From Lytechinus variegatus (Eukaryota; Echinodermata; Echinoidea; Temnopleuroida; Toxopneustidae), in NCBI RefSeq assembly GCF_018143015.1, contig NC_054741.1:58712197-58776196 (forward strand): a DNA stretch of 64,000 nucleotides, in the 5' to 3' direction. This document shows positions 1-64,000 of the stretch, piece after piece. How positions within the stretch are numbered: position 1 is the stretch's first letter; every line of letters starts with the position of its first letter. The position numbers and the translations under genes were made by a program. The notes below the pieces were generated by a model. The model did not search any database. It worked only from the letters and a program-made list of their open reading frames with translations, and was not told the origin of the DNA.

Positions 1-449
1 AGTTCTTCTTTTTTTAAATTCAACCCAGCTGTAGATCTATTTGATGTGAACAATGGTACTCCACAACATACTTCCATTTCTGCATCATTTCTTCAACAAT
101 TTCTATTTAATGCATATGTTCCTTTTCATTTCTCATGTCTTTTATTTATTAGAACAAATGAAAATCCACTTAGAGTTGCATAATTTTGACATTATAAAGT
201 TAACATGAATAGTAAAATAAAGGATTCATTATAATGAACATCATATTAAATTATTCAAATGGGTGGTATAAATGTATGCAAAACCCCTCAAATGATGATC
301 TGATTTAATACAAACCCTTAATAAAGGTCAGTAGAAAGTACTCACCCCACAAATCTTCATACTCCCCTTCATTGCTGTTGGCCATCTCTAGGCAAATTAA
401 CATACAAAAAGTTTAATCTATAACAAAACTGTTTGTGACAGACCTGTAC

Positions 450-1339
450 CAGGGGCGACTGAATAGTTTTTTTAGCCTAAACATAGAAAGGATTAAGATT
501 GAAGACCAAATTTGGTCCATACAATCTTTCACATTTCTTAATCCTACCAACCAAATTTCTTGGTCTTGCTATATTGGGTCTGATTTTACAGGTTCCAGTA
601 TCAATGGCCCATAATTTCAAATCGGGTTTAATTCTAAACTCTAATCTAAATTTGTGGTTTTACTAGGGATAGCCAATAGTGGCATCAATCTCGAACAGTA
701 TAATTTCAATGTAACAGCTTATTTTTGTCTTTGAATCATTCTTAACTGTTTTAGGAAGATAAATGAAATAGCTTTCTACACCATTCATGAGTTAGGAAAG
801 AGCACAGTAATCACAAGAAATATACAATGCAAGGAAAATGTTGACATTTATGGCTTTCCATAAGTTTAGCACAAAGTTAGACCATGTTCTAAGTTAAACC
901 TGACTTCAGAATACAGACCATAGTGTCTAATGAAAAATGTACAAACTTGAGTTGGCCTCCTTTTGGGTTAATGACATGGGATGCTTCTATTACTGGTATT
1001 TTTACTTCACCTTGGTCTCAGGGTGATAGTGATGAACCCAAGTCTCATAAATAGACATAACCCATTCCAAGTAATTGGATGGGCTACCATCAAAAGTCTC
1101 ATCTCAAATCATACTTATCAGCTGCAGAAACTTGACGACAGCTTGACACTCGGGTTTGTCCATTTTTTATGAGACACTCGATACCAAACTTTAGGAATCT
1201 GTAAAATAAGACTAGACATTGCTATGACCAAGAAATTTGGTGGGTAGCATTAAGAAACGTGAAAGATTTTATGGCCCAAGCAAGTCTCCGATCTTTGAAT
1301 CTTTTCTATGTTAGGCTCAAAACTTTTCAGAAGCCCCTC
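450..1339. mobile_element. Foldback DNA element with long terminal inverted repeats
   Basis: The stretch 450-600 is repeated in inverted orientation at about 1190-1339. Both arms share the outer CAGGGGC-type end, a block containing AGCCTAAACATAGAAA and a block containing ACCAAATTTCTTGGTC. Arms of about 150 bp around 0.6 kb of non-coding DNA indicate a non-autonomous terminal-inverted-repeat element. No transposase frame is visible. Flanking target duplications are not clear, so the outer limits are good to a few bases only. Confidence 0.6.
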
Positions 1340-1652
1340 GTATATCATTGTTTTCATAAAGGGTCCTAACAGTCGAAACTCAAAAGTAAAGAAAACTACT
1401 TCCTTTCTGACATTTTGAATTTAAACTGTCAAATGTTTATAATCTCACAAAACTTCTGTATTCAATGGTCTCACCTCATTCTTCGAATATTTTACTACCA
1501 GATTTTCAAAAAATTCTGGGTAATTTCAAATTTCCATAGATACAAATAGTTAAACTGAAAACATTAATTTCAAAATTAGATATTTCTGTTCATCGAAACC
1601 CTCCTAGGACGGTTTGAGAAAACTGATATTGCAGTAAAATCAGTCATCACCT

Positions 1653-3836
1653 TCACTGTACGACTGTTCCGTCATATGTCAACGCAATGTTCAAGAGTTC
1701 TTGACCAAGTGCTTCATTTCTCCCACCAGGCAAGAAATCTGTAGCAAGCTCACGTAGGGTAACAGCGATACGTCGAGCTAGAATGGCTTCTCGTGGTATT
1801 GCATGTTTCCATTTATATCTAGCATCGTCACTCAGTATTATCAAACTTTTCCTTGGCATTGGTATCAATAGTTCGTGCACTAGCCATTCCTCTTGCTGGC
1901 TTCCAACATTATGGTTGTCTTGCTGATTTGTTCCAGATTCATTGGGTACTCCATGACAAGAAGTATCAGTTTCATATTTCAGTAATAGGGAAGTGTCCGA
2001 GAGAAGATTGATGGTGACGAGTCTGTTCCCCCATAGCCAGAAATCATCAAAGTGAAGATCAATGGCCGACCCTCTATCGGGCGTGTACTCTAGGTGGCAC
2101 TGCTCAACAGGAAGAAAGTCTTCAAGCTCTGGGAGACGGTTCATGCGAGACACCAGTGGTTTGCTGAAAGTTGGTAGACCAGTGAAGCCACCTTGCTTGA
2201 CTTTTCTACGTTTGAAGTTTGGTTTAGGGCCATAGTCCTGTTGATTGTAAACACAAGAAAATACAATAAATAAAGTAGTCATTTAATTTCACAGAAAACG
2301 AAATTACAGTTTCATGCTATGAATATAAGAATGCTAGAAATGATAATTAACTTTGATACCAGTTGCAATTAATTAGATTTATACACCCCTGTGTTTAAGT
2401 ATCAGGCTTAGCCAAAAGAAATGCTAATTAGAAGTGGGGGAAAAATGTTCTACTTTTTGCAATTTCTAAAAAATCAAAAACTTATGTGCACCCAGACTGT
2501 AATGCCTGTTGCAATAGATATCCGTGACATTATTCACAAAATTCATTTTACAGAATAAGCTTGTGAATTACAGGCCTACATGTGACACCTCTAAAGGCTA
2601 CAATGTATACCCTATAACAAAGAATAATTGAACAACACTAAACCTCAACAAAACTTCAATACAAGTTGGCATTTTTTTATAAATGGGAAACGCGTTTTCA
2701 CTGATCATCTGGAAGGACTTACTTGTTTGAATCTTCCTGACTGAGACGCCTTCCATGGACTCCTTTCAATCCTGTGCACCATCTCCACTTCCTCTTGGTC
2801 CGTTATAAAGTCAGGTATTACTTGTATCCCAGGCAAGACAAAACCCTGTGTAGCATGGTGATCAGGGCATCCTATATCTGATTGCGTTCTCTTGTCTCTC
2901 ATCCCCTCAGAATGTGGAGGTTGGATTTTTCCACACAAGTAACAGTATCTCCAGAGTTCCTATTATACGATGGACATTAACCAGGAAGGCTAATATTATC
3001 TATAACTATTACATTCCCCGCAAGATTAAGGTCAGACTAATTGATCAATAAATTCATACATCTTTCTTTTTTATCATTCATGAGTAACCAGACTGTAACA
3101 CAAAAAAGTAAATTTTCCTTCAATCCAAACAGTGTCACTTTTCAATGACAAACATGTCAAGTGAAAGTTGATGTACCAGTATGTCAATGGCTAAAATTAA
3201 AGAACAATTTATGTGTAAACATGAAATAATCCATCAAGTCATGCACGAGTTGGTCACCAATTTGACTAGAATATAACTATTTTTTAATGATTGTTCAATA
3301 GACCCAATTTGGAATGGCAGAGCACTGTTCTTATTGCGGACCATAGTAAAGGAAAGTTTCCATTAAAAATTCTTTGTACAAAGCCCATGACAAAACAGTT
3401 ATAGCTCAAAATAAAATCTTTCAGTGGCAGATCCAGAAATTTGAAAGAACATGGGGCAACTTAAAAAAAAAGGGGTACAGATCAGAGTGAGCTACATTAA
3501 TATGTATGTCCCACAGGTGATTAAACTTCTCAAAATGTATATAGGGTGGGGGCATGCATCATGAACCCTTATGCTCCCGCAGGGATTCGCCTCAATTTTG
3601 TTTAATCTCTACTACTAGGTTAAATTAGATATTTAACAATTTTCATAATTTTTTTTTTCTGAGGATTATCATTACTCTGAATGATCTAGCCTAGGGGTCA
3701 GTTTTTACATAATCCCTACCTGCAAATATTCCCTGCCTGTTGGTGCATGCTTCACTTGGATATCTTTGGCCTCACAGACGAGGCAGGAGCGGATTCCTGT
3801 ACATCCACATGGCCTTGGATAATGGAGTCCTTCCAT
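1653..3836 (-). CDS. ALKBH4: ALKBH4, Fe(II)/2-oxoglutarate dioxygenase (alkB homologue 4)
   Basis: Three coding exons on the minus strand, 3836-3720, 2959-2723 and 2237-1653, all with GT-AG borders and phase 0 joins, give 312 aa against about 302 in human. The start ATG at 3836 is preceded directly by an in-frame TGA. Residues 10-21 hold the family's cysteine signature CGCTGIRSCLVC. The join reads SGRFKQ-DYGPK, as in vertebrate ALKBH4. The jelly-roll iron ligands are the HFD motif (His180, Asp182) and His263 in WKHAI, with an arginine pair at 273-274 for 2-oxoglutarate. The C-terminal GGRNEALGQELLNIAL block is also typical. Known family role: a demethylase reported to act on monomethylated actin, with effects on actomyosin and cytokinesis; nucleic-acid substrates have also been proposed. 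All key residues are present, so it is probably active. The 5' UTR and promoter are not resolved. Confidence 0.95.
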
Positions 3837-6800
3837 TCAAGGAAATTGCTGCTGCACTCTGCAAATTTGAATTGAGCTAAAGTGATTTTCGGCTTTCGCA
3901 CGAACCTTGATAAAACAAGAAAGAGACACACAAGAGGGACAGGCAAGTTAGTCAGTGGTGAGTGGCATACAAAAAACATGGGCTAGCATAAAATATACGT
4001 AAGTTACATTCATGTTTTGATCAACTCATGTCATGGATACTGGTTCTCACTTCTGCTTGGCTAATTTCATTAGCACATGTTATAAACTGCAGGATGTAAA
4101 TTACATTATGAATCTAATTCTTTGATTCATTTGAACTGAATTAAAATCAAAACTGATATAAATTTAATAAAAGCAGAAGTCTCAGGTTACAATGGCAGAT
4201 GGATACTTGCAGTCTGCAACTACCCTGTCATTGAGTTTATACAACATACAAACACCAAACATTCAAAAAGTCTCACTTAAATTGTAACATAAACACACTT
4301 AGAACTTTTATTCAACTCATCTATGATCCATTTTTCATTAATATTCTAGATCTACTTCTATCTACTCTCTAACGTTAGCCAAGCAATTTTTTTTATTCAC
4401 CAAAGCACTTTAAAAAAAAGTATTTTAGTGAGGCCTTCTACTGATGAAAAGTATTAACCCACCAAGTTTTGCTTTCAATTCACGTGCGTCGGGTAACGTT
4501 GGTGAAGAACAATAGGAAACAAGATGGTGGCGTAAACATCGGGCAAGTCTCTTCCGTCTTGTCATGATATTTTTCTCATTTTTTTGATGAATTCTTCTTT
4601 AAAAATAAAATCGATGGCACAGAAATGAAGTTGCATCCCATGTACATGATTTAGGGCTAGATCTTTTAAAAGGAAAGTAGACATCTCAGGGGCGAAAGTT
4701 TCAGGTTTTGGCAGCCTACACGCACCTGAATGGATAGGGATACCTGGCTTCGTTGAGAGTAACCTTACGTTAGTAAATGATTTTTACTCTCTAGAAGCCT
4801 CCTGGCTACCCCCCCCCCCCCCCCCGGGGTTTGTGTCATGATTGTGTGACATGACCGTTTGTACAATATTGAAGATTGGATTGTTTCGTACAAGAAGAAT
4901 TCAAATCTTGATCTAGAAAGTACATGTATTCAGTTGCAGAATTTACATTACATATTTATGTGAATATTCTTAAAAATATCATTTTTGCAACTAGCCATAC
5001 TATTGATTAACTTGATTTTTCACACACAAAAAAAGCAAATAATTGTTTTCGTTGTATATCAAATATGGATTCTTGATTTTGGAAATATATAATGAAACAA
5101 ACACGAAACAGTATGTTTGGAAAATAGAATGGAAATGGATTTTGTTCCGACAATTTGAATCTTAAAAAAAAAACAAGGACAAAATGTTCACGAAACAAAA
5201 CTTAGATTGGTTGCAAAGTTGGTAATTTGTTTGTTGATGCATGATCCATTTTCACTTACGGCAGTTTATTTTTTTTTTCCTTTTGGACAAGCATAACTTT
5301 TTAAGGATATTGGTTTTCAATACTTGTGAAAAAAGGAATATAAGAAAAAGTGATATTTTATTTAAATTCACAAATATCGCAAGAAATAAAGTTTGAAAAA
5401 AAAATGTAGAGAACTAAATGTATGTTCGAAAATGCACATGCAACAACAATATGCTGATACATATTATAATAATATACATGTATACCGACTATTTGTGCTT
5501 TTGCAACTAACATTCAGATGGCCATTGGTAATAAGTTAATACTGATTTGAATAATTATTCCTCTTAAAAAAAACATCGAATTCGAAATATACTTTTTTTT
5601 TCATTCTTTGTAATCGTCTGAGTAGGGACGACTGCTATAAAAGAAAGTATAAATTACGTAGAGTGGGTTTGGAAATTTGGTAGTTCTGCTGATTGTTGCA
5701 AGAGTAATGACTTATTGATGTTACTGTGAATAGTTGGAATTTAAGGTTCCTTCATTATTTTTTTATCCTCTTGAATTTTTGGCCTGTTAAAAAAAATCAT
5801 GCCACATGTAGAAAGAAAAAAGTTCAGAAAGAAAACATGAATCGAAACTTAAATACTTGGAGTGTATATTGAAAAATGACGACATTTTTAATGAAGAGGG
5901 AATCTTATGTAAGAGTAAATTTTGCTGGGTTTATTTATTTAATTTGTACTCTTACATTTTACTTGCCATACTTTGTTTACATTCAACTTGTATATTTTCA
6001 TTCCAACTCATCTCATCCTTCTTTCCATCCTCACAATCCACATACATTGTCATAATCTCATCTTTCATTCCATCTCCACAATACATCTCACATAGCAACA
6101 CAGGTTCATTGCATTTCATTCATTCATTCAGTTTCCCCTCAGTCATGCTTCCTGGTTTTCCTTTAGCTTTCCACTCCACATGGTCTTATTGTTTAATTCT
6201 CATTAGGATTCAGTTTAACTCATGATCACCCTTCTCTATTTTCTGATTGGTTCTTATTTGTAAATAGGGTTAGTTCATTTTATAGTTCATACCATTTTCC
6301 TTGTATTTGATTGGTTGATTTCTATGATTATCCAATGTGGGTACATATACATTGGCAGAACTTCCCAAATATTGGATTGGAGAGTACTAAAGTCAGTGCT
6401 GATCTGGCATGTCTGGACTTCATCTTGTTAACTTCTAGTTTATTCTTTGTTCACCGTATCTTCAGTTTAATAATCTTAGTTTAAGGAGAGCTTTCGAGAC
6501 TGAATGTACAGGAGAGCATAGGAGACTGAGTTTATGATTTTGGAAGTGAACAAACTGTCATGTTACAATTGGATCATGTTGACAAGAATGCGCACAAAAC
6601 AATGACACAAATTTCAATAGGTGGGACACGAAGCAATCTATACTTGGCCCATTTACATTTTGAACAAAAATATACAAGGATATCTGTTCTACAGTAATCA
6701 ATTGAATTACCAGTAGGAACTACTATAATCATTTCTATGATTTTACAGTATGAAAGTGTAAAACTTACCAGAAATTGGTTAACAGTGATTCATTGAAGGT

Positions 6801-6881
6801 ACGGCAGGCACTGAAATGTGAACGTAGACGCTAGTATAATTTTCATCTGATACGATGTGTGTGCGTGATCCTGCAGTATCA
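3837..6881. other. Intergenic DNA without a recognised gene
   Basis: AT-rich sequence between ALKBH4 and the next repeats. It includes a C tract at 4809-4825 and several A or T runs. Open frames here, the longest 122 codons at 5857-6225, are hydrophobic or low-complexity, lack splice-consistent neighbours and resemble no family I know. Apart from the possible promoter at 4.5 kb I see nothing functional. Confidence 0.5.
4470..4580. promoter_or_regulatory. Possible promoter region upstream of ALKBH4
   Basis: This locally GC-richer stretch, 0.65 kb upstream of the ALKBH4 start codon, contains AAGATGGTGGC near 4519, a good match to the YY1 motif often found at core promoters. Nothing else marks a start site. 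The assignment rests on position and one motif only. Confidence 0.25.
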
Positions 6882-7032
6882 GGGGCCTGTTGCAGAAAGA
6901 GTTGCGTTTAAACGTACGCAAGTCAAAAAATCAAACGTAACTCTCAAATGCGCGCTGTTGATTGGTTGAAAATCAAGTTACGCATGATTTTTAGAGTTGC
7001 AAACGATTGCAACTCTTTCTGCAACGGGCTCC
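6882..7032. mobile_element. Palindromic MITE, GTTGCAGAAAGAGTTGC family
   Basis: A 151-bp foldback unit. The left end contains GTTGCAGAAAGAGTTGC and the right end its inverse, GCAACTCTTTCTGCAAC, around a short core. There is no coding capacity. The compact inverted-repeat form is that of a miniature DNA transposon. Confidence 0.65.
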
Positions 7033-7423
7033 AGTTCTGGAATGTGGACTTGATTTTCATTTAAATTTAATACTTTGTTTCTTTCATAAGCTCGCAATAA
7101 ACCAACTTTTTATGTTTAAGTCGCAATCTACCAACTTGATTTTCATCATTGTATTCTTTCACTCAATACTTTATTTTCATCCATAAAAAACCTCTTATTT
7201 TGGTGGGCTAGCTTATTACGTCATCATTTTTTTAAAACAAGTTTTTACATCTAGATTATTTTATATTCATATCATATTTTTCATAACTTTATAGACATAA
7301 TGATTTTCCGTTGCTTTCTTCTCCCAAATGCGAATTTATACAGAAGCTCATGGACTTGTACCAATTTTAGAGTTTTTATTACACAATACAGGGTGTAAAA
7401 GGTAAGATTTCGAAGGTCATATA

Positions 7424-8405
7424 CAGTGCGTATCAAAAAAAGTTTACACTTTGAAAAAGCCATATGGGAATTAAAAAATATACAACATGTGGGTAATTTT
7501 TTCACATATAATTATGGGTTTGGGTCTCATCTATCCAAAGGTAAAGGTTTTGACAGAATGTTATATACACTTGAGTGAGCACTGTCCATTTTTGTAAAGC
7601 TCGCAGAAATCTGTTTGCGCAGCCTTGTTTTCACGCTGTGTCAAGGGGAAAGGGCGAAATCAAACTTATCCTGTGATTTCTCATAAATTTCCCGAGCACT
7701 TTTAGCCAATTGAAATAAAACGGATACATTCAAGCATGTTGTAATAATTTTGCCGCCCAAATTTGAAATTTCAACACTTAGTAAGCACAACCTTTACCCT
7801 TTTTTGTGCCAGCTGGATCTGAGGACATAACTGAATCTGAACAAAAGTTTATATCAGACATCTCCAGCATTTTTCACTAAGTTTTTATCATTTAAAGTTG
7901 GTTTGCATTTCATTTTCATTTAATACTTGTTTCTCCACACTTTTCCCAAGCTTGGCAATGATTAACAAAATGAAAATCAAGCCTAAGCCATTTCATGTAA
8001 ATCACAGCTCAGTGTAAAGCAAATATCGTCACGATGGACTCGGTGTGTGGGGAGTGGGATGGGGCGCAATGCACTCTTCGAAGTGTTTTGGGCAAGGAAA
8101 CAAGTTTAAAAAGGTAAAAGATGTCTTCATATCAATTTTACTTGCTAATTCCCACGTGTTCTTCATGATTAAGGTCTACTTTTATTCGCATAACTATTTC
8201 AAAGTTCTGCGCAAATCATTTTTATCACCAACTTTTCAAAACTAAGTGGTGCTCACTCAAGCGGAAATATTTTTCGACAGTTATATCGTCATTTGCTTAA
8301 ATGGATCTGTACCAATGATAAAATGTGGAAAATCGTCAGGATATTACAAATATATGATTTTACAGGATTTTTTTCTAAGTGTAAACTTTTTTTTGATACA
8401 CACTG
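7424..8405. mobile_element. Non-autonomous Tc1/mariner-like element
   Basis: Inverted ends of about 30 bp, left CAGTGCGTATCAAAAAAAG and right its near-perfect inverse ending CACACTG, enclose 982 bp. Each end abuts a TA dinucleotide (7422-7423 and 8406-8407), the target duplication expected for the Tc1/mariner superfamily. The short open frames inside do not resemble a DDE/D transposase, so this is an internally deleted or derived non-autonomous copy. Confidence 0.75.
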
Positions 8406-8554
8406 TATATCAAGAATACTCGGATTTTCTTGTGATTTTATTGAGAATCTCATCAACTTTAATTTGACACCGTGTCATCATAGGTCAGAGTTACGGTCCA
8501 TGATCCATCGAAGGCGAATGGTACAAAACCTACTTTGGTTTTAATACACACACT

Positions 8555-9720
8555 CAGTGGCGTAACTACGGGGGGGGGCACGTGCCCCCCCCCATCGGCT
8601 GACAAAAAAAAATCGGGGAAAGGAGAAAAAGAGGGAGAAAGGAATAGAAACGTAGTGGGAAAGAAGACACTATAATTGTTCATTTTAATGTTATATTATA
8701 TCATAATTATGTAATGTTATATTACAGAAGAAACCCCTTTTTATAACTTTATGAAACACAATTTGCTCAGGGCCTGTCTTCATTGTTCGTTGTGCTCGCA
8801 TTGTCTGTTTACCGAGATATATAACCCTGTTATACTAAAACCTTCTGGTTACAAGTCAATATACACCAAACTGCAAAAATATATTTCCTCGCACTTCGAG
8901 TTATTATTGCTTTATGTACAATAGTATGCTTCTCTTTCATGATTACTTAAAGAGATTGCCCCATTTTGAGGTCTTAATATACAACATTTCCTGTCCGTGC
9001 TTACGTTCGCAGTAGTGGATTGGTGAAATATGTCTGCTCTCCATTAAATTCTAGAAACAGTCCTTAAAATGTCCCTCTGGCTGAATATCAAATTTTTTAG
9101 CTCGCGCTTCGCGCTCGCATCACTTGGTTAGTGAATTACGTATGGTCTTCGTGAATTTCTACAAACAAGCCTTAAAATGCCCCTCTTCAGGTCTGAATTT
9201 CCTAAATTTTCAGCTCGCGATTCGCGCTCGCAAGATTTGATTAGTGAGATGAGTATGTTAATTATGATTACAAGTGCTTTATGTGCATGTTTAGATGTTA
9301 TTCTAACAAAATCAGCAAACGCTTATTGGCACTCGCATTACATAACTATGGTGAGATGTTTATACTCTTAGTGGATTCCTAAAATATAGACCTTAAAATC
9401 TTCCTGTTTGGGGGTCAATATTTACAAAAATTTTAGCTCGCGCTTCGCGCTCGCATTATCTAGCGAGACAGGTACGTATGATGATTAGAAAAGATTGATT
9501 ATGATGTCCCTTTTAGGTCTGAATATCAAAAATTTTAAGCTCGCGCTCTTATTATTTGATCAGTGATAGACATATGCGTTTAATGGCACTGTCCTTAAAA
9601 TGTACGTCTTTATTAGGTCAGTATACCTGGCAACTGGGCGCACTTTGCACGCTCACTTAGTGATTCAAAATTTTTGCTGGTGCCCCCCCCCCCAATGCCG
9701 TGACCCACGGTACGCCACTG
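8555..9720. mobile_element. hAT-like element with about 110-bp internal repeats
   Basis: The ends are CAGTGGCGTAACTACGGGG on the left and an inverted CCCACGGTACGCCACTG on the right, each next to a long G or C tract. CAGTGGCG-type ends are common in hAT-derived non-autonomous elements. Inside, a GC-rich palindromic motif (core GCTCGCGCTTCGCGCTCGC) recurs at about 9099, 9212, 9435 and, shortened, 9538. A degenerate copy near 9312 completes a period of about 110 bp. No clear target duplication was found and no transposase is seen. Confidence 0.65.
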
Positions 9721-9724
9721 CAAA

Positions 9725-10035
9725 AAATCTGGTGTTATGATTTAACGCCAGCCATGAATCTGCATGCACACCAGATAAGTGTTAAACAACACCAGATTCG
9801 CGTTGGTCTAACACCAGATAGGAGTTAATTTATACAACACCAATTAGTATCAAAACAACATCGATTTGATTCCAAACTGGTGTTTCAATACTTCTCTGGT
9901 GTGGACATATATCGTGTCTGGCTAGTGGCCGCGGAACCGGGGGGGGGGGCTTCAGTAAAAATGACCATATATGATTGTGATTTTTAGCATGGTCAGCCCC
10001 CCCCCCCCCCCGACTTTGAAAACCCGCCCCTGTGT
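9725..10035. repeat. ACACCAGAT-type repeat cluster with G/C tracts
   Basis: Between 9730 and 9910 the motif AACACCAGAT or its inverse recurs at least six times at irregular spacing of 20-40 bp. At 9925-10032 a short unit bounded by GGAACCGGGG and an inverted, poly-C-bearing CCCGCCCCTG end looks like a separate small foldback insertion. There is no coding potential. Confidence 0.45.
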
Positions 10036-10388
10036 TAAATCAATAATAAATCAACACTGAGTTTTTGCAGCTAGTGCATGTACTACAGTTTCATCGGAGT
10101 TTTCCCTGCGAATTTTTGTGAAACGAGAGTGGCAACAGTTCTCACAATCCCGCAATGGCCAAGTGCAATGCAAGACAGTGCAGTGTCGACGCGAGCCGGG
10201 GGGGGGGGGTATTTTGAAAACGTTGGAGGTGTGCAAATGACGTGTTTAACAGAGATTAATAGGCAGTTGATGTGTAAATTCCAGTCACTTACACAAAAAG
10301 AATAGCATTCCATGAAATTTGAAGGACAAATTATCTCTGATGATACCAAAACTTTACAACAAAGTTGGTCGTGCATGTACATTACTGG

Positions 10389-10719
10389 AAGGACAAGTCC
10401 ACCCCAACAAAAACTTGATTTGAATAAAAAGAGATAAATTCAACAAGCACAACACTGAAAATTTCATGACAAGAAAAACAAAATATTTCATATTTCAAAC
10501 AATAAAAAACAAAAGAAATAGTGAGTGGGTGACATCATCAACTCTCTCATTTGGATGTAACTGGCTCGTTCATATAACTATTTTGTTAAAAATAAGCGAA
10601 ACTTTGAAAAGTCATAACTTTCTTATTTTACATCCGATTTTGATAAAATTTTCAGCATTGCTCGTCTGATTTTTCTCTATTGATTCAAATCATCATTTTT
10701 CTGAGGTGGACTTGTCCTT
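10389..10719. mobile_element. MITE of the AAGGACAAGTCCACCCC family (intact-looking copy)
   Basis: This 331-bp unit starts AAGGACAAGTCCACCCC and ends with the inverse, GAGGTGGACTTGTCCTTT. The arms are A/T-rich and include an inverted pair around TCATAACTTTCTTATTTTACATCCGATTTTGA-like sequence. Related copies lie at 29288-29838, 41190-41760, 45470-45947 and 58226-60325, making this the commonest repeat family in the window. It is non-autonomous. Confidence 0.7.
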
Positions 10720-10843
10720 TAAAACCCAAAACGTGGAAAGGTAGACTTTAACCCTTCGAAGGACCATAACTCTTTGACTCGTGACAATTGTGACACAAGT
10801 AAAGTGTCAAATGTACTTGATGACTTTCTCATACCCTTTTTAA

Positions 10844-11107
10844 AATTTCCTTAACCCCGTACTATTGGTGGGGCTAAATGGCAATTTAGCCCCACCTATA
10901 GTACGGGGTTAAGCTTAGCCCACTTTCGTTTTACACAGCGTTTTTGCAAAGTGGGCTAACCCCACCTATAGTACGGGATTATTTGGCCCTGTAAAAAAGC
11001 AGGGTTATCCCACCAATTGCGGTGCTAAGAGCAATAGTACGGGGTTAAGATCGCATGTGTAAAACGAAAGTGGGCTAAGCTTAAAATAGTACGGGGTTAA
11101 GGAAATT
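10844..11107. mobile_element. Palindromic MITE, CTTAACCCCGTACTAT family
   Basis: The left end AATTTCCTTAACCCCGTACT and the right end, its inverse, bound a 264-bp unit. Internal inverted copies of TAGTACGGGGTTA and AGCCCACTTTCGTTTTACAC give several nested hairpins. The DNA to 11260 keeps related pieces (TCCGGGGTTAGC, GTGTGTAAAAAG), so a second, more decayed unit may follow. Non-coding. Confidence 0.6.
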
Positions 11108-12221
11108 GTAGCGTGTGTAAAAAGTGTACGAGTGAAGCACTTGTACTACTAATGATCGACAAAAACCAGTCCGGGGTTAGCGAGTTTCGTGTGTAAAAAG
11201 CAAGCATTCCTTATCCGGGGTTAGCAATAACAATTTGGCATGTGTGAAAAGGAAAAAAAAGGGCATCAGTTATGTATAGAATAGAAATCACAAGAATAAA
11301 GTGTGTATTTTTTATAATAGCTGATCGTTTACTTTAATTCTTTTTAGTAACACTTTGTAAAATGAATTTCATGTGGCTTCATGATAAGATATACACTATT
11401 ATCATGCCTTTTTATCCCGCTTTTTACTCAAATACCAAACCTAAATTTCAGCCCCCCTCATCCTGTTTCAGCTGATCAGCGCGTCTCCTTATCCTTTTCA
11501 CCCTTTCTCTCACTCCCTCCCATGCATTGTACAGTATTATGAAGTGAAAACAATTAGAACTAACATAATTAAAATGTTTGTAATGATTAATTCAATTCAA
11601 TTCAAGACTTTAATCCAGACACAGCTTTATATGCAGAGGTCCATATCAACGAATAACATACATGTAATATACATCAAGACAAACAAATGTTTTTATTTTG
11701 AGTCAGATTGGTCTCACTGTTTATGGGTTTTATTTTTAACAATACTGTCCTTTCTCCTCCCCTTCCCCTACCTTAATCACCCTCTCATGCATTAAGGTAA
11801 TTTGATTTTGTAGGAAAAGGGTTGGTACATAAGGTCCATCGAAATTTATCGGTCCATCACTAACGTGCATGATATTGTTGTATTATTTCATAATACAATA
11901 TCCCTCAAGAAGACCAGCCACTTTGGCTGTGAGAGTCTATCAATTCCATACTTGGAGAATGAGTAAAGATATGTTAAATAAAAATAAAGAGAAAAGTTTT
12001 CAAAATTAGAAAAGTATATGATTTGTCGATTCACACAGATTAAGAGGGACTCACAAATTATTACATAAATGCAGCGTTTCATGAAACATCCAACAAAGTC
12101 TGTTTATCCGTCGGTTCAAATAACTGACAAATTGATGAAACGCCCCACAGTAGTTATCATAATCAATTTATCTGAGCGATTATCGGGTAATATTATAATC
12201 AATTATGATCTTTCTATTCAC

Positions 12222-12460
12222 CAGATTTAAAGAGTCAGTAAACGTAAAATGAACGTTATTTTCGATCGAGCGATGATTATGCTCCCTTTACGCCCCCCCC
12301 CCCCCTTGCGACATTTTCTTGGCTTGCTGATGCTGTGTTGTACAAAGTTCAATACGACATCATTCTCACCAGATGAACGTCAGAAAACGTAAAATGTCAA
12401 GCGATATCATGCTCGCTTTACGCCCCCATGAGATATTTATTTGGCCTGCTGCGAATTCCA
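12222..12460. repeat. Diverged tandem duplication, two units
   Basis: Two units share the order CACCAGAT, GTAAACGTAAAATG-like sequence, ATGCTCSCTTTACGCCCCC and TTGGCYTGCTG. Unit 1 is at about 12222-12330 and unit 2 at about 12365-12455. They differ by scattered substitutions and by a poly-C expansion in unit 1. Function unknown. Confidence 0.5.
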
Positions 12461-12648
12461 ATTAAATTAAAAATTCCTTAAACTAATCTTAAATCATGAA
12501 ATCAGTATGTGATTTTGTCTTTGGATTGAATGTTTCAGTTTGAATTTCAGTTCTGTTTTAATTTTTCTCTTTTGAAACAGACGCATATTTTTGTAAATCA
12601 TGCATGGATGAGGATTTTGGAAATTAATATTTAACCCTTTGCGTGCGA

Positions 12649-12666
12649 CGGGCTTCCACAGAAGCC
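12649..12666. other. Short perfect hairpin
   Basis: GGGCTTC-CACA-GAAGCCC forms a 7-bp perfect stem with a 4-nt loop inside otherwise AT-rich DNA, between GCGTGCGAC and CAGCGTGTCG. It could be the relic of a foldback element or a chance structure. Confidence 0.35.
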
Positions 12667-13049
12667 CAGCGTGTCGAATAATGCAATATATTATATAGAA
12701 CATTATTAGAATAATATTTGAAACAATGGATCCATCAATTATATTACAATCGAAAATGAAGGTAAATTATCTTTGCAAAATAGCAGAGGACAGTGGATCA
12801 CAATGGTCATCGTAACTAACAACAGAAAATTATAATCTAAACTTAGAATAAGAGTGAACACAGAGTATTAAAGGGGAAAATGGGAAACATATTGGATATT
12901 GTATAGGACAGAGAAGCGAGAATGAGTATAATATGATTTTTTTTTACCATACATCTCACAAGTTGACTCAAATTAGAAACGATCGGTATTGATATACGAC
13001 ATCTTGTCTCTCAACAGAGTGTACACCGAGTTGAAGAAGATCATGACAG

Positions 13050-15334
13050 CTACATCCCTATTTTTTTCTCAAGTGCCAGTCGCCCCTGCAAACTTTGAAC
13101 TTTGTACAACACATCATTCAAGGAACGCGGACGAAGCATGGGTGAGTTCTGGGAACACGAATTCCCAATAGATATCAAGTCCTGAGAGCGAGCGGCTCTG
13201 CCGATGATCCCCAGCAGGACTCCTACAGAATAGATGTCACTGGCCAGGGACAAAGCTGCCCCGTCGTCGACGACCTCGGGTGCGAGATAAAAGTTTACAC
13301 TAAGCTTCTTATGGTTCTCCATAATTGATTCGTTGATGGTTATGCGTGGTGGAAAAGCGATGGTACTAACGAGACCCAGGTCTATGATAAATCCTTGCCA
13401 ATGGTTATTTCTAAACTCAAGAAGAACATTGTCAGCTTTGATATCGTTGTGAAGTAATCTGTTGGAGTGCATGAATGCTATGCCCTCCAGGACATCAACG
13501 GCAATACCTAATAAGCTGAGACAAGACAGAAAAGGACTTGGGCTACACTTCATTATGTTCAGCAAAGGGAAAACCTTCCCTGTCTTCTTGTCGCCGATGA
13601 ATTCCTGAACAATGCACATGTCACCATCGAGCATCAGGGTACCGTAGAACTTCGGGAAGTGCCGGCTTCTGGATAGGAATTCTGAGGCTACAGCTTCCTT
13701 TGTGAACTGACCAAGGTTTGACCGTCTCTGAGACTCAATCTTATCTGGAGAAAAGAATGGCGGGATGACAGGCCCCTTGATAACAACGGTCTCAGAGCTG
13801 GTGGTATGTCGGGCGAGCAGTACACGTCCAAACGCTCCACGTCCAATCTCTTTGAACTTAAAATCGTTGTCGATGACAGATGTGGCATGAAAGGTGATGA
13901 CATCGTTCATGTTCAGCTCTGTACATGGCAAAGATCCAATTGTGGCGATTACGGCTGCATCGGCTGTGTTTTTTATATTAGAGAACGGGCCTTGCTCATT
14001 CCTGAGATAGACTCTAAAGCTGAAACAATATCAGACCAACATTATCATGAATTAATTTTACAAAGAAATCTTATCTGGATTTTTATGTATATATTATTGA
14101 CTGTTTGATTTCAAGAGAAACTAATTTATTATCCATGTAAGGAATAGTAATAATTTATATAAGGATACATTTTAGAATTATCTCGTGGATCCAACTGAAT
14201 GACTTTAACTATTACCATAGATATAGGTAATATTTGCTGTGATGTCTTTAAATAAAATCATACTGACTAAAAACCAGATGAGACTCGCAGACAATGGGAC
14301 AGGATACTCGAATTGTCCTGACATTTATGGATTTAACCTCAGTTCACATTAATTATCATCACCAATATACCAGGATCGGTTTAAAGACCTGTGAGAAATG
14401 GCGCAAGTTTGTATTGCACATATACCATGTATACCTTTCTTTAAAAAAATGATTTCAATGAAAATTAAGAAGTTTAAGTTCGTTATTCGACAATGGTTTC
14501 CATCAAGATAGAAATCTGACTAGATGTATTTAACACCATTCATGTATGACCTATTCTTTAGAGTAATGACTTACATTTCGATGAGATCGCGAAGTGCCTG
14601 GTTCTGTTCTTTAAGGGTTTGGCAATCGTATTCAAGAGCATTCGGTAGATCTCGAGAAGAATCATATTCTTTTTGTGATATACCTTCTACATCCAGGTGA
14701 ATAGGTATCTCCCCGAGGTATTTTGGATGTTCAACTGTTCTGCATTGCTCTTCCTGCGTATAAAGGGGATCGTTGATTAGTTAAATGATTGATTAATATT
14801 TATTGCATTTATTCTTTTTCATTCCAAAATTCAACAAAAGTTACAATGTAAGGCAAAACACAAAAATATACTATACAGAAATGAAAAAAGGAACCCACTA
14901 GCAAAGCTTGCTAGTATGGGTTCCCTGCAATAAAAAGTTAATTAAAGCTTTGATCAATGAAATTCAAATCGTAAATTAAAAAGGTTTGTACAATTAAAAA
15001 TAATACTAGTGGTGTCAAGCTTTTTATGCCTACTCATTATGTGACAATTAACAACAAAAATATTATATCATACCCCTGCTGTATAAAACAAACACTGAGT
15101 TCAGGAGTGTGTGAAAAGACAATGCGAGAAGTTCGCCCCCCCCCCCAGACGTCGAACCATAATCTTATATGCGAGATCGCATCACATGGTACGATCATCA
15201 TGTCATTTTTTTTATACCTGTTGTGGGGCAACTTTGTTATTTTTTCTCCATGGAATCCAGCGCCGTTTGTTGAAAATCGGAAAACAGTTTGTTTCTGATT
15301 CTTTGACTGCACGACAGAGCTCCGCTTCCATGAT
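13050..15334 (-). CDS. Orphan Ser/Thr-type protein kinase with HND and DLG motifs
   Basis: Three coding exons join in phase: 15334-15218 (acceptor just before ATC-ATG, start ATG at 15331), 14753-14575 and 14019-13050 (TAG stop). From that ATG the product is about 420 aa. Residues 80-97 (QTLKEQNQALRDLIE region) look like a short coiled coil. The kinase domain spans about 150-415: glycine loop GRGAFGRV (G157), VVIK lysine 179, catalytic loop HNDIKADN (Asp290, Asn295), DLG for DFG (Asp311) and YLAPE near 346. All catalytic residues are kept, so activity is plausible, but HRD is HND (non-RD class) and the activation loop lacks usual phosphosites. Such HND kinases occur as orphan families in invertebrates; I assign no pathway. 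A splice acceptor directly before the ATG implies at least one more upstream exon, possibly coding. The gene is divergent to GSTT, 3.0 kb away. Confidence 0.85.
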
Positions 15335-15410
15335 CTGAAATATGAAGGAATGATCAGTAGAAGGATTGGCAAAAATTGATAAATTATTTGAATTCATGAA
15401 ACTGTTATGC

Positions 15411-16884
15411 GCGTATTTGGGGGGTTCGGGGCCCGGGCCCCTCGGGTAGGCGAAAAAGGGGGCGCCATGCAAAAAGAAGATGAAAAGAGAGGGAAAAGGG
15501 GAAAGAAAGAGAGAAGGAAGAGGGAGGGGTGTGCGCCAAATTGATGTTTACCTAGGGGCACCGAATTGATTCAAATTTTATTTCCAACAAAACATGAAGT
15601 ATAATACGAACTATTAACAATTATAAACACTTAAAAACGAATCATTGTCATTTGAATTATACATAAATGATAATTAACACAGATATTTTCATTATATGGT
15701 ACATTTTGTAGACAAGTTATAATACAAATTTAAAGGATTGCTGGAGAAGCAGAGTTTGTGTTGACCTCCCTATAAAAGAAAGAGAAAGGAAAGGGAGAGA
15801 GGGGGAGGGGAGGGAGAGAGGGGGACGCAACAGTTGCTATTTGCCTGCTGAGAATTGCTGGTAACAGAGAAGACAACACACACACCACACCAAAACAAAA
15901 TTGAATAAGAATTAAAACAAAAACGGGACGACAATGCGAAGAAATAAACATGAGTAGGAACAGAAAAGCGACCGAAAGAATTGATGTTCGACATTGTGGG
16001 TGCCGAATTGATGTATAACCTAGAGGGAGCCGAATTTATGTTCGACATAGGGGCACTAATTTGATGTTTGTCTTGGGGCGCCAGATTCATGTTCAACATA
16101 GGGAGGGTGCGCAAAATTCATATTCAAGTCAGAAGATCAAACATTTTTTTGTTCGCATAAAAACTCATCCTATTCATTTTCACCAAAAATGTTGTCACGA
16201 ATGTTCACATTTTAAATCGTAATATAAGAAAATTCAGCTCGCGCTACACAATCGCATCAATATAGATATCTACTCATTCTGTTAATGGTCACAAAATGTG
16301 CTTAGAAAAATAAGTTTTGGTCGGAAAATCAAAAAATTTCAGTTCGCGCTTGGTGCTCGCATCGATTAATTGGATGCCCATCCTGGTCATGATTAGAGAA
16401 AGTGCTTAGGATATCCAAATTTTAAGGAAGAATCTCTACTACGATTCGTTAGATACCCATCTTGTTCATGATTACCAATAGTGCTTAGAATGTCCTAATT
16501 TTACGTCAGGATATAAAAATAATTCAGCTCGCGCTTCGCGCTCGCATTATTTATTTAAATAGATTCCCATCCTGTTCATGCTACAAAAAGTGCTTAGAAT
16601 GTCTAGTTTTGGGTAGCAAATTCAAAAATTGTCAGCTCGCGCAAAAAATGTTAAAATATATATCATAGTACTATTGATTACCAAAAGTACTTATAGATTT
16701 TCAACATTTCATTGAGGTCAGAATATCAAAAAATTTCAGCTCGCGATTCGCGCTCCCGTCAATATTGTTTCGATATACGCATACCCATGATGTTCACAGT
16801 TGCAAAAAGTTGAATGTTCAATAGGGAAACAGATGAAGATATTCCCTCCTACTAAGTTGACGAAACCGTCTGGCTCCGCCCCTG
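15411..16884. mobile_element. hAT-like element remnant with internal repeats
   Basis: The right end CTGGCTCCGCCCCTG at 16870-16884 is the inverse of a CAGGGGCGGAGCCAG-type hAT terminus. The left limit is uncertain; the GC palindrome GGGGCCCGGGCCCC at 15429 may mark it. Inside are GA-rich tracts, a 27-bp minisatellite, and a second array with about a 105-bp period in which AGCTCGCGCTTCGCGCTCGC or a degenerate form recurs at 16236, 16341, 16526, 16634 and 16738. Confidence 0.5.
15970..16130. repeat. 27-bp minisatellite (GCCGAATTGATGTTCGACAT type)
   Basis: About six imperfect units near 27 bp long follow one another. Each has a G-rich start, then CCGAATTGATGTTCGACATA or a close variant. Two more units occur at 15530-15575, separated by unrelated GA-rich DNA. 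The period is a multiple of three, so the minus strand gives an apparent NINSAP repeat peptide, which I regard as incidental. Confidence 0.6.
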
Positions 16885-18366
16885 GTAAAGAAATGATATC
16901 TCACGCACACATAATTTTAGTAGGGCCTACTACTCTGATGAGAAATTGAACTAAATTGAAACACCAAAGTGCATGCTTAAAATTCTATCCTTTTTGGTCG
17001 CATTTATTATTTTTTTAAAAGTGCATGGTATTACAACATATTCATGGGTACTTTTTTCATGAACACATAAAAAAACGGTGGTCTTCGATTACTTTTTTCG
17101 CGTGATTGTGAATTAAGATAATTCAGCATGCATTTAAGGCACCTAGCTGTGGTTGACTGGCGGGTGGGGGGCGCCATTTTCCGAAAAGTTCCCAGGGGGC
17201 ACCAATATTAGGTTCCCCCCCTCTGTGGTGCAAAATCCTACACTGAACGACATTATAATCAGCAGTTATTTTGACCAACAATTATATAGTACTTATGGTG
17301 CCAATTTTTTCAGATTTAAAGTACCTTGACTCGTTCACATGATTTACTCATGAAAATGATTACTGCCATAAAAAGTTCCTTTTCAATCTAATTCTGTCCT
17401 CAAAATCAAAATGTCTCACCTCAATTGCTGGAATTAAATGACAACTTGTCCTCACTTAATTCTTTGACATTTTCACAGTTTAAAGAATTAAGACGTGTAA
17501 GAGGTATGGCATGGAGGCCCTTTGATGATTCACTGAGCTAGCTCTTTGTTTACATAAATCATATACAGTAGCACAGGAAACAACCAAGCAACTTAAAGTG
17601 ACGTCATAGAAGAATCGTCGACACTTTCAGCCAATCATCGCCCTGTCGACCAACTTGTAGCCAATCATACAGCAATAAACACGTGATTGCGTAATATTCA
17701 TGCGAGTTGTTTGTGATGTCATAATGGAAATGTAAGATCTTTCCGCCAATCACAATGTAGAACAGGTGGCTGATTGTGATGTCGTGTCCTACCTTCACAC
17801 TTCTTATAAAATTTTGTACAGTAGTGTTTTTGTTTCAGCCGGCCTTCAAGATGGGTACCGGTATTTTACAATCTAAAAACAATGCTCTGATCAAAAATTA
17901 AAAGTCAAAAGGTATCAAGATGTGGCAATATAGCCCGGCAACGTTAAATCTGAATTTTGGGGTTTCATCACAATTTCTAGTTTTCTACCAGGATGTTCCC
18001 CAACCTGATAATGTCCGGGGATAATGTACGTCAAATCTGGAGACAAATATGGTTTGGGGTCTATCCCGGGGTTTATCAGCCTGCATGATATGGGCGTCCG
18101 GCGAAATTTACCCTCCTCCGGAATAACAATTATGGGTCTGTTTTCAAAACTGGAGCTCGGAGCCGCGGCCCTGGGAATCACAGCTCGGTTTCATCACGGT
18201 CCGGCGTGCCGCGGTTTGCATGCGCCTAGGTACGTAGCTAGCTAGGCCGGCATGCGCCATAGTAATGTGTGGATCATTGCATTGGTGGAGTCTGGAAAAA
18301 AGTGACTCTAGAAAACCAGTACAGTTTCGTTATTTTCACATTTAAATGTACAGATAAGTCCCAGTA

Positions 18367-21300
18367 ATGTCTGTGAAGATATTCTACGACATCATGTCGC
18401 AACCTGCGAGGTCGGTTTTGATGTTTGTGAGAACAAACAAGATCCCTTACACTCCGTGTCCGATAGCCATGCGAAAATGTAAGTCGAAACACCCATTTCT
18501 TATTTTTCTCTGCCAGAGTTATGGGGCGTGTGTCGATGGTTTCCGCTCGAGCAGTGTCGCACACTGGTCGCACGTTAACCCAGGGAGCTCAGGGGTGGTA
18601 TTCTGAGATCCATTTTATCTCAGATAAAATAAAATATTTTATCTCCGTTAAAATCAGTGAGATAAAATACCCTTAAAATCTCTCCGAATTGGTATTCTGA
18701 GAACCATTTTATCTTCATTTTATCTTTGTAAGACACACCTATTTTTCAATCAATATCCAATTAGAAACGCGCTTTTATAGCTCTCTCATATCACTCAACC
18801 AATTAAAATCCATTCCGCCAGTAGGTGTGGCAAAGGGGTGAGATTGCGTCAATTTATTGACTTCAAATACGCTTGCATTATACGCTTACGTGTCTTTACG
18901 GAGATTTCGTTTTAACAAAAAGGACAATACTCTCATCTTTTTTCGAAGTCTTTATCGCATCTTTTCAAGCATCATTTCAAAGACAATATTAGTCAAGAAA
19001 AGTCTTATGAAATACTCCCTGATTGTACAGGAACAACGTTAAGGTGTTATTCTCAATAAATATATAATTTTTCTTCATTTTCATGTCATTATTTGGGGTT
19101 AATTCACCTAGAAATATTGGTGAAATCAACGTCGCAGAGATAAAATAGCCTCTACCCTCTTTTAAGTTTATTTTATTTTTTCTTCAAAGTGACATGGGCG
19201 CAAGCACATCATCTGCGTTGCAATGGCCAGATACGCGATGGGTATGTGTACGCAGGCATTGTTTTGTTGCGTATCATCTGTAGATACGCAAGATAAAATT
19301 TATATGCAAGATAAAGTGGTCGCATGTCATAAGGTGGTCCAATTTCGCGAACAGGGTAAAAATGGTCAAAAATTTTATTTTTTGATATGTTATAGCTATT
19401 ACCATTCTCTAAATAATGAAAAAGTTTTAAGTCTCGAATACCTTTATTTTTCCTTAAAATGACTAATTAACAGCTAATTATTACATAGACGTCAATGTAA
19501 ATGTGAATTTTGAAATGTGTTTTTCTCAAATTGGACCTGCTGCACATAAAATGGTGTCAAAAGTTAATGCAACGTTGGATCACCCTAGTATTTTGCAGTT
19601 ATAATCTTTAAACATCAATAATTAAATCTGTACCAAAAATCAAATAAATATCTATTATTGTATGCATATTAATTATACTAATTAATTAACAGTATTTAAT
19701 TTCACATTTTTGCCCCCAAAATACCTGTCACTGTATTTATATGCTTGGCAAAATGACAATATCATGGGTAGAAATGTTTGTTGCAATGATACACAACATT
19801 TGTACTAAAAATTAAGATTACAAATTAGATAATTAACCAAATCTCTCCGGTTTACTAATTCATTAGGTTGCAGATCAGAGCTGACATACACATGTATTCC
19901 ATTGCTGCATATTTTCAAAATTGTCAAATTTTTATGACATTTAGTTGTTCCCTGCTTTAAAACACCCAGAAATATGAGGATAACAGTCATATTACATATT
20001 GTAGTAAGTTGTTAATTAGGTTTAATTAACATTTTATCATTTACCACATCCACCGGCTCCGCATCCACCGGCTCCGCCACCCCTGTTACTTCAAACTTAA
20101 TGTGCTATAGTTTTTGTTCCTGATATTGTATTGATTTAATTCATAGTAATATATTTAGCCTATAGTTCTAGCTTCAAAATGAGATATTACTCAATAAATT
20201 TGGTCAAGATACTGTGATGTAGCAACAATTTATCCATGGCACCGTGTGGAAAATTGTTCATACGTCACCCTTTTTGCATACCCAACTTATGAAATGCGAC
20301 CAAATCTAAAATTTTATCTGAGAGATATTCTCATCTCAGAATACCTATTTCATTTTAAGAGATAAAATAAAATATTTTAAAGATAAAATGACCTCAGAAT
20401 ACCACCCCAGCTTTTTAAGACTGTATTCAAGTGTTCCACTCATTCCATCCCTCACCTGACTCCTTAGTTTCTGTCCCCATTATTACATAATCACCCAGAC
20501 ATCTTCATCTCATTATCCCTAATCGGTTATTTTTATGAATTGGGTCTATGTACTGTAGTCTGTACTCCTACACTTAAGCTGGCTCCTCTATTCTGATTCA
20601 TTGATTTTACGTTATGTAATTTGAATAAATGATATATTATGAATTTATCATTTTAGCGGGGCAAAGCAGCTTTCTAGCTACCAAACTTTTTTTACTCGTT
20701 TTACTTCATTTCAGTTTATTTGTGTCTTCTCCCATTTTCACTTGTTCCCTTTGACTTTGGTTTGATGATTGATGATCTGAGTTTGCTGCTTTATTTAAGT
20801 TAGAACTTACCGGTATCATATTCTACTCCTGGCCCTGACTACAATACATATTTTTTAACACCTTACAAAGATGAAATAAGATTCAGTGTAGGCTATAATC
20901 AATTATTCAGTAAAATAATTTTAGAGGAATGATAAATCAAGCATATATGGGATACAGCTCTGTTACGCTGTGCGAGATGGCTAGCTGTCTGTGAAGGATT
21001 TTTTTTTTCGAAAAGTAAACATATTTTAAAATCTCCAAATTAATAGATTTCAGCTGCCCATAGGCTATATATGCAAACGCAGCAAACCAGTCTTTTTTTA
21101 TCTGCCACGATATAATGCACTGTTTCGTAGTAGTCTACAAATGTAGACCCACATCTGCAGTGTGTGTACCTTAGCTGATTCAACGAGTCTGCATAGCAGA
21201 CTAGGTCTACTGAGGCTGCAGAAATGGCTCGCTACGCTCCCCCTTTCAGGCTGGTTTGCTTCGCAAACCAGTAGCAGATCCCACCTCACGAGCCATTCAG

Positions 21301-24300
21301 AGTCTGCATAGCAGACTAGTTTCGTAGTGGGAATTAGACCGGGAATCACTTGCAACTGTGAGCAGATGCAGTGATGATTATAGATGTTCCGGCACATTTG
21401 TATGAAGTTAGCTCTATAAATATTTGACATTTGGTGATTTGGATTTCATATTGTCTAATATAGGCCTACCCTTTCAAAAATTTCAGTTGAACACCAATCC
21501 GAGGAGTATGCAGCTGTTAATCCAATGAAGAAAATTCCAGCAATGCAAGATGGAGATTTCAAACTCACCGAGAGGTATGTTATAGATAGATATGTTACAG
21601 ATTTTTTTTTTGGGGGGGGGGCTTGAATTTGAATATTGACATTCCGCAGCTACATGTATGTTTGTGTGCATCAAGATTTGTGCATATTTTCACATTATGC
21701 GCACTGACGTCACAATGGACGAACAGGTGATTAACTGATTTTCTCCAGTATCTGCATTCCAACTGCAAACATGATTTGTTATTTTATGAACCTTATTAGC
21801 CAAAAGTATTCTGTGGACCATTTTTTTTAAATACTACAATTTCAGAATACCTTAATTACTCTGCACTGCTGCAAAGTATGACAAATATGACTTCAAGTTT
21901 GAACAAATGGAATAGTGAATTGAAATTTGCCCTTACAATTATTACATATAAAGCTTTTAGCACAATTTTGGTGTTTTTTTAAAGTATGTTTTCTCTTTTA
22001 AAAGTGCTGATAGTTTGAAAACAAGCACATAGACCCCTATGTGTTAATATTAACACTTCTTAAGTAAACCTTCCACTACAACTTTGCAATTTTTTTTTGA
22101 AAATGACATTGGTTTTGAATAAATTACAGTATTTATTGTACTTCTCAAATTCATTAAAGAATTTTTTTTTTAGATTATGCTTTGGTCCTCTTTCACACCA
22201 CTTTTAGGAATTGACGGTGATGCTCAAGATACAAGATTGAAGAAATATAAATGGATTCCCTGTATTTGAAGTATACAGTTGTGAAATTTGATGAAATTTT
22301 GATGGATTCTGACTGAGTAATAGACGTTTAAACTCAACAAAGTGATCTCATGAGATCTAGAAATGCAAAATTCTTTTGAATGCACATTTCTTAAGAACTT
22401 CCAATTGGGTGAACTTTGAAACTCGATAGCAGAAAATCAAGCACATGAACCCATGTTAAGTTTTGTATTTGGAATAATCAGATGCTTAAGTAACTATTGG
22501 AAAAATTTTGTGAAAATGACATGGATTTCACTTTAACTGTGGAATGTCCTTACACTCTTTCATGGGCTGTTTGTCCAAACCAAATGTCAAAAGTTCCTAG
22601 ATGTCCCATAGAAGAGCTTGTTAAATCAGTAGGTATACATGATCCAGTTGTAATGCATCTTAATTCTAAAACATGTTTCTTTTCTTTTTTATCACCAGCA
22701 GCTTGCCATAAGAAATCTGAAAATGAATGAAGTACCTTTCCCTATGACATCCGTGTTTATACCCCTTCAAATTTGTTTTTGCAGAAGAGGGATTGTTATA
22801 TCAGATATATGCCTACACTATCCCATTCTTACAATTTTATGAGTGAAAAGATTTTGTTAAATTGCTGCGATTGTGAACCCTCTTTTATTCTCTGATTCAT
22901 GCAGTATCGCAATAGTGAAGTATCTGCAGAGCAAGTATGCATGCCCTGATCATTGGTACCCTGCAGACCTAAAGGCCAGGGCCAGGGTCGATGAGTACCT
23001 GGCATGGCAGCACATGAACACAAGATTAAATGTTGCAAAGGTCTTTTTGAAACAGGTTAGTTTGTCCAATATTACACAAAAGTAGAACTTTCAGAAAGCA
23101 CAGGGACAGTAGGCGTTTCTTGCTCTAATGGCCATTGCTTTGTGTCCAAATTCCAAACGTCTTTTGGTTTAATGAAACGGATCACAATGCTGAGGGTACG
23201 TGATTCCAATATTTTTCTATTGCATTTTCTCTTGTCATGATGTTTATCCATGTCAGTGGAATACTTTCACCTAGCTCTTTCTTTATGTAGACTGTATATT
23301 ATCTTACTCTTAACTTCATCAATAGCCAATTGTTATTAACTGCAACTTTGTCAAATAGATGTACTTCAGTATACAAGGTTATATAGGCTAAGGGAAATTT
23401 TGTAATTTGATATGGACAACTATTGTGATAATAGAACATACAATATGAGAAAAATAACCTCTTGGAATGACCCACATATAATATTCATCTCAAAAGTTAG
23501 GTTCATTACAAATTACCATATATCCAATTTTATATAGATCTGCTTACTGCACTTCATTAGTATTTTAAACAGTAATAATTTCTCTCATAATCAAGACATC
23601 AAAAAGAAGTGTGATAGCATCTGATATGTACTGTACTTAATGGTAACCTCCAACCTGAAGTGACAAAGACTCATATTATATACTATTCATGCAATCTATA
23701 CACAGCATCACATTATATTCACAACATGTGTATCTGTTACAGACATGTATAAAATACATTGTACCTCATGAATGGCCATACCTGGGGGCCGTTTTATAAA
23801 GCTGTTCCTAAGTAAAGAGCGATTTTAAGAACGACTGGTGATCCTTTCTTACGCGCTTAACCATCGCCAATGAATATATCATTTACCACAAAAAAGGATC
23901 ACCAGTCGTTCTTAAAGTTGCTCTTAACTTACCAACAGCTTTATGAAACACCCACCTGCTTTACTCCATTTGTATACTGCATATATCAGAGGTCAAAAGA
24001 GAAGTTCCATGCTGCTCATAATGCGTACGTGCTCTTGTATTACAAAACCCATGTTTTTATGAAGGTTTCAAGAAAAACTTGTTCAGTTTCTATGGTAACC
24101 CAAATCCTGAAATTGTGTGATAATTCAGAAGAAATCTTCTACCAAGGATGTTGTATAACAAGTGTTTTGTCCATCCAGTGTGGCACCGGAACATTCTTTA
24201 TCAGAAAAACATAAGGGTGGAATCAATGTTGACTCGCAATGGTTTGGCCTTCCTATAAAGCTTTGTCTGATCACATCCCAATTCCACGCCAATAATACTA

Positions 24301-26015
24301 TGAAATGAAATTGAACAGATGAAATGCAAACTGATTATAATACTCCTTGTATTATTGTCTTCTTTAAATTCTTGACCTCTCAAGTATAAGCATCACAAAG
24401 TATCTCCATGAAAAGTTTGACTGTGCGGATCACTGGTATCCCAAGAGCCTCCAGCCCAGGTCAAGGGTCAATGAATATTTGGATTGGCAGCATTTCAATA
24501 CGAGACCACGTATGACCAAAGTATTTCTCGCAGAAGTGAGTCACATTCCAAATTGTGTGCTGCATCTTGTATTTTCATATTATTCAAAGAGCAAACGCAT
24601 TGATTATTCAAATTTTTTGAATACCAATTAATTAAATGGTAAACCATGACAAAATATGCCATTCATTATCAGATCATATACATGTAAACCATGGAATTAT
24701 TACTCCTTTCAATTTAGTAAACCATGCTGCAGTTAATCATAAATTTGAAGTGTGCGTGGATGTACCAAAGATATTTTTCAAATTTCAAAACTTGGCTTAT
24801 CTCACCCGTCTGTTATCTCCCTTATCTCTGTTTTCCACTATCTATTTCTCTCTTTTCTAGTTTTGTTAAAAATTAATAATGTATTTTCCATTTTTCTCTT
24901 TCTGTTCTTCTCTCCTTTTCTCACCCCTTCTCTCTCTCTATCTCACTCTCCCTATCTGACACTGTCCTGCATCCTCATTTTATCTCCTACCGTGCTTTTA
25001 ATATCGGTACTTTAGATGGAAATTAATTATCCTCATATCCGTTTTTCCTAAATTATACATTTATGTAAACTAGGTAATCTTTCCTCGGATGACTGGCACC
25101 CCTCCAGACCCTGCCGCCCTAGCCCCTGATATTCAGCGGATGGAAGAGACCCTAGACAACATAGAAACCTACTTCCTTCGGGACAAACCATTCCTGTGTG
25201 GGGATGACATCAGCATCGCAGACCTGTTTGGAGTAAATGAGGTAACATGATTGTTTTTAGAATACAATTGCTTATTAAATCATGAAGCCAAATTCTTAAA
25301 GTGTTTTTTTTTCAATCAATGGAGGGGGTTAACTATTTTTGCAAATTTTCACATTAATTTGAAAAAAGGGCTTTTTGAAAACTAATTCGAAGAGAGTATT
25401 TGAGGTGATATTCTGTTAGTAATCAGTGCATAGTATTTGGTGGTTTATTTTGTATTCAGTGGACTTACTGCAACATAGATGTGGATGAAGGGGGGGGGGG
25501 CAGTGGCGGACCGTGACCCGGAGGAGACAAAGCATTGGAGGGGCACAGCATTGTTCACTTACAATACATTGCCCCTCCAGTGCTTTGTCTCCTCGGATCA
25601 TGGTCCGACGGTCCGCCACTGAAGGGGAGTAGAGATGAATGTAACAAGTGTTGAAGGTGAATTTGCCCCCCCCCCCCCGGTCAACTTGGACAAAACCGGA
25701 TATAAACCTGTGGACTACTGACTTAAACAGACATCCACTAAAACATTTTTTTCCACATCACCTACATCCTAACATTTTTAAGACATATCTGGAACAGTAG
25801 CATCCACTTTTAAAAGATTTACCAAAAATTAAAGTCTTTAATGCTCAACTTGTTTACAGGTTATACAAATTGAACCCTGTGGATACGGTACGTTAGACAG
25901 GAGACCAAAACTGAAGGCTTGGATTGGAAGAGTCCGAGAGCGAGTACAACCAGAGATCTTTGACGATGTCTGCCAACTCATCTACAAACTAGCCAAAACA
26001 AAACCAAAGCTATAA
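18367..26015 (+). CDS. GSTT1-like: Glutathione S-transferase theta class, with duplicated exon 3
   Basis: Five exons make one frame: 18367-18478, 21487-21574, 22905-23055 (3a) or 24385-24535 (3b), 25074-25241 and 25860-26015 (TAA). The product is 224 aa. It aligns without gaps to human GSTT1 over the first 67 residues: catalytic Ser11 in MSQPARS, the NPMKKIPA block around Pro55 and the glutathione-binding pair Glu66-Ser67. The DHWYP and RVDEYLAWQH motifs start the all-helical C-terminal domain. Theta GSTs are cytosolic enzymes that conjugate glutathione to small electrophiles. The C-terminus stops about 15 residues before the vertebrate one. Exons 3a and 3b have equal length (151 nt) and phase, and each would complete the protein. 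Using both would shift the frame, so they should be mutually exclusive. ATTAAA at 26019 is a possible poly(A) signal. Confidence 0.93.
18592..20408. mobile_element. Terminal-inverted-repeat element in GSTT intron 1 (GGTATTCTGAG family)
   Basis: The left end GGGGTGGTATTCTGAGATCC and the right end, its inverse, enclose 1.8 kb. Each arm is A/T-rich with alternating ATTTTATCT and AGATAAAAT blocks. GGTATTCTGAG occurs twice per arm (about 18597 and 18692; 20331 and 20396, inverted). AGCT lies two bases outside the left end and directly outside the right end, a possible 4-bp target duplication. No transposase is visible. It sits 113 bp after the exon 1 donor. The element at 58665-60176 has the same architecture. 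Confidence 0.65.
21186..21320. repeat. Cluster of short perfect hairpins
   Basis: AGTCTGCATAGCAGACTAG occurs twice (21187 and 21301); each copy is a palindrome, AGTCTGC-ATA-GCAGACT. Between them is CTGGTTTGCTTCGCAAACCAG-type DNA, another near-perfect hairpin, and GGCTCGCTACGCTCC. Three strong stem-loops in 135 bp of GSTT intron 1 suggest a structured mobile or regulatory unit of unknown kind. Confidence 0.5.
22905..23055 (+). CDS. GSTT alternative exon 3a
   Basis: Acceptor ATGCAG and donor GTTAGT bound 151 nt. The exon completes Ser67 and encodes residues 68-117, starting IAIVKYLQSKY and ending AKVFLKQ. This is the linker to the helical domain and its first helices, including part of the hydrophobic-substrate site in theta GSTs. 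It is closer to vertebrate GSTT (KARARVDEYLAWQH) than exon 3b. Confidence 0.9.
23785..23954. mobile_element. Palindromic MITE, TTTATAAAGCTGTTC family, copy 1
   Basis: The left arm GGGGCCGTTTTATAAAGCTG and the right arm, ending CAGCTTTATGAAACACCCA, are inverted. Inside, AAGAACGACTGGTGATCC is matched by GGATCACCAGTCGTTCTT. The 170-bp unit lies between GSTT exons 3a and 3b. A second copy is at 46141-46316. Confidence 0.7.
24385..24535 (+). CDS. GSTT alternative exon 3b (tandem duplicate of 3a)
   Basis: Acceptor CTCAAG and donor GTGAGT bound 151 nt in the same phases as 3a. The encoded 50 residues start ISITKYLHEKF and end TKVFLAE. By my count 29 of 50 residues match 3a, with DHWYP, EYL, WQH, NTR and KVFL kept. 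There is no stop codon and the splice sites are intact, so it is most likely used. No second copy of exons 1, 2, 4 or 5 is visible, which argues against a separate gene. Confidence 0.85.
25501..25621. mobile_element. Short hAT-like MITE, near-perfect palindrome
   Basis: A 121-bp unit from CAGTGGCGGACCGTGACC to its inverse GGTCCGCCACTG. The arms both carry GGAGACAAAGCAYTGGAGGGGC and leave a core of only about 20 bp. CAGTGGCGGA is a hAT-type end. It lies in GSTT intron 4 after a 10-bp G tract. Confidence 0.65.
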
Positions 26016-27450
26016 TCATATTAAAGATCCATAGAGAAGTAGAGTGTATGGCATTTAAAGATGATTTGTGTCATGTGATTTTCTATCCTTCCATGAGGTG
26101 TATGTATTAAGATGGTTTTTAATTTCGTGATCGCGGTACAGCCCACCTTTTTTCCAGGGGGTTGGTCACTTGACTTTCAAAAAATTAAAAAATATCATTA
26201 AAAGTTTATTCTTGTGTGTATTAAGCTAGAATTTTGAGTTTGTCAAATCATGATCTAATCATGTGCAGGATATTCTTATACTTGAATTGGTCAGAATTTT
26301 AGTATGACTATAAAATTCATTGATTTTCTTATTTTCTTCAGGGGTTACACTTGAGTCTGAATCAAAAGAAAGAGTAGAAACATGTCAATAGGAATATTTG
26401 ACTCGTAAAAAATGATGTGTTTAGCCTCAGGGTTGGTTTTCAAAAAATGGTTGTGTGCCTTTAAGAATATAGTTAAGTCACTGAGTGCCCCAACCCCTGT
26501 GTTTAGTATGCAATTTAGAGACAAAACAGGACTCTTTGAAATGTGATGGATGAGGTTTGTCTGTTGATTCTGTTTTGAGGAAAGGAGCAGGGTCAATACT
26601 CTGACATTGCTGCATCATTGTTAAATCTTATATTCATATGACATAGTAATTGATAGTGGGGTGCTTTACCCAACTACTTTTGACCTTGTACAAGAATGAT
26701 CTAAAAATGTACTATGACAAATGGACAATCACACTAATGGAGATGAGATGGAGGCTAGAAGTAGTATTCAGAATACCCGACTATGGGCCTGTAACACAAA
26801 GCCTTGATAGTGATCATCGTTGGAATTTTTTGATGATTAATTGCATTGACTACAATGTGTAATTAAGCGTACAATTAATCGGTTCTGTGACTATTGCTAT
26901 GACGACAATTGCTGTGATGGAAAATTTATCTTCACATTATTCTGAACCAAATACTCTCTTACAATCCTAACTTTAACCCTATGGCCACTGAGATTTTAAC
27001 ACCGGAGCAAATGTCGCAGGAGAAAATGTTGTCACTGATTAATCGCTAACGTTTGTGTTACGGGATCATGTTTAGTAGAAAAGAATGTGGTTTCTTTATT
27101 TTAGCATCATGATTTCACAAAACAGAATTCACAGATATAAAAAGGAAAGAAAGAGGATGATCGAATTTCTGATGCCATGATTTACATACTAGAGATTGAT
27201 TTTTCTGATATACTTTCAAGAATCAGATGAAATTAATAACTTTTAATAAAAGGAGTATATTTTTCCTTATCAGGTATAAGAACTCAGTCATAACCAGTAT
27301 TACAAAGAAACAAGGTATTCAAGTACATGTCAACTCTAAGAAAACTATTGCCCTCTTGCTAATCAATTATAGATGTATCGTTATTGTATATCTAAAGTAA
27401 GTATTAAGTAATATGATTGGTGAAATATCCATAAATGATGTTTGATTATT
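26016..27450. other. GSTT 3' flank, no gene seen
   Basis: Holds the presumed GSTT 3' UTR and then AT-rich DNA. Open frames are short and have no recognisable homology. Nothing else could be supported. Confidence 0.5.
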
Positions 27451-27451
27451 T

Positions 27452-27933
27452 TCTCGATTGCGTAGCAGAGCGAGACTATAGGCGCCATTTTCATCAACAT
27501 CAAATCTTAACTAAAGGTTAAGTTTTTGAAATGTCATCATAACTTAGAAAGTATATGGACTTAGTTCATAAACTTGGATACTAGGGTAATTAAGTAATTA
27601 CTGAACATCCTGCCCGAGTTTCAGGTCACATGACCAAGGTCAATGAACTTTGGCCGTGTTGAGGGGTATATGTTGAATTGCCATCATAACTTTGAAAGTT
27701 TATGGATCTAGTTCATGAAATGTGGATATGAGGGTGATCAAGTATCAGTGATCATCTTGCATGAGTCTTCGGTCACAAGATCGAGTTCAAATGCCATTTA
27801 GGGTCAATGAACATGTCACACGAATGGTGTTTTTTGTGAATGATTATTTTATAGTTGTTTTCAAAGTCAGCACTGCTTCTATATTGAATTGCGTAATGCA
27901 GGCGAGACTGCCAGAGGCGCTCCACTTGTATGT
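27452..27933. repeat. Repeat related to the 39.4-40.7 kb array, short copy
   Basis: It begins near GCGAGACTATAGGCGCC and ends near GCGAGACTGCCAGAGGCGC. Between these are two to three units resembling, in inverse orientation, those of the large array in CHEK2: ATCATAACTTTGAAAGTTTATGG, TCATGAAATGTGGATATGAGG and GGTCACATGACCAAGGTCAATG-like blocks. Shared ends and core show one element family with a variable number of internal units. Class unknown. Confidence 0.6.
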
Positions 27934-29287
27934 TACTATGAACACTATCATCTTATATAAGATGGTAGAGTTTCTGATGAATCTTATCATTCATCATGCG
28001 ATTTCAGGAAGTGAAGTAATTTTCATGATGTAACTGTAGATTGCTTGGTTTGCTTTTTCCTTTTAATACTGTTAGTTCTTGTTGCTGATTGACACTTTGC
28101 TGTATTATTTTCACGAGATGAATTGTGTACAATATTACATGCTCTCTTGAAACTCAGGAGAGGTGCCAGAGTTCTTTGATGAAGATGGGCAAGATTATTG
28201 TGGATATATGTTATATTAAATATGAGGGGAAGCCTTGGAGCCCCCCTAACTAACCATTACAGTAATGGTTAGTTACAGACGCTTTATATGCAGAATAACT
28301 TCTGTTCATATTCCTGTACAATACATGTAGTAATGATTTTATTTCAAAGTAATTTTCTTAATATTTCGCTTTGTCAAAGTCCTGTCATGTTTTTGAATAT
28401 GGATAACAGAGAAATTAATTGTTCATTCCATACAATGGAAAATATTCTGTAAACATTGTTTTATTACGCTGCATTACGAATAAAGTAAGTGTTAAGCACT
28501 ATATATAAGCAAGTATTAGTATCATTATTATTTATTGATCATGTTATATTGGTTATGTTCTTACATTTTAAGGCCAGTGGGTGATTTCAAGTCTAGTGTT
28601 GGAATTTGGATTGCTTCCCCTAGCTCCATAACTTATCCCGAGTCTGTAAAACTGATCCAGATCGCATTATTGACATCTCAAAAACTAATGAGTGACTTTT
28701 CAGGACCACTCGAGTAAAAATTGACCTAACACCAACACCAATAGGTCAACACTGAACTTGAAATCACCCGATGATATTGCCAGGAATGATGATTACAAGG
28801 AAAAATTACTTATGGATCCTGGAGAGGACATAAATTTTGGCAATTATGATGAGCGAAAAATGCCAATATGAAATATATGAAACATTGCATGTTTTTGTGT
28901 AGTTAATCTCAAAGGAGAGGATGCACTGTGAGGGGGGGGGGGGGGGGGTGGACGGTCATGACACGTACACCTTGCTTATACAGATTTTGAAAATGGACTA
29001 AACTGATGTCTTATGATAGTGCCTCTGACATTCCATTTTCATTAAAGGATGAAGAGTATACCTGTTTTCCTGATTTTGATACCTGTTCAACTGTGCATAC
29101 ATCGCCCTTCTGTGAAAAATAATTCATGTCATTTTGTCTACTCTGGAATAGCAGTACCCTGCCCTTAACCCCCCCCCCCATAACCAAGGTTGTTCCAGGT
29201 CATATTTCCCTTTTGAATGTGCTTCTTGAGTGAAAGTGACAGACGTAGGATGTTTCCAAACATGCACAGGATGTTAACAGTGATGAA

Positions 29288-29838
29288 AGGTGAAGTCCAC
29301 CACTGCGAAATATGTTGATTTGAATCAAAACAGAAAAATAAAAACTAGCAGATGTTGAAAATTTTATGTAAATCGGATGAAATTTCAAAGATTAGCTTAT
29401 TTTTTACAGAACAGTTATATGTACAACTCAGTGACTTGCAAATGAGAGAGTTGATGATGTCCCTCACTATTTTTTTTTCACTATTTAAATTTTTACTGAT
29501 ATGACAATAAGGACTAACTTGACAACCATAAAACATTTAAACAATTGTGACTCCACATGTTCAGGGAGCAATAAAAGTTTGTGTTTCATGATAGTGAGGA
29601 GAAAATTAGAATAGTTTATATTTTATATAATCAAATGTGAAAGAAATAGAGGGTGATGTAATTAGTCCTTATTTGCATAAAGGCCAGGATGTGCATAGAG
29701 CTATTTTAATAATTCGAATTTTAATAATGCGAAACTTGCAAATGTCATATTCTTATTTCACATCTGATGATAAAATTTTCAGTTTTATGCTTGGATTTCG
29801 CTTTTTTTATTAAAATAAACTGTTCGTTTGGGTGGACT
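29288..29838. mobile_element. MITE of the AAGGACAAGTCCACCCC family, diverged copy
   Basis: Bounded by AAGTCCACCACTGCGAAA and the inverse GGGTGGACTTTGG. The internal landmarks of the family are present in order: a CATCCGAT-like block, CAGTTATATG-CACAACTCA, ATGAGAGAGTTGATGATGTCC, and the closing TTCAGTTTTATGCTTG. Non-coding. Confidence 0.55.
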
Positions 29839-30040
29839 TTGGCCACTGAGAGAGGTACATCAGTTTCTTCCCAGCGTTAGTGACAGAGGAGGTGCAATGA
29901 ACCTCCTTTGGTCTTTGCATAGTGTGTGTTAAGAGAGGGAACGGAATGGAAGGAGAGAGAGGCAGAAAAATGAAGATGCAGAAAGAAAGAGAATTCAGGG
30001 AAGAGACATGAGAAAAGAACACACTACAAACTGAGATGAT

Positions 30041-30760
30041 ATAAAGACGGGGGGGGGCTGATTCAGCGCCCCCTCGACTTTTTTCGTGGTAAATCCATCG
30101 CGCGAAATTTTTTGACCGCGTCGCTCACTGACTTTTTACATTCAAGTCTCGCGCAACTTTTGAGACCAAATTTGCGACCCCCGGGTACGCGGTTCCGAAA
30201 TTACGCAACATTTCGTAAGTGCATGCAGACCCAAAATTGCACATCAACGTGAATTTGTGTACAAATCCAATGCAAATAGAGTTTTTAGCCAAAATTCATG
30301 AATGTATCATTATTTCTTTTTACTGATTGAAATCAATTAATTCATTCTTATTTATGGTCAAAATAAAGTCCTCGACAATTTCCATTGAAAAAACAATAAA
30401 AAACAGAAAGTCGAAAAACAATGAAATATATAAGAAATTTAGAAAACAATAAAATACCTTAGAAAATACATGTGATTTTGAATTTTTTTTAGTACATTTG
30501 ATCAGATTCATATAAAGTGTCTGTATACCAAAATGAGCATTTTAGGGGCATTATGTAGTTAATTAAAGCAAAATTTTGATTTTACGTATAAATTAGCATA
30601 ATTAATTAGCAATGAGATTTTTCGCAGAATTTAATCATGTAGTTTTGCAAATTATGCCATGGGTAACGGGCATGCCAAGTTTCGTCGCGATCGCGCGATC
30701 AACGGCCGAGATCATGGGGGGGGGGGCTGAATTCAGCCCCCCCGTCTTCTTAGGCATCAA
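30041..30760. repeat. Interspersed repeat with GGGGGGGCTGAATTCAGCC ends
   Basis: Starts with a G tract and CTGATTCAGCGCCCCCTCGAC and ends with a G tract and CTGAATTCAGCCCCCC. Within are CGCGCGAAATTTTTTGACCGCG and, near the end, TTTCGTCGCGATCGCGCGATC. These look like the two ends of one 0.7-kb element whose middle is AT-rich. No coding frame; class uncertain. Confidence 0.45.
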
Positions 30761-30769
30761 AATAGCCCA

Positions 30770-33590
30770 GTCTATTTAGGGTTAATGATAAACAAAAGTT
30801 GAGCCCACTGACCATTCACTGTAACTCTTCCAAAACTCGCAATTCACTTACCCAAGAAATCTTAATCCTCACTCTCATTCTCTCTAAATTCAATCGAAAG
30901 CAAACTAACCACCCTTTCTGATGAAAAAATGTGTCATTTTGACCAACAAATACCAAAATATACATATATAAACAAAATATTTCCCACACAATTGTAAGGT
31001 AAAATTATAAAGGAGGCTAAGAAATCAAAGCATTGTCATTCATTTGGTGCCCCCCCCCCCACCCAATGATTTTCAAATTGTGAAGAAAAAAAAGCAGGCG
31101 TTATATTTTTAAAAAGAGGCACAGATCCTTTTAAGTCTATAACACCCTGATTGGCAAAATAGAAATTGTACTAAGAAAGGCTACTACACATAGAAGTCCA
31201 GACCAAAACACTGCAGTACTCTCTGTTTTCATTTTATTACAAAAGACAGTTGCAAATTGCCATAAATCTGTATGATCAGTTGTGCATAAAGTTCTGATCA
31301 GTAAATGTTTAGAATCTATAAACATAGTAGGCAAATAATTATCTAAATATTATATATTTACATTTTATATACAAGTTGGTCATACATCATAATCCTATAA
31401 CAAAATAGTAACTGTATTGAACAGAAAAAATCATTATTTGCTGAATTTTGCCGAACAAATCAAAGTTCAATTTTATGACGACAACCTGTTAGACAATTAA
31501 AAGAAATTAAACGAAACAAACTGAACTACAACAGAACGTAAAGTCATTAAATTGAATACAAATGCTGAAAATGAATAGAAACAAAATTTGGAGTATATAT
31601 CTAATAAAGTACCTATAGAGTACCTATACCTATAGAGTAGAATTGACATCTCACTATTTTAATGTTATTCATATACACTTTTATGCAATATATCTATTTT
31701 GGTGCACTAGACATCTCATCTGCGACAATTCAAATGCTACACACACTGATGGTGTCTTGGAGAATTCGTACAAAGTACAAAGCCATTTGAGTATAGCAAC
31801 ACAACTCGCATATCTCTACTCTTTCATAAACAAGGATTCTATTTCTCTAACTAGAATTTAACCCTGCGTCATACAAGATACGATCAATTTTTCTATTCAA
31901 GCCACTATCCGAATCACAAATAATTTTCATAATGCAAACCAAATTAAGTGTCATTAGCAAAGCATTGCCTTTGCGCACACTTAAAAATACAAGATCACGT
32001 AATTGGACACCCAAAGATGCTCCCAAGGTTTAAGAACATCTCGTGGCCAAAGCATCCTTTATGAGACCTAAGTGTAATGGAAGGAAAAACAATTAGATAG
32101 TAAATCATGCATATTACAATGAAGACAATACAGACCACAAAACCTAGCAGACAAATTTAACTTCTGTAAATCTATCTGATAAGAGAGCAAGACACTTATT
32201 GCTTCAGTATGATCTCAATAAAAGAACTTTCCAGTGTTCACAATATCGAGTTGCTATAATAATGCATATGCCAAAACCTACTTGTGCATTTTAACTTAAA
32301 GCATTACTTATCACATGTACATGTAAAACGAAAATTCAAAGTAATTTGAAGTATATCTAGAAGTGCCAGACTCTTCTGTCATTTCTATCAATGCAGCATT
32401 GGAATTCAACAATTCATTTTTAATTATACATTTCTATTAAACACATAATTTATGCATAATTACTTATTTTTTTAGACAAAAATATCAAAGTAGTAGCAAG
32501 TGTAAGCAAAGTTTGCAAACATTCAGCATCTATAACAAATGTTGACATGTTACATGTTTTGGCAATTTAAAAGGGTAAAAAAAATGATGTAAAATTATTT
32601 TTTTTTGCACACAGATACAATTCCAATACAATACTTATATATTAATGAATTACAATAAATTACCTTATGGGTAATAAGCATGGGGAGATTATTTCTTGAC
32701 AAACTAATACACCTTGGTGTATGAACATTCATCTCAAATAAATGCTGTATAATTTTACATCATATATCCCACAATTGATTCTTGAATTTACCATGGTTCT
32801 CGAGTCAACTGCAATGGTGAATAGTTTCTCATGTTCTTGTGAAGAAAACAAAATCAATCACGATTGTTCTTCAGTTTTTAAAGACACTGAAATTGGTGTT
32901 CTGAGACAACTGCATCCTCAAGTGTTAACAATACACCATGCAGTATGGACATAACACCAATGTGTTTTAACAAACACCATTAATTCATCACTGGTGCTTG
33001 GCGAGATATCTCCACTGGTTTAGTTTAACAGCTTTGTTTTTGCCATTCATATTTGATGAATCCAAATACATCACCAAAATATTAAACAATTAACATTTTT
33101 TTCAAAGATGTACTAATGGTTCTCTTGTGTATACATAGAAAATTATCAATGAAATTAAAGCATTTGAACATGGATTTCAAATTTCATCAAAATAAAAAGC
33201 AATATTACACAAAGAAGCCTTGTTTCCGAAAGAATAAAACCATATATTTGAATTCCTCTCTTTGATCCAGTTCAACATTGTTAGCATGTACGTTGGTGTA
33301 TTGCATTATTTCTACACAATGCATTCATCCACCTACTGGGAATTTCTGAGCAATATTGTTAGAATATTGCACTCTGAAATGTGAATTAATGTGAATTAGT
33401 ATTAATAATGATGACCTCAAAATGGTTTTTGTCACCCTCCTTGAATAGATTGGATGCTTATTTCCAAAATAAAAAAGAGTAAGACTAATATTGGGTGATT
33501 TTGTGGTATACATGAATTTTATATAATTCTGACTGCCCTTGAGGGAACATCAAATACAATGCCTGCAACAGAGTCATATTGGCATATAGA
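30770..33590. other. Intergenic DNA, no gene recognised
   Basis: AT-rich sequence with a poly-C tract near 31050 and an ACACCAATGTG/ACACCA-rich patch at 32880-33000 recalling the repeat at 9.73 kb. Only short, unsupported open frames. Part of it could be a long CHEK2 3' UTR, but I cannot place a poly(A) site. Confidence 0.45.
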
Positions 33591-33604
33591 GTCTTTAGAC
33601 TATA

Positions 33605-33950
33605 TTGATATTATGACCAACAGATCAGCGTTACAGCAACGCTCCAGAAACTCCAATGACAGTCCCTCTCTGATTGCAGAGCCTGTAGCAAAGTCACCAT
33701 GCTATTCAGAATCATGAATGACCTCGTAGCCATTCCTGTGGCTCCACCTTACTTCAACCCATCTTTTGGATCGACTAGAGGACATCATCTACAGTTTAGA
33801 CAGCAGCACTGCAGAACATCTTCCTCTTTAACACAGCTTCTTTCCAAGTGTGGTCTGCCTCTGGAATTCACTCCCATCAACAGCAGTGTCGGCCCCATCC
33901 ATCATGGTCTGTAAGAACCGCGCCTCTTCAGTCACTCTTCCTTAAGTGAC
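33605..33950 (+). pseudogene. LINE fragment, C-terminal end of a reverse-transcriptase ORF2
   Basis: Translation gives TMLFRIMNDLVAIPV, then PYFNPSFGSTRGHHLQFRQ. After a frame change near 33835 it continues FFPSVVCLWNSLPSTAV. The order MLYKIxNxLVxIP, then R-rich, then FFPxxxxLWNSLP is the typical tail of CR1/Jockey/I-type LINE polymerases. The piece is truncated at both sides and has changed frame, so it is dead. It lies 1.75 kb beyond the CHEK2 stop codon. Confidence 0.7.
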
Positions 33951-33959
33951 AGAAGATGA

Positions 33960-35699
33960 TTTTTACTAGCACCCTGGCTAAACAGCATATCTTATTTACT
34001 ATGTTGTACAGTACATCACTGTACTTCCTTTAGAAGTGTTCCTGCGAATACACCTTTTCACCACAAGTACGATAATACTCTACAAGAGGGATGTACTCTA
34101 ATGGAAGAAAGGAGCAGATGAATTACACAATCCAGTAGTCAACAGATTAACTGATTGCCTACTAGAAACTTCAAAACAGTGCGATGCAAAACAGCCTTTT
34201 TCTTGTTCTAGCAGTTTACTAAAAATCACAGAGACATGATTGACATTACAAGCACCCAGGAGTAGTACTAACAAATTGGTGCTTTGTAGTACACCTCAAT
34301 GAAAAGTGTGCAGAGTACCATGTGTGAAAGGATGGGGTAATCAAAGTTCTTCTTCATTACAGATAATATCTATATTGAAGCAACAATGAACTTTGGCATA
34401 ATAGTTCCATTCTGTAGTAATATACCCGATAATAACTACACTAATCAAGAATAGGGAGTGATATTACCTAAGAAGTATAAAAAGAGAAGTATAATACTTT
34501 TGGTTTGAAGTAAGAAGGAAATGTATTTAAATTATTTCAGAGGAAACAAACTCTGCTCCAGACAAGCTCTTATAGAATTCCCCATCAATGGAAAGTTGTT
34601 CTTCAGTAACACAAAGTAAAATACTGGGTTTAATTTGTGCAGAAGCCCCATTACTTTGGTAACTATCTTTTCATTACAGCTTGCCACTGAACATGATTTT
34701 TCTTTTTCAACTACCAAGAAATAGGTCCAAAGCAGTATATCAACAAGGAAAGTGGGTATTTTTCAAAGATATTTGTAAAATTACTCATGACTGTTATACT
34801 AATGGCTGCAATATGGCTCTCACTAAAGTTGAGCTAAGAGATTCTCCATACAATTCATAAAATGTATTTGAAAAAGCTTCATTCAAAATTACAGTAAATG
34901 ATCTTCTTCAAGCATAAAATGTTTGGTTACCTGTTGGAAAGTGAACCAACATCTATTTCAACTGAAGCTTGTGTGATCTAAAATGATGCGAAGTGAACTT
35001 GGCTTGCCATATTCCAAAATTGATCATAGGATCATTCATATCTTTACATATGGTGTTATGAAAAAAGCCCAATGAAAATAAAGAAGCAGTATATTACACT
35101 GAAGTTAACAAATGTTTTTGATATGATATAATACTGAGAGGACAAAACAGGTTACATACAGAACCTTTTTCAGTAAAGGATTACTACAAATAAAATCAAT
35201 TTCAATGAAAGAAAAAGGGAATACCTCAAGAGTTCAACAAATAACTGGCCATAAAAAGTCTCCCACTTCTCTGTACTCAAGGCGAAAAGGCTGCTTGTTT
35301 TCATGCCAATTTATAAGACACATTAATGTCATGTCTGTTGGCCCCGATGCATGCGGATATCATGACTTTTTCTTTGCAACAATGGCTTCTCTACACAATA
35401 ATGGGACAATCAGAATGGAAAATATGCTGGTCAGTTTACCGCTAAAAAACATGGATCGAAATGACTCATACTTATGTTATGGAACATTGCGATGAAGAAA
35501 TTTGTGGTGATCATCACTATTACAACAGGTAACATGGGAGCTGTTCGACCAAAGGAGAGGATGCAGTCATCTAAAGCATACACTCTATCTTCTACACTTG
35601 CCACAATCTATGATGATGGCCAATACATGCACTGAATGAGTATCTGTCCATATGAGGAAGGCATGTCATGATTCTTATTACACATATCAAGCGGTGACG
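33960..35699. other. CHEK2 3' flank
   Basis: Directly downstream (minus strand) of the CHEK2 stop at 35700, so it should contain the 3' UTR. The base composition is even and free of clear repeats. Plus-strand open frames at 34.5-35.5 kb are short and not supported as genes. Confidence 0.4.
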
Positions 35700-38600
35700 T
35701 TATGCATCTCCACTTCCTTTCGTGACGACCTTTGACACGTCTTCTGTCTTGTCAAAGGCACTGTCCCCACTGTCATCACTCCTTGACATCTTCCTAGAGG
35801 TCGTACTACCGAACCCAGAGTCATCATTATGCTCATCGTCTGTGCTCATTGCTGACTCTCTTGGGCGCTTCTTGGTTCCAGGAACCTATACGGATTGAAT
35901 TTTTGAAAGTAAGAAGTTATAACTCTATTGGGGGTGTTGCAGGAAACTTTAAGTTCACTTACAGAATTAAGTAGTCAATGGACACCTACAACGTAATGGA
36001 ACTGGGTGGTCCCAAAATAAAGTTACAGGAATTACATAATTCATTTGTCATTGGATCAACAGAAGTGCAGTTCCGTCTACTCCAAATACTCCTCACAGTT
36101 TATTCTGGGACCCCTCTTTCCTAGTTTTGTGAGGCATTGGGTAACTTTATAAACATGGCAATGTATTTGGCTTTCTTTCCATACAAATTTTCAACCAAGG
36201 CAGGTTGTTTGTGACCTACCAAGTGCAATGTTCCCACATTGGTCTTCATGTACCTAAGATTTCTCTTCAAAAGGTATTAAAGACAAGTAGGTCACACTCC
36301 AAATACTCATCACAGTTTATTCTGGGACCCCTCTTTCCTAGTTTTGTGAGGCATTGGGTAACTTTATAAACATGGCAATGTATTTGGCTTTCTTTCCATA
36401 CAAATTTTCAACCAAGGCAGGTTGTTTGTGACCTACCAAGTGCAATGTTCCCACATTGGTCTTCATGTACCTAAGATTTCTCTTCAAAAGGTATTAAAGA
36501 CAAGTATTACTTATGTCCATCCACTTACCTCTGGGACATACATGGAATAATTTGTCTCTCTTTCTTAGTTCATATCGTGAAGGCTTGAGCACTTCATAGA
36601 ATCAAGTAAGAATTGTGGTAAAGATGACTATTTAATGGTGTTCTTCACATGTCAAATTGGAAAAAAAAATCAAAAGCTTACCGGAGCAGTAGGAGGAAGC
36701 ATCTGTCCGTTCCTGTTGGGGTACATGACCTTCTCGGCCTTGTCAATGACCTCTGGATCCTGAAGCCATGGGTGCGCCAAGGCCTGCTTGGTAGTCAGTC
36801 TCCGCTTTGGATCAACAGTCAAAAGTTTCTTGACCATATCGATTGCTGCATGGTAAGAAATGAGATTTATCCTTAATTATTCCATACCAAACATTCACAT
36901 CTTTGTTCCTGGCCCATGACTAATTTAAAGGATGCCGATCAAATTCAATTTGCAGATATTTCAATTTCAATTTACAGATATGTCAAGTTGCTCAGTATTT
37001 TCAAGGATAATCATATAACAGTAATAAAAGAGCAGATACATAAAAAAACCTCTCTCAGCTGCAATATAGCTTTATACTCCTTGATTGAAGCCTTCATTAA
37101 AGAACAAAATCAAGACAAAGGTATGCAATATCCTTTTTTAAGCAAAAATTGCAACATCATCAAGTACCCTAAGGACACTGTCGGTGGGTATTTCCACAAG
37201 GGTATTACCAACATTGTCATAGTTTGAGTGCCTGTTCTTTGCCTTGCCTCCCTTTTTATCATGTAATGTGGACAATGTCGAATGAGCTTGTTCTATCATA
37301 TGATTTTGTTCAATTCCACAAAACCGTTACATTTATGATATTGAGGTATTACCTATGGTAACAGAATAACCTGAGAATCAGGCCTTTTCTATTAAAAAAA
37401 ATGTCTTAAAAAAAAATCAAAGCATTATAAACAATAATGTCATGGTGAAATTTCTGTTTATATAAGCTTTGTTTAATCACAGAATTTGGGCATTCAGGAC
37501 TACAAATTTGATTATTTTATGGTAAATATGAGGCAAGGTGCAATTTCAATCCTAGCCAAGCTGAGAACTCAAAACCATACCTGACTCTGATACTGATCCC
37601 CAGTACTTTGTTGGGAAGCTGTAGTAACCTCTCTTAATCTGCTGCTCCAAGGTCATCACCTTGATTTCATCCGAGAACGGAGGGTACCCTGCAAGGCAGA
37701 TGTAGAGGATGACCCCTATACTCCAGCAATCGACGGCTTTTGTGTAGCCACCCATACCCATACTGGTCAGGATCTCTGGGGCGAGGTAGGTAGGTGTGCC
37801 ACATAGGGTCTTCATCAGGGATTGCTCTCCGACAAACTTGGAGAGACCAAAGTCGGTGACTTTAAGGACGGTTTCCTTGTCGTCGGTCATGAGGAGCAGG
37901 TTTTCTGGCTGTGATTAAGGAAGACATTTAGATATAATCAGTGATAAAAAAAATTGGTTTCATTGATTGTTCACTGACAAACTAACAGAGACCAAGGTCA
38001 GAGACCTTCAGTTCAGTTTCCTTGTCGTTGTCATGAGCAAGAGGTTCTCGGGATGGGGTTTACATGTAGGATGATATTACAATCAGCGTTACTGATTTTA
38101 AAGGAAGTTTCCATCACAGATTGTTCACAATAAACAAACCAGAATAGGCAAAAGTCTTCATAATTTCAGGGAGGAGTTTCATCATCATTTGGTGTCAGTT
38201 ATTCACAGGCCTATACAGGGGAGCGTTCATGAAAGGATTTGTCAGACGTTTCATCCGACAAGTCCTGTTTTATCCGACAGTTGCCATGGTAATAGTGCCT
38301 ATCGACCAATCAGAATCAAGGAAAGATTTCAGATCTGACAACTTGTCGGCCCAAAATGTTGAGGTAACACTCCCCTGATTTTCACCACAACCTAGGCTAA
38401 TGCCACAACACCACATCTGTATGCACTACCATCCACTCGTTCCGCCATTACCAGTGACCCACATACACAGAGCGCCACCACCAACAGCCTACCAGCCTGC
38501 CAGCCAGCTTCTCTACATCACGGCATATACACGCCATAAGTACCGCAGCACGATTAGCAAACACTCACTCCTTATTAAAGACAGACAGTCAACCTGTCTT

Positions 38601-41600
38601 GACGGACAGTCTAGTCTTCTTTCCTGCTCTGCAACTCTGCAATCATCGACTCATATTCTGATCTTGGGTTGAAATCGAACTCTGGTTTAAAGTTGTGGTT
38701 CAACTATGAACAGTCAATTGAGGCACAAATCTTTAACTTTACACATCCAATTTATTAACTCATATGACACCCACATTGTCTAGGAATGATAACTGAACTT
38801 TATTTTGAAGAATTTTTCTTCAATATAAAATCAAAAGGAAGTACAATAGTAACATAAGAAATATACAATATAATCAGAATCTTTTGCTCCCCATAATTTT
38901 AGCACAGAGTTAGACCGTGGTCTAAGTTAAACCTGAGTTCAGAATACGGGCCTTCGACTCAAACCAGCCTTCTCTCATCTCTCCAACTACTCAAGTCCCT
39001 CAACTTTTCTGATTTTCCGCGTTTCCCCTGTCTCGCCTTTATCCACTATCCTTAGTCCTTCTAGGACTCCCCACATGGGTGTACCGTAAGCCACTTCCAC
39101 AATTAGACTAACTGGTATTGTACAAAATAGCTGTAAACCAGAATATCAGGCAACAAATCTTACCTTCAAATCCCTGTGTGTGATTCCATTGTCATGTAAA
39201 TACTGTAAAACAGACGAAATAGAAAAAATACTGGTAAAGAGTACTGAAGCCCTTCAATACACAAAGTATAGCAATAAGGTTGTATTCATGGCAAATACTT
39301 ACTGTATGAATAATATTTAACATTAATTTGTTAGGGTGCGTCATTACATCCCTAAAAATTCAAAGTATTCATATTTTTCACTACAATTTGTAAGTAAAAC
39401 AAAAACAAAAAAGTGGTATAATGCCTCTGGCCGTCTCACCTGCATCACGCGGTTCAATATAGCAGCAGTGCTCACTTTGAATACTACTCTAACTCGCACA
39501 AGATGTTCAGTGATACATGGTTACTCTTATGTCCACTTTTTATGAACTAGACCAATAAACTTACAGAGATATGATGGTTATTCACCAAAAAACCCCAACA
39601 TGGCCAAAGTTCATTGACCTTACATGACCTTTGACCATGATCATGTGACCTGAAACTCAAACAGGATATTCAGTGATACTTGATTACTCTTATGTACAAG
39701 TTTCATGAATCAGATCCATAAACTTTCAAAGTTATGATGGTAATTCAACAGATACACCCAATTCGGCCAAAGTTCATTGACCTTTGACCTTGGTCATGTG
39801 ACCTGAAACGTGCACAGGATGTTCAGTGATACTTGATTACTCTAATGTCCAAGTTTAATGAACTAGCCCAATAAACTTCCAAAGTTATGATGGTAATTCA
39901 ACAGATACCCCCGATTCGGCCAAAGTTCACTGACCCTAATGACCTTTGACCTTAATCATGAGACCTGAAACTTGCACAAAATTTTCAGTGATGCTTGATT
40001 ACTATTATGTCCAAGTTTCATGAATCAGATCCATAAACTTTCAAAGTTATGATGGGAATTCAACAGATATCCCCAATTCGGCCAAAGTTCATTGACCCTA
40101 ATGACCTTTGACCTTAATCATGAGACCTGAAACTTGCACAAAATTTTCAGTGATGCTTGATTACTATTATGTCCAAGTTTCATGAATCAGATCCATAAAC
40201 TTTCAAAGTTATGATGGGAATTCAACAGATATCATCAATTCGGCCAAAGTTCATTGACCCTAAATGACCTTTGACCTTGGTCATGTGACGTGAAACTCAT
40301 GCAGGATGTTCAGTGATACTTGATTAACCTTATGTCCAAGTTTCATGAACTAGGTCCATATATTTTCTAAGTTATGATGACATTTCAAAAACTTAACCAC
40401 AGGTTAAGATTTCGATGTTGATTCCTCCAACATGGTCTAAGTTCATTGACCCTAAATGACCTTTGACCTTGGTCATGTGACATGAAACTCTAATAGGATG
40501 TTCAGTAATACTTGATTAACCTTATGGCCAAGTTTCATGAACTAGGTCCATATACTTTCTAAGTTATGATGTCATTTCAAAAACTTAACCTCAGGTTAAG
40601 ATTTGATGTTGACGCCGCCGCCGCCGCCGTCGGAAAAGCGGCGCCTATAGTCTCACTTTGCTTCGCAGGTGAGACAAAAACAGATTAAAAAAAAGGTCAA
40701 GGTCTCATTTCATCAAAATATATCAATAACAAATATCAGAATCATATGACAACTATGATCAGCAGATTACAGCATCAACTTGTAACTTGCAATAAATAAC
40801 AAGGTTTTATGATTCAGAGTCCAAGACATACCTTGCAAGCCGTAATCATTTGATAAAAGTAGAACTTAGCAGTAGCTTCATCAAACTTCCCAATGCTCAC
40901 AACTCTGTCAAATAGTTCTCCACCCTCAACCCTAAAACAGGAAATGAATGAGAATGAATATGAATATCATGATCAGATCATTGTACATGCAGTACATTTC
41001 ACATACAATGCATCTAAAAAAAATATACTTTAAAATGGCTGCCAAATAAAATAAATAAATCCATTTTCATTTGGGGAGGGGGGGACCCTATATAAAGCAA
41101 ATAAAGCAAACTTCCAAATGACACCAAAAAGTTGGAAAACTATATTCATGCTTAAGTGAAGACTGCCTACTTGAATAAATGGTATATGAATTAGGCTGGA
41201 CAGATTGATTTGATTAAATAGAGAAAAATCATTACTAGCTTAACGCTGGAAATTTCATCAAAATCGGATGTAAAATAAAAAAGTTATGACATTTTAAATT
41301 TTCGCTTATTTTTCACATAACAGTTATATGCACAACTCAAGGACATACAAATAAGACAAACGATGATGTCCCTCACTATTTCTTTTGTTTTTTTATTGTA
41401 TGAGGTATACAATATATAATTTTTTAAAGATTTGACAGTAAGGACCAACTTGACTGAAACATATGGTATTAAACAATGCTAATCCACATGCCCAGGGAGG
41501 AATAAATCGTTGTTACACTTGACAGTGAAGACAGAATAAGAATATTTCATATAAAAATACAAAAGATATAGTGAATGGATGACATCATCAGCCTCCTCAT

Positions 41601-44600
41601 TTGCAGTACCGACCAGGATGTGCATATAACTTTTTGTCAACAAGCTTTAAACTTTAAAATGTCATAACTTTCTTATTGTACATCCGATTTTGATGAAATT
41701 TTCAGTGTTATGCTTATTGGATTTTTCTCTCAGCCTTTTTGTTGGTGTAGACTTGTCCTATAAGAATCCAAAACTAATCTCAAATGATCATAATTTATCA
41801 CAACGCCCTCTACTTTGAAAATTCCAAAGAACTTGCCTTCAAAAACTGACAAAAATTGGAAGGCTAATTCCTGCCCAGTCTAATTTTTATATCCTTTACG
41901 TGTAGTGCTCAACATAAAAGGAATAGATTTCCAACTTTTTGGTGTCATTTGAAAGATTTAATTGTCTTTCCATATACAAAGAAATTTTCCCCTAAAGTGA
42001 TATTGGGCAGTCATTTAAAGAGTGTATAGTTTTTTTTTTTTTTTTAATGCACTGTAGTTTCAAACATGTCATTCTATGATTACAGTGAATGAAAAATGTC
42101 CAACTAGACATTTTCAGGATCATAGCACATCATATTTTGTCATATTTGCATTTGTTCTGATTGATTTTCATTTCAAAATATTGCCAATGTTATCACAAGA
42201 CTTGCATGCTATCGATCAGATTTGCAATTTTCATTTCGTGCACTTTGGAAATACAGAAAACATATCCTAAATTTATGAAAAGACAAAATTACAAAAATAT
42301 ATAAAACAAAATTGTGAAATAATGAAAACATGTTATATAATAAGATACTTTACTTACAATTCTAGTACAATATACAGGACTTCTGGTGTGTCGAAAACAT
42401 CTTCTATACCTATAATACATGGCTGAACATAACAAGAAATACAACAATTTATTATCAAACATTATAAATCTTTACCATTCATTCTCATTTCATTTTCTGC
42501 ATCAATTTGCGTTGTTACAACTACACATAAATTGAATTATCAGGTTTGTTATTTTGTTTCCATCATTACTTTTTCACTATAGGTATACCTAGAGGGCTTG
42601 AATGGTGGCTATACAGTAGAATTACATTGTCAGTTCTGCACACCAGAAAGTAACGTTTTCAGAATATAATTTAATGGAACAAATTACCCTATTCCTTCTC
42701 AGGTTTGTCCTTCAAAACATAGCAGGCAAATAATCACAATAGAAGCACATCATCAAATACCACAAGTTTGAATTAGACTGCAATTTATGATTATAAATGC
42801 TAAACCAACAAAGCAGTTGTGCATTCAATATAGGGTTATGATGCCTAGAATTGCAAAACACCCTGAATCACTGGGAATTTAGCAGTTAGAGGAATATAAA
42901 TGTATTCATCATAATTTTTTGACACCACTTTAGTGCAAAATCAACATTAACATAATGAAAATGCCCAAAGGCAAGGCTATGTATAGACGACCAAAGGTTA
43001 TTGACTCTTTTTAAGTGAAGTAGTCTAGTTTCTAATGGTATGAACCGGGAGTATGAAGTAAGAAGTAATAATAGTATGAAGTGCTTTATAGAAACATTGA
43101 ATGAAGTGTTATAGATGTACTACATACAGTCATGTGTCAAATTTCCTTGGTACACTTCACTCATTAATGATACACCATAATCCTATAATGAGAATTTTAT
43201 ATTTCCTTGAAGGAAAGCTATATTTATACACATTGCTGTACACTACAGGCAGGGGGGGGGTGACAATATACATGCATGGATCTGTAAGGGTATTTCAATG
43301 AAATTGTTTGCTAGCCTGACTGAATAAGTGACCTGTAGGTCAATCAAACAGCTCGTACTTGCAAAATGGGAAATATTATCAACAGCTGCACATATACCTT
43401 TATAATAAGCAACGCATCAATGTGAAACATGCAGACATGACATGGGGCAAATCTACATGTAGTGTGGTTTAACATTTAACCAATTGTGACACAACTCTCT
43501 AGCAGTAGGGAACCATTTTGTCAGCACATTTGGTGCTCAATTCATTCATAACTATCTGAAAATAAATGAAATAGTTTACTTCACCACGAAAGCATGGGAA
43601 ATATAAAATAAATATAAGTAACATTTAATGTTAAGGCCTGGTCACACCGCTCAAGCGTTGTTGGAGCGGTCATGGAGCGGTAGGGAGAGAGGGTCGAATT
43701 TTGCTCACGAAATTGGGGAAAAAATCGAAAACAAAAATCGAAAAATAAAAACAATCGAAATCGAAAATGGTGAACGAAACCGAGCGGTGACGTTTTTTCT
43801 CTCCGCTCCACGACCGCTCCAACAATGCTCGGGCGGTGTGACCAGGCCTTAAACACTTTTTTAAAAAATCATCACTCACGTGGTGAAGCTTCTTTAGTAT
43901 CCTGACTTCTTCCATCACTGTCTTCTCCATGTTCTAGAATGACACACATCTCCATTATAAATATTTTGCTCACAATTACTCTTTTTTGCCTTATAATATT
44001 ATATGTAGACATGTGAAAGCATTGTGGTCTATTGGTACTGACCCTTCCTTGCCTTGCAATCAGAGGGTCATAGATTGAAATGCTTGCCACAGCATTAATT
44101 TCCTTCAGCAAAAAAAAAATCCACAACAAGCTGCACTTGACACGGTGAGGTACATGTAAATGGGTACTTGCAAGAAGGTATTCTACAAACAGTTGTTAAC
44201 ATCAAAATCAGTAGCCTAGCTTCAAATGAGCAATATATGAGTGTCTTGAGCTACTAGCACATAATAAAATACCCCATAGTATCATTATTATTACACAGCA
44301 AACACAACAACTCAGTTGATTTTAATTTTAGAGACACAAAGAGCAATTTGAATAAAAAGAAAGTATAAAAATACCCAACATGAACATCATCATTATTATC
44401 AGATGGCAAACTGAACAACTCAATTCATTTAGATTCTAGAGACACAAAGAGAAATCAATTAGCCCTATACGTGTGTTAGCTTATCCGATCAATATGCAAA
44501 ATTTGATCCAGGCAGATTAATAATTCTCATTCATTAAATTCATTTCATATTAAATTTAAAAATAAGAAGAGCGGGGAAGGGGAAGTAGAAAAAGAAAAGA

Positions 44601-47600
44601 CAAAAAAGAGAAGGAGAAAAGTGGGGAGAGGGAGGAGAGGATGAGACAAAATAGAAAGATGGAAGGAATTACAAAGATTTAAGGAGAAAGATATGAGAAA
44701 GGAGAAGAATTCATAAAATAGAAGATAAGTCTCAAAAGTTTCTTACCCGGACCATGGTCCCTCCTATTGAGAATGTCTTCTTTTCTATAATCTTGACTGC
44801 AACCTTCCGACATGTTCCTTTCTCAAATGCTAGCTTCACTTGCCCACAGGCCCCCCTTAAAAATAGAAATCACAAGGTCTGTAAATCTCCTTATGATAAA
44901 TTATACAATACAGGTCTACATTTTATCAAAGCTGAGTAAAAAAAATTGTGTAGTAATATGAAACTATAAGTAACAAACAACAATATACAGGTACATTGTA
45001 GGTTTTAGATTTTCAAGTAATTATTTTTTAGCATACAGTGCGTCCCACAAAAAAGGAAACTCCATTTTGAGAGAAAGATTTCACAATTATTATGCTTTAA
45101 CTATAAATTTGATACTCATGGAAAGATTGGAATCTCATCACTAATTTAAAACAAATCATTCACGAATGGCAGATAGCAAACAATAAATATTGAGACATAT
45201 CAGAAACGATTTGTGCAGAAAATCGTGTGAATCTGAATCCACTCTCATTTCAGGGATCAGTGAGAGAAACCTAACAAAGAATACGAAAGAAATGCTAATG
45301 AGCCAATCGTCGAAAATGCACGGCCGTCGTATCATGAATCAATCTTGTCAAATATTTCTGCACAACCTGGTTTTGACATTAAAATTTCAAACTCATCTTG
45401 CTCATTTATGTGTGAAGAGTTGTTTCACTGTCACACATTAGGTATCAAAATGAAGAGGAATAAGTGAATTATATATTATATTTTTCACAAAACAATGATA
45501 TGCACAAATAAGTGACTCAGTCGACGATGTCAATCACTCACTATTTCTTTTGTTTTTAATTGTTTGAATTATACAATATTTCATTTTTTACAGAATTGAC
45601 AATAAGGACCAACTTGACTGATCCATATAGTATTACCAATGCTACAACATGTACATGTAAGGGAGGAATTAATCGTTGTATCGCTTGACAATTAGGAGAA
45701 AATTTGAAAATTTCATATTTCATATAATACAATACAAAAAAAATAGTGAGTGGATGACATCATAGTCTCCTCATTTGCATACCCACCAAGATGTGCATAT
45801 AATTGTTTTATGAAATTAAGCAAAACTTTAAAATGTCATAACTTTCTTATTTTAAATCTGATTTTGATGACATTTTCAGTGTTATGCTTGTTGGATTTTT
45901 CTCTTTTTATTCAAATCAACTTTTTGCTGGGGTGGACTTGTCCTTTAAAGCTTTACAAATATAATGACATTTTTTGTGTGTTATCAGACATTACACTCTC
46001 ATTATAAGATTGACGCTACATATACATCATGTGGAATATATTGTATAGAGTTACGTTTAGTAACAAAGGAAAACCAAAAATAAGAATATTGTTACCGGTA
46101 ATTGTACATTTACAATAGAGGATGGACTCTATAGTGAACCTGGTGGGTGTTTCATAAAGCTGTTCGTAAGTTAAGAGCGACTTTAAGAACGACTGGTGAT
46201 CCCTTAATGCGGTAAGTGGTATATTGTATTGGTGATGGTTTAGCGCGTAAGAAAGGTTCACCAGTCGTTCTTAAAGTCGCTCTTATCTTACGAACAGCTT
46301 TATGAAACGGCCCCCAGATGTGTCTGACAAAACACCCACCCTGTGTCCTTCAACTTGCTTTACTTGTATGTACATGAGAAAGTTTGTAACTTCCTCTTTG
46401 TAACAGGTGCAATTAATTATCATCAGTCATTGACACCTTATGAATAGTTAAATGTACATGTGTGTACATGTAGGCCTATCAATATGGCTGAAACACAATG
46501 TGATTATCATATCAACACTTAATATGAAGAAGTCATTAATTCCGCTGTATTGTAATCAAATTACTCGTAGCTATCTTTGAATATTTCATTTCTGGAGAGC
46601 TAAATGTAGTTTTTGTTTTTGCTTTCATTAGAATAGACTATATTATAAGCCATTTCATTATTACAATTTGTGCATGAGCAGATAAAGGTCAATAATAAAC
46701 CAGAATAGGAATTTTCTAAATCATTGAGATGAGCATCATGGTTGTTATCCCATTCAAAGAATGGTGATGATGATGATTACGAAGTGCATTGTAGATTTCA
46801 ACTTGTGCTTGCATTATTGATCTTCATGATTAAATGGTGGTAATTTTTTACCGGACTGCTAAGAAAGCATGAATGATTGTAAGCAGGCAACCAGAGGACC
46901 GACAGCTTAAGGTCCCCCCTGAAAGACCTGGTACTGAAGATTAATGCTTTACCAAAAGGCACTAGCGCACCAAGTGGGAATCGAACCCGGGTCACCCGAA
47001 TACGAATCCCCCGCTCTACCGACTGAGCTATCGCGCCTCCTCGGACAGGATGTGTGAAGGAAAGGTTGTTCACAAAGCCCCTTTAAGCAATAGTCGGTGG
47101 TCACTCCCATCCATTAAATAAGAAATTACTACTTCGTAGTGGAAGGTGGGAATCAGTCAGGGCAAAAACAAGCCGTTACGGATATTCTTTTATTCCTTTC
47201 TCAATTCGTCTTCTGAACCATAAAATACATGTAGAAAACAAGTCACCTCATTGCAGAATTACACTTATTCTTCAATATTGCCATCTATGTCTCCTCATAA
47301 ATACAATATACTCAAACTGCCACGAATGTAATGAGTAATGATAGTAGTAGCAGCAATAGTAATGATAATGATAATGAACAGCAACTATAATGATTAAAAT
47401 AATAATAGTATCGACAACATGGTCAATGTAGAGTTGTGGATTTTTATATGTGAATTATGCTTCAAGTAATAAATAAACAAATAAATAAAATGACCGGATA
47501 CTTTCTCATTTAACAGTTCTAAAATGATGATGATAATGATAATCACGCCAAATATGCCTACTTGTTGTTCTTATTTTAACAATGATCTCATTATACTCTT

Positions 47601-50600
47601 TTAATCGACTTTAATATAATAAGAATGAATGTACATGTAATATATGCACGCCAATATTTTGTATTAATTTGTCTCTCCTTGATTTTGTATATTTCCTTAT
47701 AAAATGTGTTGTCATTTTTTTTGAATGTATACAAAATGAATTTCCATTTAGCTGGACAATAAAACATTATATATGATGATGATGATGGTGGTGGTGGTGG
47801 TGATGATTATGATGATGATGGTGGTGATGATGATCACAATGACATGGATGATAATGACAATAATGAAGATGGTGTTATGACAGTGGTGATCATGACAATG
47901 ACGATAATAATAATGATGTAGATTATGATATTGATGGTAATGATGATGATGATAACACAGAAACTATTCCTCCTCACTTACCTGCCTAATACTTTTGACA
48001 TGATGAACTTTTCTCTAAGTGCTGAAGGAAGATTACTTTGATCAGAATCCGATGTATCCATGAAAACATATGCTGAAATAACACATAATAGTATAAATTC
48101 ATAAATCATCTGTCATGCATGCTTCATGAACTTTATAAATGAAATGTAATAATATTGCATCACATGACCATACTGGCATGGAATCATATAGACGGGGGAC
48201 ATTCCTATCCTATAAGGATGCCAGAGGAATTGAAAAAAATATAAAGACAAAATGTTTAAAAATACCCCAAAATACACTAACATGGTTGTCAAAGATAGAA
48301 AAGGGTTATCACTACAAGGTCAGGTATTATCTTGCAGAGGAATATAAAGATCATCTCTTATTTTGCAACATACATGTAGGATTTTATTGACTAAAAGACA
48401 TGCCAGGTGTTTTACTTTATCACTGAGCAATGTCTATTAGAATCATTTTTACACATAATCTCTACATGTATGTATGCAAATAAAGAAAGTGGTAAGTTGT
48501 CAAATTCTGAAAGAACTTGATTTCACATTTAACAAGGATTTTGTTTTACTGACAAAATACAACCGAATTCTCCCAAACTCACTATTTCTCAAAAAAATTC
48601 TCAACCATTCAAAAAAAAAATGCATACAAGAGAAAAAAAGTGCTAAAATCCATTACTATTTACCTTTGTTTTTGGATAATGAAAGAGCAATCTCATCATT
48701 GTTGTTTAGAACTCTCTTCTTCCCTTTACCTTGAAAAGTGTAAAATAGGAAAGGGTTGAATAAAGTTAATTAAATGTCTGCTTAATTTGTGCATTTTTAT
48801 AGTACATATACCACCAACGACATCATGAGAGACCTAATGTTCACTGTGGTCACCAACTTTTTCATCAACAACCCCTGCATTATAAACTGAGAAATAAAGT
48901 TTGTGTGTGTGTGACCACCATCCGATTCAATAGTAGTTTTTAATGGACAGAGGCATGAAAACAGCCCCCATTAAAAAAAAAAATCTTATTTTTTTCCCCC
49001 TGATATGGTATTTAAAGTTATTCTCAAGGGCAGTAGGCGATAACCTTTTTTAACATGTACATGTAATAAGATGAAAAAATACTCTCAGTAATTAAGTTCT
49101 AGAGTTTTTATTTTCCCCTAAAAGTATATTCATGGACAGTATTAAAAAGAGAGATTTTTCAACAATGTAAGAGAACAGGAAAGTTTTGAAAACTGTAACC
49201 TCCAAAAAGAATTTTTAAGAAATCCCCCAAACAATTAATGAGGTAATTTTAAGGGCAGTAAATGTACATGTGATAGAATTATGTCGATATTAGAGAACAG
49301 GAGAAAAAACTCAGTACAGGTAATTTATACCCATGATAAATAGGGTATATGTATTTCAGAGGTCTGAACACGGACATTCAAGATTCTTGTGAAATATCAT
49401 TTGAGAAAAAAAATGCACTGACTTGAAGATAAAGGGGAAGGGAAATAAAAAAGGGAAAAGGATTGCAAAATATACATGAGATTCTGATTTCACCAATGAT
49501 CCCTAAATTTTGATAATAGATCATCGTTTCTATTATTTCAATTTAGTTATTGCCCTAAAAGAGATCTACATCAAAGACCTTACTTTAGCTTCTTACCAAT
49601 CTTTTCTCCATTCACAAAGGTGCCATTTGAGCTCCTATCTTCAATAAAGTAGAAACTGCAATTATCATTTGATTCCTGGAAAACACAAGAAGAAATATGC
49701 AACTTCTGATACCAGGACTGGCATAATGAAAATTATTTTACAGGTTCTCTGTAAAGTTTGAAATGATTTATTTTTCTATTAAATGAACTTTCAACATATA
49801 TCATAATCCTGTATGATAGTATCTTAAATCTACAATAAAAATTGATATGTCTGTTTATTTCATGTTGAATGTAATTAGCTTCTAACAACATTGTGGACAT
49901 TTAGCTGAGAAGAAATATTTTCATAATTTATTATGTGTCCATACGAATATGGAAGAGCATCATTGACACTGAGCATTTAGACCTGAAGTTTAGTTGATAT
50001 ATCCCATTCCCATGACATTACCCAATCATAACATTGAAGAATGAATTTTTATTTAGATATATTAAAGACTACAACTTGTAACTCCAGTGGATGAAAGGCG
50101 TTGAGGGTGGTCACCTACATTGTATTTCCTTACCTTAAATATCCTAAAATGTGTTTTACTAAGTGTCTGGTAACAGGGATTTCTGCTTATCTCGGGGCTG
50201 TTGTAACAAATGTCGCACGATGGATCCCTTCCAAATAGGTATTCTTCCTTTGTATCCAAGAAATCTACAATTTTCATAAAAAGGATAGAATAATATTTAC
50301 AAAATTAATATGGTTGCATTCTTGCAGATTCAATTTATTGCCCTTTTACCGTACCATGGTTACTTGGTAAATGTGTACAAACGATGAAGGCGATTATGAT
50401 GCTGATGGAAATGACAACAACTACCACCAATAAACACATAATCAATAGATGATAATACACCTCCACCTACAACTCAAAACTTTTTCTTCACATCTGTTGT
50501 TGAAAGCTTAATTATCACTTGAGAGTCAAAAAGATACATGTACAAAATCATACTGAATAGTGAATAGAACTTAAATATGGGGAAGTTCACCCTGATAAGT

Positions 50601-51954
50601 TTTTTTTTTCATTAGCAAAAATTCAGTAAACATTCTACTAAAATCCACATACAGAGTTGTGATTTTTTTTTGGGGGTGGGGGTGGGGGTGAGACCATAAT
50701 GTTCTATGGAAGTCTAATCACATCAGCATCATTTGTTGACTGTGAACAAAGCGGTTGGAAAGGATTGAAAACCTTGCTTCTAAAAACAGCTTTAACTGAA
50801 ATTGAAAATACTAATGAATTTCATATTACATGTTCATTAGCCATTACTCACTATACATTAAGTAAAAAATGTATAATTTAGATTTGTCTATCAGCACTTT
50901 GGACAGTAGGTGCATGTGTTAACAATTCGTAAGAGCGCGACTGTTTCAAATCGAGTTTGGATCAGATCATTCAGATTTCAGCTCAGATGTGTACAAGTAA
51001 ACACAGCAAAAATCAGAGCCAGGTGACTCGGCTCTGCCAATTTCAATTTTCATTCATTTTTTCAACAAAAAATGTTAAAAATGCCACTTTTCAGGATTCA
51101 TTACAGATTTTTCCGGACACTGTTTGTAAGTGTTACTGTATAGTGAATGATCAGTTGATTATTGCCTAACTTACTATGTCTTGTGCAGGCTTAGACAGCT
51201 GGCACCCGTCTGTTTCGAGTTTTTTAACATTTTATTTTTTTTATTTCTCCTCGTACATGTACACAGACGGCTCGCTATCGTGCAGCCACCATTAGGGGAC
51301 TTGCAATGCAAAATCCCCCCGTCGGGGCTCTTCAATTTTTGTCTTTAATGAATAAAAATTTTGAAAGTTAACACAACCAAAATGCAAATTAATATTCCCT
51401 CTTGGCATTAATTGCCAAAAAACAGAGAAAAATTAAGTTAAAAGGAACAAAAACAGTGACTTACCTCGGCTGTCGCGCAAATTCACTTCCCCGTTTTATC
51501 CGATCTTAAGTACATAAACATATGGCCATTGAGTTCCCTGTACAGATCGCGCTAGAACTTCGGTCTCTGTATTTGGTGAGTGAAGCCAACGCAGTTCAGC
51601 TGAACAACCAACATAACAGAGACCGAAGCTTTTGGTCTAGTGCAGGCTATACTACACAGTGACATGAATGAATGACCTGTGGCTACAACTGAAGTACAAC
51701 ATAAATTCTAATAATTATGAAGAATTAGATTAGAAGTTAGACCTACCAACGCTCTTAAAACATTTCCCAATAGGATACAGACGACCCCAAACAACCACCT
51801 TCTCCTCCACAAAATCAAAATCTCCTTCAGCAACCTCCTGCGTTGGAATAGTCTCCATACTTGACAAAGTTCCCCCGGATGACAAACTCGCACTCGCACT
51901 GCTCGATGTGGTGTTGGGCTCTACGGAGCTCGAGCTCGAGCCGTTCAAGCTCAT
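35700..51954 (-). CDS. CHEK2: Checkpoint kinase 2 (CHK2), full coding region
   Basis: Thirteen coding exons on the minus strand, all with matching phases: 51954-51747, 50264-50134, 49675-49597, 48729-48664, 48072-47982, 44855-44747, 43933-43880, 42422-42358, 40931-40832, 39202-39164, 37908-37581, 36845-36682, 35885-35700. The product is 539 aa (human 543). Layout: Ser-rich N-terminus with [13 protein letters not shown] (Thr38, equivalent to human Thr68); FHA domain about 78-170 with GRDPSC (Arg82), SKTHFRIF and SSNGTFVNG; kinase domain from [17 protein letters not shown] Lys213, HRDLKPEN (Asp312), DFG (Asp333), activation loop [16 protein letters not shown] (Thr348 and Thr352, equivalent to 383 and 387); and a C-terminal nuclear signal KKRPRES. 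CHK2 is a nuclear Ser/Thr kinase activated by ATM after DNA breaks, through FHA-mediated dimers. An in-frame ATG at 51981 would add nine residues. Introns carry many repeats. Confidence 0.97.
36079..36506. repeat. Recent tandem duplication, 217-bp period
   Basis: The segment 36079-36289 (ACTCCAAATACTC to AAAGACAAGTA) is repeated at 36296-36506 with almost no difference; CTCCTCACAG against CTCATCACAG is the only mismatch I noticed. It lies wholly within the last CHEK2 intron (35886-36681). The near identity implies a young duplication or an assembly artefact. Confidence 0.85.
38216..38377. mobile_element. Small MITE with CAGGGGAGYGTT ends
   Basis: CAGGGGAGCGTT on the left and inverted AACACTCCCCTG on the right bound 162 bp. 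Internal inverse pairs include TTTGTCAGA and TCTGACAA, and GACAAGTCC and ACTTGTCGG. It lies in CHEK2 intron 10. Non-coding. Confidence 0.5.
39423..40677. repeat. Tandem array, about 155-190-bp units, with DR1-type motifs
   Basis: Six full units and one partial share the order CCAAAGTTCATTGACC, TGACCTTTGACC, TCATGTGACCTGAAACT, CAGGATGTTCAGTGATACTTG, TGTCCAAGTTTCATGAACTA and AAGTTATGATG. TGACCTTTGACC begins at 39625, 39779, 39940, 40102, 40265 and 40457. The array ends with GACGCCGCCGCCGCCGCC and GGCGCCTATAGTCTCACTTTG-like sequence, and starts with GGCCGTCTCACCTGC. A shorter relative in the opposite orientation is at 27.45 kb. It lies in CHEK2 intron 9 (between exons 9 and 10). Confidence 0.8.
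41190..41760. mobile_element. MITE of the AAGGACAAGTCCACCCC family, copy in CHEK2 intron 8
   Basis: Family landmarks appear in order: AATTTCATCAAAATCGGATG, AAAAGTTATGACATTTTAAA, CAGTTATATGCACAACTCA, GATGATGTCCCTCACTATT, AATAAGGACCAACTTGAC-like DNA, and the closing GTAGACTTGTCCTA. The left end is diverged (GGCTGGACAG). Non-coding. Confidence 0.6.
43631..43852. mobile_element. MITE with TTAAGGCCTGGTCACACCGC ends
   Basis: A 222-bp unit. Left TTAAGGCCTGGTCACACCGC and the exact inverse GCGGTGTGACCAGGCCTTAA at the right are the outer part of 50-bp arms (then GTTGTTGGAGCGGTC in both). TTAA at each outer edge may be the target duplication, as in Kolobok- or piggyBac-like elements. It sits 28 bp from CHEK2 exon 7, on that exon's donor side. 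Confidence 0.75.
44013..44200 (+). mobile_element. tRNA-derived SINE, diverged
   Basis: GTGGTCTATTGGTACTGAC resembles a polymerase III A box region (TGGTCTAGTGGT type), and GAGGGTCATAGATTGAAAT a decayed B box. What follows, TTCAGCAAAAAA, AACAAGCTGCACTTGACA and GTAAATGGGTACTTGCAAGAAGG, has the order seen in widespread tRNA-related SINE bodies. Found in CHEK2 intron 6. Inactive. Confidence 0.5.
44568..44706. repeat. Purine-rich low-complexity tract
   Basis: About 140 bp of nearly pure A/G on the plus strand. In the CHEK2 transcript sense it is a C/U tract, starting 41 nt after the exon 6 donor. It may bind pyrimidine-tract proteins, but that is speculation. Confidence 0.6.
45036..45464. mobile_element. 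Partial Tc1/mariner-like element, one end seen
   Basis: TACAGTGCGTCCCACAAAAA at 45036 has the form of a mariner terminal repeat next to TA and resembles the end at 7424. I could not find a matching inverted end before the next repeat begins near 45470, so this copy is truncated or interrupted. Confidence 0.4.
45470..45947. mobile_element. MITE of the AAGGACAAGTCCACCCC family, left-truncated
   Basis: The right end GGGGTGGACTTGTCCTTTAA is intact. Internal landmarks (GATGTCAATCACTCACTATTTC, AATAAGGACCAACTTGACTG, GCATATAATTGTTTTATGAA, CATAACTTTCTTATTTTA) are in family order. The left terminus is missing. In CHEK2 intron 5. Confidence 0.6.
46141..46316. mobile_element. Palindromic MITE, TTTATAAAGCTGTTC family, copy 2
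   Basis: The arms GGTGTTTCATAAAGCTGTTC and inverted GAACAGCTTTATGAAAC, with inner AAGAACGACTGGTGATCCC and CACCAGTCGTTCTTAAAG, match copy 1 at 23785-23954. The arms are very similar, suggesting a fairly young insertion. It is in CHEK2 intron 5. Confidence 0.75.
46838..47042 (-). mobile_element. tRNA-derived SINE
   Basis: On the minus strand the head has a perfect A box (TAGCTCAGTCGG) and a perfect B box (GGTTCGATTCC), spaced as in a tRNA gene. The acceptor arms do not pair and no 3' tRNA end follows, so it is not a tRNA gene. The body continues CTTTTGGTAAAGCATTAATC, CAGTACCAGGTC and GACCTTAAGCTGTCGGTCC. It lies in CHEK2 intron 5 in the same orientation as the gene. Confidence 0.75.
47340..47960. 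repeat. ATG/GAT trinucleotide-rich microsatellite region
   Basis: Interrupted runs of GAT, AAT and GGT triplets, densest at 47772-47960, close to the donor of CHEK2 exon 5 (exon end 47982). Likely length-polymorphic. No function is implied. Confidence 0.7.
51465..51640 (-). other. Possible alternative first exon of CHEK2
   Basis: Minus-strand CAGCCGAG-GTAAGT at 51459-51472 is a near-ideal splice donor between coding exons 1 and 2. The upstream 170 nt have no long open frame and contain an inverted pair, CTTCGGTCTCTGT and ACAGAGACCGAAG (51557 and 51617), around a 47-nt loop. It could be a non-coding first exon from an internal promoter, or a donor-like chance match. Confidence 0.3.
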
Positions 51955-52059
51955 GTCGCACACACATGCAGTAGTAAACACGGGAACGCTGGGCCCGAGT
52001 GCGCTACGTATGTGCTCAGCGGAAACTCGAGGCTAACCTCCGCCAGTCTGACCCGGCAG

Positions 52060-52080
52060 ATGTACCGTGACGTAAGTATC
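52060..52080. promoter_or_regulatory. CRE-like motif upstream of CHEK2
   Basis: CGTGACGTAAG at about 52066 contains TGACGTAA, a good match to the CREB/ATF half-palindrome. It lies 0.1 kb upstream of the CHEK2 start codon in a GC-rich stretch that is the natural promoter candidate. Motif-only evidence. Confidence 0.3.
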
Positions 52081-52493
52081 CAATCCGGCGGCACGAAATA
52101 CTGCGGCGCGAGATTCAGCCTGAACACTGCCACTGCCTGGATTATTTCCTTGAGTCCATCTTTCAATTAGCTCATCGGGTAAGAAGATATCATCAACAAT
52201 CCAATAATTTCTGCAAATTCGATTAACTTCGTATGGTTTTGAATTCTGCAAGCAAAGTCCAAGTAATTGTCCGTTATTTTTTGGTAAAATTCCAATACAC
52301 CGTATCGTAGGTCTACGCTAGTTCTAATTCTATATCAGCTGATAAACCACGTGGCGATCGGCGATCGCGCGTTTGCGGTCATCGACCTTAAGGCTATCCG
52401 GATACGAATCCCGGATCAGGGGATTCCCAATTATTGATCATGATCATTGACAGGCGGTCCCCGTCCAGAGAGAAGATAAAAGTCATGGCATTC

Positions 52494-53501
52494 AGGGGCG
52501 GATCCAGCCTTCGCCAATAGGGGGGGGGGGCCGAAAAAATATTTTCATCAACATTTTTCCTCGATTGGCCGTTATAATCTAATTGTTGTTGGTTTTTCAG
52601 GGGGTAGTCTTCTAGCTAAAGACTGAAGTTTTAATGTATAAACAAGATAAGGTATCTCATAATGGTCTTAATGCGAGCGCGAAGCGCGAGCTGAAATTCT
52701 TTGATATTTTATGTCCTTATAGAGCTGAAGATTCTGAGCAGTTTTTATAATCATGAACAAAGAAAAGTATCCAACTAAACAATGCGAGCGCGAAGCGCGA
52801 GCCGAAATTTTATTATAGTAACGCGAAGAGAGACTCAATTAGGACTTTTTTAGTGATTAATGAAGAGGATACAAGTATCACCAATTAAATAATGAGAGTG
52901 CAAAGCGCGAGCTCAAAATTTTTGATATTCTGACCTGAAAACTGGACAGTCTAAGCGCGTTTATTTAAATAAAGAACAAGCTGTGTGTCTCAAACAATCA
53001 AATGCGAACGCGAAGCACGAGCTTAATTTTTTGATATACTGACATGATAAAGGAGCATTTTGACAAATTTTGGAAAGAATTTCCAAAGAGAACAGGTATC
53101 TCAAACAATGCGAGCGCGAGCTGAAAATTTTGTTATAACAATTTGTGTAAATCAAACAAAATAATGAAAGCTTGATGTGCGAGCTAAAATATTGCGTGCA
53201 ATTTGATTTCGGAAGTGTCATTTAATCCTCTTGAATGGGATTCATTACACAGGCAATGCGAGCGCGAGCGAAAATTTTTATATAAAGTCTATTTTCCAAT
53301 TTTTCCCCTCACCTTTTTCTTGTTTCCTTTCGGGGTCGGGCCGGCCGTTACGAGGCTGTAAATTACACATCATGGGTATAATACCTCTTTCTTACTTTTC
53401 TTTCTGTTTTTCGTAGTTTCTATCAAGATAAAGAGTACACTTTTTTCAGGTTATCAAAAAATAGGCCGGGGGCCGGCTCGGCCCCCTCCTGGATCCGCGC
53501 C
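52494..53501. mobile_element. hAT-like element with 8-bp duplication and about 110-bp internal array
   Basis: TGGCATTC occurs immediately outside both ends (52486-52493 and 53502-53509). The ends are AGGGGCGGATCCAG and inverted CTGGATCCGCGCC. An 8-bp target duplication with such ends is the hAT hallmark. Inside, GCGAGCGCGAAGCGCGAGC or a variant recurs at 52673, 52784, 52894 and 53004, then in shortened form at 53110, 53166 and 53257, so the period is about 110 bp. No transposase frame. It lies between the divergent genes CHEK2 and CRCP. Confidence 0.85.
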
Positions 53502-53620
53502 TGGCATTCCCCCAGAATATCGATTCGATTTTGTCACATCTCTTACCTTAGAATAGAAACACAAAGGAGCGAGGACAGTATTCAGAAATCTTCCCTATAA
53601 TATTTCAGAAAGGGTGTGGC

Positions 53621-53853
53621 CAGGGGCGGAAATCTCTCCCAAAAGGTATGGGGGGACTACAACTAAGGGCTGGAAAATTGACAAGCAAAAAAAAGGTTAT
53701 CTCGTCCAAAATACATGTTTTATTTCGATTTTGAATGATGTATTTGTTTTCATCACAAAAGACCAAGTAGCGGGGGACATTAAATATTGTGCCCCCCCCA
53801 ATATAAGTTGAGTAGGGGGGCGTCCCCCTGTCCCCCTAGGATTTCCGTCCATG
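53621..53853. mobile_element. hAT-like MITE with 8-bp target duplication
   Basis: GGTGTGGC lies directly outside both ends (53613-53620 and 53854-53861). The ends are CAGGGGCGGAAATC and inverted GATTTCCGTCCATG. The unit is 233 bp, has poly-G and poly-C tracts just inside, and is non-coding. Confidence 0.8.
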
Positions 53854-53999
53854 GGTGTGGCCCAGGGGCAAGAGGGGGCAAGAGAGTAGACGAGCTTCGG
53901 GCGCTCGGCCGCGGGAGACGTTTCCATCCACATTTTTGGTCTGACAACTTTCTTTGATTCTGATTGACGGAGAAGCACAGTTTCGTTCTGTCGGAAACA

Positions 54000-56900
54000 G
54001 AGGCCCGTAGGCCTATTCTGAAGTCGGGTTTAACCACAGAGATGTATATTAAGTATCTCTATGGGTTTAACTTAGAGTTATACCATGGTCTAACTCTGTG
54101 CTAAAATTATGGGAAGCGAAAGGTGTCATTTTTTAAAAATTAATTTGTATGTTTCTTTTGTTTACTGTGCTCTTTCCTGATTAATCGATTGTGGAGACAA
54201 TCATTTATTTATTCTCCCTACACTGATTTGAGAGCCAAATGAGCTGAAATATTATATCTCTACTGTTAGTGATTTATGTATGTAACAATTGGCTGTCCAT
54301 ACTCAAACCACAACTTATTAGTTAGTCTAGATTCTATCCGTTGGTAGTTCATTTCTCTCCCCCCCCCCCCCCCTCTCTCATTCTCCACCATGTACCAAAC
54401 CCCATTGATCGCGATATTCCCTATTTTTCACGCCCTAAAAGGATAATTCGAGGGGTTGTTTATATTTAGGGCGTAGAGGTCGATTGTGTAGTATAGGGGC
54501 CAGAGTAAAAAAAAAACACACACACAACAGTCCTGACAAAGGACTACTTATAAGTTTAACTTAAACCCGACATCAGAAAAAACATGGTCGGAAAGAATAG
54601 GCCTACTCTGTCGTATTCCGCGAAGGTCCTATAGCTTTCATAAACGACCCCCTGCTGTAGTTTTCACCCACAACAAAGACATTGGGAAACATTTTTGTAT
54701 GTACCAAAATATATTTAACCTGCGCCGTTTCATTTTTAAGAATTTTTGTACATCTTTTTTTTTTTACCTCTAAGGCCCTGTATTTTTTTAATCTCTGCCC
54801 CAGTCCCCCCCCCCCCCTCTTGTCGGCCCCTGCTGTACTGACTGATCCACATGCATGCGTCATGAAACCTAACACTAAAACCATGAACGATATCAAGAAA
54901 CATGTATATGATAAGACCCTCGTGCTAGCATAGTCTTATATGCCTATGTAAAGGTCTATGAGTGTTCTCAGCGGAGGGACTTTTTTTTAGAAGGGGCGTT
55001 GGGGTGTTGGAGGTCAGTGGCATATGAGCATAAAATATTGAGGGGCCATAAATGGCATGTGGAGCAAAATAAATTTCTACAAAAGCAGTAAGTGATCCAA
55101 ATTTTAGAACTTTTTATACAAAATCTAATTTTGTGATGGATTTCGACATACATGTAATGCCAAAAGATCCACCCCCTTTCAATTTTCTTTCTTTTCTCCG
55201 TTATTATTTTTCTTGTCTGTGAAACTGATGGGGGTCCATCAGTCTCTTAAGCCACCCCCCTCCTCTTTATCAGTTGGGGTATGGTAGTCACTGAGACCGA
55301 AGCCTTATAAGTGCATGCTATATATCTTTATTTTCACAAAAAAAGAATAGGTAATTCATAAGAACTATCAATAATACTACGAGCGTGAAGCACGAGCTGA
55401 ATTTTTTGTTAAATAATAATATATTTAAGATAGGCGATACACTTTTTCTGTTTATGCCCTATTGTTTCTAAATTTTGAATGGATGTAAATACTTGGTTGA
55501 ATTTTCGCAATATAAGTTGTCACAAATTTTCAAATATTGATATATGTTTTGGTTTTCCAAGTAAATTTCAACATCTCTCAAACACAATAATTTTGTTTTT
55601 AAAATACTTCATTTTCAGAACAAAATGTCAAGAAGGACAATTTTCGTTAGCTTTAATCATTATTGAGTTGAAATTTGTTGAAATGTCTATTGCTTTTAAA
55701 AAGGGCAAGAAGATGTTACAGTATAAAAAGAAAATGGAGACCTTTTACTAATTTTGAACTAAGTTGAGACTTGCTTTTTTTTTAAATGTATTTAATGATG
55801 TACCTTATCTTCATTACGATGAATATTGATGTATCTTGTTGTACACGATATATTGTACATATATTTTTTTATTGAAGCAATAAAGATTCCAAAATTGAAA
55901 AAAAAATAATAAAATTTTATTATATTAGGTATTTATATAGCGCCATCTATCTAGAAATAATCTGAGGCGCAAAATTTGATTTTTAATCAAAATATCGAAA
56001 TTTTTGCTCGCTCGTTTAGCTCTCTTGCAACTTTGTATAATTTTTACCCAATATATGCTATATCAAAGTTTTTAGCTCATAGTTAGGTTGCCAAATAGCA
56101 CCCCCTTGAACAAAAATATTAATGATCATCGATCATCTATACCTGCCATGTAATCAGTATGATGTTTTTCTGTAAATTATTGGGGATAATACAGGCCATC
56201 CCCCTATCTGAAATATGGCCGGATTGTGATGATATTGTATATCATCCCTCCCATTTTTAAAGAAAAAAAATGTTTTATTATATCGTTTTATTTGATTTGA
56301 TAGCATTCCGTTCATCATAAAAACAGAACCAAAACAAGCTATATACCAAGTTAATACTACATGGGAAAATCGTGAAATAATTCATTGATAAAAATCTGGA
56401 AAACATTTGAAAAAAAAGTATATGATATACATGTAAATGAATGGGGGGAACTAGAAAAGCAAAGCCTTATTAGCGCTGCCACCTTTACAAAAAATGGAAA
56501 CTGAATATAATGTAATAGAAATGTTAATACTGAATGCCAGATTGAGCATATTAAAAGAAAATTTATAGCCGGTACGGTATGAACGTTGCATTGAATATGA
56601 ATTACAGGAACTCCAGGCAATGTTGCAGTATCGAAAATATGGTGAAATAATAGAATTATGTATCATTTTTTTTTCATAGAAAATTTTATGTCAATATATT
56701 GCTACATATAATATCCCCCAAGGACCCACTATACACAGACGGTCGCTTCTCTATGGCCTAGCCACTGATCTGTATCTAGTCTAAGAATTGTCAAGATTTT
56801 TGATCCATGGAGGTAGAAAAACTGAGGCAAATTTCCATGTCGGTCATAACTGAAAGATACCATACCGAAAACTTGTAAAAACACAAAAGGAAATGATTGG

Positions 56901-57070
56901 GACTAGACTACCGGTACACATAAGAATACACTGGCGCAAATATTCACTACTGAATGACACGCGCCGTATAAGCTAAAACAACAACAACAACAACAATTAC
57001 AAGCTCGCTGGAGTGTATCCTTCTGAAGACGCGACCAAAAGACCGAAGGCGAAGCAGACAAACTGAGACA
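54000..57070. other. Intergenic DNA upstream of CRCP
   Basis: Contains a piece of a repeat (GTTTAACTTAGAGTTATACCATGGTCTAACTCTGTGC-like) at 54020-54120 that also occurs near 880 and 38900. It also has poly-C tracts at 54359 and 54806, one GAGCGTGAAGCACGAGCTGA unit at 55382, and a LINE fragment (own entry). The CRCP promoter should lie in the last few hundred bases, where ACAACAACAACAACAACAA precedes the start codon by about 85 nt. Confidence 0.45.
56400..56690 (-). pseudogene. LINE fragment, reverse-transcriptase C-terminal part
   Basis: Minus-strand translation gives NSIISPYFRYCNIAWSSC followed by NSYSMQR. This matches the common LINE pattern LxxSLIxPHLxYCNxxWG...LQRLQ near the end of ORF2. 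Downstream the frame is lost and only a weak continuation is seen. A short, decayed 5'-truncated copy. Confidence 0.5.
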
Positions 57071-60000
57071 ATGGAAGTGTAAGTATTTGTTAGGGAATAT
57101 AATAACGAACAGCTAATTTTGTGCCCATTTTGTTATGCTTTTGGCTTGATGAGTTGTTTCTACTACTAGGCCTACTAACTTATTAATCATGATTATCATG
57201 TTAATTTAGGGCCTAGTCAATTTATTTGGCGTGTTTGGAAAATCAGAATCGGTGACGTGCATGTCATGTGTGAGTGTGTGCAAGTTGACTGTGTGACGCA
57301 AGTGTGTGTGTGTTTGACAGACGTGTGGGTTTTGTCAGACGTGTATCAATCAGAAATGATTATTTACGTCAGGCCTCTGGAGTCTGGGACCGACCTTCAA
57401 CATCACCATCCGAAACTGCGAAAGACGTGACGAGGGCTCGAACCTCTGGCTCTGCATCAATTTGTAACTTCCCCGGGCCATGCATGGCCACAGGCTGGGA
57501 TTATTTAATTACACTTTAGTTTTTACACTTACACTCACAGCCAGGAGCACGCTACAGCGCCCGGCCCAGTTATAGCGAGACGTCGGGGGCTTTTGTGAAA
57601 AGCTACATGTACGCAGGCGCCGGTGCGCGAATATTGTTCCATACGTAGAAACGCTATGTACATAAATTATTCATAAGTTGAGCAAAAAAAAACTGAAGTG
57701 CTAATGGAATGGACTATGCCTATGTGATAGTTCGATTTGTACATGAATGAATGGACGAGCACACTCTATGGACTCCATCCCAATCTTCCCGCTTTCTCAA
57801 GTTTTGATTTCTCTCTTCCCTTCTCTCTTGCAATCTCTCTCCTTTCCTCTCTCTCGCACTTATGTCCTCGGCAGCCCGGCTCCTCGCCACCCCCTCCATC
57901 TAAATTTCTGTTCCTTTCTCTAGCCAAGTCCTCTTTCTCTTTGCTCTCTTTTTTTTTGCCTGTTTCACAAAATCATGAGTGCAAAGCACGAGCTAATATT
58001 TCTAATATAGGCACTGCTGACTGGAAAATGGACCTGTTAAGAACTGTATATCTCTCCAATATATAATGCGAGTGCAAAGTGCTAGCTAAAAAAACATCCT
58101 GATATGATAACTTGATGTTATTTAAGCACTCTTTGCAACCATCATGATGAACAGGATGGATATCTCATTAAACAGTGGATGCAAGTGCGAAGCTAAAAAT
58201 GTTTTACATTCAGCAATTTGTTTTTAAGGTCAAGTCCACCCCAGAATAAAGATGATTGGAATAGATTAATAATAAACAAAGCAGAACACTGAAAATTTCA
58301 TCAAAATTGGATGTAGAATAAGAAAGTTATGACACGCTTATTTTTCACAAAGCACTGACATGCACAACTAGTATCATGCAAATGAGACAGACAATGATGT
58401 CCCTCACTTTCTTTTGTTTTTTATTGTTTGAATTATACAATATTTCATTTTTTTTACAGATTTAACAATAAGAACCAACTTTACTGAACTATATATCAAG
58501 CAATGCTAATTTCCCATGTTCAGGGAGGAATTAAATAAATGAATGGTTGTTTCCCTTGACAATGAGGAGAAAAATTATATTATTTCATGCTTCATATAAG
58601 AAAATGCTAAAGAAGTGGATGATGTCTTCAGTCTCCTCATTTGCATACCGACCAGGATGTGAACAGGGGCGGTATTCTGAAAGCTTAATTAGCAGTTTGG
58701 TATTCTGAAAAGTCACTTAAGTGTCCTTTCCTTACTTGGCAGGGTTGCGTTGCGCGCACTTGAAATAGTACGCGTTATGACCGCGCGAAGACTTAATTGA
58801 GTAGTTACGAGACTTTTGGTATTCTGAAAAGTCTCATAGCACTCAATTAGCGGACTTTCCAGTGGGGGAAGATAATGGTGATAAGAGGTCCATTAAGTCT
58901 CATCATATCTTGCTAAATGTGGCTTTCATTTCGTATAAATATCAAATCGGTTTAATACTAAGAGGAAGGAAGAGAATAAAGGAGAGAGCTAAAAAGGGAA
59001 AAGAATAAAGGGGGAAAAGGTGGTGTATAGAAACAAGTAAAATAAGGAATAGGGTCTTTTGATTGAACCCCATACTTTCATGTGCCCAGTCAGGCTCCAC
59101 CTTGACCACTCGGCCACGTCACCTCATTTGATTGTCTTAAATGGGACTATATTTGGTATTAAATCAATTAGAAAAGGGGGAAAAAGGAGACAGAAATATT
59201 TGTGTACTTATAGGGAAAATATGACTATTATTTTTTCTATATTTTCTTTAATTATTAGCATCATAAACTATTTTGTTTTTGCCCACTTTTTTGACAATAA
59301 TGAAATTGCCAAATTATGGTAGATGCAGCAATGTGCAGGGTTGAATTAAACCTTGTTTCTGACAATGAAAAATTAACATAGACCCCTTTAGTATTTAAAC
59401 GAATATAGAATAAGATACGAAAGAAAAAAATAGTGAGTGATGCCATCATTTTCCCCACCTATAAAAACCTATAAATGTCATAACGTTTCAACATCATATT
59501 TCAATAAAATTTCGGCTTTTTTTAATTATGCTTTTTTTATTTAAAATATGTTTATTCAAATTTTGTTGGAGAATATTTCTCATATAAATGAAAAGTATGT
59601 AGTATTGTAGTTTTTAAAATAAGTAGGAATTAATAATAAACTAAAAAAAAACCCTCTATCATGGCCCCGAGACAGAGGAAAATAAAATATTGTTAAATGT
59701 AAAAAACAAGAAAAAGAAAAAGAAAGAAAGCTACAAATGGATTCATATAGAGAGTTGTGAAAATCAGAATGCGTTCGAAAAAAGAGAAAAGCACAAAGAT
59801 ACAATAAATGAGAGAGAAAGGGAAAAGACAACAGTTAATTTCAACAACATAACAAACCTCTAATCTCAGATGCAAATGCTTTAACATTTCAGCAAAAAAT
59901 CTTTTTATCAAGATCGTGGTGCAGTGCACCTGCAGCTGCAAGGCAGCGAAGTGAAGAGACACTCGCGCTAGGAGAAAATTTTACGTTGTAAGAGCGCATT

Positions 60001-63000
60001 TGATTGGCTTATTCGGCTCAGTAGGGGAGTGGCCTAAAGGGACTTGATTGAGCGCTAATAGAGTTTTCAGAATACGAATTTGGAGGTACATTAGCCTTAG
60101 CGCTCCATTAAATGGGTAACTTAAAAGGAAATTTAAGTGGAAACTTACGAGACTTTTCAGAATACCCCCCCCCCCAGAACTGTTTTGTGAAATTAAGCGA
60201 ATCTTGAAAAGGTAATAACTCTCTCTTATTTCATATCTGATTTTGATAAAATTTTCAGCATTATGCTTGTTCTATTTTTCTCTTTTTATTAATATCAACT
60301 TTTTGTTGGAGTGGACATGTCCTTTAATGAAAAATAAAATTATACATGTACATGTAAAATGAATTTTTTGCTTCCTTTCTTTTTAAATTGAAGGGTTCAT
60401 TTTTTTTTATTTACAGGATCAAAGAAAGTGCTGCTATGTTGAGCAACTTTGAGGTGAGTAATTTTAAGTTAACTCTCAAGCTATGGTGTTGACTTTTGGC
60501 TTTGATAGCATAGTAAGAATGCTGTTACCAGTTGTCGTAGGATGTAAAAATAAATTGGTCTGTATAAAGTTATATTTACTCTGAAAATTGAGATATACAT
60601 GCTCAAACACACATTTTGAAAGAAGAACGATTATGTACTAGGATTATTTTTATTAGAGTCACCAGTTTTCTTCGGTATGGAAAACAACATTTCACAGAAT
60701 TCAGGAAAAACACAGAATTTCACTGAAAATGCACCCTTTTTTATGCCAGAATATTTGATCATGAAAGTGTGTATAAAATAAAATGTCTGATGAGCTTTAA
60801 TAAATGCACAGATAAAATTGTTTTTCAATTTTCTTACAAAATAGAATTTAGATTTTATTTCTGAGGAGCTTCTCACAAAATAGAATTTAGATTTTATTTC
60901 TGAGGAGCTTCTCACATGACATGGATGTCACAAAATTAAACATCAGCCGATCTGTATTGTTATTCCTGAATAGATTTCGTCAAACGTTCATTAATATGCT
61001 TCCCTAAATTTTCTGGCTCTATCTGAATCAAATTGACATCAGGGTTAACTTTCCTTTGGAGTTACCATTTCAAAGATGGAATACAGAATGTGATGCCCTT
61101 TGACCCCTATGCGTTGAACCAGAGTTTCCAACTATTTAGAAAAAGTCATAATTTTTATGATTTTCGTGTTGAATCATGCCATTAGTCACTTTTGGCCTTT
61201 TATGCTTGTGAGGTATAATAGGTACGGTATGTACTTATTTAATACACACATAGTAATACATTGCACAGTGGTGACATGTCTAGGCAAGCTGGTGAGCTCA
61301 CAAAGGTTATGTATTACCCTGGATTATGTATACCTGACATCAGGCCTGTTCGGTTGGAAAAAAAAACTGGCATTTATGCACATTGTGCATCTGTTCTATA
61401 TACCTCCTCTGAGAAATTTATCATACCGTGAGGCACATATGATTGTTATCTTAGAGTTATGACTTCAGTGCTGCTGGATTACTACTTGCAGCTCTGTTGA
61501 CCTTTCCATTTTTCCTTCGTCTTTCAGGTCCATGCTCTGCTTAAAGAATTACAATCGGGAAGCTCTCAGAGAGGGAAGAAGAGCATCAGTAAAAAGCAAC
61601 AGAACCTTGCCACAATATCCTATGAGGTTTGTTATGAAACACTTCTAAAATTAAGTTAACCCGTTTGAGACTAATCCCAAGTATCTTAGTCTCTTGAGAA
61701 TTTGCATTGCAGCAAGTGCATCTCTTATTCTAAATAGAAGAAAGTTGAAGACAGCATTGCAGATAAGTTGAGTTCCTCTGTGCTCCCCATTTTCATTCTA
61801 AAAGAAAAACACAAAGAATATAATTAGTATAATTTTATCTTACATATTTGAGGTTGAATAAATTCATTGGGTGTTGATTTGTTACTTTGTATATTACACT
61901 CATAGGAGCATAGGGAATTTAAGAACAGTAAGGTCCATTGGAAGAAAAAGTTGACATTCCTTTATCCTGATTGATAGAAATTTTCAGCTCACAAAAATTT
62001 TTTATTCTCTTAATTACAAAAAGTACCAATAATAAACAAATTAAATTATTTTTTATCCAATTGAATGTTGCATTTAGATGAATTGGTTAATGCATGATTG
62101 ATTTTAAGCATATACCCATGGTAGTTAGCCCCCCACCCCTACCCCCCCCCCAAAAAAAATGTTCATTCATGTTGGAATGATTTTTAATTCTTTTTTTTTC
62201 CTCAATAGATGTGTTGGTGATTGTTTGCATGATGCACTTAGTTAGCAATTTATCTACTGGAATATAGTTAGTGAACATGAGGCAGGGACACATTGACAGA
62301 ATGCCCCCCCCAAAAAAAAAAAAAATTACAAAAAAAAGTCTTCAAGCTCTTGGGGGGGAGGGATATGTTATTTGTATCAGTTGTGAGTTGTCAGGGGGGG
62401 CAAACTGCCACCCCCCCCCCCCCCCCGTAGGTATGCAAGTGCCCCCCTCCCCATCTGACGCTATGGAAACTGAAAGCCAATACAATGTGTGTGTCTGAAA
62501 AGGATTTCAAGGTATTCCAAAGCTGGAATGTCATGTTTTATATGTATGTTTGAGGAGCCATCCATGCCATGTTTCATGGAACCTATTTCTGTTAAAGAAA
62601 ATTGTAAATATCCCTGAGGAATTTATCGCAACCAATCAGATTGCATTGTATTAGTAGCTTATAACAATTAACATTGCTATGTTCTTTTGTGCAGACAATC
62701 AAATACCTTGAGAAGACTCCCTGCGGGCTTCAAACTCCTGAGGTAGTGGAGAAATTCCTGCGAGCTCTCACTCCATTCAGCCTTACCAAGTGAGTAGAAG
62801 AATTGACTGATCAAGGGGTTTTTCACAAAGAGTTGAGTCTGATTAAGTCGTGCTTAAATGCCAATGCTGACGTCATACAATCAACAATCTCATGGAATGA
62901 TATGTTGGAGAGCATGTGACCATTTGGGTAATGCATCATAAACCACACGTAATGGATTTTAAGGGTGATTTTTTTTTCTGTCACTTATCTTTGTGAAACA

Positions 63001-63883
63001 CTGTCTTGGTCCTTTTGACATCATCACCTGCAATCGATTGCAAATAGAGGATTCCGATTGGTTGATAGTGGGTTTGTTGAATGATCTATGCATGCAACAG
63101 TGATTATGATCAGTCAGCCTTTGTTTTATTGGTCACTACTAGGAAGTAATCCATTTTTATTGTTTGCTTTTTATGTGGATTTTTTTTTCTTAAATATTTT
63201 GTGATTTGGCCCTAATGGAGTGTTCATTCATTGATTGTTGAAAAACTTGTATTGATCTCAGCCAGTTTCCTACTTACTTAGGCAAATTCTTTCAGGAATT
63301 ATTGAGTTTGGTTGTGACTTATGTAGTCAGCAGGCTTATTTAAAGTAAAAACTGAGATGTGTGTATTTAATAATCCCAGATTTCACACTTCCCAAGCATT
63401 TTATAGTGATTGCATCACAGAAAGCTACAAGCAAAGATTATATCCTGACATAATCAACCCATTCCATGCTTGAGAATTCATTGACATTTTGGTTGGAATC
63501 CTCCAGACCATTTTTCATCAAAATTATGTTTTCAAATGATTGCAAAATGAAGCCTCATTAACATTTTTTTTTACATCATATCAACTGAACCACGTCAATT
63601 TTAGAATGTACAGGTGTTTAATATAGAAATAATTAAAAAATGATACATTTGGAAAATTTATGAAAACTTGATATTGATAACAGAACACTGACTGCATTGT
63701 CGTATTTCCTCTTTGAGTACCAGTACTTTGCATGATTTCATGAATTTTGAATAGAGCTATGAACAAATTTGTACATTTTCCCAGACTCAGAATTGCAATG
63801 CCTGTCACACTTCATTTCTTAATAGGTCTGAGAAATTGCAGCTTCTAAATCATAGGCCGACAACAACAGTAGAAATAATGGCA
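57071..63883 (+). CDS. CRCP: CRCP / RPC9, RNA polymerase III stalk subunit (partial, runs off right edge)
   Basis: Five coding exons join in phase: 57071-57078 (only 8 nt), 60417-60453, 61528-61626, 62695-62789 and 63826-63883, giving the first 99 residues; the rest lies beyond the window. The translation, MEVIKESAAMLSNFEVHALL, then QQNLATISYE, TIKYLEKTPCGLQ, and SEKLQLLNHRPTTTVEIM, follows human CRCP (about 148 aa) closely. Known role: the Rpb4-like half of the Pol III stalk, pairing with RPC8 (Rpb7-like) and helping initiation; the vertebrate protein was first named for a part in CGRP receptor signalling. The HRDC-like helical fold starts at the second exon. Intron 1 (3.3 kb) carries a nested repeat pair. 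Transcribed away from CHEK2, 5.1 kb apart. Confidence 0.95.
57966..58200. repeat. Diverged array related to the GCGAGCGCGAAGCGCGAGC repeats
   Basis: Three degenerate copies of the motif (ATGAGTGCAAAGCACGAGCT at 57974, ATGCGAGTGCAAAGTGCTAG at 58067, GATGCAAGTGCGAAGCTAAA at 58177) lie about 95-110 bp apart. This is a decayed piece of the array type seen at 9, 16 and 52 kb. It lies in CRCP intron 1, next to CT-rich DNA. Confidence 0.55.
58226..60325. mobile_element. MITE of the AAGGACAAGTCCACCCC family, split by a later insertion
   Basis: The left part (58226-58660) begins AAGGTCAAGTCCACCCCAG. The right part (60177-60325) begins CTGTTTTGTGAAATTAAGCG and ends GAGTGGACATGTCCTTTAA. Together they match the other copies, with the break at the GATGTGCATA...ACTGTTTT position. 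The 1.5-kb element at 58665-60176 lies between them. Confidence 0.75.
58665..60176. mobile_element. Terminal-inverted-repeat element, GGTATTCTGAAAAG family, nested insertion
   Basis: The left end AGGGGCGGTATTCTGAAAG and the right end CTTTTCAGAATACCCCCC (C tract) bound 1.5 kb. GAAC flanks both sides (58661-58664 and 60177-60180), a likely 4-bp duplication. GGTATTCTGAAA recurs at 58701 and 58816, and inverted TTTTCAGAATAC at 60064. Open frames inside are short and not transposase-like. The architecture matches the element in GSTT intron 1. Confidence 0.7.
60836..60913. repeat. Two-copy tandem repeat, 39-bp period
   Basis: The unit from ACAAAATAGAATTTAGATTT to GAGGAGCTTCTC is present twice in direct succession (60836-60874 and 60875-60913) with no mismatch seen. 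In CRCP intron 2. Confidence 0.8.
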
Positions 63884-64000
63884 GTAAGTAGCTCATTCTG
63901 TAATCAACTAGATTTATATTATTTTTTCTACAGTATTACTGAAATTATATTAGTTTCAATGTGCAAGAAGTATAGACTGTATTTATGTAGTTATGGAGGT

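Follow-up and report, generated by a model that had tools for sequence, protein, structure and literature searches.

Can a single theta-class glutathione transferase (GST) gene, by choosing between two versions of one internal exon, encode two enzymes, and what would direct the choice? The question is raised by a gene that occupies positions 18367-26015, on the + strand, of the 64,000-nucleotide stretch of sea urchin DNA analysed here (the window), and in which exon 3 is present in two 151-nt versions. The coding part of exon 1 (18367-18478, +, 112 nt) carries the ATG start and Ser11, and exon 2 (21487-21574, +, 88 nt) carries His40, Lys53 and Glu66. Exon 3a (22905-23055, +, 151 nt), the conservative version, completes the codon of Ser67 and encodes helix 3, the linker and helix 4; exon 3b (24385-24535, +, 151 nt) is the alternative version, with faster evolution at the protein level. 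Exon 4 (25074-25241, +, 168 nt) and the coding part of exon 5 with its stop codon (25860-26015, +, 156 nt) complete the gene.

Both versions of exon 3 have AG upstream and GT downstream, are equal in phase, begin within the codon for Ser67 and finish at a codon boundary. They are identical at 29 of 50 whole codons (58%) in protein and at 91 of 150 bases in DNA, and since their match has a tblastn E value of 1.7e-19, the resemblance is not due to chance. When the exon peptides are compared with the window by tblastn, on both strands, exons 1, 2, 4 and 5 are found once and exon 3 twice, and all further matches have E values of at least 0.14. When 3a or 3b is used alone, an intact protein of 224 amino acids results in either case; when both are used together, translation meets a stop at codon 126, and when neither is used, at codon 68. 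What the gene contains is a homologous and intact pair of exons, with matched phases and splice sites, in a frame that tolerates one of them at a time. An earlier note on this DNA had described the pair with these positions, splice sites, phases and approximate identity, joined to junctions at 21574 and 25074, had taken the other exons to be single-copy, and had argued that the use of both versions breaks the frame. All of this is borne out, and skipping both versions fails as well.

Since the frame stays open with one exon version only, two forms of the enzyme are probably produced. The reading we favour, and judge to be probable, is that exon 3 of a theta GST has been duplicated in tandem and is spliced alternatively, one version per mRNA, to give two enzymes of 224 residues. 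Each mRNA would then take one version, both versions would be in use, and the two isoforms, identical up to Glu66 and again from residue 118, would diverge from helix 3 through the linker to helix 4. Messengers with both exons or with neither would presumably be cleared by nonsense-mediated decay. More tentatively, an element in the intron between the exons may bias the choice by hiding the acceptor of 3a or that of 3b, never both.

The arrangement resembles the human mutually exclusive homologous exon pairs described in PMC5740500, which are likewise neighbouring, internal, homologous and equal in length and phase, with a length that is not a multiple of three; there, joint inclusion breaks the frame in 377 clusters (60%). 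In contrast to those pairs, exclusivity is here deduced from the frame only. The same text warns that for many pairs of similar neighbouring exons splicing is not mutually exclusive. Reads that join the two exons were obtained for 18 of 20 frame-incompatible clusters in a human subset (PMC5740500), so that a broken frame is not by itself enough to impose the choice.

Judged by its sequence, the gene encodes a theta-class GST. The best PDB matches are chains of human GSTT1 and then GSTT2, with E values of 7e-57 for the 3a form and 2e-51 for the 3b form; the alignment covers residues 1-218 of 224, and in both forms exon 3 is free of gaps against human GSTT1. The Pfam domains GST_N and GST_C are above cut-off in both forms. 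Ser11 and the glutathione-site residues used for comparison (His40, Lys53, Glu66, Ser67 and Arg107, from PMC4029803) are in place in both; position 54 is Ile, and position 104 is Met in the 3a form and Phe in the 3b form. The protein stops at 224 and so lacks the C-terminal helix to which residue 234 of hGSTT1-1 belongs. Because a silkworm theta GST likewise lacks this helix, according to the same source (PMC4029803), its absence is not decisive against the theta class.

How much of the enzyme would change when one exon replaces the other? Of the 13 substrate-pocket residues published for human GSTT1-1 (PMC4029803), exon 3 supplies two, 111 and 115; position 111 is Ala or Thr depending on whether 3a or 3b is used, while 115 is Leu in both. 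The idea in the earlier note that the isoforms share a glutathione site and have different substrate pockets is therefore weakly founded: the pocket does differ at 111, but exon 3 contributes no more than these two of its residues, one of them unchanged, and the glutathione site itself varies at position 104. The differences between 3a and 3b prefer no face of helix 4 (R=0.10, p=0.80, with assumed helix boundaries), and no significant preference is seen in helix 3 (R=0.43, p=0.16). The swap would most likely act at the subunit interface and on the margin of the active site (104 and 108-111), and would not create an entirely new substrate pocket. Should both exons be in use, a single detoxification gene would yield two enzymes and possibly mixed dimers, and the cassette of about 50 residues would be a natural swap experiment on helices 3 and 4 in theta GSTs.

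In a tree of exon 3 that includes 3a, 3b, nine further theta exon-3 sequences from the same genome and two human sequences, 3a and 3b are sisters (SH-aLRT 88.3, UFBoot 92). Both are 151 nt long, versus 157 nt in the nine other theta genes, a length that depends on splice sites chosen by us, of which one donor (C2:48.30) is doubtful. The two versions arose by tandem duplication of exon 3. It is very improbable that 3b instead belongs to a separate transcript, whose own first exons would lie in the intron between 3a and 3b, or that it is left over from a second GST gene: theta genes do occur in tandem clusters elsewhere on the contig, but the tree puts 3b with 3a and with none of the nine other theta genes, and both strands of the window, the 3a-3b interval included, hold no convincing extra sequence resembling exon 1, 2, 4 or 5.

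Of the two copies, 3b is on sequence comparison the faster-changing one. Its protein branch has a length of 0.76, versus 0.07 for 3a, and its unique changes outnumber those of 3a by 8 to 1 when human GSTT1 serves as the outgroup (p=0.039), by 7 to 1 with GSTT2 (p=0.07) and by 8 to 2 with a paralogue (p=0.11). Prolines occupy positions 91 and 108 in 3b but not in 3a. Of 19 positions at which 3a agrees with two paralogues and two human theta GSTs, 3b keeps 15 and alters four, so that it does not retain all the conserved positions. The faster change and the four lost theta residues favour an alternative that we nevertheless hold to be unlikely, namely that 3b is a duplicate, once used or never used, which, for all its intact appearance, is now left out in splicing or included only as noise, the 3a protein being the sole product.

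Against this alternative speaks that 3b has kept an open frame, both splice sites and its protein identity with 3a in spite of saturation at silent sites. When neutral evolution is simulated to equal DNA divergence, 16.2 of 50 residues are retained on average, versus the 29 observed; none of 4000 simulations reaches 29 identical residues, and 320 of them are free of stops. In codon models, where silent sites are saturated and the length of the 3b branch reached its bound, omega=1 on that branch is modestly disfavoured with 11 sequences (p=0.015) and with eight sequences on two trees (p=0.034 and 0.052), and no difference in omega is seen between the 3b branch and the others (p=0.40). The corresponding tests of the 3a branch (p=0.21 and 0.34) are powerless. 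Exon 3b looks, from these comparisons, to be under constraint, and the signs of selection to which the earlier note had pointed are thereby supported, if modestly as far as the codon models go.

A second set of exons 2, 3a, 3b and 4 lies 2.7 Mb away on this contig, at C2:56.024-56.028 Mb, within a colinear duplication, and this second copy of the locus is probably the other haplotype, left unmerged. A large duplication of this kind in an imperfect assembly could suggest that the exon pair is itself an artefact, but 59 of 150 bases differ between 3a and 3b, and both exons are ordered and similarly spaced in each copy of the locus; this reading is nearly excluded. The AG/GT borders of 3a and 3b are intact in both copies. 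Between the copies, exon 1 has no differences in its coding part, exon 2 has two that are silent, 3a has two, both silent, and 3b has 0 of 151, while the introns differ by 3.3%. The identity of 3b is weak evidence, because 721 of 3904 overlapping, ungapped, non-coding windows of 151 nt are also without differences. Zero differences are not significant by themselves, and the haplotype comparison was dropped as proof of constraint on 3b; that it does not prove present constraint counts in favour of an unused 3b.

For the reading that we favour, with 3a and 3b as alternatives, the general arrangement is not new. Pairs of mutually exclusive exons are a known kind of arrangement, and GSTD1 of Anopheles has alternative 3' exons. 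As would be the case here, several exon-sharing products come from one GST gene for GSTD11, GSTZ2, GSTT3 and GSTO2 of Drosophila (PMC4195677) and for a sigma GST in two mosquito species (PMC4654499). The Drosophila GSTT3 variants, in contrast, differ by 5' exons (PMC4195677), and for alternatively spliced insect GSTs the accessible parts of PMC4195677 and PMC4654499 do not describe an internal homologous exon pair over helices 3-4. The apical-tuft GSTT of Hemicentrotus pulcherrimus embryos (PMC3812683) is also a sea urchin theta-class GST; because the printed primers imply a different protein start and end, it is probably a paralogue, and the main text of that paper mentions neither splicing nor exons. 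No counterpart of it was recognised among the loci compared. Among the titles of openly accessible papers listed by literature searches on GST mutually exclusive exons, sea urchin theta GST, echinoderm mutually exclusive exons and theta GST exon-3 splicing, no report of the present pair was seen.

What, then, could direct the choice? Neither steric nor U2/U12 incompatibility was found as a force behind it: the intron between 3a and 3b is 1329 nt long, and the donors of 3a and 3b are GTTAGT and GTGAGT, which differ from the U12 consensus. Such incompatibility is one mechanism among several and is not required for mutual exclusivity. On a splice-site matrix, the donor and pyrimidine tract of 3b score similarly to those of 3a.

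A candidate docking element lies at 23974-24001 (+), in the intron between 3a and 3b, about 1.07 kb downstream of the 3a acceptor and about 0.38 kb upstream of the 3b acceptor. It is complementary at 23 of 28 positions to the 3a acceptor, where candidate selector A (22880-22907, +), consisting of the pyrimidine tract, the AG and the first 3 nt of 3a, forms 24 pairs with it. Candidate selector B (24372-24392, +), with the pyrimidine tract, the G of the AG and the first bases of 3b, would use the same docking bases, in 17 pairs at -19.9 kcal/mol. In a fold of 1541 nt the helix with the 3a acceptor is predicted with pair probabilities close to 1 along most of its length, and the helix with 3b is absent from the predicted ensemble while the 3a helix is available. 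The complementarity to the 3a acceptor is reached by 0 of 500 intron shuffles, but by 22 of 4800 windows of real DNA. For 3b, 15 of 5796 window tiles pair as stably, and 8 of 636 acceptor-like sites do as well, two of these being the antisense of the element itself and the 3a acceptor. The nine paralogous exon-3 acceptors reach only -6.0 to -15.3 kcal/mol with the docking element, and an 86-bp search for it listed solely its own site and the haplotype copy. The haplotypes are identical in the docking element and in the 3a-acceptor element, and are therefore uninformative on covariation. Plain homology between the 3a and 3b acceptors does not fully explain the 3b pairing, because the acceptors align poorly and the pairings are in different registers, though it may have played a part.

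A switch of competing structures, in which the intronic strand pairs with either acceptor, is plausible on these models but not proven, because the two pairings jointly, matched by 1 of 60 control acceptor pairs in one set, are matched by 18 of 500 in another. The pairing was found post hoc, through an inverted-repeat search, and is weighed accordingly; a first scan for RNA pairing with 60-nt tiles, over four of six region pairs, had yielded no significant result, since 3 to 13 of 20 shuffles were equally low. That this one strand actually picks the exon, so that masking of the 3a acceptor forces the use of 3b and masking of the 3b acceptor forces the use of 3a, we regard as doubtful, though possible. 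With the element transcribed some 1.07 kb later than the 3a acceptor and some 0.38 kb ahead of the 3b acceptor, the choice would be kinetic, depending on whether 3a is recognised early or becomes masked.

In the docking/selector systems of Dscam, 14-3-3zeta, Mhc and MRP1, as given in PMC6071210, one element is complementary to sites of both tandem exons and the pairings overlap, so that a single helix can exist at a time, as is proposed for the present candidate; exon duplication is argued there to be able to create docking/selector pairs. In the model for Dscam exon 6, pairing promotes the exon adjacent to the selector (PMC6071210). The present candidate differs: its element sits in the intron that separates the exons, and what it would pair with is the splice acceptors, so that pairing should here repress. 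If true, acceptors acting as selectors would be a repressive counterpart of Dscam-type docking, far from insects, and the candidate docking element offers a cheap and precise test, in an echinoderm, of competing RNA pairing, which is best known from insects. The same intron contains a 67-nt inverted repeat (23784-23956); since one of its 20-mers recurs near another theta gene, it was taken for a probable relic of a mobile element and not considered further.

A complete theta GST coding region occupies 18367-26015 on the + strand, with exon 1 at 18367-18478, exon 2 at 21487-21574, exon 4 at 25074-25241, exon 5 at 25860-26015 and two 151-nt versions of exon 3, called 3a (22905-23055) and 3b (24385-24535). 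AG and GT stand at every internal exon border, in the window and in a second copy of the locus alike, and the claim of two exon 3 versions with intact splice borders is thereby borne out. The 3a form and the 3b form of the protein are both 224 aa long, the closest PDB relatives of both are human GSTT1 and then GSTT2, and the alignment of both with human GSTT1 is gap-free across exon 3.

The second copy lies at C2:56.024-56.028 Mb (C2 is contig NC_054741.1), where exons 2, 3a, 3b and 4 recur with identical protein. A stretch farther along the window is duplicated in the same region, and the other theta genes of 57.17-57.22 Mb appear again, in unchanged order, at 59.89-59.92 Mb. The colinear duplication spans more than 1 Mb (C2:56.02-57.22 against C2:58.73-59.92 Mb) and takes in this gene and a theta GST cluster; within it, window segment 33600-37300 matches at 96% over 33600-36289 and at 100% over the following 1 kb. 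It probably represents two unmerged haplotypes, which we favour over a genuine segmental duplication. Two copies of one theta gene, L018 (C2:57.218 Mb) and L019 (C2:59.921 Mb), differ in their exon 3 donor, which is GT in one and GC in the other.

Exon 2 supplies the first two bases of the Ser67 codon and exon 3 the third; exon 3 closes at a codon boundary. When 3a and 3b are joined, a stop appears at codon 126, so that joint use breaks the frame, as had been proposed; when exon 3 is skipped altogether, a stop appears at codon 68. Since both stops, judged from the exon lengths, lie more than 50 nt upstream of the last junction, nonsense-mediated decay of both products would be expected. The two versions are separated by an intron of 1329 nt, a spacing that argues against steric exclusion, and their donors, GTTAGT and GTGAGT, presumably are not U12-type when held against the U12 consensus. 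Human exon clusters with incompatible frames still produce reads joining both exons, according to the available part of PMC5740500. From this follows that the frame is a filter on products, and need not direct splicing.

The origin of 3b was approached by a search with 3a of the whole genome (869.6 Mb, 33 contigs), which scores the best candidates only, so that its count of at least 19 places among the matches listed is a lower bound. Four of these belong to this gene (3a and 3b, two copies each), at least 13 are exon 3 of other theta genes with haplotypes counted separately, and two are weak, each with a stop. For each of nine other theta genes, taken with one haplotype apiece, a single exon 3 is found among the matches listed, 157 nt long by the chosen splice sites (one donor doubtful) against 151 nt for 3a and 3b. 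In an exon 3 protein tree that included human GSTT1 and GSTT2 and left out the two extra paralogue residues, 3a and 3b are sisters (support 88.3/92), with branch lengths of 0.07 and 0.76. 3b is therefore a tandem duplicate of the gene's own exon 3, and the more changed of the pair. Counted by exon-3 matches with haplotypes taken once, the theta GST family of this genome numbers about 10, with clusters at C2:57.2 and C2:69.3 Mb, and looks expanded, whereas four Strongylocentrotus purpuratus GSTT models were taken for one gene in the part of PMC3812683 consulted.

Taken pairwise, the silent distance of 3a from 3b is too large to be estimated, so that the duplication is old. The versions differ at 59 of 150 bases, with 19, 11 and 29 differences at codon positions 1, 2 and 3, fewest at the second. 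When 3a was allowed to drift neutrally to 59 differences in 4000 runs, a mean of 16.2 of 50 residues was kept, the observed 29 was reached in none, and 320 runs were free of stops. In a purpose-written branch codon model, omega = 1 on the 3b branch was disfavoured with p = 0.015 for 11 sequences, and p = 0.034 and 0.052 for eight sequences on two trees, which are modest values from a model in which the length of the 3b branch reached its bound. No difference between omega of 3b and the background was detected (p = 0.40), and the corresponding test of the 3a branch, which is without power there, gave p = 0.21 and 0.34. Against strong constraint counts that 3b is altered at 4 of the 19 positions (69, 81, 88 and 93) common to 3a, human GSTT1, human GSTT2 and two paralogues. 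The earlier note's selection on 3b is thus supported by the simulation and, modestly, by the codon model, but is tempered by the four changed positions. Across all coding exons, 3a and 3b both included, the locus copies differ at seven sites, six silent and one Leu/Ile (exon 5), with none in 3b; in introns 2 to 5, 126 of 3769 aligned sites differ. The absence of differences across the 151 nt of 3b is nevertheless not unusual here, because 721 of 3904 ungapped, overlapping windows of non-coding sequence also have none.

The same note had assigned to the two enzymes one glutathione site and different substrate pockets, a reading that is weakly founded. Of the 13 residues that form the hGSTT1-1 pocket in the accessible text of PMC4029803, exon 3 contributes positions 111, which is Ala or Thr by version, and 115, which is Leu in both. 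Both versions retain Ser67 and Arg107 of the glutathione site, but position 104 of that site is Met or Phe. Along helix 4 the differences do not favour any one side, and exon 3 encodes helices 3 and 4, whose part in the dimerisation of fly GSTs of the delta and epsilon classes is stressed in the portion seen of PMC11274453. The swap would therefore more probably affect the contacts between subunits and the margin of the active site than create a new substrate pocket.

The choice between versions may involve RNA structure. In an inverted-repeat search, 23 of the 28 positions of the 3a acceptor (22880-22907: pyrimidine tract, AG and first three exon bases) proved complementary to an element at 23974-24001, which lies in the 3a-3b intron. 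A G-T pair brings the helix to 24 pairs, at about -29 kcal/mol, with a pair probability near 1 over most of its length in a predicted 1541-nt fold. A score of 23 was reached in none of 500 intron shuffles (best 19) and none of 40 shuffles over six splice sites (best 22); in real window DNA it is attained by 22 of 4800 28-mers, at least two of them in an inverted repeat at 23784-23956. The element also pairs with the 3b acceptor (24372-24392; 17 pairs, -19.9 kcal/mol), an energy attained by 15 of 5796 window tiles and by 8 of 636 acceptor-like sites other than the 3b acceptor itself, two of the eight being the element's own antisense and the 3a acceptor; pairing with the acceptors of exons 2, 4 and 5 is at background level. 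An element serving both acceptors as well as this one does was found for 1 of 60 control pairs, and for 18 of 500 in a larger set (517 pairs existed), some of the matching pairs sitting at G-runs. In the predicted ensemble the 3a helix forms alone, and from this follows that the pairing with the 3b acceptor would come into play only once the 3a acceptor has been occupied. With the 86 bp around the element as query, the matches listed were just this site and its counterpart in the second copy of the locus; the element's central 20-mer is exact at the same two places and has two mismatches at six others. As a candidate for a competing-structure mechanism of exon choice, of the kind described in the part of PMC6071210 at hand, the element is respectable but not proven.

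The inverted repeat at 23784-23956, in the 3a-3b intron, consists of 67-nt arms, 85% complementary, with a 39-nt spacer; since one of its 20-mers also occurs near another theta gene (L025), it may be a small mobile element.

Such pairs of homologous exons are well known (PMC5740500, in part), as are alternatively spliced GST genes in insects (PMC4195677 and PMC4654499, in extract); of this particular pair no report was found among the titles listed on GST mutually exclusive exons (15 of 266 matching papers), sea urchin theta GST, echinoderm mutually exclusive exons or theta GST exon 3 splicing. The finding gains interest if the acceptor-masking switch is true. Elsewhere in the window, two protein-kinase-like open frames lie on the - strand, one of 326 aa at 13053-14030 (Pfam Pkinase, E 1.3e-21), which may be a single-exon gene or a retrocopy, and one of 120 aa at 37555-37914 (Pfam Pkinase, E 2.3e-24).
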